Assembly (NCBI GenBank): GCA_009192285.1
Contig: CM018607.1
Location: 682,001 to 746,000 of the forward strand
DNA length: 64,000 bases
Reading direction: 5' to 3'
Origin: Morchella semilibera
Lineage: Eukaryota; Ascomycota; Pezizomycetes; Pezizales; Morchellaceae
Part shown: positions 1-64,000 of the stretch, piece by piece
Layout: each line of letters starts with the position of its first letter
Numbering within the stretch: the stretch's first letter is position 1
Notes under the pieces: generated by a model
Seen by the model: only the letters and a program-made list of their open reading frames with translations
What the model was told of the DNA's origin: nothing
Databases searched by the model: none
Made by a program: the position numbers and the translations under genes

Positions 1-524
1 TGGGCCTCTGGTCTGGGGCCAAAAAAAAGATATTAGTGGTATATTGATGCCTAGTGGGGTTTGCGATGTCCTACTAAATTACCCCTCGTTAAGAAATTTC
101 GAGGTTAATCTCGGAGATAGTCTCGAGGCACCTCGTCTCGCAGCAGGCTGGCTGGTTTCATCGGGCGTTGGAATAAAGTCTCGAGATAAATGACTTTAAA
201 CCTTTGTCCTTATTTGCATCATTAGATATTATAAGTCTTTTGGGGGGATAGGAGGTGTTAAGGGGCAGTGTGAACTCACCGTTTATTCAAATACTTCTCA
301 TCCGGGCAAAGAAAATATTTCCATTGAGATCACTAGTCAGAGATGACACGTTACGTATGGGCTGCTACATCCCCCCGGGTTTGAAAGTCTAGAGTTAAAC
401 TTGATTTCCGAAGACTCTGAAAGACTTTGAAAGACTTTGAAGAGGCGATCTATCAACCATCCATCTCACTCCGCAAAGACAGAAAACCCGATTCGGCGAG
501 AGACTGCCACTGACTCTCATATGA
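1..524. other. Intergenic, no gene seen
   Basis: I see no gene here. A short tandem repeat of the unit GAAAGACTTT lies near 410-443. The rest is unremarkable AT/GC-mixed sequence. Confidence 0.5.
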
Positions 525-845
525 TTAAGTTGTTCTGTGGTTGTTTCCGGCCATGAGGTCGCGTTGATAGGATGCAGTTAAGTCTGTGATGTCAAGGTGC
601 ACTGGAGCTCCTGGCCATTCTGGCTGAAGTTCAGCGGGTAAGAATTGGCTTTTGCCCTAACCCGGCCAAGATCCTACCGGCACTGCCAAGCCGCCAGCCC
701 ATATAGGCAAAGCTGTAATGACACTCATCAAGGCGTTCTGGAATACACCGTTGACAGTGCCGTTCACCACCGACTTCTCGGCGTAGATGAAGAAGTCTTT
801 CTGTATGGAACTGGCATTGTAGACGTTGATCATGTAGTTGACCAT
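525..845 (-). CDS. Small two-exon hypothetical protein
   Basis: Exon 1 is 678-845 and exon 2 is 525-623. They are joined across a 54-nt intron (624-677) with donor GTAGGA and acceptor TTCAG; both junctions are phase 0, and the stop is TAA at 525-527. The product is 88 aa. Support comes from codon use: nearly all codons in exon 1 end in C or G (AAC, TAC, ATC, GTC, TTC), unlike the flanking DNA. The ATG at 845 has a good context (AAAACATGG). The N-terminal half (VYNASS...FFIYAEK...VNG) recalls a family of small fungal proteins with an N-terminal YNxSxxxQxYxxFxExP-like stretch, but I cannot name it and this copy is short. There is no signal peptide; one hydrophobic stretch runs from ALMSV to AGGLAVP. 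The function is unknown. It could be a truncated relative of a longer protein. Confidence 0.55.
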
Positions 846-2633
846 GTTTTGAGTTGAGATTGTTAGTGGGAATTTTATCTGCGTAGTGTTCAATGGAGAA
901 GTAGATATAAGTCGATCGTTTGTGTGATCGAGGGTGGGATTAAACCTGAAGCATTGCTCTCTTGAAAAATGGATGATCGCAAGCAGAGTTCGTGTGTGAT
1001 AGGTGGAAGGAATTTAAACATGTTAGAGTTCTAGGTACTGCTACTACTATATCAGCGCTCTGTGGTGTGATTGGGATGGGAGAGATGATAATAGAGTCTT
1101 TCATCCCACAGTTGAAGGTTATATACATGAAAAGACCTAACCCTGAATTTTAGATATGGCGCTGCGCGTGACATGTCGGTATTTCAGCTGGAGTAATCTT
1201 GGCTACTCCGAATGCTCTTGATCCAGTTAGAGTACTGGAATCCAGTCATTTTATGGCTGGAGACAGCATCTTAGCCGCAACTCTGTAATGAAAGGGTATG
1301 AATGGAAATGGGTATAATACACTAGCTGTTCCACTTCACCAGGTCTTGGCGCTTTTTACATAGAAAAATAGATACTTGTAAGTGGCATTGCTAACAACTT
1401 TTCAACCAGAAGATATCAAAATACTTGAGATCAAACTCTTACCATACCTATACCTGCAATTCGATCTCATAGATTTTTTATATCTTGTCTGGTTGAAAGG
1501 TTATTCGCGGTGCAATTTATGCCACCTTTAAGGCGAGCCGCGCCATATATGAATTACCCCGAGAGAAGAGTGAGTCCCGTCATGATATTGGCTCTTTCAC
1601 GTGTGTTCTTTCCTCCATTTGGCTTGTACATACGAACCCCGGTCATTTTACCTCGAAATCCATCCTTCAACCTTCCAGTGAGTGTGGATTATGAAAAACT
1701 ATAATATGAGATCAAAATTACTACTATATATAGCTAGTGCATTTCCAAATCGCCTGAAAACCTTTCCCACTACCGCCAACGCACTAAAAGACAACCCAAA
1801 CAGGACTGCCTACATATTAGGATTCCGGGGGTTGATAATTTGGTCCAGCCCTGCTCTGGGCACGAATCAAGGCTTGCTAACCTAAGGCTACCCCGTACCA
1901 CAAAGACCAATAATCGTCCCCTTTCCAACTATTTATCTCAGCCTTGAAGAAGCGATTGTCAGCGCGCATCATATCTGATCACTCGGCGTCACATTCTGTC
2001 ACTCGGTTCAATGTCTCGAAACGCCGAGATTGTACGTTGTTGATTGATTGATAACTCAGAACACCGAAATTGTCGTTGTTATTGATTCGTTATGTAGTTG
2101 CATAATTATATAACGTAATACCGACAGATAGAGCGAATGGTTAAGTAAAATATCGACAGGCTGACATTGGCTGATTTATTTATTAAGTGATCATGAATGC
2201 AGGGTAGACTGCCGCGCTTGGTCGTGGAGCAAGAAAAATGAGGCATGACATCCGCTCTGACATTCCAAACAGCTGCAGCTGTATCAATAGGCTACATGTA
2301 GTACTGTATGGATTATTGCACAGGGTATTGCACTTAACTGACTTCCCTTGATGGCTCCAGCTATGGCTGGTAATTAATAGTTATGCGTATCTAATGGAGG
2401 GTTCTGGGTTGATATCCGCTAAGGAATTCCAGAAAACCTCAAAAAATAGTTACCACAGTAGCATTAGCTAAGTACATGTATCTACCATTCCATTGCCCCT
2501 GTCGTCATTCTTCTTCGCCGCAGCTAGCCCCGAGGCTTACTCATCCTTCCACACACACGTACTTGAACGTGTATTAATTGTATATATAGCAAGAGATGTC
2601 TAAAGTTCAACCTACAGCAATCTTAGAAAGAGG

Positions 2634-2736
2634 TAGTCTCGTTCCCAGACCCAATCGGTATTTTTTTATTGTGGTGTGCAATGCCGGAATGTTAGCATCT
2701 CCAACCACACCAAAATAGGGGATGGGCACGAGACTA
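2634..2736. mobile_element. MITE with 9-bp target duplication (MULE-like)
   Basis: Terminal inverted repeats start TAGTCTCGTTCCCA at the left and read TAGTCTCGTGCCCA from the right. The 103-bp element is flanked on both sides by the identical 9-mer AGAAAGAGG (2625-2633 and 2737-2745). A 9-bp duplication is typical of Mutator-like elements. There is no coding capacity. A second copy of one end, 36 nt with 2 mismatches, lies at 26399-26434, which shows that this is a dispersed family. Confidence 0.8.
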
Positions 2737-3903
2737 AGAAAGAGGCGTATTAACCAACACATAAATCCACTACAAGGCTGAGTGTTCCGCTGTCGTTGTC
2801 GAGCAGGGGGTGGTGGTAGCCCCTAACCCGTAGGATCTTAGTAAGAAGTAGCATGGGTACATGTGATAGTGAAGGTGTAGTTACCCCCAGCCCCTCTTCC
2901 ACGTGACTAATCCCACTTTGTCGTCACTCCTACTAACCTCTGCTCCCTTACCTTTTCGGAAACGGAGCACTTCATCTCCAGACCTCATTCCATATCAGGT
3001 TTTGCCTGTGATGCTATATAATTACTAAGTATTAGGGATCTTGTTGTAGGTAATCTAATATTAGGATTATTAATTTACTAGCCGACCAAGGCCTCTTCCG
3101 ACAGTGGGCCCTCTAAGCAGTACACTCGTATCTATGTAGCGCTTCTGGACATGGTGCTTAAGTTACGCATCAGCCTAAGCCCTTACGTCTTAGTTGTTGT
3201 TAACCCGTGACAATGCATGTATATATAGCGAGGCGTGGCAGGGCTGGGAGCTTTAGCAGCAATAGGATACCGGATTCCATAAAAGTCTTTCTATAAACAT
3301 CGACTAAGTGGTCGACGGTTGTAGGAACATTTGGGCGCCAGGGCGACTGCCCTTCACTCACTAGCCAGAAGCTGAGAATGACCTCTATATCTAATTAAAT
3401 CCCATCCCACGCCCAGAGTCCCTACGGCATGAAGATTTCCCTGCTTGATTCCCCTGCCAGATACCGGTAAAAAAAAAAGGCTTATCTTCCAGTGCGAAAA
3501 GCGAAGTCTCCTTATTCTAAAGGCGCGATGTTCCGTCTCTCGGATGATTCGTCGGTCAAAAATAGGTACCGCGAAGTAATTTGGGAGTTAGGCCGTGGCC
3601 ACGTGAGAATAAATTATAAAACTCAAATCATCAGGAGATATACAATCCCTGCTTCCGGCGAGGAAAATCTTTGGTCTAGCAAGCGAGCGACATGAGTTGG
3701 GGTAATAAAATACAGGGAATATCCTACAATATTATATTGAGTGTAGGTAGGAAATGTGGGAATCATTTTGTCTACACAAGTTGGTCAATCATTCAGGAAA
3801 CCAAGCTACGTAGCTACCCGGCAAAGCGGTAGGTTATGAAGGTTCTAAGTTTCCTTAATTTAAGCTGGGATATATTTGTGATCAGTCGTCAGGATAAATA
3901 CAT

Positions 3904-4018
3904 GTACAGCGACAGGTAATAAGTGATGGAACGCCCTGAGGTACAAACACCAAATGTTGGTGGCGTTTTACCAAAACAGGCATCACTGTGTTCCATCACT
4001 TATTACCTACCGCTGTAC
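3904..4018. mobile_element. Short inverted-repeat (hairpin) element
   Basis: Arms of 29 nt (3904-3932 and 3990-4018) start GTACAGCG and match in 27 of 29 positions. They enclose a 57-nt core. I see no clear target-site duplication. It could be a small MITE or a structured RNA/DNA hairpin, with no coding capacity. Confidence 0.6.
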
Positions 4019-4569
4019 TTACCAACTACGTATACATGTAAGTAAAAGAATCGAACCAGTCTCAACGTATGTTTGTGTAGGCTATTGAATGTTGAAGACG
4101 GCGATGTGTGGGGAGGTTTAATTTGCCTTTGGTTATTGGTTTTGATTTTGGTTTTGTTATTTGTTTATTTCTTTATCGACGAGGTGGATTATACCCTACC
4201 TCCGGAGAGCAGGAGGTTATGAAGTATCAATCAGTCAATCAATTAACGTATGTTTGTGTGTGACTGGTTACTGTCAGAACCTGGGTGCCTTGTGTTTTGC
4301 ATACTGCATGCATGCATATAGCCTTGTATACCACCGAATCTATTCACTTACAGTACCAAAAATGGGCAGAATTAGAATGATTCTATAAAAATACGGTATT
4401 GATGCGGTATCCATATGGTAATCTAGTTACGATGCTGGTTTGGACGTACCGGTATCCTTGACAATACCGTAGCCCTACGGTTACATTTTTACCCCTACTT
4501 CCGAGACTGTACTTAAGATGTACTTTCTACTTAAAGACCAAGGCAGACTAGAGGCTCAAAAGCAGGTAC

Positions 4570-4720
4570 ATTAAGTACATGTACATATACGTGATGTAGT
4601 TGCCTACATGTAGCTAGATCATATACAGTACGTACTCTATCTCATGTACATGTATGTACATGTATGTATGTAGTTACCGTGATAACATGTGCATGTAATT
4701 ACATGTACATACATACAAGT
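4570..4720. repeat. Dense TACATGTA/ATGTAC repeat patch
   Basis: Overlapping ATGTAC and TACATGTA palindromes recur at very short spacing through this 150-bp patch, for example at 4576-4583 and 4605-4612, with several more between 4640 and 4715. The same octamer recurs throughout the intergenic DNA of the window. Confidence 0.7.
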
Positions 4721-4789
4721 TTTGATGCGTTGCCAAGGAGATGTTTCCACAAATGGGGGGCTCATAAACTACAACGACACAAACAAAAG

Positions 4790-4875
4790 CATCGTGGCGT
4801 GGCCTAGTGGTAATACACTGGGCTTCGTCATATGACCACGACAGGTTCAAACCCTGGTGGGAGCAGTGATGAGAA
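4790..4875 (+). ncRNA. tRNA-like Pol III element (possible SINE head)
   Basis: A canonical internal A box (TGGCCTAGTGG, 4800-4810) and B box (GGTTCAAACCC, 4844-4854) lie at tRNA-like spacing. The flanks CATCGTG and AGTGATG can pair as an imperfect acceptor-like stem. The D-arm and anticodon arm do not fold well, so this is not a normal tRNA gene. It is more likely a tRNA pseudogene or a tRNA-derived SINE. Confidence 0.4.
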
Positions 4876-6073
4876 AGCCCAACATGGTAGCGACGCTCTT
4901 GAGGGATGAGTACTTCTTCACGTAAGTCTTTTGTTGCCGGCTTTTTTATCATTTAATTTGACCGCGAGTTGTAAATTTTAGTAGACAAATCCTCTCTCTA
5001 CGGTACGTACATGTAGTTATGGGGGCCTTCGGCACCCTCCGTTCCCGCCAGCTAGACATTTCATATGGCGGCCTTCGGCGGCTTTGGTGTTGTCGTGCTT
5101 AGTCAATAATACCCCGTCACCCTCAACCAATAAGGTTGCGGGGCGCAAAAGGATGTAATCTAGTACATAGTAGAAGATAGTAGATGTGGTAGGGATCTAA
5201 ATACATGTATCCTTGATTACCCCAGGATACGTACGACGTACCCCGAAGAACTCGATCAGCCGATTTTGCTGTAAACAGGGGTATCTACATGTATCTTATC
5301 AGATTCTTCAGACTTTAGGTGAACCCCCGGTACTCGGATCTTGCACCTGTCGAGTACTACCGCCGCTAAAATGCCCCTGGAATTTAGCCTGTACCTTAAA
5401 AGATCTTTCCGGTTTACCAGCTCAACTACATATGTACATCATCTCATCATCAACCAAATATAGGTACGTTGTTATACATCACAGCCACATCAAGCCTCTC
5501 CTTAATTAAAACAATGTACTTACAGCTATAGGTCCGATGAGTGCTATAAACTAGCCTCATTCAATACGCATATCACCAATTCCAGCGCGCCCACAGTTCA
5601 GCTCCGTGTCGGTTTTCCATGGGACCCTTGTAATATTGTTATTCGAATTCCAGCCAAAAGAGAGTCACTAGATGCCTTCAGATGAGAATCTTACAGCATG
5701 TCGTGAAGGTCACTTTTAGCTTAACCGTTTGAACCTGCAGGTCACAGCTGCAGAATTCGGGCCCGGATATTTGGGTATACCAGGGAAAGGATAGATATGT
5801 ATGTACATGCATACAATTTATTCGAATGCTAGATCGGCTGCATGTAAGTTATAATCGCCAAGCTAGGTAATAATACATGCCAACCTTCAGTTAACTTGAA
5901 GGGCCACTAAGTTTAATCTATACTGGTCCGCCTCGGACCTACCGAAGCTCAAAGCTTATGATAACAAGCACTCCGCCACCGCACGTTCCTGAGCTGAATC
6001 CTGAGATCCCTCCCCTGAAATTTGGTCGGCCCGGCCGATGAAAGTCTGGGCCTGGCCCGAATAGACCATTTAA

Positions 6074-6605
6074 CCCTGTGGTACAAGCGGCCCACCCGTG
6101 TGGTTTGACTTAAACCCACAAAGTTGTTTAAATAAACCACAAAAGTGTTTAATTAAACCACACTTGATAAACCGTAGTTGTTTTATTAAACCATAAACAA
6201 TTTAATACTTCATCTCAAACACAAAAGTCTACCTCCCTCATCACTTTTTTCTCCCTTTTTTTTTTTCTGTATCCAAGTTTATATGGGACAACCATTGCTA
6301 GCATAAATATAAATTCCGCAAAATATGGTTTGCGGACATGGAGTAGTATAATAGATATAGGTAAATGTTTGGACAGTACTAGTGTCAATAGTTCAAGCAG
6401 GAGATGTGCGGTTTAATTAAACTCTATGGTTTAACTAAACACCTGAGTGGTTCAAATAAACAACTTTATGGCTTAATTAAACTCGAGCTCTGTTTTTTAT
6501 TTACTATGTCCAGCAGTGGTTTAATTAAACCAAATTGTTCAAATAAACACCTCCTACATAGTTTAGTTATAGTTAAACCACGGTTTTTCTTTGTACCACG
6601 GGGTA
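6074..6605. mobile_element. TTAA-flanked inverted-repeat element with TTTAATTAAA array
   Basis: The left end reads CCCTGTGGTACAA directly after TTAA (6070-6073). The right end, reversed, reads CCCCGTGGTACAA, lying two bases in from TTAA (6606-6609). Inside, each half carries several units of the type GGTTTAATTAAACC or GTGTTTAATTAAAC (about 6100-6205 and 6405-6585). TTAA flanks recall piggyBac-type elements, but TTAA is common in AT-rich DNA and the ends differ by a 2-bp offset, so the class is tentative. Confidence 0.45.
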
Positions 6606-7747
6606 TTAACATGAGGACCGGTCATAGAAGAAATAAAGTATTTTCTAGCAGTGATGGTGGTCCTTGTCTGCACAACCGATCTCTCCCCACTACCGAATAT
6701 CGGCGACTCCAGGTCTCAGGTTAATTGGCCCATATATTATCTTTGTTAACCTGTCTAAAATATCGCCCGACCCGGCTAGCTTGGCCCATCGCCCATATAT
6801 CTGGATTGGTCTGGCCCGTATATCTGTCAGCCAATCAAAAACCTAATTGGGATATACCGAACGCCTAGCTCTTGCTTACTATACCTGGCTATAGTGGCTA
6901 TATTACGGTACTGGTGTTAATTAACGGTAGTTGATCTCGGGTATATAAGAATAATAGCTACCAGTGTAGCGGGTTCCTGATCTGCAGGAAACTTGTGTGC
7001 CGAAATTCCAAACCTACGCATTTGCATCTGTTTGTAACGAAGTGCGCGCCCAGGGATCATGGTGGCCCAAGTTGCGGGCAATCTTGCATAGATCTGCTGT
7101 GTCGGGGCACCCGAATATATACTGAGAGACAAGGTATCAAAGAATTCTAGAACGAGTACTGCCCGGCCCTGGGACGTAACCGGTAGCATTGGCGCGCGGC
7201 CTCATACCAACATATCGAAATCAATACAGAAGTAGCTCCGAAGGGAACTAGGCCATGGATACCGCAACGTATAGTCTCGGCAGTGCAGGATATGCGGTTA
7301 TAATTCCACGTCCCAATTAATTACCGCGTCGGTCCACTCCTGGGGGAACTGGTCTATGCATACCGCACAATTACGAAAACAAGAAATTGTTGTGGTACTT
7401 TCTTCAATCGAAGAATTGGAGTCTCGTTCAGAAACACTATCTGCTCAGCCTGGCCGCTTAGAACGGTCAACTAAACATTTCAGATGCTCAGGTTCAGCTA
7501 GAAACACGACTGTTACCTATTCCATGCAGATTTTCGGGCCTAGACGGAGCCGGGAAGGCCGAAGGTATTGTACGCCGGGCGCCACGCTGTGGTATGGATG
7601 GGTTATATGAAAGTTCCTAGTAGTTCTCTATATCTGGAAGGTAGAGCTGGTCATATGTAAAGGAGCCCTGTTTATCATGCATATCATTCTACAATCTCAA
7701 CAGGTCCTGATATATATCGAGTGTCAATAAAAACAATCTGGCTCTCA

Positions 7748-7755
7748 TATAAATA
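7748..7755 (+). promoter_or_regulatory. TATA box (TATAAATA)
   Basis: A perfect TATAAATA lies about 120 nt upstream of the ATG at 7874 and is followed by a pyrimidine run. This placement is normal for a fungal core promoter and supports the small gene downstream. Confidence 0.45.
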
Positions 7756-7873
7756 AGCCATAAAGATACAGATATCCTTTTTTTTTCAATTGATTCAACC
7801 TTCCGACTCCCAGAAGCCCAAAAAGATCGTGGAACAAAAAGTCTAATACACCGTACTATCCTTCAAATCATAT

Positions 7874-8143
7874 ATGGCCTCCACGAACGCCTCGGACCCC
7901 GTCGAGCCTACCTCAGCTGCCCCCACCGCCGAAGAGAATCCTCAAAACAATAACGACATCGCTAGGTCCTCCATTGAAGTACCGACCAGTACATGTAGGT
8001 TTAGATTCCACCGTTTTCTCTTTCGCGGAATACTAATGTTGTTAGGGCCATGGGCTACATTTGTATACATACCTAGCCCGATGCTAGAGAGATTTCTTCA
8101 GCAGGGTTTAAGTGATGATCCTGTTGTTGTGTTTAGAGGATAG
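7874..8143 (+). CDS. Small hypothetical protein, probably with one intron
   Basis: The uninterrupted ORF encodes 89 aa. The first 38 codons are strongly coding-like (C/G-ending; Ala, Pro, Thr and Glu-rich). Codon quality then drops exactly at a GTACAT donor (7989). A good branch site (TACTAAT) and a TTGTTAG acceptor (ending 8045) follow. Removing this 57-nt intron keeps the frame and gives a 70-aa protein ending VVVFRG. Unspliced, the extra segment would add an Arg/Phe-rich stretch and part of a hydrophobic segment. I do not recognise the protein. A TATA box lies about 120 nt upstream. The putative donor overlaps one of the TACATGTA palindromes. Confidence 0.45.
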   Translation: MASTNASDPVEPTSAAPTAEENPQNNNDIARSSIEVPTSTCRFRFHRFLFRGILMLLGPWATFVYIPSPMLERFLQQGLSDDPVVVFRG

Positions 8144-10139
8144 GGGTGGGCGGTGTGGATATAATGGCTTTTTATGTTAAATATATGACAGTTAACTTGT
8201 CAACTATACTACATGTATATGTTGCTGTGGATATAGGCTCTATAATATGTAATGCATGTATCTCTAGATCTTCGTCATGCTTGTATGGAATGCACCAACA
8301 TGCGTCGGTGGCCGAGTGTGTCCTGTATATGCGCATTTTCCAAGACCTCTTTTGATATGAGTATATATATAGACAACAACCGATTCCAAAGACAACTTTA
8401 AAGAAGTATAATGCCATAGAGTCAGCTATATGGACTGCATTACGTGTAAATAGGGAGCTGCCACTAGCTCTTCCTAATGAATCCTAACAGTGGGATGTCC
8501 CAGAGATACTCTAGTCAAACGGAAAGCCAAACTAGTTTTATTTAGCCACTCTACCAAGATATAGCATCTCCTACCCTGTGCGTGTACGTGCGCACCCGCC
8601 GGACTCCTGCACCAGCAGTGCCAGCGCCAGGACCGAGCTAGATCTATAGATCCGATCCGTGACCGGCCTGTGCACGCACGCACGTGCACCGGATCTTACC
8701 TGTCGAGTGAAACTCCAGTTGAAATCGGAACGGGTGGTCAGGGCCCGCGGTTGTTCCACCACGGGTTGATCTGACTCGGCCGAAGCCGAGCGCCCGGAGG
8801 CCTTAGCTTAGATTGACCTAGCTTCCCCCCCCCCCCGGTGCTTAGGGTCTTGGATTACCGGTGGCGGCGTCATGGATTGTCACTCGCACTGGATAATCAC
8901 CCCGGGCAACTTCGCTAACGGTCCAGTCCTGGACTGCATCCGACTAAATCAATAGGACTAGAGTGGACTATGGACTGCGTGCAACCAAGGCTTTGGACTG
9001 TGGGACGGTGCAGGTAATAAAATTAGTTGTGAAGAGGTTTGTGGGTTTGGTTTTGGAGTTATACACGAATTACATCTCCATCTATCTTTAATAACTCCGT
9101 TTCTATCTCTAGCTTGAATAACCATACTATGTTTCCAAACCCAACCTAGCTCCGAGTCTTTCCTTCGGCTTTTGCTGGGAGGCAGCTGGAGTTGTAGGAG
9201 CTCTTGTCAATTGATCGTCTCTGACTAACTGTATAGTATCGGCAACTGATGGCTCATAGGTTGGTTTGCCAATTGAACTATGATATTTTAATGAATGGCT
9301 TTGCAAAAAATTGTTTCTCTTAATATCAACTTTAGTATAAATCCGAAGCTCTTGAATTAATTTAAAATCAAAAATTCAGGAGAAGCCCCGCAGGTGTTAT
9401 ACACCTCACAAGTTATACACTATTCCATTTATGGTACCTGGGTTGGCATACTATGCCTAAAATATACTTATGCAGTCCACAGTCCGCAGTCCGTCCTCCA
9501 GCAGGACGGACTGTCTTGGCTGAAACACTGTAGTCCACCATAGTCCGTCCTACTTTTTGGACTACCTGGCTTGGCATAGTCGACTGCAGTCGACTGTAGT
9601 CGGACTGAACGACTGGCGGCGAACTTGGAGGTCATATAAATTGTCCAAATGGGGCGGGTGGTAGGGGTAGGGAGGTGTTCGAGATGAAGATGGAGTAGAG
9701 ATCAGGTTTGAGGTTTTGTTGAGATAGAGGTGGGCTCGGGGTGTTATTGTCGCGGGGCGTGGGGGGGTGAACTTTGTGTCCGCAGGATACGGCAAGGATA
9801 GCAGCGATAGTCACTCGTGGGGGCGACTTTGTAATAGAATATTTGTAGTATTGATAGATACGGAAGACGCTGCGTAAAGAGGAAGGAAAAGGAGGAAACA
9901 AAATAGAGGTGATTGCACAACTACAGCGGGGAAGAGTAGCTGTAAAATAGAAAGCCGAATATAACCTATTAACTACCTGTATACGTATTTACCTCTAGGA
10001 CAGACATTGAGATTTGTTCAATATGGGATATACATTTCTGCTTGGTACTATGTAAAATCACATCCAAGTACCTTTATAGGCAATACCTACTGTGGATGTG
10101 CAGAGCATACCTATGTACTTACCTGACCCCACCAAAGAA
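8144..10139. other. Intergenic; GGACT/AGTCC-rich clusters
   Basis: I see no convincing gene. Two clusters of GGACT/AGTCC pentamers occupy about 8924-9015 and 9476-9611, each with many copies in both orientations. Such clusters can be subterminal repeats of a DNA transposon, but I find no clean terminal inverted repeat or target duplication. A run of C lies near 8826-8837. Confidence 0.4.
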
Positions 10140-10730
10140 TCACAACTTCGATGCCTGCGGGCCAGAGTCAAACTTTAGGTGTTCCACCATACTCACAACC
10201 TCCTGCGTCTTCTTATCCTTAATGACCCCCACAATTGTCGCCAGCCTGCCCTCCGCCGCCACAACCCTCGACTCAACCACGAGCTCCGACCCCACCGGCG
10301 CCGGTCGTATAGTCGTGACACTCAAATTGCGCGTCACCCCACTACCTCAAGTCAGCTCCCCCGTCACCAAACAAACAGAAACAGAGACAGAAACAGCAAG
10401 CACTCACAGCAACTGCCAGAACCCCTTGCGCGCACGGGGGATCAACGCCGAGGTCGTGCACACGTCGAACAGCAGCGTCGCAGCGCCAACATGGAGGTTT
10501 CCATTGCGGTCGGCCAGCCGCGGGGTCACGGTGAGCTCAAACACGCACTCTGTGGGGCCGGCCGAGACGAGCTGGAGCTCCTCGCGGATCAACCGCTTGT
10601 CGAAGCGGCTGTAGGGGGTGTTTGTGAGGTGCGAGAGGAAGAGGGTGATGCGCTCGGAGGGGGTGAGGGTGGGGGCGAAGGTGAGGCCGCGGATTTCCTC
10701 GGCCGTGGATTCGGGGGGTGGGGGCGCCAT
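10140..10730 (-). CDS. Hotdog-fold acyl-CoA thioesterase (ACOT13/PaaI-like)
   Basis: Exon 1 (10408-10730) and exon 2 (10140-10341) flank a 66-nt intron with donor GTGAGT and acceptor TAG. The product is 174 aa, a normal size for a single-domain 4HBT protein. The long hotdog helix is visible as NLHVGAATLLFDVCTTSAL. The GFW motif follows, and after the splice come GVTRNLSVTTIRPAPVGSEL and a strand pair ending VEHLKFD, all typical of fungal PaaI/ACOT13-like thioesterases that hydrolyse acyl-CoA. The usual HGG at the helix start reads HVG here. There is no obvious targeting peptide. The ATG at 10730 is the only Met before the domain. The substrate cannot be inferred from sequence alone. Confidence 0.87.
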
Positions 10731-12052
10731 GGGTGGGTGTGTAGGTGTTTGCGAGTGATCTGAGGTGGGCGGTGGAGCTAGATATAGCTACTGTTGTAGG
10801 TGCAGATCTGGATCTGGATCTGCATTTGCACTACCCGAGGTGCCGAGGCTACAGGGTTGCTGTTGACTCCCTAACCCTGAGTATCTAGGCTATTGGTCTG
10901 GGGGGGGGGGGGGGGGGGGGTCTTGGGACCGCCGGTGTACCTCCGATCAAAGTGGGAACCAAAAGAGTATCCGCATAGGACCTGAATGGCTGGGATATTG
11001 GTTTATGCCTGAGGAATAACACACCCGAGTGACCGCCCATGACGCTATCTCCTAGCTGCCGGTGGATCCTCGCAATATTCCCAGCGTTGAAAGCACAACT
11101 GCATGCAGGAGCAGGAGCTGCTAATTTATACATAACTCCAATGTTAGAATACCATGATCCCGGGACCCTCTATTCCAGCGCCGGCGACTGGACTCCCTGC
11201 GTGATAAGCACGTGATCGAGAGTACGGATCGAGAGACGGTTGGTCAACCAGGGAAAAGGTGTTATAACCGCAGGTATAGAAAACCTAGCGGGGCCTAGCT
11301 ATGCTACACCAGACCGAGAGACATCGCTCCGATGACACCCCCGCTCCCCCGCGTGTAGGCTTTGAGACAGGGGAATCTACAACCCACGCCGACGTGACTT
11401 GGCTATATACGTATACAGACCGGGGGTGTGGGGATTGCGTCGGCGTGCTATATATATATAGCTTGTAAAGAACCCCCCAGGCTGACTTGTTTTTTTTTTT
11501 CGAGGGTGAGACACAGTCGAGTGATGCTTCGTGATGATAGCTATGCGGACAACAGGGGAGGGGGGGGGGAAGGTATGATAAAACTAAGTAGTTGCCCGTG
11601 CTGGCGTGGATATATGACTTAAACGGATTTTTTACGGTGCACCCCTGGCGTTGTAAGCCTGTGCGGTGGATTGTGTTGGGCATGCCGGTCGGGTGGGGGC
11701 GTTGGACTTTACTTGGGCCTTGATATTATGTCGGCTAGGGCTTATGAGCTGCAAGGAGGAGTACGCCCTCTTGATAAGACATTGTGTTCTCATGCGTATT
11801 GAGTTGGCTTTTGCTGCTTATTTTATGTTTACCGGCAGTGCTGATGTTGTTACCAAGAATCATAGACATCACAATATATTTGCACAATCAAAGATGGAAG
11901 AATTATAACACAAGATACAGCCGGAAGCTGCACTTCTTTATTTTAGAAGTCATATCATACCAACACTGGCTAGAATGAAGAAGAAAGGAAAGTCGTAAAT
12001 AAGCCCGTGAAAATTCCCTGCGTAAAACAAACAAACAAAAAACAGGAATTAT
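10731..12052. other. Intergenic, no gene seen
   Basis: This is the upstream region of the thioesterase and the downstream region of the transporter. Apart from the G run it holds low-complexity A/T and G runs (11490-11500 and 11560-11570) and ORFs with no coding character. Confidence 0.45.
10900..10920. repeat. G homopolymer, 21 nt
   Basis: This is an uninterrupted run of 21 G on the + strand, upstream of the thioesterase. It could form a G-quadruplex, and its length is likely to be unreliable in an assembly. Confidence 0.9.
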
Positions 12053-14009
12053 TTAATGAGAGCTCTCGACTGTCGTCGCAGCACCCTTCTCAGAGTGTCC
12101 GTCGTCATGGCCGGGCTTGGGGTTGTTCTCGATATCGCCAATCTTGTCGTCGAGCCTGGAGTTGACCTTGGCACTCTTCCAGGCAGGGACACCTTCGCCG
12201 AAGAGGTAGTCGATTTCCTCAAGAGTTTTTCCAGCAGTCTACCAAGTGAGGAATGTTATGTTAGACAGGGGACTAGAGACAAAAATGGAGAGGAGTATCA
12301 GGATGCGTAACGAACCTCTGGGAACATGAAGAAACTGTGCGCAACACCGCAGAAGCAGAAAACACCAAACATAATGTAGGTGCGCCACTGGATGTTCCTG
12401 AATGCTGGTGGCACGAAGTATGCAAGCGCAAAATTAAAGATCCAGTTGGCAGCAGTGGCAAGACCGACACCCTTGGCACGGTACTGAAGTGGGAAGATTT
12501 CCGAAATGAAGACCCATGCACAAGGAGCCTACATATTTTTGGTGTTTGTATGTTAGTTCTAATATCTCTATTTTATTGAGAATTAAATAGGCCCCGAGAA
12601 TTTGTACGTACCCATGTCAAACCATAGAAGGCAACGAAAAGATAACTGCATGCAATAACACCGGTGGCATAGCTTCCATGTACCTGCCACTTGATGTTGT
12701 AGTTGTCGGCAACATTTGTGACCGAGTTGCCTCCGGTTTTCATCAACCCAGCAACGGCAAAGTTGAGGGAGCCCATCGCAATAGCACCATAGATGAATAG
12801 TGGGCGACGGCCAAGCCTGTCAATGAAGAGGAGAGTGATGGCTGTTGTGACCAAGAAAATAACATATTGGACGGATGACGAGACGAGGTTGATATTCCCG
12901 GTGAGGCCAGCCATTTGAAAAAACGTAAACAATGTAATACATCATGACGTTTCCTCCAAGAAGCTGTTGCCAGATCTGCGCAGCAAGGGCAGCACTAAAA
13001 TTAAACAGTCAGCTATCACCCCGGGCGTCATATTATTGTGAGGGTGGAACCTACGTAGTACGCCTCCACATGTTGGGTCCAAACAAACCAAGCCATGACA
13101 TCGCTTTCCCTTGAGCAGCAACCCGCTGAGCTTCGCGGACCTCTTCATATTCAGCTTGAACGAGGGGGTTGTTGATGTCTCCATTTCCATGTAAGAGCGC
13201 AAGGGTATCCAGCGCTTCTTCCCACCGGTCCTTCGATGCATACCAGCGAGGGGATTCGGGGAAAAAGAAGAGTGCACCGATAAGAATTACAGCCGGTATT
13301 CCTTGGATGCCCCAGGCTGTTCTGAATGACGCAGGGCCGTCGATAAAGGTGCAACCGTAAGAGATCATATACATAATTAAAATACCCCATTCGATTGCCC
13401 ATTGTTGAATACCCACAACTCTACCACGAATGTTCTTGGGCGATAGCTCGGCAAGATAGACAGGAACCTGAGAAGACATAATACCAACTGCACATAAAAA
13501 ATTAGGCACATGTATCCTTTGTCAATAGGAGGGGGAATTGTTACTAACCAGAAAGACCGTTGATTATACGCCCTGCGATCAAATGACCAACGTTTTGTGC
13601 GCTCAACGAAACGACAGATCCAATAATCCAGATGAACGATGCAACAACAATGGCGTATCTTCTTCCCATCATGTCGGAGAGATAACCAGCCCCCATAGCG
13701 CCAACAAAGGAACCGGCAGACATAGATGCAGTGATCTATCAACCTTGCATTAGCGGATTACTTTACCAGAATGGTTTTGCTGGGGCCTTACTCCTCCTTG
13801 AAGATTTGAGTCTGGATGGTTAAAGTATTCCAAATACTGGTCCGCGCCAATCCATGCACTCATAGAACTGATATCAAAACCAAACAGCGCGCCGCCAATC
13901 GTGCCGAAAGCGGCGAGCACTACACCACAGGCAATGTCAGTATTTTGTCTCCTATTCAGTCAAGATTGCGATGAGGGTGCGAACCGTAAATATTACTGAT
14001 ACGATACAT
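12053..14009 (-). CDS. MFS sugar (hexose-type) transporter with apparent frameshift
   Basis: This is a plasma-membrane proton/sugar or facilitative hexose carrier of the sugar porter family. Exons run 13792-13951, 13549-13735, 13055-13497, 12612-12994, 12316-12528 and 12053-12238, with introns of 51-83 nt. Family marks include FGFDISSMSA in the first helix, LSDMMGRR in the loop after helix 2, PESPRW before the central loop, QLLGGNVMMYY in helix 7, DRLGRRP, and PETAGKTLEEID after helix 12, with an acidic His-rich tail. About 550 aa are encoded. Within the fourth exon the A run at 12918-12923 (T on the coding strand) is one base too long: the frame changes between YIVYVF and QMAGLTGN, which are adjacent in the family. 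All other parts are intact. The start is uncertain. A 56-nt intron (13952-14007) would join AT (14008-14009) to G and create a split start codon. Confidence 0.88.
12918..12923 (-). other. Homopolymer +1 frameshift site in sugar transporter
   Basis: Six A on the + strand stand where five would keep the conserved reading frame. Coding resumes perfectly in the next frame with QMAGLTGNINLVSS. No splice site can bypass it. Confidence 0.85.
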
Positions 14010-14812
14010 GGTTCGTATAATCTTCCCCCTTGTTGTTGGGTACCAATATCTCCAAGGCTCAAACTATATATGAACCTAAATATCAATTCTTTGCAGTCCA
14101 GAAAAGAAAAGGAACTGGCGAACAAGAGGAACACGATCCGGGGGAGAGCCCATATCTTATAAAGATCACTAGAACATGCCTACTCGGTGAAGATCTCATA
14201 CTCGATTTAACTCTCGGGCAGCATCCGGGCCTCCTGGGGCCTATGCCCATGCCCTGGGTTATCTTACCTAGTTGACATTCGCTCAAAACCAGGGACTTGT
14301 GTAGGAATGTTGAAACTCGACTTTAGCCGACAAATTTCAAACTCAGGCTAAGCTCAGAAGCTTAGTATCCGCCACAACCGTTAAACGTTTGTTGCATACT
14401 AGGTGCCGAGCTTACAAACACCACAACCGACAAATGTGGGGATTAATGCGGGTGCGGAACGCAACCTTTTTTTTTGCAAGCGAGATGGGATCCTCCCTTC
14501 ATACTCCACACATTACTCCGTACAGCACGTATGCAATTAATCGAGAGGTCGATGACCTCAGGCAAGCTCCTGAAGACGCCCATGGGCTGATTAGGCTATT
14601 CTCTGCGCCACCGAATTGACGCGGGGTTATGTTGATCGTTGCATCTTTTCGGTACATCAACACCGAATTGTCATGGGTACAACGGAGTATTGCCTGACAA
14701 TTTTGGTGAGCTCGGCATTCTTACAGTAAAGTAAGAAATGACAGGATCCAGCCTTTGCGCGATGAGGGCTTTTCTCATAATAAATAGTAAGTCGATCATT
14801 GTAATGCCATGG

Positions 14813-15384
14813 TCAGTTGTCAGCTGGTTGGATAGTTTCATCAATGAAAAAAGCAACGGGTCGGGCTTCTTGAAGGTCTTCTTCAGATAGTGACTCTAAT
14901 CTACCGCCCTTAGGATAGGGAGGGATCTTCCGTGTGATAACGGAGAAGAAAATTTTTTTTACGCCACCTTTCAGATACCCAGTCCTTCTAATTGCGTCCC
15001 GCGTGTGGACTCGCTCCGTAGATTCTCCGTTTGACCGGCATATATGCAGAAAGAACGTACCTACCCCATCCATGGGTTCACCGCACAGACGAGTTGTAGA
15101 GCCCCTACTAACTCCATATAGCTGCAACCGTGCTTCATCTATCGCCAAAGTACTATCCGAGCTTATGGATGGCATGGAAGGTCTAGTCTAACTGCCAACT
15201 TTTCCTGCAGTATATAGAAGCTCTGGAACGGGAGCTCGAGCATCACGCGCACCATCCCATTATCATACGGTGGATCTGCCCCTGATCTTTGATCGCGTGC
15301 GAAGGTAAATTTTAATCTTCCCTCAGAGGCCCCAATAAAGAAGTCTCCCATTTTCCTCTGCCCACGGGGAACCTCATGGTTCAA
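14813..15384 (-). pseudogene. Possible decayed coding remnant
   Basis: Two adjacent minus-strand ORFs in different frames (15163-15384, 73 aa; 14813-15175, 120 aa) have stretches with protein-like composition, for example GMVRVMLELPFQSFYIL. A third short ORF follows downstream. I found no splice pair that joins them cleanly and do not recognise the family. It may be an old gene fragment or chance. Confidence 0.2.
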
Positions 15385-18300
15385 GGATTAGACTAAATCT
15401 TTCGTTAGAGATTAATTCCCCAGACAGACTTACTTGCGGTTGCGTTGTGGGGTAGAATTAACGAGTTCAGGGATTTCGCGGCTAATATTGAGTTTAGCAT
15501 TTCTGGTTAGCTTGGTTTGAAATTAACCAACAGGTTCAGTTCTATATGTGACATCATTTATCGAGTATCGGAGGTGCTGCATGGTACTACAACCCAAGGT
15601 GGGCTTTATACCGAGCCCACGGCTGCATGATTTTAGAAGGTCCCAAGATCCCTCAATTGATAAAGAGCAGAGGTAGGTTTCGATGCCAGTTCTTTACAAC
15701 CCTGTCGAGCTGTCCCAGCGACCAGAAACTTAAAGAGAATTCCGATCAAGATGCTTAGTACTCAGCAGAATTTCTAATTGGATTGTGGCTAATGCTGACA
15801 TCTGGCATGTCAACAATTGCATCCAGCTGCTTAAACGAATCTTCACCGGGTCGTTACCTGCACCAAAGTAAGGTTCCAGGTAACTGGGAGCTAGCATACC
15901 AAAGGTTGCCGGCGGTTTCCCTGCATCAGGTATCGTAAAGGCCAAGACCTAACCTATGTTGGCGTTGAATGTGAAAAGGGGGCATTTACAACAACGGGAT
16001 CTCTTGAACAAACCCAATTATTCAGACTGGATCGGCCAAAAAGGCCACCACTAATGGTTAAATGGTTAAATGCATGAAAAACAAAGCCCTCAGTGACACT
16101 GAGAGCACTCATCTGGGAAACCCACTGCTCGATCGTATCGGAGTAGTGGACTGGCTGGCGGCACTGCCCGGGGTATATGAACATATCGTTGATTATTGTA
16201 TCGAGAGTACCCGAGGTACTCAGTCTTTCCTCTGGATACGATTACTGATGTAAACAAAAAAAAAAACTCAGTCTTTCCTCCTATGCACAGGCCACATGAG
16301 TACCTTTTATCGTCCCTGACGAGCACACACAGAGTTAGGTTTTTCACTAAGGGTAAAAATTAGATGGCCAGGGGTAGTTGAGACCGACAGTGTGATCAGA
16401 ATGAGTGGTTGAGGTTGCGTTGCAATGAACGAGTTGGGTTTATTCCACCATATCTGCATCCTCACAGATTCTCACTCGATAGCCAAGACATGAGCCAAGA
16501 CATGGTCTAATTGACCCAAAACCCAGCAGCGAGCACCCTCAACGGGGAAAAAGCAGCAGGCACCCAGCGTTATCGGGAGGCTGAAGCCTCCTATCCCCCT
16601 TTTGGCGTGATTAGTATTTTAGTATTTTCCATAGTTCACAAACACACTAACAAAAAGAAATACCGTCGAGCGGGCGGGGCTAGGGTGGCGGTAGCGCGGC
16701 GTATATTTGGTTATAAGTTATAATATGAGGAGATAGGGCCGCAGTATCGTTTAATAAAAAAAAAACCCCAGTTCACGCGGTATTGTTATTCAAGTCAAGA
16801 GTTTAACATATGATGTAAAAATAGTACCACCGATAAATTAGAGATATATTCGCTATCAAAACACGATTCACAACTCTGCCTATTCTGACAATTTGGTTTG
16901 CGCTATCTAGTTTTATGAATTCCTGCACGTAAACACCACTATTCCTCGGCGGACATCCGGATCAGTAATTGGTGGATGGAAGTTGGCTGGTAGGATCTTT
17001 ATAAGAGGCGCATATGATGCTTACATGTAGCTCCAAGGTATGTACATGTAGTGTTCAATGAAACCCAGGATCCTATCCAATTTCGCATACGTGGCCTTGG
17101 GATGATTGGGCTACAGGACTGCCAGAGCGCCAAGAACTCCTGTGACCTACACAACACGGTGCTTCATGGAATATCACTCGATATATGTGACCCACCACTG
17201 TGGCTGATCCTGTTTGTTGATGTTTTCTGTTTAATTCAGATTATCTTTTTTTTTTCAGTTAAAATAGGCCTGTCAGTGCAGCTGTGCAAATAAAGGAAGT
17301 TGAAATCGCACTAGCCTAATTAGTGAATCCTGCAGGTGACTCAACACCCAAGTGCAACAAGTTCATGGTAACCACGTAAATCGCTGTTGAGACCTAAGAA
17401 GTTATGAAGCGATAGTAGTCCATTCCTGACACCCGAATAGGGGCTCGTCTGGCGTGGGAACCGATCGGCTGTTGATACCAAACGAAGCCTAAGCACATGT
17501 TTCAACGGATACCTTCTGGGAATTAGGTCTAAAAGGTTTAAGCCCAATAACTAATTTTCTTCTGGGCAAATTTGGTGTTCCCTGATACAAAAAAAATCAG
17601 TGGTGCCGATGTCATGATTAAACTATAACCACGGACTTATTCACCGTGGTTCAGCCCTATTCAGGGTCCATTTAGCCCAACAAGGCCAGGAAACTTCCGG
17701 AAACATATGATACTATACATAGTGTCGATCATCTGAGAAAGAATGCTGGGCTACTGCATATTTCTAATTCTAAAGTCTATTCTAGGTGTATGTAGAGGGA
17801 GGGGGGGGTATTCTTCCTTCTAATTAGAGACCGATCTGAAGAGTGGTAATTATCTTTCCTTTCTTCCCTCACTCCTCCTCTTTCCTTTCCAGTACTTAAA
17901 CCTTTCCAGGCAGGCCTTATTGGGTAGAGACATATTAGAGCGATTTGGCCAACTCTAAATATTTAGTTCTTGGCAACAGTTTCTTGTGTGAAAATCCCGC
18001 CAAGAGCTCAGGACTTGGGCTCAGGACTTGGAGAACAGGGATTTATTAGGGTTAGGCCTTTTAGATGTGGCATTTTCCTACGCCGCGAGCACACGAAAAG
18101 CCTAGCCACTAAACCTGGAGCTAAGAAATATTTGCATGTGAATGCTCGACCACCCGGGCTCCCGCTTCACAGAAGATACCATGACAGAATTCTAATTGAA
18201 TAACGGTAATATTGGGGGTCATAATTAAAACGCGCACTGAACCTCTAGTCTGGTATGGGTCCCCCCCAGCCCTCGTCATCGGAGAATATCATCAGCTCCT

Positions 18301-18928
18301 AATCTAGGTTTTACTTCCAAGGATATAGTTCGAGACTCGATAGTGGCTACGGTGGGTGTGTATTCTGAGATGTAAAATTTTTTCATTGGTTAGAATACGA
18401 GAAAGCAAGTCGAAAGCCTAGTTTGATTCTAGAGCAGAATTGCCCTATGTTCAGGATACGCACCAACTCACCTCTCGATTCCCGGGCTGGGCCTTTCTAT
18501 GGTTGCACAGGATACTGGAAGGTCATGCTAGTTCTCTTGTCGTGAGCGTGGTGGGTCCGTTTAAGTTGCTGACTCTAGATTGGGGCTCCATGCAAGGTTG
18601 TCTTTAAACCTCTAGATATGTGTACGATACTCAAGGATAATGATTTAGCGCAGTGGTTGTTTTGATACTCTTTGTGAAGCTGCTGCTATTATATACATCT
18701 AATTGTCGGAAGTCGTATAAAAACTCCTTCAGGCACCTGTTTTCATATTCTATACTCATGTAGTTATTGTTGTGTCGTGGTAGTCTAGGTCTAAATTTAG
18801 CACCCAAACCTAACCCTAGAGGCAGCTTAGCACTGTTCATGACTAATCATATAGGACATGACATGTACTCTAGTTAACAACCTCCAAGGAACACTCCTCC
18901 CTTAGTTAAGTCATAAGGGGTTACCAAC

Positions 18929-19219
18929 ATGGGCTTCCGTTTATCAAGACCTCCCGTATTTCTGGATGCCGCAATCTCTCTCGCCGTTCGTGCGGGTTTA
19001 CTGTCCGGAGGACTTTCTGTGTGCTCAGTATCTGGTGAAACGTATTCATCGTTTTTAGAGGTTCCGTTGTGTTCGCCACAAATTAATTATCTGCGGTCCA
19101 GAAGGTCTTTGGCGGATATGGTATTCCTTAACGAGTGGCACACTCAATGTAGTCGTGGGCTTATAAATTTCCAGACGCTGGATAGATTGAGGAATTCACT
19201 CAGGGATATACTGCGGTGA
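18929..19219 (+). CDS. Doubtful 96-aa ORF
   Basis: This ATG-initiated ORF has no recognised domain and no C/G-ending codon bias, in contrast to the confident small genes in this window. It lies 0.7 kb upstream of the PIR gene. I list it because of its length and ATG start only. Confidence 0.18.
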   Translation: MGFRLSRPPVFLDAAISLAVRAGLLSGGLSVCSVSGETYSSFLEVPLCSPQINYLRSRRSLADMVFLNEWHTQCSRGLINFQTLDRLRNSLRDILR

Positions 19220-19761
19220 AGAAAGCCTAATAGCTTAGGGTGAAAGGTTCTGCTCGCGTATTCATAAATACTGTTTTCTCCGTGGATATTTGCTTGGTAT
19301 CCCTGTATAATTTGCCCCAGGAGCTGATATCTTGAGGTTGAGTTTTTTCGGACTCACGGAGCTCATTGGTCAATTGCATATTGGCTCTGGGAGAGCTGGA
19401 TCGTCGGAAAATAGATATACAGTTTTAGAGAGAGTCGTCTTATTGAGGGTATTGTATGCACCCCACACTCCTGTTTGATACATACGTCGGATCCTAACTC
19501 GACGTGTCTAGATATCTACCTCGCCGGTATAGTACTTCTATGGCTTCATGGAAAAGTGGATGCTCTCTAGCTCTGGAGATAATAGAGGTGGCCAATCACC
19601 TTTCCGTGCTCTCCACGGGGAAGGCAGGTTTTCGTTAAACGGAGCAAAGGCTTGGAGTCACCTTGACGGTGAGATGTTGTCTGGCCCTTGATCGATTCTG
19701 AAAGGTCAGCGTGGCTACTCGTCGAGTGAGAAAGGCCAGCATAATAATGAGTATTCCAACG

Positions 19762-19850
19762 TATAAAAAACCTTGCATCCTCCACGATGAGACTTCTCAC
19801 CTCTCACCTCTCCCTCCCCTCACTCCTCATCTCGAAATTCTCCATTCTCA
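19762..19850 (+). promoter_or_regulatory. TATA box and pyrimidine-rich core promoter of the PIR gene
   Basis: TATAAAAAA (19762-19770) lies 142 nt before the ATG. It is followed by a long C/T-rich stretch (about 19788-19850) made of repeated CTCACCTCTC-type motifs. TATA plus a pyrimidine tract ahead of the start is typical of strongly expressed fungal genes. Confidence 0.6.
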
Positions 19851-19903
19851 ATCACTCGTTTTGCATTTCACAATAGTGTTGGAAAGAAAAAGTGAAATTC
19901 AAG

Positions 19904-22087
19904 ATGATTGCTAAATACATTCCAGTCCTCCTCACGGCTGCTGGTATTAGTGCGGTCAATGGTCGTGCTATCGCTTCTCCACAGGGCGTGACAGATATAC
20001 TCACCCCTTCTACTCCCACTCCCGACAACTGTGTGTTGTCTTCCTCTAATACATATGGCATCAGTGTTGCCCCTATCGCTAGTATGTATATACCCTTCAA
20101 TGATTATTGTTTGGAACATTACGAGCTAATATTATATAATTATAGGCGCTGGTCCTATCACAAGAAGGCAGGCAATCACCCAAATTGCTGATGGTATGTC
20201 TACTCGATGAAACGTAGTGAAGTCAACTTAACTTACACCAAGAAGGTCAAGTTCAGGGTCCTAGTACGGGAACAATCCAATCCGCTGTCGCTGCCGGTAC
20301 TGGTGCCGGGGCTGCGGCTGGCGCTGGTGCAGCCAGTGCTGCCAGTGCTGGTAGTGCTGCCGGTGCTGCCGGTGCTGCTGGTGCTGCCGGTGCTGCCAGT
20401 GCTGCTGGTGCTGCCGGTGCTGCCAGTGCTGCTGGTGCTGCCGGTGCTGCTGATGCTGCCAGTGCTGCCAGTGCTGCCAGTGCTGGTAGTGCTGCCGGTG
20501 CTGCCGGTGCCGCCGGTGCTGTAGGGGGTGAGCTCTCTGCTACCCCAGAGCAAGCTGCCAATGCCGGTGCTTCCGCTGCTGCGGCTGGTGCCGCAGGAGT
20601 TCCCCCATCTGTGGTAGCAGAAAACACTGCTGCTAACGTAGCAAATGGTGTGATCCCGCAAACTCCCGGGCAATTCGGAGCCGGATCTGGTGCTGGATCT
20701 GCTACTGGTCCCGCTGGTGAGGCCGGAGCCAGTGCCGGATCTGCTACTGGTCCCGCTGGTGAGGCCGGAGCCAGTGCCGACGCAGCTGAAGGCGCGGTTT
20801 CTGCCACGCCGGAAGAAGCTGCTAACGCTGGATCCTCCGCAGCTGCGGCCGGTGCTGCGGGCGTCCCCCCCTCAGTAGTTTCCCAAGACGCTGCTGCCAA
20901 CGTCGCAAATGGTGTTGTCCCACAGACTCCTGAACAACTTGGAGCTGGAACTGGGGCTGGAGCTGGAGCCGGAGCTGGAGCCGGAGCTGGAGCTGGAGCT
21001 GGACCTGGTAATGGCGTTAGTTCCTCTGGAGTTGCTACTCAATTTGCTGATGGACAAATCCAAGTACCCGAAGCAGGTCTTCCTCCAATCTCTCCCCCTA
21101 CAAACCAGATTACCCAAATTGCGGACGGTCAAATCCAAGCTCCCGCTATAGGGGCTGGACCTGGGACAGCCGCTGGAGGTACTGGCCCTGCTGGATCACC
21201 CGGCGCTGCTGGGGCCGCCGCTGGCTCTGGAGCCCCCGGCACAATCTCATCTGCTACCCCTGAAGGCGCCTCTGCCACTCCTAGAGAGGCTACAAATGCT
21301 ACAGGCTCTACAGCTGAGGCTGGAGCTACAGGCGTTCCTCCATCTGATGTAGGCCAGGAAGCCGCTAATTTGACTGCTAATGGAGAAGTCCCACAGACTC
21401 CAGGTTCACTCGGCGCCGGTGGTGAAGGTTCCGCTACTGGTGCCCCTGGCGCTGCTAGCTCTGAAGGAGCCACTGCCGCTGCTACCCCAGAGCAAGCTGC
21501 TAATGCCGGTGCTTCTGCTGCTGCCGCCGGCGCCGCAGGCGTTCCCCCCTCTGTAGTTGGAGAAAACAGTGCCGTCGATGCTGCAAATGGTGTTGTCCCA
21601 CAAACTCCCGAGCAATTTGGTGCCGGTTCAGGCACTGATTCCGCTGCCAACGCTGCCGCTGGCGCCGCTGGCGCTTCTGGTGTCGCTGGTGTTCCAGTGA
21701 CCCAAATTGCCGATGGACAGATTCAAGCTCGCCAGATTCAAGCTCGCCAGAACGGGGATCTCTTGGGAGTCACCCTAAACAACGGTGTTCTCACTGATGC
21801 CCTTGGGCGCACCGGTTATATCGCCGATAACCACCAGCTTCAATTCGACAGCCCTCCCCAGACAGGAGCTGTCATCACCGGTGGTTTCAGCATTTGCGAT
21901 GATAATACCCTTAGCCTGGGGGAGAACAATGTTTTCTATGCTTGTGGAAGCTCTGACTGTATGCCTATTATGACCCACTCAAGGTATTAATATGAGACTG
22001 ACGTGGATTATGCAAATAGTCACCAACCTTTATGACACAGCAATCTACCCAGATAACTGCCAAGCCGTAAACCTATTGCTCAACTAG
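19904..22087 (+). CDS. PIR-type covalently linked cell-wall protein with Ala/Gly-rich modules
   Basis: Four exons (19904-20081, 20146-20193, 20246-21958, 22020-22087) give 668 aa. It has an N-terminal signal peptide (about residues 1-20) and a Kex2-type site TRR|Q at 65-68. PIR repeats of the form QIADGQIQ follow at about 73-79, 340, 363 and 560, and a C-terminal domain (about 575-668) carries spaced cysteines and the ending DFTNLYDTAIYPDNCQ. In PIR proteins the repeat glutamine forms an alkali-labile ester to beta-1,3-glucan, so the product is expected in the wall. Between the repeats lie a long Ala/Gly/Ser tract (about 90-165) and four modules of about 45 aa (starting near 174, 261, 418 and 487) with ATPExAANAG, AAAAGAAGVPPSVV and ANGVVPQTP. 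Introns 2 and 3 were set by the PIR repeat and by the conserved C-terminus. An open frame on the opposite strand is a by-product of the GCN-rich repeats. Confidence 0.92.
20330..20520 (+). repeat. GCN-rich tandem repeat inside the PIR gene
   Basis: Nine-nt units of the type GCTGCCGGT or GCTGCCAGT, partly in 27-nt higher-order copies, encode the Ala-Ala-Gly/Ser tract. A second tract, GGAGCT/GGAGCC, lies at about 20940-21003. Such minisatellites change copy number easily. Confidence 0.85.
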
Positions 22088-23073
22088 TTAGAGACCGGAC
22101 GGGGTAGTAGCTGGTACTATAGGGGCTGTGAATGGATTATTAGGAGTCGTAGGCCGTTTGTTTAAAAAGAAAAGCTTGGATATGCACTGAATTCGTGAAG
22201 TGTGCTTATAATGAATGAACCCGTTAAAGGGTAACTTTGTAAATAGATTAGAAATAAAACTCCCTTTCGTCCTTCATTTTCTCCAATTGACTCTGTCTAG
22301 AAAGTTGTGTGCCAAGTTCAAATCACATTGAATATTCGACTGTAGAACCCAATAACAATTTGGTATCTAATACCTAGAGTCGCTGCTAGTCCCCAGGTCT
22401 TCCCATCTGCTGCATTTAAATCGAAGAAGTCTGGTAATTTTATGCATGAGCCGATGTCGATGGTCGTTCTGAAGAAAGATGCAGCAATTAAGGACACACT
22501 TGTTGTAGTTGTAACCTCAACGAAAATTCTGCGTGAGTCCAACACCTGGGTAGGGAATAACGTTAGAGGACAAGTTCATATGACGCTAAACATGTGATAT
22601 GGATGATGGCTATCATGACTAGATATACCTAGATGAGGATTCTGTGGCACCGAGCCAGCGAAAAACGCCTACAAGGTATGATAATAGGGTTTATGGCAGT
22701 ACTTGTTTGAAACTGTTGCATGTTGATCAAGCAGGTTTGGAATCATATTTACCACTCCATTTATTAAAAAGAAATTGAGCGGAGTACTTTGCCGCCACTA
22801 TATACACCACAAAACATAAAAGAATGCTAAAGGAAAGGTGAATACACTGAGAGAGAGGGAGGGTGAGAGAGTGAGAGATGTGACCATTTGACCCTCCGGG
22901 GATGGATGACCAGTAGTATGTAGTTAGTATACTCGAGCACTTCGATTTCCTGATAATACACTTTAACGCTTTAAAAAAAAGATACGATGTCAGTGAGACT
23001 AGCTCGTCACGTGAGTCAGCCAAGGGTCTAACTACATGTATCTTTTTAAGGAGGGGCAGAAGGGGTAGTCACC
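22088..23073. other. Intergenic, no gene seen
   Basis: This is the convergent space between the PIR gene (+) and the SET gene (-). A 30-codon open stretch at 22100-22190 lacks a start and ends in a stop; it is probably chance. No repeats of note apart from GA-rich sequence at 22845-22880. Confidence 0.45.
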
Positions 23074-24051
23074 TCAAACATATTCAGCTCTCTTCCATAG
23101 CCATCCCTCAAAATCATCATGGTCGGACCTGGCCCTATCTGACAGCTTCGACTCCCACTTATTTGACACCCCTGCCAGCCTGTGCGTCTCTGGCTTATCA
23201 ACGTATATCTGGCGCTCTTTCAGTCCCGGTGCATCCTCGCCCTCGCAGCATATCGCTTCTTCGATGTGCTTCCTTGCAAAGACACTTGCTCGGGCCATGT
23301 CGCCGTTCGACACACAGATCTGGAACGCATCGTAGTATGCTCGTGCCACTCTCATGTCCTTTATCTCCTCGTCCTCTAGGTTTTCGATGATGGTCCTGCA
23401 AGCGCCGAGGGCCTTGGCTGCATTATCTACCAGCAGCTCGCCGGACCCGATCATACGGTCAAGCTCGTCGATCTCAGCTCTTCGCTGGTCGCTCTCCAGG
23501 GATTCATCCTCGGGGAGGTCGCAAATCATGCAATGGCACTCGAAACCAAACATTTTGAGAAGCTCGTCCTGTCGGGTAGCTCTGTTGCGGTGGGACGACT
23601 GTGAGGACTGGTAGCATATGGTGATTTCTTCACCGGGATCGATATCTCTGATCGCATGGACCGACTCCTTCTTCGTAACGTTGTTCCATGAATGGTACGC
23701 GTTCGGGGAGCAGCTGTGGTTGAGACGCGCGCAGGTGAGAAATAGACCAAGCTCCGGGGATTCTGGTCCGAATGGGAGTGAGTTCGTTCTGACAATTCCG
23801 TAGAAGGGGGATGCTTGTCTGATAAAGGCGTTGTGGAGGCTGAGAAAACTACGTTGCTGCTCCTTTGGGAGCGTTTTGAGGACCGAGGTCACATAGGCGA
23901 CAATATCGGTTAGGGAGGTTTGGGCAAAGTTTGCAATGCTGAAGAGGGGGGCTTCGGAGATGATTCGGGTACCGCGGGGGATGTAGGTTCGAGCTACAAG
24001 GCCCCTACCACAGCCAGGGACGACCATAACATCGAAGAGCTCCTTTACCAT
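23074..24051 (-). CDS. SET-domain protein (SMYD-like, no MYND finger)
   Basis: A single exon encodes 325 aa. The SET core runs from GCGRGLVA (residues 13-20) through the SAM/active-site motif NHSCSPNA (111-118) to GEEITICY (140-147). It is followed by a post-SET cysteine cluster ECHCMIC (172, 174, 177). The stretch between the two halves is short and has no MYND zinc finger. The C-terminal third is helical and TPR-like, as in fungal SET proteins of the SMYD/Set5 group. Members are lysine methyltransferases acting on histones or other proteins; the target here is unknown. The ATG at 24051 is the first Met and lies just before the GRG motif. All catalytic motifs look intact. Confidence 0.92.
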   Translation of the reverse strand: MVKELFDVMVVPGCGRGLVARTYIPRGTRIISEAPLFSIANFAQTSLTDIVAYVTSVLKTLPKEQQRSFLSLHNAFIRQASPFYGIVRTNSLPFGPESPELGLFLTCARLNHSCSPNAYHSWNNVTKKESVHAIRDIDPGEEITICYQSSQSSHRNRATRQDELLKMFGFECHCMICDLPEDESLESDQRRAEIDELDRMIGSGELLVDNAAKALGACRTIIENLEDEEIKDMRVARAYYDAFQICVSNGDMARASVFARKHIEEAICCEGEDAPGLKERQIYVDKPETHRLAGVSNKWESKLSDRARSDHDDFEGWLWKRAEYV

Positions 24052-24251
24052 GATTCGTTTTTTGTTTTTTGTTTTTAGTTTTTAGGAGTACTGGAGTGTT
24101 GTATAAGTTGCAGAGCAGTATGGAAATAGTATGACTGGCCTGAGTGGAAGAGTGTGTTAGAGTAGGGAAGGAAAGAAAAGGAGGAGGGAATGTTCCAGCT
24201 CGGGGGTACTTACAATATGTATTTATGTATCTAACGCCGGGGATTACCACA

Positions 24252-24265
24252 TGAGCACGTGCTCA
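24252..24265. promoter_or_regulatory. 14-bp palindrome with CACGTG core
   Basis: TGAGCACGTGCTCA is a perfect palindrome 200 bp upstream of the SET gene start. CACGTG is the binding core of bHLH factors. The regulator and any effect on the gene are inferred only. Confidence 0.4.
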
Positions 24266-25671
24266 AGCACAGACGCCCCGCATTCAAACGAACGATGAGG
24301 TGAAAAAAAAGCACCGCGTGTAAGCATACATCTGTTGGCATTAACTCATTGGAGGATCGTCGATTCCCACTTCTCTGGCTCTGGCAGAATGTGGTGGCAT
24401 CCGTTCTGTTGTCATTGGATTAGACCCTTGATGAGATTCTTTTTCCCCTACTTCAAAGTCTTTCGGGGCTCTGCGCGGCTAAGAATAAATCCTTCGTGCT
24501 AAGCGAGAGAATTCTAGAACACTAGAGGGTCATGGGTGTCTTCGTATTCACAGAATATACATACCATACATATACAGCCTTGAAGTATCAGTACCTAAAT
24601 AATAAATCTCGAATAGCAGACCACATTCAGCCTCGATGTCTAAGGTAGAGTGAAAAGGCAGCGATTCCCCTCACACTCTCCACCTCTCGATGGTGATCCT
24701 CCTCCCCCAATACCCCAACCCCATCCAATTGCTGAATTTCCTTAGCTTACTTACGGGGCTCCAGTCAAGAAGGGCTGATCCCCGTGCCAACGTGCCAACT
24801 GTCTACGAAGGTTAGCCCGCCAAGATACATAGGGTTAGGTTTATGCAAGTACAGGGGAACCCAGACAGCAATTGGAGATCATTTTCTATGCAGAGTACAA
24901 GAGTTATCTGCCTGTACAACGTCCAGGGAGGTAAATTAAAAGCTTCTTTACCGGAGAATAACAATTAAGCATCAGCACATACATATAGATTAAAACCGTG
25001 CCACACGTTCGTTAATGAGACGCACCTACATACTTGCATATGTGTATGTACCTACCTATGTATGCTCGATAAATAACGCCATTCAAAGACAGATCGGTGG
25101 TGTATCTGTGGAGAAGTTCCTTACCCATGGGCACACCGGTACCTGCAAATAGCAACAATCATTCTCCTGAAATATCTCCGATGTCACAAAGAACGAGATC
25201 TTGCCGGATTTCAAGATTCCGATCGTACCACACACCCTCACAAGTCTCTTTTCTGTCCAGTAATTATTATTTCTAACTGTAATTGGCTAGTGCAAAATTG
25301 TACCGGAATTCACCCGAACGCAGGTATACCCGAAAAGAATTAATTCTTAGGCAATAATTATAACATATATGGCCTGGTAGCCTGAGAAGAGTTACAGTCA
25401 CGCATGAGGGCTCTCAGATCAGAGGTTCGGAGATCCCTCTCTCGAGACGAGACTGATCCTTTTGCTCCAACATCGAATATCGTAGCCATTACAATGCCGT
25501 GGCCTCACCCCCGCCAGAGAACGCAAACTGGGCCTTGATCTAGGGTCCATGCCCAGCTATGTGGTAAACATGCAGGAGGGGATATATATACGGCCTGTTC
25601 GGATTGGACTTCAGATAATATCGATCACCATAGTACAAATTAAAGCATACAGATTCGTTCATGTTGCACCA

Positions 25672-25752
25672 ACAATACGGTATTCTACAGTATTCTTCCT
25701 ACCACGCCGATTTAATCCAGTATTCGCCACTAAACTCCGTGGTCCTATGGAT
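25672..25752 (+). repeat. Divergent dispersed repeat, copy 1
   Basis: This copy aligns over about 80 nt with 26929-27008: shared blocks include AGTA(T/C)TCTTCCT, GGTTTAATCC or GATTTAATCC, and (A/C)TA(A/G)A(C/T)TCCGT. The copies are old and no ends are visible. Confidence 0.5.
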
Positions 25753-25905
25753 TGATTGCACCCATTTTTTTCGTGCTGCGCTGTACCTGGCCTGACCTTT
25801 TTTGAAAAGTACAGGCCACAACGAAGATATCATTACTCTCACCTAGCATAGAATGCACCTGGCAATCGACCCGCTTGCGATAATTATAACAGGACGTACC
25901 CTATA

Positions 25906-26036
25906 CACCGTTTCCCTGCCCAGCGAGATCGAGGTCCCTGCTCAGCGAGATTCACATACAAATATTTTGTGGCTGTAGGCAGCTCGGCTGCCACAATTCT
26001 CGGTCAATAGGGGTCTCTCTGGGCAGGGAAACGGGG
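25906..26036. mobile_element. 131-bp TA-flanked MITE
   Basis: The terminal inverted repeats match in 22 of 25 nt, with core CCGTTTCCCTGCCCAG at both ends. The dinucleotide TA flanks both sides (25904-25905 and 26037-26038). TA duplication points to the Tc1/mariner group. The left arm is followed by a partial repeat of itself (CCCTGCTCAGCGAGAT). No coding capacity. Confidence 0.75.
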
Positions 26037-26398
26037 TATGTATTATGTGCACTGAAGAATTAAGAACACCGTCTACTTGCAATTGTGGTGCGCATACGCT
26101 CTTTCTTGGCAACGATCCGACCCACGCGTCAGCAGAAGTCTACCGACAGGTCAACGAATTGCAATGAAGATTGTGTGCGTCACGGAAACGGTGCGCGTAC
26201 TAGATACCCGTTCCTGAATATTGGGCAGTAAATAAAGCAGAACTTAAGACCCTTGACTTTCGAGCTTATTTTACGAATTAAACACAAGTTACAACACCCA
26301 AATTAAAATTCACTGGACTGAATAGAATAGAGTCAAGTCGGTCGTAGGAGGTCACCAGTAAAGATAATGCGCATTATACGTGTTGGCTAGAAATAAAC

Positions 26399-26434
26399 TA
26401 GTGTCGTGCCCATCCCCTATCTTGGTGTGGTTGG
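26399..26434. repeat. Solo end of the 2634-2736 MITE family
   Basis: Reversed, the right end of the element at 2634-2736 matches this site over 36 nt with 2 mismatches (core CGTGCCCATCCCCTAT). The partner end is missing, so this is a truncated copy. Confidence 0.75.
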
Positions 26435-26492
26435 TGATGTAGTATTTTATGTATCAGTCCACACGTACACCAGTAGGGATATAAACTAACTA

Positions 26493-26641
26493 CAGTACAA
26501 TCTCGCTATAAGATATGGAAATGTGGCAATTTTGCATCCAAAAATATCCTTATAGGCCATTTATCCTTATAAGAAGTACCCAGTTCACCAAAATAATCCC
26601 TATTGGGACCCAAGATATATCCTTATAACGAGATTGTACTG
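26493..26641. mobile_element. 149-bp pogo/Tc1-like MITE
   Basis: The ends CAGTACAATCTCG(C/T)TATAAG are inverted repeats of about 25 nt with a few differences. The element is bounded by TA on both sides (26491-26492 and 26642-26643). A CAG...CTG terminus with TA duplication and a CTCG(N)TATAA motif is typical of pogo/Tigger-type MITEs. No ORF inside. Confidence 0.8.
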
Positions 26642-26928
26642 TACGTGTAAATAGCACCACGCAGGTATCATTCTAACTACACGGATACTAGAAATACGGT
26701 ATCTTTGTCATTTGTGGTAAATCTTCGTATCTGTCAGCACTTATCTACAGGAGGTTGCTGTTGGGGTATTGGATCGAGGACTTCAGGGTAGAAGTCCTCC
26801 ATTTTCTTGGATATCGTACTGTTTATTGTGTATCTCATAATTTGGTGTAGTCTCGCAATTCTGTCCTACAGTACCAAAAGGAGGGGTGGGATCACTACAG
26901 TATTCTCGTCAATATGCTAGCAATACGG

Positions 26929-27008
26929 TAAGAATACGGCATTGGTACAGTACTCTTCCTCTAATGCTGGTTTAATCCGGTATCCGTTACTAGATTCCGT
27001 AGTCATAT
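26929..27008 (+). repeat. Divergent dispersed repeat, copy 2
   Basis: Partner of 25672-25752; see that entry. Confidence 0.5.
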
Positions 27009-27318
27009 AAAAGCTCGCCTGTTGTTTATATAACTCCAACGGCGGACAAGTAGAAGAGAGGCCCCCAGTATATGCAGCGTTAGCTGAACATGGACCAATA
27101 TATATATAGAAAAAAAACTCCAACTAATATGCAACTTAGGAGATATGTATGTATAAATTCAACAATACTATAAGAAACCATGAAATGCAATCCCTGTACC
27201 AATATATAACCTCATAACCTAGTCCAAATCCGTGCGCCAAACAACAAGCTAAACAAGATAATTAACGGTCTGGATACGTGGAATAGTATAATTAATGCCT
27301 TACCTCTGAATAGTAAAA

Positions 27319-29029
27319 TCACACAGATATCTCCTCCAGTTTCCCCAAGATCTAGAGAGCATGTCAGGCTTGAAATACCATAGAGGACGTCATAGATTGT
27401 TCAACTTACTCTTTCAATGTAACTAGCGCTCACACTGACGGTTTCCTCTCGCAAAGGAGCCGTAATATCGGCATCGATCTCACTCCCAACCAAAGTTGCA
27501 GCATCATCATCACAATCATCATCGTTCAAGACATCCAGACAGGTCAAGCACGATACGACGACGTCAGTGTATTTTTTCCCGAGAATCCGTGGTACCCTCT
27601 CCACAGCCAACTTAACCATTCTTTCTTTTATTTCGTAGGCCCTGACTTTCTTTCCGTCTTCACCAGACCTCAGCAAATAGTCCGATATCTCCGTCATCAC
27701 AGGCTCATTGTCCTCTGTCCACCTCACAAACGACTGCCATAATGCAATTTCAAGCAAACAAACGCCGAGACTGTATACATCATGCTCCATCTTGTAAACA
27801 GTTTGATGGTATTGGGCTTGACGATCCGGATGTCGGTATAAATTTTGCTCCCACGCCTCGTCCCCTAGGTATGCCGTAGGGCCAGCTGCAGGGCGTGCCT
27901 TCTGAAAACCAATAAGGAAGGGAGAGCCAAGCGAATTCTTGTTGCCGGAGTCGAACATCAATATCATCTCCGGACGAAAGTTTTTGTGGACAAAATCAGC
28001 CGCATGAACATATAAAACAGTTCTAGCAAGCTCTTTCGCGAGTTTTATCCTTGCATCAAGAGGATATGACGATACGTTGTGAGTCTCCAACAGAAGAAGA
28101 GACCTCAAAGACTCTGGAGCGCTGAACCTTGCGGGTACATTGAACACCATCTCAATCCGATAGCTAGTCTCCGTTTTCGGCAATTCGACGATTCCTGAGC
28201 AGTTAAGAATACCAAAATCACTCGGAGAAACTGACTTAAGAACAAATGCTAGTTGCCGAAAATCTTGGGCACGGTTCGCTCTTTCGGTAGGGCTACAATT
28301 GATGGTATCAACGATAAGCCGACTACCTGGTAGTTCTAGCATGCTAGCGTTTGTGTGTGTAATTTTCTGCCGATTACTCCAGTACTTTTCGTCATGTTCG
28401 AAGTTAATCTGATTGCCCTTTATCCGCTTGTTCTGATTCGTGGCAGAGATAGCCTCGCGTAGATTCTTTACTTGTGCAAAGTAAGGAGGTATAGATTGCA
28501 TTGATTGAGTCTTAATCCTTTGATCTAGGATTGTGTTTTGGTTTAGAGTAAGTGTATAAATCAAATCTCCAAGGTTAGCATGCCGTCTTGAAAGTTCTTG
28601 AATAGCCTCGTTAAGTATTCTTTTGAAGAATACAAACTTCAGCTTCATCATAAGCTTCTCCTTCCTCGAATATTCCTCGATTTTCAACCGAATATCTCGG
28701 AACCTGCTGCAGAGAAGGTTTGAGAGTTTTTTAAAACAATCCTTGAGGCGTTGTTCGAGACAGTCTTCGAAGGATGCAAGGTACTTCATTTCCTCCTCGA
28801 GCTTGAGCCATTGACTTTGAACAACGGTGATGAGCTCATCTACTTCGGATCCGTAGTTCTTGAAGGTTTTGAATTTATCCACAAGATCTTTCCCCAGCCT
28901 ACCACCCCCAAAAAATAAAAACGTTAGCGAATTCCAATCTTAGATAAAAAGTGAATCCGGCAAAATTTACATGATGGACAGCTCCACCAGTGAAGGGAGC
29001 GCTAGCGCAATACCCACTGCAAGCTCCAT
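27319..29029 (-). CDS. HeLo-domain pseudokinase (MLKL-like domain order)
   Basis: Exons 28971-29029, 27410-28898 and 27319-27351 give 526 aa. The first intron (72 nt) splits the codon for Met20. The last intron (GTAAGT donor, CTCTAG acceptor) restores the family ending LGKLEEISV. The N-terminus (MELAVGIALALPSLVEL) and the following helices rich in Leu, Lys and Glu (to about residue 140) match fungal HeLo domains, which in HET-S and relatives insert into membranes and cause cell death. A linker leads to a protein-kinase-like domain (about 230-526). Its catalytic loop reads VHKNFRP (323-329), with the proton-acceptor Asp replaced by Asn at 326. The DFG site reads GFQ (350-352), and helix F is VYSLGVCLLEIALW. 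It is therefore expected to be catalytically dead. Function as a death executor is inference. Confidence 0.88.
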
Positions 29030-30225
29030 GGTAACCTAGAGGCACTTCCCGCGGCTCTCTGTTGCTGGGTGATAGTTAGAAAGCTTCAAAATGAATATTT
29101 CTTTCTCGAAGGAGGGGGTTAAGAAGCGCGCGGGGCAAAGGAAATATGGCTACCTAGATTGACATAGCCCCATGCGGCGCGGACTGGCACTGAATTTACA
29201 GGGTTTCCTATTGGTAGAGGGCATGGCTGTAGCCTAGCTTTTGGGGGGGCGGGGATCGCCGAAGGAGTATGGTACATGTAGCGTACTTACATGTACTTCA
29301 GTGAGGCAAAAAGAACCTGAACATAAAAAGGGTCAAATTGGTTGCTACCAGAAAAACGACGTTCAGATTCTTCTCGCCACTCCGTGTACTTACATGTGCA
29401 CAGCCTGTAACCTTAACACGGTGATCCGAATATCAAACATCTGCTGGTATACGTACTACACCTCGCTGCTACCTGAACTTCATGTATACGTACATGTATA
29501 CGTACATACCGACACCGATATGTCGCGGATGAACTCTGACGTTGTGGGTGGTTACGTACTGTAATTTTGGAGTGCAGTCTTCTAATCATTAAGTAGGTAC
29601 ATGTATTGACCCATTGATCCCCAACCCTAGAAACCCTTTGCAACCTGGCGAGACTACATGTACGTCCGGTGTCTACAAGTAACTACATGTACTACTTGAT
29701 CTGAATGATGTGAAGGGATATGGTAAGAGCTTGTTTCTCTCTAGCTAGCACTCTATTGAAAATAGCCCTAGCCCCAACGCTCGACATTTTATTGTTAAGC
29801 AAGCATATGGCCGCCCTATATATAATTGTGTCACGTCAGAGGTTCGGGGCGGCGTGTCTAATACAGTGGCGATGGTAAAGAGGTGTGGTAAGTCTCCTAT
29901 TGGTTGGGCCAGCCACTAAACTTTGTTTTTAGACCGAGTCTTGTATGATATCGCATGGCAAGAAACAAATACCTAACTGGACGGTTCCAAAGCCTTGAAT
30001 GCACCGGGGACACTGGAGGACTTCCCGTAAGCTGTTCTATCCCTGTTTTCTTCGTTTTCTTCATAGAAGCAGCCAAAAACAAATGTGGTTTCCCGTAGGT
30101 AAAGATTACTAGTCCAGTAGTGGAATGTGCAGGGATTGTACTACGGGGGGGTAAGTCTCCAGAACTGCGGCCATTGTTGCCATAGTTCCCCCACTGTTTG
30201 GGGTCTTAATTCTGTCATTACCATA

Positions 30226-30641
30226 TATAATATGTAGTGCATTAGATTCTGAGCATGTCCCGGCCTGCCAGGCGATAAAGGCTGCGCATGAGTTTAATCG
30301 TGTGTCACAAATCTAACACTCTTTTATATGACAGGTAAAATACTTTAACTCATATATAGAGAGACAATGCAGCTTCGCTCCTTGTAATCTTGAGACATCT
30401 CTTAAAGTGTAATTTCAAAAAAAGATGGTGGCAAATAAAAGTGCAGCGCGCACTTGCAGTCTTTACACCTACATGTAGTCGGCAGTCCAAATAGGTGCTG
30501 TATCACTAGCGATCACTCGGCCGCAGTTCCCGCCACTATAAATAAGTCCTGGCATGGAAATAGTACTAGAGTAGATCTATTACTTGTACTATCGCCTGGC
30601 AGGCCGAAACATGCTCAGAATCTGGTGCACTGCATATTATA
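30226..30641. mobile_element. 416-bp element with 52-nt inverted repeats
   Basis: The left arm 30226-30277 and right arm 30590-30641 match at 47 of 52 positions, and all five differences are C/T transitions. Both arms start TATAATATG, compatible with a TA target duplication. The arms contain GATTCTGAGCATG and GGCCTGCCAGGCGATA. No coding capacity. Confidence 0.75.
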
Positions 30642-30743
30642 CAAGCCCGGCTCTTGGCTTTCTATAAGGTAATGATATAATAACTACAACAGAAATTCCC
30701 TTAAGCGGCGTTTTTTTGGCGCAAAGTTGCCAAGGCTGTACAT

Positions 30744-30783
30744 GTAGTGCACCAGATTCTGAACATGTCTCAGCCTGCCAGGC
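30744..30783 (+). repeat. Third copy of the 30226-30641 arm
   Basis: A 40-nt copy of the arm (AGATTCTGAACATG... then CAGCCTGCCAGGC) stands 100 nt downstream in the same orientation as the left arm. A small hairpin (CCAAGG...CCTTGG) follows it. Confidence 0.7.
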
Positions 30784-31274
30784 CAAGGATGTAGCCTTGG
30801 TGGTTAGGTGATAGAGCGGTTTGGTAAATCCCTGTTTTTCAAATTTTGAGCAGGTTTTGAGCTTTTGGCACTCGGAAATAAATATTTAGATTCAGAGGTT
30901 GACGTTTATGGGCGGAACAGCTATTGCATTCTAGAGTATACGGGCTTGGCACGTTTTTGTATCCCTGGGCTGTTGAGACTACAGAGTCTAACAAAATTCT
31001 TAACAAACCGTGGCGAACAAATACAGCCTCAACAACCCAGTGACTATCATAATATTATAACTATCAAAAATTATCCGGACGCAACAGCTATGATGCTACG
31101 GATTACAATCCAAAAGTAAGTTCCAAGTTTACAACTAATACCGATATTCAGCTTGACAGTAGAGTAGTCTATTTTTGTTACGGGCGTGCAATATATATGC
31201 AATAGCGGCCCAATTTGCAAACTCCAAAGAATGCCGCTGTTATATCCTGTAGGTGAAGTCCAGTCTACTCTAGG

Positions 31275-31307
31275 CCAGGTACATACATGTAACATGTATG
31301 TACCTGG
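31275..31307. repeat. Perfect 33-nt palindrome
   Basis: CCAGGTACATACATGT and its exact reverse complement are separated by one A. It could form a cruciform or a hairpin RNA. It contains two half copies of the TACATGTA-type motif. Confidence 0.9.
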
Positions 31308-31967
31308 GAAATACCGACAGATCACATCGATGTGCATTAATGCATCTACCAAGATCTACATGTACCTATAAGGCATCAAGCGATACCTACTCATTGGCAC
31401 GTAATCATTACAAGGATAACGATTAGTTTTGCGCATCGTTCACTTTCACCATCATAGTGAATCTATTGACCCAGTTTACTCGAGTGCAATGCAGATGTCG
31501 GCTCATATGAAATCATAAAGACCTCCGAGCTCATGTACATATATGGACAGAGGACAGAGTAACTTGACCAAATTTGTCAATGATCCGTTGGCTCTTGTTG
31601 TAACCTGGCTCCGCCAGGTCAGATCATTCCAGACTGGTAACCTTGTATAGATTATATATGGATACAATCTAATGGTAGATACTACACGTATGATTGGTGG
31701 AAGCATCTAAAACGTGCACGGGGAAGAATCAATGGCAGCCGGTGAAGTTGATAGGTCACCAACCGCATTCAGATTAGTTAAATAAGAGGAGCACTTTTAT
31801 GACGTAATCGACTTGGGCTTCACCCGATTATAAGCGGAGAGTTCTCTCGGGGAGTTGCTTCAATATTTCCCCTGATATAAAGCACTCTATACCCAATTCG
31901 CCTATACAAAAACATACCCTCGAGCTACTTTGATTATTCGGAACCACTCTAAATATTTTCTCTCTAA

Positions 31968-34905
31968 ATGGGAGCCCTAAATCACGGAAATGGCTCTGGC
32001 CCTGAGCGCGAGGTAGAAATCCTGGATATTAGGGTTAATAAGACAGGCTTTGAGTCGTCTTTGAAAGATGATATAGTAGCTGGCTTAAAAAAGAAAGCCG
32101 GAGAAAAAACCCTTCCTACCCTATTACTCTATGACGACCGTGGCCTGAAGCTGTTCGAAGAAATCACTTATCTTGATGAGTATTATTTGACCAACACAGA
32201 AATCGGGATCCTCGAGAAGTATGCAGAGAACATGGCCGAGAGAATTGAGGATGGTGGAGTTGTGATAGAATTGGGGAGCGGGTAAGATACCAAATTGGTT
32301 TACCCTTCTGGGCCCTGTTCTAACCCAGTTCAATCTGTGCTAGTAACCTCCGCAAAGTCAATATCCTCCTGCATGCCCTTGACCGTCTGGGTAAGAAAAT
32401 TACCTATTACGCACTTGACCTTGACCGGTCCGAACTAGTGCGGACTTTGCAGATGGTACCCACATTCAAACATGTCCGTTGCGTTGGTTTGCATGGAACG
32501 TATGACGACGGGAAAGCCTGGTTGAAATCGCCTGCAACAGCCGATCACAAGAGCCGTTGTATCTTGTGGCTTGGTTCTTCGGCAGGAAACTTCAACTTGC
32601 AAGGAGTTTCTGGGTTCCTGGAGGAATGGACGGCTGATGCCTTACGTGCTGGAAAGCCCGATTCTATGTTGGTTGGTCTCGATGGTTGTAAGGTTGCGGA
32701 GAAAGTCACGTTAGCGTACAATGATCCCAAAGGAGTCACACGGGAGTTTACTCTTAATGGCCTATGGCATGCAAATAGTGTGATGGGGAAAGAACACTTC
32801 GTTCCCGAGGAATGGGAATTCGTCGGGGAGTGGAACGCGGAAGAAGGAAGGCACCAAGCTTATTTCGAGGCATTGAAAGACATTGCCTTTGATGGTGCTC
32901 TCAAAGGTATCATGGTAAAGAAAGGGGAGAGGGTCAATGTTGAATACAGCTACAAATTTGATGAGAACGAATCACACTTACTTTGGGAACATGCCGGGCT
33001 AGCTGATGGAGCGCGGTGGTCTAACGATGCCGGTGACTATTGCAAGTACACCCACTCCCGTTCATAGCCGAAAAACGCAGTACTATATCTCATCTGAATA
33101 TGTGTATCTAATATTAAACCCTAGATCTTCATATGCTCTACAAACCAAGGTTCAACTTCCCCTTGGGACCACCCTCTGTATATGCGCCGAGTCCGGTCCC
33201 AAGAGTACCTGAATGGACGGAACTCTGGGCTGCATGGGACACTGTAACTCTTGGTATGATTCCAAAGGAAGCACTCACCACCAAACCAATCGATCTCCGG
33301 AACCCATGCATTTTCTACATCGGACATATTCCAGCCTTTTTAGACATCCAGCTTTCTCGTGCGTCGGATGGAACAATGACTGCTCCGGGGCAGGAATATC
33401 AAGACATCTTTCAGCGCGGAATCGACCCCGATGTTGACGACCCCAGCCAGTGCCATAAACACAGCGAAATTCCTAATTCCTGGCCTAAATTAGAAGAAGT
33501 TCTAGATTTCTCTCGTAGAGTTAGAGCGAGGACCCTGGCGCTATATGGCCCAGACGGAAACATTTGTGTGGATTCTCCCAAGCTCCGACGTGCTCTTTGG
33601 ATGGCGTTCGAACACGAGGCTATGCATTTAGAAACACTTCTTTATATGCTTTTGCAGAGCGACGATACACTCCCACCGCCTGGCGTGGTTAAACCTGATT
33701 TTGTCTCTGGTAGAGCGTGGGAAGCGAGAAGAGGAGTTAACGCCAAAGGCGGTGGTGCCAAGACATGGGTCGAGGTTCCGAAGAAAATTATTAGTGTAGG
33801 TATTGATGACCATGAAGTCAATGAATCAAACGGGTCGGCCAGAAATGGGTGCTCTGGCCACAAAGTCCGATACTATGGGTGGGATAATGAGAAACCGGCA
33901 CGAGAGGGCATTGAGGTGCCAGCATTTAAGGTCAAGTCAAACCCGATAACCAATGGGGAATATGCAAAATATCTCCACGCCCACTCCTCAAGTAGTATTC
34001 CCGCTTCTTGGACTTCTGCCGAATCAAAATCGGATAGAGATACCTATCAAAATTCGAATGGGAACACCCACCAAAACGGGCATGGTCCTGCCCATCAAAC
34101 TGGAAATAGTGCAGATGATTCCTTTGAACACTTCCTCTCTTTATACTCAGTGAGGACCGTCTTTGGCCCAGTCTCTTTGAAACTTGCCAGTGAATGGCCA
34201 GTAATGGCATCCTATGATGAGCTCTTTGGATGCGCAAAATGGATGGGAGGAAGAATTCCAACTGCAGATGAAGTGAGGTCGCTATATGGTTATGTCGAAT
34301 CTTTGGACGTTGCCGAGAGAACTTTAGGAAAGAGAATTGATGCTGTAAACGGGTAAGTAAAAGTCACAATGAGCAACCGGATATGTATTGCTGATTTTCT
34401 TACTCCAATTCAACAGACATCTAATCAATAACGGTGTTTGCGAATCTCCACCAAACCCGGAGTCAGTTTTCGCCGACGTCCGGGGTAATAATGTCGGTTT
34501 CAAATTCTGGCATCCCACCTCGGTCTTATCGGGTGGGGGGGCGCCACTAGGAAGAGGCGCGACAGGCGGTGCTTGGGAGTGGACTAGCACAGTGTTGGAA
34601 CGGCACGGTGGATTTGAGGAGGATGAGATGTATCCCGAGTATACAGGTGAGTGAAAAAAGACTTGTTTAGATGGAGCTAATAATTACTTTCTATAGCGGA
34701 CTTCTTTGACGGAAAACATAATGTGATTCTCGGCGGTAGTTGGGCGACACACCCAAGAATTGCAGGGAGGAGAAGTTTGTAAGACTTTCCAGCCTCCCTC
34801 CTTTATTTGGCTTGATGACTGACGGTAGTGCGGGATAGTGTCAATTGGTACCAGCGCAATTATAAGTACACATGGGCCACGGCCAGGATTGCAGCACCAA
34901 ACTAA
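31968..34905 (+). CDS. egt1: Ergothioneine biosynthesis protein Egt1 (EgtD-EgtB fusion)
   Basis: This cytosolic enzyme trimethylates histidine to hercynine with SAM, then couples hercynine to cysteine in an O2- and Fe(II)-dependent sulfoxide synthesis. Six exons (31968-32281, 32344-33041, 33125-34352, 34417-34646, 34697-34778, 34839-34905) give 872 aa, the usual fungal length. The EgtD half carries LLLYDDRGLKLFEEI and the SAM motif VIELGSGNLRK (about 98-109). The EgtB half has the DinB-like iron ligands in YIGHIPAF (His405) and HEAMHLE (His501, His505), then a sulfatase-modifying-factor domain with GGAWEWTSTV, ADFFDGKHNVILGGSWATHPRIAGRR and FVNWYQRNY. Intron 2 uses a GC donor (GCAAGT); a GT donor two bases on breaks the frame. 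The last exon was placed by the conserved ending. All key residues are present. Confidence 0.97.
33042..33124 (+). other. egt1: GC-AG intron of egt1
   Basis: The 83-nt intron starts GCAAGTACAC and ends CCCTAG. Only this GC donor keeps the downstream frame LHMLYKPRFNFP. The GTACAC alternative leads to an early stop. Confidence 0.8.
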
Positions 34906-35920
34906 GTTATAGCGGCCCATTTTTGTGTAAAGTCCCTTTGATCAAGTAGGACCTATTTGAGGGCGGCTCATAACGGTGGTTAGAGCCTTACTAACTTTAT
35001 TTAACAAATATTTTTGTATGAGAAAACTCGTCATTTCAATGAAGATATATGTCTGCGAGAGTCTCTACCTACTGTAACATTGACTCCACTTCCATGGCTT
35101 CACAACACTCTTGTCGGCCTTGATAAACCAGGATAGATCCTAATCTCTATATAATTGACTCCTTTAAACTGCATCTGCACTAGGGCCCCGTCAAATATAC
35201 AAGGGTAAGATACTGGGAGTAAGAAACACGGTTATAAACCGGTTATAAACTCAGGTCCAGTTGAGAGGGAGGTAAGATACTGTAGCAGGGTTAGGGTTAT
35301 TAAACTGGAAGAGGCAGAAACAAGTCCGCCCCCCCCCTCCCCAAAAGGCATATACAAAAGACACACCCAAATTTTTTGCTTATATCCGGAGTATCATGCC
35401 GTTATAAACATCAGTTTCCGACAGCTTAAGTATTTTGCCTTGTTTTAAACAGTCTCCAGTATCTCACGGGGCCCTAATCTGCACTGCCAAAGTTCTGCGA
35501 GCGTGTGTGCAAATGTCCGTTTCGTGGGCGCTCCTGTAAAATGACATGACCCCTCCCAACCACACCCTAAATTATTTTTCTCTCTACTTCTCGTTGTGAT
35601 GGAGCTATCAAATTTCTCATAGCCGGGTTTTTGGTGGGGATGTCACACCAATAATTGGGTATTTGGGACATAAATACTGCCTGATTGGGATATACATGTA
35701 TATATCAATCCCAATGGGTCTATCGCCAACGGCGTCGATCACCCGCAGCCCCCCTGCTGGTTGACTCACATATGATCGTAATTCATTTATATTTACATGT
35801 ACGTAGAGCTAGAGTACACCTATGAATTGTAGATCAAAACTCAAGTACAAATATCTCTCCGTCCAAAGTTTGATCAGTTAAAAAACACATCGAAACATCG
35901 AACCTTCACCACCAGGCGCT
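34906..35920. other. Intergenic with hAT-like MITE
   Basis: There is no gene between egt1 and the F-box gene. The main feature is the 296-bp element 35181-35476. An imperfect palindrome around GGGATATACATGTATATATC lies near 35688-35720. Confidence 0.5.
35173..35484. mobile_element. hAT-like MITE with 8-bp target duplication
   Basis: The element is 35181-35476 (296 bp). Ends are TAGGGCCCCGT and its exact reverse complement ACGGGGCCCTA up to one base near the inner end. The 8-mer ATCTGCAC is repeated directly at both borders (35173-35180 and 35477-35484). An 8-bp duplication with TAGGG/CAGGG-type termini defines hAT elements. Subterminal copies of AGATACTG occur near both ends, as expected for transposase binding sites. 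There is no transposase. Confidence 0.88.
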
Positions 35921-37219
35921 ATGGTTTGCTTCGAAGACCTCCCTAACGAGGTCATCAGTCAGATTCTATCCTTGGTCTACTCCCAATGCTTCAAAGACCG
36001 CGCATTACAGGTTCGCCGTGAGCCGCGCCTCAAGCCCCTTCTTGACATCGCCCTCGTCTCGCATCTCCTCCATGCCAATGCCGAGAAATTCATCTACCAG
36101 ATCGTAAACATCGGCTTTGCTAGCCAACAACGCAAGAATAAGCGTCCCTGGAACTTTCTCCGCACAATACTCGCCCGCCCGCACTTACGTATCTACGTCA
36201 AGACCCTCAATGTTCGCTGGTCCACAGAGGCATGCAACCACAAGGTCAGTAGGATAGAACGTAAGCTCTTTGCGGATGCTGCGCGGGGGGTGGGGCTTGA
36301 TATCTCGATAAAGTCGGAGGGCCACCATCTCCGGCTACTATCACACCTACTGCCGAATGTAGAATCACTGTATACCAACTATTCAATGGACCCTGTGCCC
36401 GATGATGATCCCTTCGTTCTCCTGCGTGACTATTCACTCTCTTTGTCTGGCAGATCCACTTCTCCAACTCTCTCGGCGGTGGGCGTGCAGAACATTCGGG
36501 CCTTGACCATACTTCCCAGAGAAAGGATCGCCTCATACTCTATTATACCCCTTCTCCTTCTCCCAAATCTCCGCACCCTCACCGTTTACCACGTCCACAG
36601 CGAGCGCCAATCGGACCCCGCCGGACCCGTCTGGAACCGCACCTCTACAGTCACCAAGCTCTGCTTCCTCAACAGCGAGCTACATGAACATTCCCTCTCC
36701 AGTATCCTCCAGATTACACCCGAACTCATTCACTTTGAGTACGAGGACTCCTATGACCGCCTCGACTACGACAAGTTCCGCCGCTCCGAGTTCCAAGAGG
36801 CTCTCAAGCCCGTGTGCCCCAGTCTCCAGCACATCACTATCAACCTTAACTTCCTACCCGTCCGCGGCAGCGAAAATGACTTCTGCTCGCTGCGCAACTT
36901 CCCCGTCCTCCGCTCCATAAAGTGCAACTTTGGCATTTATGCAAAACAAAACCTATGTACCATGCTGCCCAGCGTGTTAGAGGAGTTTGAGTGCCGTTTC
37001 GAGTGGCAGACCTGTAGGTGCTTTCATCAGCTTGAGAATATTATGAGGGAGAGGTCTCTGTTCCCCGCACTGGCTGCCGTTAGGATCTACCCGGAGGGGA
37101 ACTCGTGGCAATCAGGGAGGTCGCATATAGAGGCGCTTTGGCGGCACGCAAAGGAGGCGGGCGTAAGTGTGGGGGTAGCGATGAAGTTTGGAGAGGAGTT
37201 GAGGTATTATTATTCCTAG
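35921..37219 (+). CDS. F-box protein
   Basis: A single exon encodes 432 aa. The N-terminus MVCFEDLPNEVISQILSLV is an F-box core (LPxEVxxxILxxL), followed by a stretch ending LVSHLLHANAEKFIYQ. The remainder has Leu-rich strands (LLPNVESLYTNY, LLPNLRTLTVYHV, LQHITINLNFLP) like the degenerate LRRs of fungal F-box proteins. Such proteins link Skp1-Cul1 ubiquitin ligases to substrates; the substrate here cannot be told. Coding is strongly C-ending, in contrast to the flanks. The ATG at 35921 starts two residues before the F-box and is the natural start. Confidence 0.85.
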   Translation: MVCFEDLPNEVISQILSLVYSQCFKDRALQVRREPRLKPLLDIALVSHLLHANAEKFIYQIVNIGFASQQRKNKRPWNFLRTILARPHLRIYVKTLNVRWSTEACNHKVSRIERKLFADAARGVGLDISIKSEGHHLRLLSHLLPNVESLYTNYSMDPVPDDDPFVLLRDYSLSLSGRSTSPTLSAVGVQNIRALTILPRERIASYSIIPLLLLPNLRTLTVYHVHSERQSDPAGPVWNRTSTVTKLCFLNSELHEHSLSSILQITPELIHFEYEDSYDRLDYDKFRRSEFQEALKPVCPSLQHITINLNFLPVRGSENDFCSLRNFPVLRSIKCNFGIYAKQNLCTMLPSVLEEFECRFEWQTCRCFHQLENIMRERSLFPALAAVRIYPEGNSWQSGRSHIEALWRHAKEAGVSVGVAMKFGEELRYYYS

Positions 37220-40001
37220 ACCGGGACGTTTTTATGATTTGTATATACATTTGAGTAGGAAAGTCTTTTGTGGAATAGTGTGATTCCAATTCACAGGAGT
37301 TGATTGGTTTCATGATGAGGCACTTGAGTCCTCCACCCCCGCTGTGTTCCCACACTCCCAAGCGGCTAAATTTAAGCTTCTGCCAAGACTACACGCACGC
37401 CGAGTCTAGACTATGGCACTTGAGCTCTGGCTTATGACTGCGAGCCGGGTTTGTGTCAGTGACGGGATATTCAGTAAATGCAGGGACTCCATAGCGCAAG
37501 ATAAATCTACTAGGAAGTAGGGGGGTGTTACATGGGGGGCTAAGGTGAAATGCCGTAGAAGGTGGGATGTTTCTAGAAATAATTATAAGTTAAATTGATT
37601 AAAACATCCAGCCCACGATGGCTATACATGGACCTGCGGAAAGCCCCAAGTTATAATCAATGCATACATTACTTTTAGAATAAAATCTTTAACCCACCCT
37701 TAGCCTGATATCAAATAAAGTTAGTCGCTGCCGGGCCTGAGACATACAGAAGTATTCCCATCGTCTGAGAATATTGTGGCCTGTGAGCTCCGTGCAGCTG
37801 GGTAACCAAGTTCGAGACCCGCAGGTTCAGACCCCTTCTTCTCTTTCTTGTCTTCTAGTATTTCAATTCAACGCCCCCCCCCCCCTCTCTTACATTCCAT
37901 CTTCATTATCTTCATTGTCTTGCCTCATCATGTTTATCGGGTAAGAGAACACCAGAAGCTATTGGCTGTATCAAACTAGTTGTTTTAACCCCGCGGATTA
38001 TGCACATCGGCTAGGGTATCCACTGACCGTTCTTAGGCTCGAATATTCCCATCATCAATTCCACTAAAGTTTATCTATTATTCTGTTTAGAGTTTATCTC
38101 CTAGAAAGATTTCGAACCACCTTCAGGTCTGTTGCTCTCTCTCTTTCAAAGTTACCCCCCCACCCCAACCTTCGTTAGGTCCGTCTGCCCTGTACTTAAA
38201 CTTGTAACCGGTATCAGATACGTCCTTCCTACATTCTCATCTCTTCAAAGACCATCAAGAAAAGCGGCTAATGAATGTCTCCTGTAAGAAGTAGTTCATA
38301 GCTTGTCACTCGGTATCTATTTTTGGGTGTATCAGTTGACTCAAACACCCCCTTTTTTGATTGAAGATATTTGTAACAAACGTCTCAAAAGGCTGAGTAC
38401 ATTAGTTGGCTTTACAACCAGCAATTATGACCTAGTGTAAAACCCCTCTGCACCAGGCCGGGCTTTGGAGGAGTGCAACCCATTCGTTCCAGGTTGCTTG
38501 AGCAAAAACCGTATTGAGGTTGAGTGCTGGTAAAGAGATTCCCACCGTTTTACAAGTCCTAATTGCTAGAGCGGCAGCCTATCTCAGGACTACATAATCT
38601 TTAGGGCATCGATTCGGGAGTATTTTACCACCTATGGGAAGATAACATTGTGTTCTCCTCGACCGGAAAGAGCCATCTTATGGCACCGTACTTGGGCCTC
38701 TGGGCCACAGTCCCCAATTTACTATTCATTCACCGCTTCTCTGAATACTAATCGTGTCTAATACTGTAGTCAATTCCGGGGTCCACACCAACTGCTATCC
38801 ACACCCATGGAAGGGTCTCTTACAAGCCTTTGATTCGCCAACTGCAACAGTTTGTTTATGAGAGTGTCCGCAAGGGCCTTGTTCCACACCACGAACCACA
38901 AGTAAAAAAATTTATAAGGACTCCCATCAGCCTTAGACATTGGTTGATGAAAGCCGAGACAATCATCAATACCTTGTGAAGGTGGTCTTCCTCCGGTATC
39001 CTTCCAGGAGAATTGAAACGCGTATCGGCCCATAGTATTTGGATCTTCGCTGCACAACCGTAATTTGGGCTTCTATGCAGCTAGATCTCCAACTCAAATT
39101 AAATCTCTGTTCACGCCCGTGCAGACATAAACAGCCGGAATTCGGATCTGCGCTCTAACTTGGCGTTCGGCTATTACACATACTCTGCAGTTGGAGACTA
39201 AGCAAATTTTCCGAGTAACAATGCTCCGTTCTCTCTGCTATGGAATATTAACGCGTATCGTTGTCTCTGCGTCGAGTGTAGGGCTGCATGGTAGAGCACG
39301 AGATTTGACCTTGTAGGACAGGCATGGCATGCATAGTTGACATCTTGGCATCAACCGCATCCGCATCCGAGAGCCTCAAAACCTTATGAGGGGCTAGGCG
39401 CACGGCCCACCCCCATCACCATACTTAGCTTCGCGCAAGGCTTGCAGATCTTCTGGCTTCCACAGCCTTCTACCGCAATTTCTCTCATCTTCGCCTATAG
39501 AGCGGGGAACGGTTAACCACAGACGGACTGGACGCCTACATCTGGTACACCCTTCTTTCTTCAGGAAGAGTTTCACGGTACAAGCTACATGTAGTGGGAG
39601 GCAGTCAATGACATCGTTCAATTATACGATGTACATATTCTATGTATATTAACATTTGAGAATTAGCTTGAGATCGTACAAGTAGCAGGCTCGGATTGTT
39701 CTCACCCCTGAGATTATAAGCTACACGAATCATAACCCTCTGTGCGGTCCCTCGCCGATCTGACGCGTCTTCCCAGAGGATCCTTCCTTACGACTGACCA
39801 CGTGTCCTGGGCCTTTTCTGTTGGAGGATCTACTCCTACCCTCATTCTCCTGTCTCTCTGATATGGCTTGAGTTCCTCGTCTTGTGCCCCTCATTCTCAC
39901 CTTCACCACCAACGTCACCAAGTTTTATCATATTTACAGAATCTATCATTCCATCATACCATCTTCTAGTATTTCACCGCTCTTTAGAGAACTCTGTCAC
40001 T
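37220..40001. other. Intergenic, one tRNA-like sequence
   Basis: I see no gene. A weak tRNA-like box pair lies at 37777-37834, and a C run at about 37876-37885. Confidence 0.45.
37770..37845 (+). ncRNA. Weak tRNA-like sequence
   Basis: An A-box-like TGGCCTGTGAG (37777) and a B-box-like GGTTCAGACCC (37824-37834) are spaced 47 nt apart, similar to the element at 4790. Each box has a mismatch and the arms fold poorly. It is probably a decayed tRNA-derived sequence or chance. Confidence 0.22.
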
Positions 40002-42461
40002 ATGGAGAGTTCATTGTTTAGAAAACCTAGTGAGAGTGACGATGAGAGCTCATCATCTGAGGATGTCAGTAATGTGGCATTCTCTGCTTCTGAGGACTCT
40101 GCCAATGATTCATCCCAAAGAAGCATTTCTGAAAGCTCTGGATCCATATCTGCTCCATCAAACAATCAGCCGATGACGGTATACTCACCCGGATCACCCC
40201 TTCCCTTTCCCACTCATCATTTCACCATACTGTTCAACTCCCTTCTAGAGTCGTTTGTCCGATCACAAATCACCAACCCCGCTATGGCAGAGGTTACCTT
40301 GCTCGAAATCTCCCGCTTATTATCTGATCTTGGAGTTGCACCACCGGGTAGCGAAAATTTTGCTCGACCAGAGCTATCGAGTATGCGTGCGTCTGCCTTA
40401 AACGGCCTACAGGGCCTCCTCTGGCAGAGTTTGCAGCAACGAAGCGTGGGCGTAGAAATGGGGGGTCGAACCATCGCAGGAAATCAATCGATGGTCCTCC
40501 ACGAAAATTCAAGGCCTTCTGCGCCCACCAACCCCCCAGTACTTGCACGCACGAGGACAGAAGAATTTCTTGCTAGCCAAAACTCAGATGGGAGGAGAGT
40601 ATTACAAAGATGCTCCTCGTTGACATTTTTACCGAATGCTACAAAAGAACCTCAATGCCGCCCTCACACCGCACCAGCCTTTGCCGAGGGCCCGCCACCA
40701 GCCTTTGCCGAGAGCCCACCACCACCCTTCCCAACAGAGACACCACCAGAAGATGTCTTGCCAGAAATCAAGGTTACGGTCACTCCATCGCGGTACCAAT
40801 CCGATTTCACGGAGGTGGGGTTCCTCGGGAGAGGAGGTTTCGGATCAGTCTGGCATGTTAGGAACAGGCTGGATGGAGCTGATTATGCTATTAAAAAGGT
40901 AGCCATCAAAGACGAGGTCTTTAGGCAAATCAGTGAGGGCGGGCTTGGATCATTTCATAGAATCGTGAGAGAAGTTAATACTATGGCCTTATTGGAACAC
41001 CATAATATCGTGAGATATTATGCTAGCTGGATTGATGGAGTCATTCCTACAAGTCCCCCTCCTGGGCCAGCGGTTGCAGTCGATGTAAACGTTGGCACAA
41101 CTAGTCAACATAGAGGAGTGAAAACCCCTAAGAATGATCCAGCGAGTAAAGTCGAGGTTCCCTGCAACGGGAACCAGGACAAAGATCTAGACTCAGAACC
41201 TGTGTTTCTGTTTGAGTCAGACAGCAGAGTCAAAACCATAGATAGCACAAGTTCGTCGAAACCTCTAAGTAAGGAAACTGATAGCAAAGATTGGGTCGAT
41301 TACACGGACAACGGGTCTCACGCGCATTCCGAAGGGTCTATCGAAGACATACCTAGGACGTACTCCTCTAAAAACAGATCAGGCGTGGATCCTACCTCTC
41401 GGTATGGGAAGAATACTAACGTCCACTGGCTTCAAGACTCCACCGGGGTAGAATCTGCTCAGCACAGCGGCAATGATTCTGAAACGGGCTCCTCAGACTC
41501 CGCGGGGTTAGCTGCGGGGAGTGGTACTATGGTCAGGTCATCCACAAAAAACCCCGGCCAGGGGTGCAGACGATCCAAATCTAGGACACGAGTAACCCTT
41601 CACATACAAATGTCTCTCCATAGATATGGACTGACTTCCTATTTGTACTCGGAGATTAAGGAGAATAAGGGGGGCCCGCCACTTCACTGCTTCTGTGTAT
41701 TAGCCTCTTTGAGGCTGTTTCATGGCCTTCTAGATGGTGTCGCCTACCTGCATGGGCGGAGCATAGTTCATAGAGATTTGAAGCCTGGAAACATCTTCCT
41801 CGATGTTTATGAGGATAAAGGACGTTGTAAATGCCCCCACGTTCATAAATTATTTGTTGTCCCCCGAATTGGAGATTTCGGACTTGTCAAAAACATAGCC
41901 GAGCCTACTGGAGTAGCTAGCCCGGGCGCAGCTATAGGCACCGAGTTTTATAGACCGCCGGCAGGTATCATGGATGGTGACATGATTGGGAGAGATCTGT
42001 TTGCTTTGGGGGTGATATTGTTGGAGCTGGTCTATAGATTTGACACAAGTGAGTTACCCATTTCCCCCCTTGCCGATTCTAGGCTTTACTGACATTAGAT
42101 AGAAATGGAACGTGCTATGGTCCTATCCGCGTTGACTAGAGAGGGAAAGATTCCAGAAACCCTGGATCACCGCATTGTCGATATTATTCAAGGGTGTTGT
42201 TCGCTTGGACCTTATGCCGAAGGAAGATGGGACCTGGAAAGAGTACAGCAAGCTATCATTGAAATTGAATCTGCTGAGGAGGCCCAGTGGGCTGAGGATA
42301 TTGAACGTGCTGAGGCTGAACGTGCCGGGGCCCAGCACACTAAGCAAGCTCAACCTTCCGAAGGGGCTCAATGTACTGAGGAAGCTCAACGTTCCGAGGA
42401 GGCTCAATGTGCTGAGGCCCAACATGCTAAGAAAGCCCAATGTCCCAAGGAAACTTGCTAA
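40002..42461 (+). CDS. PEK/GCN2-like serine/threonine kinase with repeat tail
   Basis: Two exons (40002-42048, 42103-42461; 54-nt intron) give 801 aa. An acidic, Ser-rich N-terminus leads to a kinase domain with G-loop GRGGFGSV (276-283), Lys298 in YAIKKV, alpha-C Glu324, HRDLKPGN (His590) and DFG (Asp625). Between the lobes is a long disordered insert (about 350-540), as in eIF2alpha kinases (PEK, HRI, GCN2), and EHHNIVRYYASW is the family's beta4-5 sequence. The segment normally reading APE is PPA here (GTEFYRPPAG), so the conserved Glu is missing. After MERAMVLSALTREGKIP the protein ends in about seven 6-aa repeats (AQxxEE type). Phosphorylation of eIF2alpha under stress is inferred from the family. 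The ATG at 40002 is preferred to an upstream in-frame Met, which would add 40 residues of non-conserved sequence. Confidence 0.88.
42290..42455 (+). repeat. 18-nt tandem repeats in the kinase tail
   Basis: Units of the type GCTCAATGTACTGAGGAA follow each other head to tail with a few shortened copies. They encode Ala-Gln-x-x-Glu-Glu and form the last 50 residues of the kinase. Confidence 0.85.
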
Positions 42462-44144
42462 AGCCTAAGCATAACCTTCTTTTCCCCCTCATTCGAGTGA
42501 CGGGGGACTTTTAAGGGGTTTCGACTTATGGGTCTTTGCAAGCTAGGTTGGTGGCTATGAGTGTGTTTTCGGTCAGAGTTTTCTTTTGTCATTTTTCTTT
42601 TTGCCTGAATTCTTGCTGCACTTCACTCAGTTGTGTGAGATTATATCCTCGATTGCTTTGTAAATTCCCTCTTTCCCTTTAATGACTTTTACTTGCATTG
42701 GTCTGGCGTTTTTTGATCTTTTTCTTTCTTCTCCTTCTGGTTACACATATACCTCTCATTGTTCCCGTAATATTTGCATGTAGTAAGTGTGATGGGCATT
42801 ACTTGTGGATCAGGGTTCATAAGTGGTTGTGCATGTTTTCTGCCTCATCTTATCACCGGATACTGTCGGTCAGTGGGCTCACTTGATGTCAAACCGTCAA
42901 GGCGACTTGTCAATAATCTCTGCGTTTTTTTTTCGCAGAACTACATATGGCTATAGAAAAAAAATTCACTGACTTCCACTAGTTGGAAGCTAAGATTACA
43001 TCTGCTAGTCCGATATTGAAATACTTGCCGTTTTTTCACCCCTTATCCCGGCTTGTGACAAAAGCTCCTTTAGAGTTCACCTTCTACTCTAGCTACAAAG
43101 CTCAACTGTTCATCAGAAGATACCTATATTTTCCTACACATTTCAGGCCGGTTTAACAGTGACGTCACATCATCCTTTCAGACTGGACGCCTAGCTGCAG
43201 GCCGCATTTTCGGGGGGCCTTTGCTGCGGCCAAATAACACTTTCACATCGACAGCCTATAGCTAGCCCTGTTGAAAATTCTCGACTAAAAAAATACCACC
43301 GGCCTCCGAGTGCTCTAGTCCGAGGAATACTCGCTGATAATCGTACATATGCTTATCATTATCGAATTGCAGAGCTACATGAAGCTTATATGTATGTGCA
43401 TGTAGTAATTACATGTATATACCTACATACGTATACACACATATATCTTGCGCAGTGTCTTCAAAATCCTCATTGTCTGGCTGGTAGACTATATATTATA
43501 CCCCGGCACCCACATAGCACGTGCGCTGACCCTAGCACGGATCACACTGAATCACTCGGGCGCTAGTGTGTGTTTCCGGAGATTTTTTTTTTGTTTACTT
43601 CATTAAGACAATGTCACTCACACTCATGTGCACATGTACATGTATGTATGTACTCCTAGACAGAGTACATGTAGGTACTTTATTCGCTAATAGTAGGTCA
43701 CTTGGCCGTGCAGAAACAGCAGAAATATTGGTAGCAAGTGTGGGATTACATTATCGACTAGTCAGACATAATGGGGAATTACTTGAAACACACGAAGCGA
43801 AACGAAACGAAACCAGACGAGACAGGATAGGACAAGACGAGACGAGACAGAGCAAGGAAACTCCCCCCCCAGCCGAAACGCACCCCAAGAAACAATCGAC
43901 AAACACACCAACTACTCCCCACCACCGCCGCCGCCGCCTCCCCCATTACCACCACCACCACCACCACCACCGCCATCACCCACCCCCGCCGAACCATGAC
44001 CCGTCCCGCCCCCAGCTCCCGCCCCTCCCTCCTACACCGTCCGTCAGCCCACTCCTCAACCACCACCACATCACTGTCCAACCCAACCCAACCCAACCAC
44101 GACCACCACTACCACCACCACCACCACCACCACGGCTAACTTAC
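42462..44144. other. Intergenic and low-complexity sequence
   Basis: I see no recognised gene. TACATGTA-type DNA lies at 43370-43445 and 43630-43670, GACGA/GAAAC microsatellite at 43795-43855, and CAC/CCA-rich repeats at 43920-44135. Confidence 0.4.
43920..44135. repeat. CAC/CCA and CCCAA low-complexity tract
   Basis: Runs of CCACCACCAC, CGCCGCCGC and CCCAACCCAACC occupy this tract. Long ORFs on both strands here are by-products of the repeats. Confidence 0.8.
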
Positions 44145-44315
44145 CCTCGAAGTCTGTTGGTCCATCACGATGGGCACGTATGTTCTCTCCTGCGCGCCCG
44201 TGCCCGTACCGTCGTCAGAGCTCTGCTGGCCCTCCGCGCCCCTGTCTGCCTGCCTGCTCGTCGGCGTGGGCGGGACCGCCCCGGGCTCGGTTTTCCTGAC
44301 GCGGCCAAAGCACAT
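44145..44315 (-). CDS. First exon of a small hypothetical protein
   Basis: ATG at 44315 opens 57 codons starting MCFGRVRKTEPG and ending YVPIVMDQQTSR, with strong G/C third-position bias. The exon closes with a consensus donor GTAAGT at 44139-44144. The product is hydrophilic, with Thr, Ser and Asp. I could not place the next exon in the CAC/CCA tract downstream. The MCF start recalls small fungal proteins of unknown function; the next gene on this strand (45954) also begins MCF. Confidence 0.42.
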
Positions 44316-45453
44316 TGTGTGCGGTGTGATGTACTGTTGTGCGTTGTTTTGGAGCTAGGTGGGGTTTTTTTTTTGTTTGCCGGGTAGATAGGTAGGTAGG
44401 TGGGGAGGGAGGGAGGTAGGAGGGAAGAAGGCCTTCTTATAAGGTCGTGGTGGACACAGTGACCCAGTTAGGTCTGTGCATTGAGGAAATCAAGGATACA
44501 GCGGCTGTGGTCGACGATTGGGTCTTTACGTAAGTCAGATAGCAAAGAAAAGGGTGTTCTGGCGATTTCACTTGCTGGGTGGGTTGACTGACCTATAATA
44601 AGATATAAAGATAGGCGGATTTAGTACTGAGTTGCGATGCTATAGGTAAATACTCATTCCAATTGCATGAATACCGGTATCTTTCCCAGTTGATTAGTGG
44701 CGTCCCGTTGCTGATTGGTTTGGCGGTGTAGATCCGGTCAACTACTCTATATGTAGATACACGATTGTCAAACACCAGCCTCGTGGGAGATGCGATTGCT
44801 ATCAGCCTATCAGTCTTTCACGTGACCAATAATCACTGGTGAAAGAGACATACTCGTACCAGCAAGCCACGTCGCAACTGAATAACTGGTGTAACTTGGC
44901 AGCGGTATCCCGGTACCATTTTAAGAAGAATATATATATATATCTATGCAATGGTTCCAGACTGAAACTACACAATATACTTTCCAAATACCGCAGAAAC
45001 TCCGGACCATGTATCTTCTAATTGGATTGAATAATCATGTGGGTTCCTTTAGATCCAGAATAGATATGAGCAAGAGGATCGTTTTCACTAGATCTCCAGC
45101 TATATGGCCTCGTAATATTTGAAAGAAGACCTTTGTTGTAAACCTATGGATCTCTCTATTAAAGGATACAGTACACAGGATACAATGAATTCATTTCCAT
45201 CCACCAATCTTCACGCGACAAGGGGACCACCCATAAACTGCCAGCCAGCCCAGGCCAACCTATCATGATTGTTTGAGTATACTTCTAAGACTCTTTGACC
45301 AATGAGCAAGTTTTCAAAAGCCACCCTACATCGATGCGCGTTCAAAGCCAGTCTAGAGGTGGTATCATCGATTGGAAGTTCTTTGCGTTACATTCAACTT
45401 GAGTTAATCGAAATAAATAAGATTATCAAAAAGTGGAAAAACTTACCAAAACC
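44316..45453. other. Intergenic, no gene seen
   Basis: The promoter region of the 44315 gene and the downstream region of the 45954 gene. I see nothing further to annotate. Confidence 0.4.
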
Positions 45454-45954
45454 TTAATGTGTGAGTGACACCGGTGTTTCCACCCCATCTTCACTCTCAG
45501 GACCCCCCTACCACCAAACTCAACATCTGAACCCCTCCAAAACCCAGAAAAGGACACTTACCGCACACCCATGGAATCTACAGCCCCAATGATTATCTGA
45601 CCCATTCCCTACCCGAGACCCTAGCGACTCTGAATTCTGGCTATGATCCTGCCCATCTGTTCCTCCATACTCAATAGTTGTAGTTGGTTGTCTCTTCTTC
45701 GCATCATTCATTTCCTTTCTCCTCTCTTTCTCCCACTTCTTCTCCGCCTTCTTTAGCTCCTTTGCTTCCCTCTTTTCGAATTTGAGTTTTGCCTTTAGGA
45801 TCTTCTTCTCGAGCTTCAAGGCGGCTCGGTCAGTGGGAGTGGCGGAGTCTTGGTCGGTGTGAGTGCTTTTGCGGCCTCTGTTTGCTCCGGAGTGGCTGGA
45901 GCTTAGGGCGGAGGCGATGTCCCTTATGGATTCGAAGGGGCTGGGGAAGCACAT
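45454..45954 (-). CDS. Lys/Glu-rich coiled-coil hypothetical protein
   Basis: Exons 45562-45954 and 45454-45507 are joined over a 54-nt intron (GTAAGT donor, GGTAG acceptor, phase 0) to give 148 aa. Without splicing the frame runs into a Trp/Phe-rich stretch typical of intron readthrough. The N-terminus is MCFPSPFESIRDIASAL. Residues about 45-90 form a charged coiled coil (LKLEKKILKAKLKFEKREAK), and the tail is Ser/Asp/Gly-rich. There is no signal peptide or known domain. Partners are unknown. Confidence 0.7.
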
Positions 45955-48900
45955 TGTGTTATGTACTACTCAACCAGAGGGAGCTAAAGAAATTCAGTAG
46001 ACTCCTGGCGAATAGGGAAAAGGGTAGTTGATGGAGTGGTGTATCACCAAGAAGACGGCCGCTAGATGCTAGAGTGCAATGATATAGAGAAGAATAGGCC
46101 GTTGTCTCAATACTGATAGACGGTAGTAAACAAGAAAAAAAGGAATTCAAGAAGGGAAGAGATATCGAGCACATCTACATGTTTAGGTCTAGGATATGTG
46201 GATGACACATATGGCCTAGATCTACTGTAACTTAAGGAACGTATCCGGTTCAGATAGAACAACGTATAGGAAACTGATAGTCGTGTTCGTTCCTTAACAC
46301 TTTATAGTGTTCAAACCCACCCACGCACATTCTGGACGATCGTACGAGTGTATGTGCTTGATGAATTAATCAATCGAGTACTCTATGGGCGGGGATGAGA
46401 GTCTTGAACGCCAGACTGAGTGATTTTCCATGACCCCAATTAACCAAGCAAAAAACCACAACCGAAACCCCAGCCCAAACTGAGACCGACATTTTTTTTT
46501 CCCCATTGCCCCTCTCAAGAGCGCCATTGGGAATATACTATGACTGGATTAAACCCGCCAGACGTAATTCTCTCCCCTCCATATTTCGATGGAATATATA
46601 TCTATATCCCGGGGAAGAGTATGTTCCTTTTGCAGATTAAATTTCAGAGTAGCCGGGCGTCCCAATTCCAACTGAAGCCTCAGGTGCCCCATCGAACTTC
46701 CTGTAAGCAAGTACATACTTAGTTCCCTTGACGTTTAGGCTATGATATGTGGTTGGTATATCAGAGTCCTGCCAAATATAGCTATAACGTTATAATTAGA
46801 ATGTCTTACTTTTAGCTATAAACAATAGCAGACCAATTCCTATAGCCGAGCAGTCGATTGCAGTCAAGTCCCTACTTGTCGGACCCCGCACTATTTATAT
46901 TTAACTTGAGCTCTGGCCTGGTTAGGGTCGGTTGCCTCCAAGGAGATTTTCGGGTGATTTGGGTTCGTTCCGGTAGATCATTGAGGTCAACGGCTTAGAG
47001 GTGTAATCTATACGTATACAATGCCCCCAGCTTGCTGAGTGGTAAGGGGGGGGGGGGGGGTTAGCCGGGGGGGGCTTGTTGGTCGTGGACCATTGAAAGC
47101 TTATTTCAGGTGCCGCATCTTGGCTTGGAGGTTCCCCGGCTGAATGCTAGCTAGAGCCTAATTGCAAACCATCACCCTTAGATAAAATCTTCAACAGAAT
47201 ATCTCCATTAACACGCTTAGTATCACCCTCAGACCTCAATGGATGTGGGCATAATTGGTAAGTGTCAATCCAATGTAGTCCATACCCCGACGAACTAATT
47301 AAGCTGACTAGCTGTCAATCACACCTAGAACAATGCTCACCGAGATAGATCTACATCGCTAGCTCCCGGCCCCTACGGCACCGTCATACCTTGACCGTTA
47401 GGCCTAAAATAAATGTCAAGCTTCAATGTCTAGCCCCTTCGTCTCGAGATCCGAGCCCCAGGACAGAAATAACCACCACGCGCATACTTCCAAAACGAGG
47501 ATCTATCACCACAATCTCGTTCCATGGCCACGGGCTGGGGGGAGGCGATTTCCCTGATCTTATACTTACTTTATGGATATACTTAAGTTTGTCTGGCTCA
47601 AAAACAATCATATTCAGGGGCAATGTCACTATGAGCAACGGTTGAAAGGTATGTAGGTAAGTATTGAGCCCGAAAATATATGAAGGAAGGGGAAGTGGGG
47701 GTAGACGATGCTGGGGAAGTGGCGATCTCACCACGGACACGCTTGGCTGTGGCTTCTAATTTGATTACCTAGCACCATGAAGTTTACATTTTTACCCCAG
47801 CTACCCGAATTTCGATCTTTTGTAACATCTCATTCCGATGGTACTTCACTCCTGTCTCAACACAGATGGTTTCAGGCACAGTCCGACCCTTTAGGGCAGC
47901 CAGCATCTCGACCTGCCCCCCAATATGCACCGGATTTCTTATCTTGTGCATAGTTCCTCGCAAGTTTAATACAATAGGGATTTACCTAATGCGCCTATAC
48001 CCCGTGGAATCTCTTGCTCGGAGGTGGGGGTACTAGTAATTGATACAAGCTTAATGAAAGGCCCATAATATTTCAGCGAAAGATGATCCGGTTGAACTTC
48101 GTCACTTGCTTTTCTACCTATGGGCACAAATAGTGAGGGAACCTGCATATTTGACACATCTGTCCTAACAAAGAGGCACCGTTTTGGAAAGAAGAAGGCG
48201 CTTCAGCATTGAGAAAAAGAAAATAACGACAGCCTCCCAGCCAAGTTTGACCAACTTTACCTTATCGGGGATCATCACAGATTGCCGGGAAATCCTCACA
48301 CTTAGACAACCTATCAGATTCAGCGCCAGATCAGGATATCTTAAGGGTACACGCACATACTTCAAACTTAGAACTTCAGCTACTACTCACTTAGGCCTAA
48401 ATAACGGGCTAAATGGGTATATCTAATAACTGGTCAGAAATGACGGCAGCTGCGAGTAGTTACCTCTGTTATATAGGAGGCAAACAGAAAAAAACGGAAT
48501 TGAAGTAACATGCTTTGCGGGATTCGTCAGTTGATGGCAGGGGAAGTCAGGCACTTCGGTATTCATAGTAGCAGTCCATGAGACCAGTACAATCACCCAT
48601 CAAAGTGTTGATTACATGCACCGTAACAAGGTTAATACCTTGATAATAGCCGCCGCTAATTACCTATCACTATCTGGAATCGAGAACGGGCAGCAACTGC
48701 TTATTTTTAGGAGCGAGCACCTTATCCCGTGGGTTCTAGGCATCTGAGAAATCTCGATGTTTTAGGGAACTCTAAGCGCAATCAAAACCGTCGGGGTAAT
48801 TCTGCCTTCTTGTCATTGATGGCCTCTTTGACCCAACTCTGAAGACTGGATAATAAAACGGGTAGTGGGCCGTGTGGATCGCCCACTATATGTTGTGACC

Positions 48901-49758
48901 CTTCTACCATTGATAAAATGTAATCAGAGTCACAGCATGGGCTCGGGTTCGTCCATATTATGCAATGCCAGCTATTAAGTCAGGCTGGTCCTGTATTAAA
49001 CTTTATTGCCGCCTTAATGAATGCTAACGGAATACATGTACATATACGCATGTACCATGTGATGTACGTTCTTGGCGTAGTGCAGCGATCCCACAGGCAC
49101 AAGTTACACTCTGTACTTTACTATAGGTGTTTGCATACTGCTCAGGTACCACATGTGCGGTCTTACGGGTTGAACCTGTCATTCTCAATTGTACCCGACT
49201 GGCGAATATCGGGTCCTTGCTTACTTTTGGCTACACCAACGAGGAATCAAACAAGAACCGGGTGTGAGCAGCAAAAGTATATTTCTATATGTCATTTTGA
49301 TGAGAGCTCAGAGTTCGACTTCCATCACATTATCCAATTATTACAGGATGGACACCTCTCCGGTGGGCTTTATATGGAAGACAAGGAAAGTGAAGAAGAG
49401 GAAAAGGCAGAAGGCAGCACAGCATTCAAGAAAAGAAAATTCGTGTTTAATTGATCTTGGCGCTATTCAGATCAACTGCCCGCCTGTGAAATCATCTATC
49501 CGCCTTGTCTTCGCTTACACAAGGCCGGCAAAAAGATACACAAAGCCAAGCATGTTGGTGTTCTTTCCCCTTGTCATAGCTCCAAAGAATCTGCCCCACC
49601 ACCCCGCCGCCCTCCCGTACGTCCGCCTCGTAACCACCTCCTATGCCACCGGTTGTTAGCAATAATCCCCAAACTGCAGTAATGGCGGTAGGGCCTGGTG
49701 GATGGAGGGCAGTGCGAATAGAGGATGGAGAGAAGAGGGATAGGGGGGGTAACAATAC
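45955..49758. other. Intergenic, no clear gene
   Basis: ORFs at 47423-47740 (-), 48960-49454 (+) and 49189-49659 (+) reach 84-164 codons but overlap each other or lack codon bias and domains. A 15-nt G run lies at 47046-47060. Confidence 0.4.
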
Positions 49759-49947
49759 CTAATCGAACCTCCAGAGAAGGCCCCCCTTTACTTCAGTATA
49801 GGTATTGCTCGAATCGTCGAAAATCCACTTCGGTATGTGTTCGCGGATGTCGGGGAGTTCCTCAGTGGTAAGGGTCATGGAGAAGAAGCCGTAGTGCCAG
49901 TCCGGTGTCTCGGCGGTGGGCTCGAAGAGGTAGACGTAGTACTTCAT
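49759..49947 (-). CDS. Small hypothetical protein
   Basis: A single 62-aa ORF starts MKYYVYLFEPTAETPDWHYG and ends GGLLWRFD. Codon use is strongly C/G-ending (TAC, GTC, CTC, TTC, GAG), which non-coding DNA nearby does not show. The protein is acidic and rich in aromatics, with no signal peptide or membrane segment. It is too short for a domain assignment. The stop is followed by GTATTG, so a further exon is possible but not needed. Confidence 0.65.
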   Translation of the reverse strand: MKYYVYLFEPTAETPDWHYGFFSMTLTTEELPDIREHIPKWIFDDSSNTYTEVKGGLLWRFD

Positions 49948-50327
49948 TGTAAAGCGGGGAATTGAATGTGATGCTTATGCGAGGCTTGAAGGGATGAACG
50001 AGGATGGATGGATGGATGGATCAGAAGATGAGTTGGAGTGGTGGGGGGTTTTAAGGAGAACCTAGTCGGCTTATGATGACTAGTGCAACCTGGCACCGCC
50101 GGAGCTCAGCCGCTTCCCGGTGCTTGCCATCCAATTCTATGGATCCCGTGTCGCCGGCTCCGAATCATGTGATGTCACTCGATGTCGGTACCCGTGCCTT
50201 GATTCGAAAACTAATCTTCCTAGAACGAGCAGAAGGTCAAACTCAATCATAATAAGCACTAAGAAGCACATTATCAGCTATAAATTTAATCATAAGCCTG
50301 ATAAGCTCTTAGCTTAGAATCCAATTG

Positions 50328-50343
50328 TAACCCTAACCCTAAC
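50328..50343. repeat. Interstitial telomere-like repeat
   Basis: TAACCCTAACCCTAAC is two and a half copies of the fungal telomere unit TTAGGG on the opposite strand. It is too short for a telomere. Confidence 0.5.
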
Positions 50344-53300
50344 ATAAACGAAGCTTGTATACCCCGAATGAACGTAGTGAATGAAGGGTATAGGGGCCAG
50401 AGTTAGTTTCACTCTCGGTTCGGTTTGGATATCTTATAAGACTAATAAACCTAGCCTCAAGATATCTTCAAACAATCATGGTATCAACAGGTAGAGACAA
50501 TGCCTTGAAACTACATGTACTACCACTTATCCATACAAAATCTGATAAGCATTCAAGAACTGCTGAGACTTTAGTGCTAATGTAAAAGATATTGGCTGCG
50601 GCAGCGGAATACAACCTGTCATACTTTGTAATACAGGAATGTTAGTAGCCCTTTTATCACAATATATAACCGCCTTGGCAAAGAAGCAGTACTAATATCA
50701 AAGACAATAGCGGTCTAGACCCTCCGCAATTATTACGGTCGACAGGATATACTTGCTCGTAGAAATAATCCTAATGGCTGAAATACATCCAACAGCTAAC
50801 CTGCATGCAATCAATGAGTCTAATAAAAAAAACACCCAACGGCTAACTAAACATTGTCCCGAGTGATAAACTGTGATCAATGCTGGTTCACTAACTCAGG
50901 CTGTTGAGCTGCCAAGCACAGTTACCATTCAAGGGTCAGTAGAGTGATTATTATTATGTGAGCCTATTAGGTGACCGAGTTAGTAGGAGTAAATAGACTT
51001 ATTTGATGGCTTGGCCTCTGGATTCCCTTAAACAATATAATTCCCAACTAGCCATCGAAAATTTATGCAAACCTCCACCGATCAGAAATAACGTCTGTGT
51101 GTACAACTTCGGGAGCATATGCATAACATGGATGAGTAATTTCTTATAAATTAATAGTGAATAAAAGCCCTCGTTTCTGGGATGCTATAGCGCAAGTAGC
51201 GCCGCCACTACCGTATCTTATGCGTTATAGCACGAATATACATGCTCAATGCATTGAGCACACGCATAGTTTGTACCAATCTAAATAACCCCATCCCGCC
51301 CTTCGCTTCGTAGCGGCCATCACTTCTCAATCCTGGTATCATATTCCAGAGTGCATGCATTGAATCATAAAATAAAACCGCGCAAGCGTGGTTAATGAAC
51401 CTGGGGGTATCCTTCCACCATTTCTCCGACCCAAGCGAATAAAGAAATGATTTCTAGATCCTTTCTTGTTCTGGGCTCTAAAGAGGGGAAGATCTAGGTC
51501 CGTTTCAATCTTACTTTGCAGCGCAGGGATTACAGGCTATTATATTATTGTAAGAGTGAAGTTGGTGATCGAATACTGAAATCCGATGAAACTTATATTA
51601 TGAAGATCCCGATCGACGTTTTAATTAATCATTTTGTCACGTCGATTGTTGACCCCCTCTCCCCCCCCTCCCCCCTAATTTGATTGCGGCGGTCGATACA
51701 TGCACATGTACGCACCTGTACGTACATGTACTGACCCCAGGTTTTCTTACATGTATTATCAGTACGAACCTATACACGTACGTACATCCTTGTGTGGACA
51801 AGTAAACAAGTAATGAAAGAGTTATTGTTGCCTACTAAATATAATATTGGCCCGATAACTACCACCGTAAATAATACAAAGCATACATACCAGGATATAT
51901 CAACATATACTGTGCAATTATAAGAAGTATGCAGTAAATGAAGTAATTGCATTCCTCCATCTTCCGGGGACGCTAGCAGAAGAGGGAGGTGCGACTAGCC
52001 CCGAGGACTCGACTAAAAGGTTGCGTGTTTAGGTCACAGATGCAGTGACATATAGACAAAAGCCGTATCTGCCTAACCAATTACCTATTGATTAATTATA
52101 TACTATCACGGGTGTTACCCATAGCGTTCTGATGATTACCAGTTCGTGACAGTTCGGGTTTGGTTTCATCGAGTGATGGTTCGTGAGTACCTAAGTACAC
52201 CATATCATCTGGATGGGAGTCTAGAATATTTGATAGATCACATTTCTAGCGTCGTTAGCTTATTATAAAGCTGCAATCACACCATGTGCGGATCACCGTT
52301 TCGCGAGATGTGAACTCAGCTTCTTTATCTCTCTTCTGGAAGCCAAAATCTCGGCTTGCCTAAAGTTGGGCCGAGTACACGCATAGAGCCAAAATATTCT
52401 GCTAGTCCGAGAGGACCGGTTTTCACTAGATGCAGGTACGTACCCACCTTGCTAGTTGTCAATATCTGAAATCCTTGCTTCCAACGGGTAATTTGATTCC
52501 GTAGCTGGCAAGAAAAATTGAGATATTCGCCATTTCATAAGACCCAACCGCCTTTTCTTTCCCCCACACGTCAATTGAGCCGAAAATAAAGACAACGCAA
52601 TGTGCTTTAAAAACCTGGATTTATCTAGCTCCAGCCTGCTTCTGGCCCAGAACGCACCATCTTAGCTCACTTTCAATGATCTACCTAGCCGAACTTAAAA
52701 CCCCGTTTTTCAGTTTTTAAGAGTAGGCGAGAGAGTAAGCCTGTTGTATACATTGGTTCTGGTTGTTGGGTATATATCTGTGTGTATTCAAATCCTTCCC
52801 GGGGCAAAGTATCTTCGCCACGTGGACTCGATTTCGATTTGATGCTCAGCCATTTGGGAAAAAAATTGGCCCCCTCCCAACTCATGCGGTGTGGACCGTG
52901 TGGGCTAGAAACGTTCTCTATTTCTCTCAAAAGTCGCTAATGAGACTAAACTATAAGACCATATTACAAGGAAATAAATCACCAAGCTCGCTGTGAGGAG
53001 GGAGACGGGATCAACCACCGCCTCGCTTACTCTGCCGTCTTAGAACTATAATTGATATTCATGAGGATTTTCAGTGATCGATGCTATCTGCCAGCAAAAC
53101 TCAGTCAGGCTCAAAATTGCTGCAGAAAAAAAATCTTATTCCAAGGGGGTGACATAACTAAACCATGCCAGTACTAGGGAGTCTGCCGGAGCGCCTCTCC
53201 GGATTCCCGCTCCTACCTCCACATATTACCCCACATATCGATTTGATCCTGGCCTGTCTTTTGCCTGGATATCTACTCTATCTAGGTAGAATATCTGTCG

Positions 53301-56300
53301 GTCAGATACGTACAGCCTGCCAAGGATGGGCCGTTTAGAATTCTCATTCGTTCGTTCGAGCGGAAAACCTGTTGCTGACCGACTGACGCTGTACTCGGGT
53401 TGTGAGGTACCAAGATAGAAAAGGGCCGGGATACCTTTCTATACTCAGATTTACAATCATTTCTCACTCTTGGTACCGGAAGCAGATCCCCTGAGTATAT
53501 TCTAGGCTTTTATCTTGTCGTATCGCCACATGAGTATCGCTCCACAATCATGACATACATCACATATCTTTTTCAGCATCAGCAAAGGCTATGCTACGCA
53601 TTCATTGGCGGAAATGGGGGCCGCTGTTCCGTTTTTGGCCAAGCACTAAGAGGAGAAAGTAGGGTTCTAGAGGGCACACGGAAGTTTTACCAGGGGTACG
53701 TTGACATTTAAGCCAACAGCCACTGAATGTTGGCGTCGTACATACGCATCTATGAATATGATGTAGAAGTGGAAAATCTAGAATGTCTCAGATATGATTC
53801 GGTCAGTTTTTTGAGTTACAGTACTGGCTTGAAAGATATGTAGGTGGACCGGCTCTTTTATTCAGCCCTGCTGTTTGTATTGTAGGATTAAAATTTCCCA
53901 TGTTTACAGGTTGAGGGATCCGGATTAGATAGAAACCGGTGTGGAGTACTTTGCTGACCAAGTCTGATACATGAAATTCGCAATAGTGTTATGTCCTCAT
54001 TTAGTTACAATGTCTCGGTTTCTCCTAGTATCCATATCCAGTATATACTAGTGGTGAAATACACGCAATTTCTTAGTGAGGTAAGGAAATTAAATACATG
54101 TGCCGTGAAGGAAAACTGATATCGGCATCATGTGAAAATACATATAAATAAGGCTTTTGCTGTCAAAGCTACATCCAGCTAGGCCGAGTTCCTTACTATG
54201 CAGGCATATGCCCATTTACCTATCAGCTAATGTACCTACATACAAATCCCAGTACATACTTGACTCTAGCAAGACTAGCTAAATTAACGAAGCATAAAGG
54301 CATCTGACATGTTCTGGTGGCCATTTTAAACACATGATGAAAACCACTATCCTTCCCATTTCTAGCTTAGAAGATTAAATTCCAGCCCTTCGAATGTAAC
54401 AAACGCCTCTTGGTCGCGGGAGGAGGTGTAGGGTATGTAAGTACGCCACTTGATGGCCGGAGTATATACCCTATCTAGCAATAGTGTCCCTCCTGTTATG
54501 GTTTGATGGCAGTTAGGGTTACTCTTCGTCTAGCGTTTCTCGTAATACCTCGAATCCCTACGTACATACCTCAGTAGAGTAAAATGTGTGCTTGCATGTA
54601 GTGGGGACTTTTACGGGGGGGCGGTGCATGTAGAGAGATGAAACTGTGAGTGTATATGGGATGCTACGCTTGGGACAGTAGACGCACGGTTCTAAGCGAG
54701 CTGGCAGCGTTTGTAGATAGCGCAATTTGTGGCTTGACCCTTCGATCTCACACATCTCTCCTTCTTTTATCGCTTGTATTCCACCCGGATTTGTTGACGC
54801 GCATGAACAATCTAGTCAGTAAAGAGGAACGGAGGCATGGATCTTAATATCGGCCTATTTGTTTCCATAGGCTTGGTTCCTTCCTACTACCCCCGAGGGG
54901 CACATCGTACCTACATGGAATACCCTCCCAGGCTATGTTTACAGATGTATATAATGAGTTTATATAGCAGCCTCTCAGATGACGCATGGTAATAATTTCA
55001 TGTGCCTATTAGGGCCTTATTATCTGATTTGTTTGATTGGGGAATAGTTCTTACGTACGTTGACGATATGTATGAATCTTGGCCAAGAAGGTACGAGACC
55101 TTTGCAAACCAGCTCCCTCAGGAAGCGAACCCCTGTCTGCATACAGAGTCAAGTCTTAAACTCGCGGGTACCTGACCCTACTCTCTATCACATCACTCAA
55201 ACAGTTCAATCCAGCCGTAAGCGAACCCAGAAACAACCTGGAGAAACTATATGACTGTAATTTTCAACCTACCTCGGCGCGGCCGCTCTTTCGCTTATAG
55301 CAGGGTGCCTAGGTAAATACTCTTGATCACCACCATGGCCTATCCCTGTCGCAAATCAAACTTTCAGTTCGCTTCAGTAGTTCACTATAAACAAATGAAT
55401 TTGCATATAGAGTCTTATATTATCAATCTAGGTATACTACCTCATATGTAGCCAGGGTAAAAGTCTTGAGTGAGGGATCTATATTCCACAAGGAGTAAAA
55501 TTCCCGGGGATCCCATCTACTTCATGACACCTTCGCATTATTAGGGGTGAAGTCACAATCAGTTCAGTCAATCCTTAGGTCGTATCGTATCTCTTTTTCT
55601 TTTTCTTTTTTTTTTGCCCCTCTCCCCCCCTCGCTTTTGTGTGCACATTGCGGGCATAACATCGTTTCCAAACTGTATCTGCGCCAGAAGGGCGTATAGG
55701 GCTTTTCTCCTCTTTGTACCCCTAGAACTTGCAGGAGGCCCTACTTTGTACCCCGCTAGGCGGAAGGGAGAAATAAAACGGTTCGTCTATCTTTAGAGTA
55801 GAGTAGATAGCCCCACCACTTAGGCCATAGCACCAATGAGAACACACCATGCGGTGCGGGGACCAATGGAGCTAGGCAAGAAAGAATCATCTAGAAGACA
55901 GCCAAATGTTCCAGATGGCTATCATTCCAAGGTTCAATTGGAGTTTTGGGGTCCTTCTGGCTGCCAGAGGTGGGACAGTACTGCAGTACGCTCAGAGAGC
56001 ATGGCAGGGAAGCACCTAAGACGGCCTCTGGGCGCCGGTAGGTGAGGTAGCACAATTCCAAGATCATAGCCCAATAGATTCCCGATCTCTATCTAAAAAT
56101 GTCAGGGGGTGGGCATCATATCGAATTCAGGGGGGGGGGGGGGCTATTCCTTCTTTCTTCTCTTCCCTTATCGTGTTCGGGCAACGGCATCTTGGCCAGA
56201 TAAGATTCAAATCTCCAGAATTGATGGCTGGTTCTACGGCAGAGTATGATATGGCATATGCAGGGTAGAAAAGTAGTAGGTAGGTGCTCTGCTCTACAGG

Positions 56301-57759
56301 ACGTGTAGTAGTATCCTCAGCAGAGTAGGGGAGTATGTGGAGCACTGTGCACGTGGAGTCGTCATCACACATCATGTACTCTGCCAACTTTTTCTTTTCC
56401 TGCGTGAGCTATGTAGCTAGATGCCCAAAGTCAGCGGCTATCTTAGATGAATAGAGTGTTCTTACCATGCTTATGTAGGTTACATGTAGTTAGACTAGTT
56501 CCTCTTTTACTACATGACTACATGTTTGTAGAGTAAGCTACAATTCCGTATACGTTGTCAAGTCTCAATTAATTATCTTGAATACAAGAACGTACCGATG
56601 ATATCTGTACCCAGTCATAATCAGCTAAGTTCAGTATGGTTCATGTGGCATCTGCATAGAAGTCTGTTATGTTCCTGCCAGTTATTGGCAAATGTAGCTA
56701 CACTTACTACTTAGGACTGGACGCGTAGGTGCAAGACAGAAAAAAAGAAAGAAAAAAGAAGAAAAAAAAGCAAAGACCCAATCGGAAGCCATCGCACATA
56801 ACCTAACACACATCTCTTTTCGGACGACTTATTAACACGCCTCTTCACCGCACTCTGTAAATTCAGAGACCACTTGTTTCTCTGTAGACTGCTTTAGTAG
56901 CCGGTAGGTAACGTTAACGGAGCTCCGGAAAAACAGCAAATCCGCTCGTGAATACTTGGTAGTAGCCGGCCCAATCAGGGCCTAGAGCTCCTAAAACCAA
57001 AAAAAACAATCTTCGCTAAAATGATACATATGCTTGCTGATTCTATGCGACCTCACCACGGGCACGATTTCGATTCGTTGCACCCTCCCCCCCCTCTTCC
57101 CCCCTCCTCTCCCTTCGTTCTCCAGCTTTAACGCGGTGAAGAAGATGTGATGCATACAGAACTGGTAGTGTAATATGTACTCAACAGTTTAGGTCAACCT
57201 CTGCATGCACGTCCACCCAGCCAACCCGAACCATGCGGTTCTATTATTACTGCAACCCAGAGCGTTGGCTCGACCAGTAGTAACCCCTACCCACCATTGC
57301 AACTCCACCACAACCACCAACCAACCCTAGAACCGGCCGGCCGGCGGAGACTCGGGCCCATACCCCGTAAAATATATTAAGACGAAAACGATACCCCGGC
57401 CCCCACATTACCGAGAAAACAGCTGCGGTAAGAGGGGTGAGAAAAAACGACGTGAGTTCGCTCCCGAGCCCTTGAATTGCCCAGGATCCTTGTTCCAAGG
57501 CCCCGTATGATGTATCTGATGTATCTTGGATGGCCTGGGGGTTGGGACGTGTCGAGGCAGGGACAAGAATATGATGTGAGAGCGAACACAAAACACATTT
57601 TTGCTAAATTCTCCCCAATGTGATAGGTGAATTTCTTAACACATAAGACACAGAAAGAAAAAGGAAAATAAAAAGTAAAGAGTAAAAAAATACCAGTCTA
57701 GAATAGGAGTTGACACCTGCCTACCCGCCTTGACCCTAGAGGTTGGGAGGAAGGGGTGC

Positions 57760-57780
57760 GGGGGGGGGGGGGGGGGGGGG
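57760..57780. repeat. G homopolymer, 21 nt
   Basis: A run of 21 G, the same length as the run at 10900-10920. Others, of 14-15 G, occur at 47046-47060 and 56130-56143. Confidence 0.9.
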
Positions 57781-60309
57781 CAGACAAGGCGTGAGATTAG
57801 ACTCTCATTTCGACTTTGCGGTGGGCCTATACCTACATATACTTACATACATGTACACAAACGTGCACGTATCCATCACCACAGTTACTGTAGGTATGTG
57901 ACAGGTACAATTTGATCTGATATTTCATACCAGGTAGACCCTGATTTCAATAGTAAACCTCAGCACTAAGTGAATGTGAATATATATATATCTCGACAAC
58001 AAAAATAGAAGTAGAGCGTGCGGAATATATATACATGAATTATAGAGCGCGGAAAGAAGCCTGATCATTGCATTTAGACAGGCGCAACTCAGGTATAATA
58101 TTTGTAATATCCCTTCCGGCCGGATGTTACATATGATAATGGAGGTACGTACGGCTGCAGTTCGATACAGATGGCATGGTGAGCTTCCCAGCTTCACTGC
58201 GCCTCATGTGCAGATCAAAGATACTGCATAGGTGGGACTGGGCTCGCGAAAAGGCACTGTATTTTGATAGCTGTGGAGTATCTGTAAATTGTTTCCATGA
58301 AATAATTTTAAAATAAGGGGCTCACGAGTTTTGAATTGCGGAATGGCTGATCAAACGGTGCCGACGCCGTCCGGTGATGATCCGGTCCGAAAAGAAGATG
58401 AATAATAGCTTCTCGAGCGTCCTTACTTGGAAAGGATTGTGGTTGAGGTAGCTTCCCGCCTAGAGTCAAGGCAGGAGGACCGGGCCCGCCCCAGGAACAC
58501 ATCCCTCCACACCACCCAGTGTCTAGCGTCAGATGCATCATATCTGTCACTCTGGTTGGTAGGGTTGCTCACAGCGAGAACCCCTTGAGGCAATCCAATT
58601 GGTCTATTCAGAGTCGGTCGTAACTCATCCCCTTCTAGACCCCACAAAGTATGCCTGAAACAGGCTTTGATCCTCGTTTTTATACCATATCAGGAAAGGA
58701 GAAGGTACTCTTCGATTATGCGGGGTGGCTGCTGGGGTGCATAGTCTTCCCATCCCACTAGGAAGGTATCGAAGGGGGCAGCGTTTAGTTTTGACTCTCA
58801 TGCTTGGATTTTGTCCGCTGGGACTCGAGGCTTTCAGGTACGAGACCCAATGTACGTGTACTTTCGCGGTAATCTATAACCCCACAAGGCAATGTTATGG
58901 ATCCAGACACCCCTTCGTAATGAAGTGGTAGGAATGAAGGTGATCAGATGGACTACGGTTGGGTGTCATTCGTAAACCCCTAAAAACCCATTTCTGTCTC
59001 GTGGTTATGTTAGGGGAAGAGTGGGGAAGAGTCGGTAGGAAAATACTCGTGAGAGATATAAGTGTAATTCCTATATGAAAGCTCTGCAGCTCTGGTATTT
59101 TCAACCCTTTCTTCAAATAGTCCCATCAACACAATAACTGATTTTTTTATTTGAACGTGCACCTAGAACGATACACAGAATCGTGCAAGGTCTTATGACA
59201 AGAGTCCCTTTCAACGGTCCTGTAAATACCGTTGCCAATCTCGTTTACACCTGAGTTGCACTAGGCGAGGCGAGTCCGTATTTCGGTATTGATTCTCGTA
59301 TAAGTCGTTCTACTCTACGTCTTTGCCCCTCACCCTCCAGTCATCATATCAATAAGGCGTTTCACCATCACCATAGTGCCCACTCGGCGCTGTCTCACTA
59401 TTCCCATTTGCTTCCTCCGGGAACTTGGTACCGACCCGAGGCTTCTTTCTCGGAAGCCGAACTAGCTAGTGCGGGGGAGGGCGTAACGGCTTTTGGCAGA
59501 GAGCCACGTGAATTGCTACTAGAACTTCGTTAGCGCACTATAACAAAGGATTTTGGGCGCTGATTAGGTTAGTATTTTAATATCTTCACAGTTATCGCTC
59601 TATTTGTATGAATCTCCATGATATGTCACGATAGTGCAGCAAAATCTGTGGCGGGGTATGATTCTCTATCTCGGGCTAATGACTTTCTGTCTCGAGAATA
59701 TCCTTGACTGGTCATATGTACTCCATGAAAGCTTTTTTTTTCCCTTGCTTAGCTCCTTTGGTTTATCTATGCTAGTTCCTTCCTTCCCATCATCATGGGG
59801 TGTTGTGGTTCAGGTACAACGGAGACCTGTTTTTCCGTCCGTGTCTAAGAATCTCAGCTGTCTTGTTTGTGGGGACTAGCGAGCCGGCAGGGCCGGCCGG
59901 GGTGTTTATTTGGCCATGGATTGATACTGACCAGTGATCTAACCAGGGTTGGAGAGTAGAGTAAAGTGACAGGCAATAGCACCCACGCGGTATACGCCAC
60001 CAGAGGAATTGGTATGTGGTTTTTGGAAGGCACGATGGTGTTGATTGCCCTCTATTTACTAACTGGGACGAGACGCATAGGCAGGAGGCACAGAAGTTAA
60101 CTTGTCACTGACAGGTATTAATTAGTAAGAAGGGATATCTTTCCTAGCTATTGAGAAGAGGGTAGGTCAATTGACATACGTTACATGGCCGATAGCAGAG
60201 AACTGGGGGCGCGGGATCTTCTGGCCGTGCCCACTCCTCTCATCTCAGAATAAGTGAGAGCGGAAAAATTCTCGACAAGGCTCCGGAATTCATAATCATA
60301 AAGTGTTTG

Positions 60310-60380
60310 AGTTGGGCATCCCGGTACTCTAGAGCGTGCCCGTCTGGGGTACATGCAGGGTTCGAGTTCGACTCTTTTTT
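60310..60380 (+). ncRNA. tRNA-like sequence with T6 terminator
   Basis: The string CTAGAGCG (D-arm-like) is followed by GGGTTCGAGTTCGACTC (60358-60374, T-arm and B-box-like) and then directly by six T (60375-60380), a Pol III terminator. The A box (about 60313-60325) is poor. It looks like a tRNA relic or the head of a short tRNA-derived SINE. Confidence 0.32.
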
Positions 60381-61906
60381 CGGTCAGAGAGGTGAAGTGA
60401 GGTCAGAAGTATCCTAACGCTGAAGGGAGAGTAAGGAGCAAAAAAGCAAGACTGAGAGAAAAAGGAATTGCACAAAAAAAAAGCAAAGGTTGGGCAGACA
60501 AGACAGCCTTGCAGCAGCAAGTGAATTTGCTTCTTACGCGAGAAAAGCTGCAAATTTGTACCCCCGAACGTTCCGTCGGGTCGGACAGAGAAGGTGTGTT
60601 GTGTTCCTTTCCGTACCTTTTCGTCCCTTTTTTTTTTTTTTTTCATTTTTCATTTTTTCTCCCCACTTTTTCCTCTACTAGCAACTACATGTAGGCTTTC
60701 CTATCTTCTCTGTTCATCCGTTCCTTCTCTAAGTGCAAGGCCAAGGCGAGGGAGGCAAGCATCGAACGGCTTTGCATCTCAGTAGAACCTCCCTGCCACG
60801 ATTCATGCACTCCCCCCCTACACGTGTGAATTCCTTACATCTGCATCCAGACACCCGTCCCATCCTATTCCTCACACCCCAGCACGCCCCGAACCCTAAC
60901 CCATTTGTTACTGGGGGAGGTGGAGGTGAACTGGGGACCTGGTCAGGTCTAGCGTAACTGTCCCCACCCCAGGACAGGCACACCCCTCTTAGGTAGAGTA
61001 GGTACTCTTGTTTGAACTCACTCACTGTCGGTCTGTCTGCCTGGGGGAGGGGGGGGTGGTGGTGGTGGTGGTAGGGGGTTAAAATTGAGTGGTCGACATT
61101 ACTCTAGGGAGCGCACGCATACATAGAGAGAGAGCGCGCCGACTGACTGATTATCCGTCTCAGCAGCAGTAGTATTTTTCTTTCTTCCCCGCTGTCGACG
61201 CCTCTTCCTTTGCTCTCACGGGTCTGCCACTAAATTATTTTTTTGGTTACCGTTACCGGCCTTACCGTTCACGAGGGTAGTGGGATTTTTTTTTTTTAGA
61301 TCGAGTGCTTGATTGCTCTTGATTGGGGTTGGACACATCGAGTGATTATCAGAGCAGCAAGCAGAAGCAGTAGTAGCAACACCACTACGAGAAAGAACGA
61401 CGAGGGTCTTTACCACCTCTAGAGTACTACTCTCTACCATCGGTCACCAATTGCCGCCACCTTAATCTCTACTAAATCCCCATTCGTTCCCCTCCCCCCC
61501 CCCCCCTTCCCTTGCTGCCGCTCCGCTCTTTCCCTACCCCCCCTCTCCCCACTCTTTAGAGGCTCTTTTTTGCTTGCTCCCCAGGTTGTTGAAGAATAAA
61601 CTCCTCCCGCCCATCCCATCATCTGGAGAAGCATCACCCATCATCTTCCACCACTACCACCTCACACATACTGCTTTAACTTACCCAGCAGCAGTTCATC
61701 TAAATCTGCTGATACAGTGGTATTCCTATTACGATCACGACTCCAGTAGTGGTCATAATCACCGTCGTCTTCCTTTTCTTCTTTTGGATATCAATCGACC
61801 CACTCTTCTCATTTCATCTGATATTTTATATCAGTCCGAAGACTAAAGTACTAACCAACATACACTTACTACTACCCCTCAACTTCTCTATCGCTATCAA
61901 TCACAA

Positions 61907-64000
61907 ATGATGCTCTCACAAGCAATGCACCAGTACGCACCTAGTCCACACTTCCAGTCGCTACCTTCGTCGAACGGGGACGCCATGATGAACGATGGAC
62001 CGGTGGGGATGTCGCACCAATCCTCTGTATCTTCATCGGCATCTTCTTCTCATAAATCATCCTCAAAACAGGCACGTTGCTACAATTACCACCATAGCCA
62101 TAACCATCCCTACGATGTTGATGATGATGGTAGGATTAACAATGGGCAACAGATGAACCAGATAACGCCCGGCCCGATCCGGAGGAGGATTAGTAGGGCC
62201 TGCGACCAGTGTAACCAGCTCCGCACAAAATGTGACGGGGAAACTGCCGTGTCAGCATTGTGTCGGTGGGTACCCCGGATCTCCCCGATTATTGCGTACT
62301 TTTTCTTTTTTTTTCCTTTGCTTTTTGGTGGGGGTGGAGGTGGTTGGTTTCGTTGACTGACAATGATTCAGATTTCACACTCAAGTGCGAGTATGCGCGC
62401 GAGCGCAAGAAGCGAGGTAAAGCTTCTCGAAAGGACATCCAACAGCAGCAAGCCGCTGCTGCTGCGGCAGCCCAACAGATGGGAAACTCCTCCCCCACGG
62501 ACATGCGCCGGGGGTCTTCCGAGCTGCCGCCGCCGCCCCGGCCCGGTAGTAGTAATGTCCGCAAGCAATCGTCGTCCGCGGCGAGCACTAGAACGTCTCT
62601 CGGTGACCTCCACGACATGTCGCAGCATCAGATGCACCACCACCACCTCCCACCACAGCAGCAACACCACCACCACCATCTTCCAACTCCTGAATCCCCA
62701 TCTCTGCAGCTTTCCCATGATGGCGTACCCTCAGGTATACCTATGCATTTCGATCGTATGTCTCCATTCCAGCATCAATCGCCGAACGGCGCTGGAGCGC
62801 CATCGCGAATAATGTCAGGGCAGTCGGCGCATGGAGGTATATCACAGCCAGCCTCTGCCACGGCGAATGGATTTCCAGCGAACGAATTTGTGCTGTCGCC
62901 CCAGGGCCACCCGACCCACGCAATGAATTTTCCACAGAGTGCGGCATCACCATTGTCAGGGTTTTTGGGTGGGCACTCACCTGAGGATGGGTCGCCGTCA
63001 TGGCTTTCTATGCCCTCACCACCAACACAGTCGTATTCCGCCGGTATAAGGTATCCGGTTTTACTACCGCTATTGCCACACATAACGCAGGTAATCCCAC
63101 CATTGCTTGCGTGTGACCTGCTAGATCTGTACTTTACGAACCCTACGACTGCGTTCTTCCAACCAGCATCCCCGTACGTTCTGACACATATTTTCCGGAA
63201 ACGCTCCTTCCTCCACCCCCATAACCCACGGCAAACTTCGCCCGCTCTCCTCTGCGCCATGCTCTGGGTAGCTGCACAGACATGTGATGCCCCTTTCCTC
63301 GCTGCTTCCCCTGCTGCGCGAGGAAGAGTGTGCCAGAAGCTGCTTGAGATCTGTATTAGCCTCCTCCGGCCTCTCGTACATGTCAACTTGACCCAACCTG
63401 CGCCCCATGGACACCACGCCTCTGGTGAACCCGAGAATGGCTCCGCAGGTGTTGGCCTTGGGGGGCTTGGAGGCGCGCCCGGCGGCGGCCGGGAAGGTGT
63501 AGGTGCGGCAGGAACCCTGGATGATGTGCTCACATATGCGCACCTTGGGATTGTGATCTCAGCGAGTGAATTTAAGAGCGCGTCGCTTCGGTGGTGGCAC
63601 TCGGCATGGACGTTGGCGAGGGAATTGAAGCTAAACCGTGAACTTCCTACTGAGAGCCTGGTTGACCAGATGGGCGAGGATGACATGGACGGGCACCACT
63701 CGCCATCTGATACTGGCCCTGGAAGTGTCCACTCACACCACACAGCCAGTAATGGCCGCATGTCTGTCAGTGAGGAGGACAAGGAGGAACGTAGGCGGAC
63801 ATGGTGGCTGCTCTATGTGGTAGATCGCCATCTTGCACTATGCTACAATCGACCTATTGCGCTCTTAGACGTAGAGTGCGAGAATCTTTACCTGCCTATG
63901 AACGATATCTCTTGGCAGAATGGAGATTTCTATACCCATGACCCCCACAATCTATACGCGCAACACCCCTCGTCTCCATCACATAATAGTTTAGCCCACC
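61907..64000 (+). CDS. xlnR: Xylanase regulator XlnR/XYR1-type transcription factor, 5' part, with apparent frameshift
   Basis: This is a Zn2Cys6 activator of xylanase and cellulase genes in fungi. Exon 1 is 61907-62265 and exon 2 runs from 62372 to the window end (intron 62266-62371, 106 nt, phase 1). Exon 1 encodes a Ser/Met/His-rich N-terminus and [18 protein letters not shown] (Cys99, 102, 109). The remaining Cys ligands follow as PCQHC and, after the intron, [19 protein letters not shown]. The G run 62237-62240 has one base too many, so the two halves of the zinc cluster lie in different frames. Exon 2 stays open to the end, through a Gln/His-rich linker and the fungal_trans middle region ([90 protein letters not shown]). 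The C-terminus lies outside the window. Confidence 0.95.
62237..62240 (+). other. xlnR: Homopolymer +1 frameshift site in xlnR zinc cluster
   Basis: Four G stand where three would keep the frame between KCDG and LPCQHC. The shift is inside the DNA-binding domain and no intron can skip it. Confidence 0.85.

Follow-up and report, generated by a model that had tools for sequence, protein, structure and literature searches.

A predicted HeLo-pseudokinase gene of Morchella semilibera and the divergent kinase genes beside its relatives

Most described fungal HeLo effectors operate under amyloid signalling from NLRs. As set out in a passage of a 2025 review, HET-S and HELLP with their NLR partners have a HeLo-type N-terminus and follow a two-gene logic of sensor and executioner (PMC12881547). 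The legend to Fig. 6 of the same review notes that HELL domains occur in proteins with a kinase or pseudokinase domain and, as far as that legend characterises them, these are very probably of the same class as the protein described here (PMC12881547). The HeLo-pseudokinase order itself is already in print there. The passage is a single sentence with neither motifs nor partner kinase genes, unlike the present data.

Related arrangements have been reported in plants and in other fungi. Plant MLKLs and wheat Pm13, as summarised in PMC10951266, likewise join a HeLo bundle to a kinase-like domain, and Pm13 is stated there to retain its key catalytic residues, unlike the dead motifs found here. According to a section of PMC9262711, HET-Vb of Podospora anserina combines an MLKL/HeLo domain with a TUDOR domain and forms a two-gene death locus with the SET protein HET-Va. 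Filamentous fungal kinases with ankyrin repeats, FfkA, FfkB and FfkC, are listed for Aspergillus nidulans in a part of PMC3591445, where a mutant phenotype was not found; going by that description, they could be of the same class as the partner kinases discussed below.

In the window, the whole stretch of 64,000 nucleotides of M. semilibera DNA analysed here, a predicted gene encodes a helix-bundle domain followed by a pseudokinase with dead catalytic motifs, as in animal MLKL of RIPK3-MLKL necroptosis. As in that system, relatives of the gene adjoin an active-looking kinase; unlike in that system, the partner kinases are mostly ankyrin kinases. Compared with HET-S and HELLP, a dead kinase replaces the amyloid tail, and the neighbour of the paired relatives is a kinase rather than an NLR. 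No Pfam model of a prion-forming domain matched the protein, in which 46 residues follow the match to DUF7580. The divergent kinase genes beside HeLo-pseudokinases are new here and were not foreseen in the preliminary description of the locus. In the open-licence literature searched, as far as its available text extends, no description of kinase-ankyrin/HeLo-pseudokinase gene pairs was found, and DUF7580 was not named.

Gene model, domains and surroundings

The predicted HeLo-pseudokinase gene encodes 526 residues in three exons on the minus strand, from the ATG at 29029 to the end of the stop codon at 27319. The spliced model, with start, stop and two GT-AG introns, reproduces exactly the interval 27319..29029 that had been proposed from the sequence alone, and the earlier observation is confirmed as real. 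Its parts are as follows.

27319..29029, minus strand: whole gene, HeLo-pseudokinase, 526 residues (gene model and paralogs)
28971..29029, minus strand: exon 1, encoding residues 1-20 with the hydrophobic first helix (gene model; hydropathy averages 2.07 across the best 15 residues)
28899..28970, minus strand: intron 1, 72 bp, GT-AG (gene model)
27410..28898, minus strand: exon 2, remaining HeLo, linker and pseudokinase domain (gene model, Pfam)
27352..27409, minus strand: intron 2, 58 bp, GT-AG (gene model)
27319..27351, minus strand: exon 3, final residues and stop (gene model)
28562..29029, minus strand: putative HeLo domain, residues 1-132, with intron 1 inside (hhalign)
27518..28339, minus strand: pseudokinase (DUF7580), about residues 207-480 (Pfam 280-480; start from alignment)
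27980..27988, minus strand: HKN replacing HRD, residues 324-326 (motif reading, alignment)
27908..27910, minus strand: Gly350 replacing the Asp of DFG, giving GFQ (alignment)
27875..27877, minus strand: Thr361 of the pseudo-activation loop, candidate phosphorylation site (loops aligned by eye)

The gene is counted as beyond chance because its open exon runs for 496 codons, ten paralogs are present in the genome, the DUF7580 match exceeds its cut-off, and a short first exon with the same end position (set by eye) is found in L010, L011 and L016.

The HeLo half was recognised through profiles. The Pfam HeLo model (PF14479) gave no match to the protein even at E<=10, and the protein alone reached just 15.6% by hhalign against a HeLo profile. 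A profile of four N-termini of the window clade (A1, four paralog sequences) was aligned with a profile of eight HeLo N-termini from the same genome (A2), and hhalign returned 94.3% over 128 columns, with repeat comparisons at 93-94%. The score of 50.5 compares with maxima of 17.8 when single columns were shuffled and 24.8 when blocks of seven columns were (60 shuffles each), and with 21.9 for the reversed profile. A2 in turn matches HET-s structures at 1.7e-16; A1 searched against the PDB found no HET-s, and its best matches were unrelated helical proteins (best E 0.0056).

Among nine whole family proteins scanned, three passed the Pfam HeLo cut-off (L017 at 24.0, L018 at 26.0 and L019 at 83.7 bits), and the L021 frame passed it at 25.3 bits in the genome search. 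L019 carries its HeLo match and DUF7580 in one predicted protein. Most members have a hydrophobic first helix, with a hydropathy of 2.07 in the window protein; the minimum among the 11 is the 0.88 of L015. A single-sequence AlphaFold prediction of exon 2 without exon 1 gave a pLDDT of 36 and a pTM of 0.25. By profile-profile comparison, the N-terminal ~132 residues are assigned to HeLo. The preliminary description had named a HeLo N-terminus outright; that identification stands at the profile level (hhalign 94%) and is weaker than claimed, direct Pfam matching being absent.

The C-terminal half was identified more directly, by DUF7580 (PF24476), which covers residues 280-480 at 28.5 bits against a cut-off of 27. 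The HMM search that had been suggested for the protein therefore recovered a kinase-like domain and no direct HeLo match, and the Pkinase model matched below the Pfam cut-off. The protein lacks the beta3 Lys, the HRD Asp (HKN, within VHKN at residues 323-326), the catalytic-loop Asn (Met there) and the DFG Asp (GFQ, residues 350-352). Both the kinase-like C-terminus with VHKN and GFQ as dead motifs and the MLKL order of a helical N-terminus followed by a pseudokinase had been read from the sequence beforehand; the former is borne out by the DUF7580 match and the alignment, the latter by the gene model, Pfam and hhalign.

When compared with solved chains, a pseudokinase profile of the whole family matched eIF2-alpha kinase 1, a LysM receptor kinase, LIMK1, IRAK4, TYK2 and Pto, with mouse MLKL in the eleventh row (E 5.4e-7). 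A profile of clade II (defined below) matched eIF2-alpha kinase 1 and IRAK4, with human MLKL in the fifth row (E 1.1e-6). These rankings fit the kinase neighbourhood of MLKL. They do not establish orthology, since animal MLKL, though one of the closest solved kinases, is outranked by others.

The surroundings of the gene in the window contain the following.

20221-21990, plus strand: repetitive cell-wall protein, rich in Ala and Gly, whose C-terminal domain is PIR1-like (domain scan)
23074-24081, minus strand: SET-domain gene, 3.2 kb downstream of the HeLo-pseudokinase gene (domain scan)
31968-34356, plus strand: successive histidine-specific methyltransferase, DinB_2 and FGE-sulfatase domains (domain scan), an arrangement like that of ergothioneine synthase Egt1
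39798-42092, plus strand: active-looking protein kinase with a long central insert, eIF2-alpha-kinase-like by eye (Pkinase 91 bits)

No kinase was found within 10 kb of the gene by tblastn with positive controls; the sole kinase found within ~15 kb on either side is 10.8 kb away and points the opposite way. No NLR domain was seen near the gene among the eight window frames scanned, with short frames read by eye. HET-Vb carries TUDOR where the window protein carries a pseudokinase, and the window gene too has a SET-domain gene nearby. A pairing like that of het-v was examined and rejected: relatives of the SET protein are near 0 of the 10 other family genes, so the neighbour looks accidental.

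Relatives in the genome and their divergent kinase neighbours

All family data come from one host genome of 56.8 Mb in 23 contigs. The search gave fourteen rows, among them two nearly identical copies on C22 and one gene split over two rows. With the copies set aside and the split gene joined, 11 genes remain, the window gene and ten paralogs with identities to it of up to 51%. Contig pairs C21/C22, C9/C10 and C12/C13 carry the same genes at near-equal offsets with equal scores; they are either retained haplotypes or assembly duplication, and such copies were counted once. The L011 sequence analysed is probably one residue short at the exon 1-2 junction. In the paralog L012/L016 (C5:438.4-439.8 kb), the reading frame is interrupted between the HeLo portion and the kinase portion. 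No relatives of the family were confirmed in bacterial, archaeal or viral collections.

A tree of the kinase-like domain has two sides, each supported at 99/99. Clade I consists of the window gene, L010, L011, L012, L013 and L014, and clade II of L015, L017, L018, L019 and L021 with the fragment L051. The beta3 Lys is kept in all five clade II genes and is absent from that column in all six of clade I. Human MLKL keeps this Lys, unlike the window clade. The preliminary description had expected the HKN and GF motifs to be conserved among relatives, and this holds in the alignment: the HRD Asp is absent from 11/11 genes, which read HKN (7), HKG (2) or HKS (2), so that relatives with an intact HRD, which would have counted against the preliminary description, number 0/11, and the first DFG residue is Gly in nine, Asn in L014 and Asp in L013 (DWK), hence other than Asp in 10/11. 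At the DFG place, clade II has GFE, the motif of human MLKL, in four of its five members and GFS in the fifth, L019. A Thr or Ser occupies one loop position in 6/6 clade I members (Thr361 in the window protein; by eye). More distant rows, L023, L024, L031, L034, L051 and L052, were kept outside the 11; L051 reads HKN and GFE, L034 reads HGN, and L023, L024 and L031 are without a clear catalytic loop.

An inositol-pentakisphosphate 2-kinase gene (PF06090, 184.6 bits; L054, C5:432.5-439.0 kb) is placed between L010 and L012. Inositol phosphates are required for the activity of human MLKL; the placement is probably a coincidence with a housekeeping gene.

On the 5' side of six of the 11 family genes lies a protein kinase gene that is transcribed divergently and has its HxD intact. 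One of these kinases, which carries ankyrin repeats, is encoded between L011 and L018 on C2, and its kinase part identifies five strong genome loci, C22 copies aside; a query with another member gives the same top five. Four of these five loci stand head to head with a HeLo-pseudokinase, 0.6-1.4 kb between starts: the gaps between start codons are 867 bp for L018, 621 bp for L021 and 1050 bp for L015, and about 1.2-1.4 kb for L019, as measured from the open frame. The fifth (C5:1715k) is unpaired, the next frame being superoxide dismutase-like by eye, and L017 of clade II is unpaired as well. L011 adjoins the C2 kinase gene on the side of its ankyrin repeats, on the same strand and ~4 kb off. 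HxD, Lys, Asn and DFG are intact in all five members of this kinase-ankyrin family, and for each of them Pfam matches ankyrin repeats either in the kinase frame itself or in the one after it. Among solved structures they resemble kinases of the tyrosine and TKL groups, LRRK2, IRE1 and TNNI3K for example.

The remaining two pairs belong to clade I. L014 has a divergent kinase with ankyrin repeats, NEK-like by eye, 2.1 kb off, and L013 a divergent kinase ~2.2 kb off (HRDIKPGN and GDFG) that is the nearest relative of L014's kinase, with a 146-codon frame between gene and kinase and no ankyrin repeats seen in the stretch examined. The partner kinases of the six keep HxD and DFG or DLG, and five of them have ankyrin repeats. 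A fungal fucose-lectin domain (PF07938, L063:220-594, minus strand) also lies near L013 and its NEK-like kinase. No kinase was found in the flanks searched of L010, L012 and L017 by tblastn, with the L013 and L014 kinases as positive controls; these two kinases are split and escape a catalytic-loop pattern scan, to which tblastn was therefore preferred.

If 350 kinase candidates are assumed to be placed independently and at random in the genome, the odds of six of 11 genes having one within 2.5 kb on one side are roughly 6e-9, and those of four of five for the small kinase-ankyrin family roughly 4e-14; shared descent among the pairs breaks this assumption, and the clade II pairs may come from one ancestral pair and hence be non-independent draws. 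As a control, five other HeLo loci (L001, L004, L005, L006 and L008) were inspected, of which one, L008, has a kinase match 2.5 kb off, in tandem on the same strand; this control is weak, since the list behind it scored 123 of the 350 candidates and the partner kinases are absent from it. Genes that join a kinase to ankyrin repeats are no rarity in this genome, with at least six adjoining kinase and ankyrin matches elsewhere, which weakens the L013 and L014 pairings.

Proposed mechanism and alternatives

The gene pairs of the relatives look like a switch of the RIPK-MLKL type. The interpretation in the preliminary description, a pseudokinase-gated effector, is partly supported overall, and we lean towards reading the window protein as an MLKL-like fungal executioner of regulated cell death that would be released by a kinase. 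A dead kinase behind a HeLo bundle, with a live kinase beside the relatives, suggests release driven by phosphorylation. From this we infer the killing, the gating, the phosphorylation, the action on membranes and the trigger, as follows. The membrane-attacking part would be the HeLo four-helix bundle with its hydrophobic first helix, which the catalytically dead kinase domain would restrain. A real kinase may phosphorylate the pseudo-activation loop, with Thr361 as the candidate site, and so release the bundle, which would then oligomerise and permeabilise the plasma membrane. For the sister genes, the back-to-back neighbour would encode the releasing kinase, and its ankyrin repeats could sense the trigger; the window gene, with no kinase neighbour, would be controlled in trans or through a different signal.

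A fuller proposal, which is quite possible and is put forward tentatively, is that these genes make up a complete fungal kinase-to-pseudokinase death circuit laid out as divergent pairs. An ankyrin kinase would serve as the sensor and a HeLo pseudokinase as the executor, amyloid-free and RIPK3-MLKL-like. At least two kinase types would be in use: one clade would draw on the small ankyrin-kinase family, and in the other L013 and L014 would work with NEK-like kinases. The unpaired window gene would be run in trans.

The same executioner might instead be governed by binding alone, with the pseudokinase as a phosphorylation-free switch for a ligand, a partner protein or a pathogen factor, and with the neighbouring kinases acting elsewhere. 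Such a switch would suit the window gene, L010, L012 and L017, which have no kinase neighbour in the flanks examined, and the loss of the beta3 Lys throughout the window clade, to which the window gene adds that of the catalytic-loop Asn. We regard it as unlikely, given that it leaves a divergent kinase beside 6/11 relatives, four of them from one small family. The window gene itself could also be a degenerate, unpaired paralog, a non-killing regulator or decoy that dampens or competes with the paired HeLo-pseudokinases. Its unpaired state within a clade that lacks the beta3 Lys would agree with this, as would the broken frame of the near paralog L012/L016, but its own 526-residue frame is intact and its first helix hydrophobic, and we judge the decoy role decidedly improbable.

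A death role would be absent altogether if the family belonged to ordinary kinase signalling, with the N-terminus a scaffold or coiled coil and the pairs merely sharing a promoter. The window protein has no direct HeLo match, which leaves room for this reading; against it stand the profile link to HeLo and thence to HET-s, and the single predicted protein of L019 in which HeLo at 83.7 bits and DUF7580 occur together. Ordinary signalling is accordingly given very little credence.

Should the kinase-released executioner be the right reading, a dead-kinase gate with a paired live kinase would put the logic of RIPK-MLKL necroptosis into fungi, by ancestry or by convergence. It would also offer a candidate role for fungal ankyrin kinases, some of which, in the part of PMC3591445 concerned with them, showed no phenotype when mutated in Aspergillus. 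The gene pairs make the question of kinase and pseudokinase directly testable.
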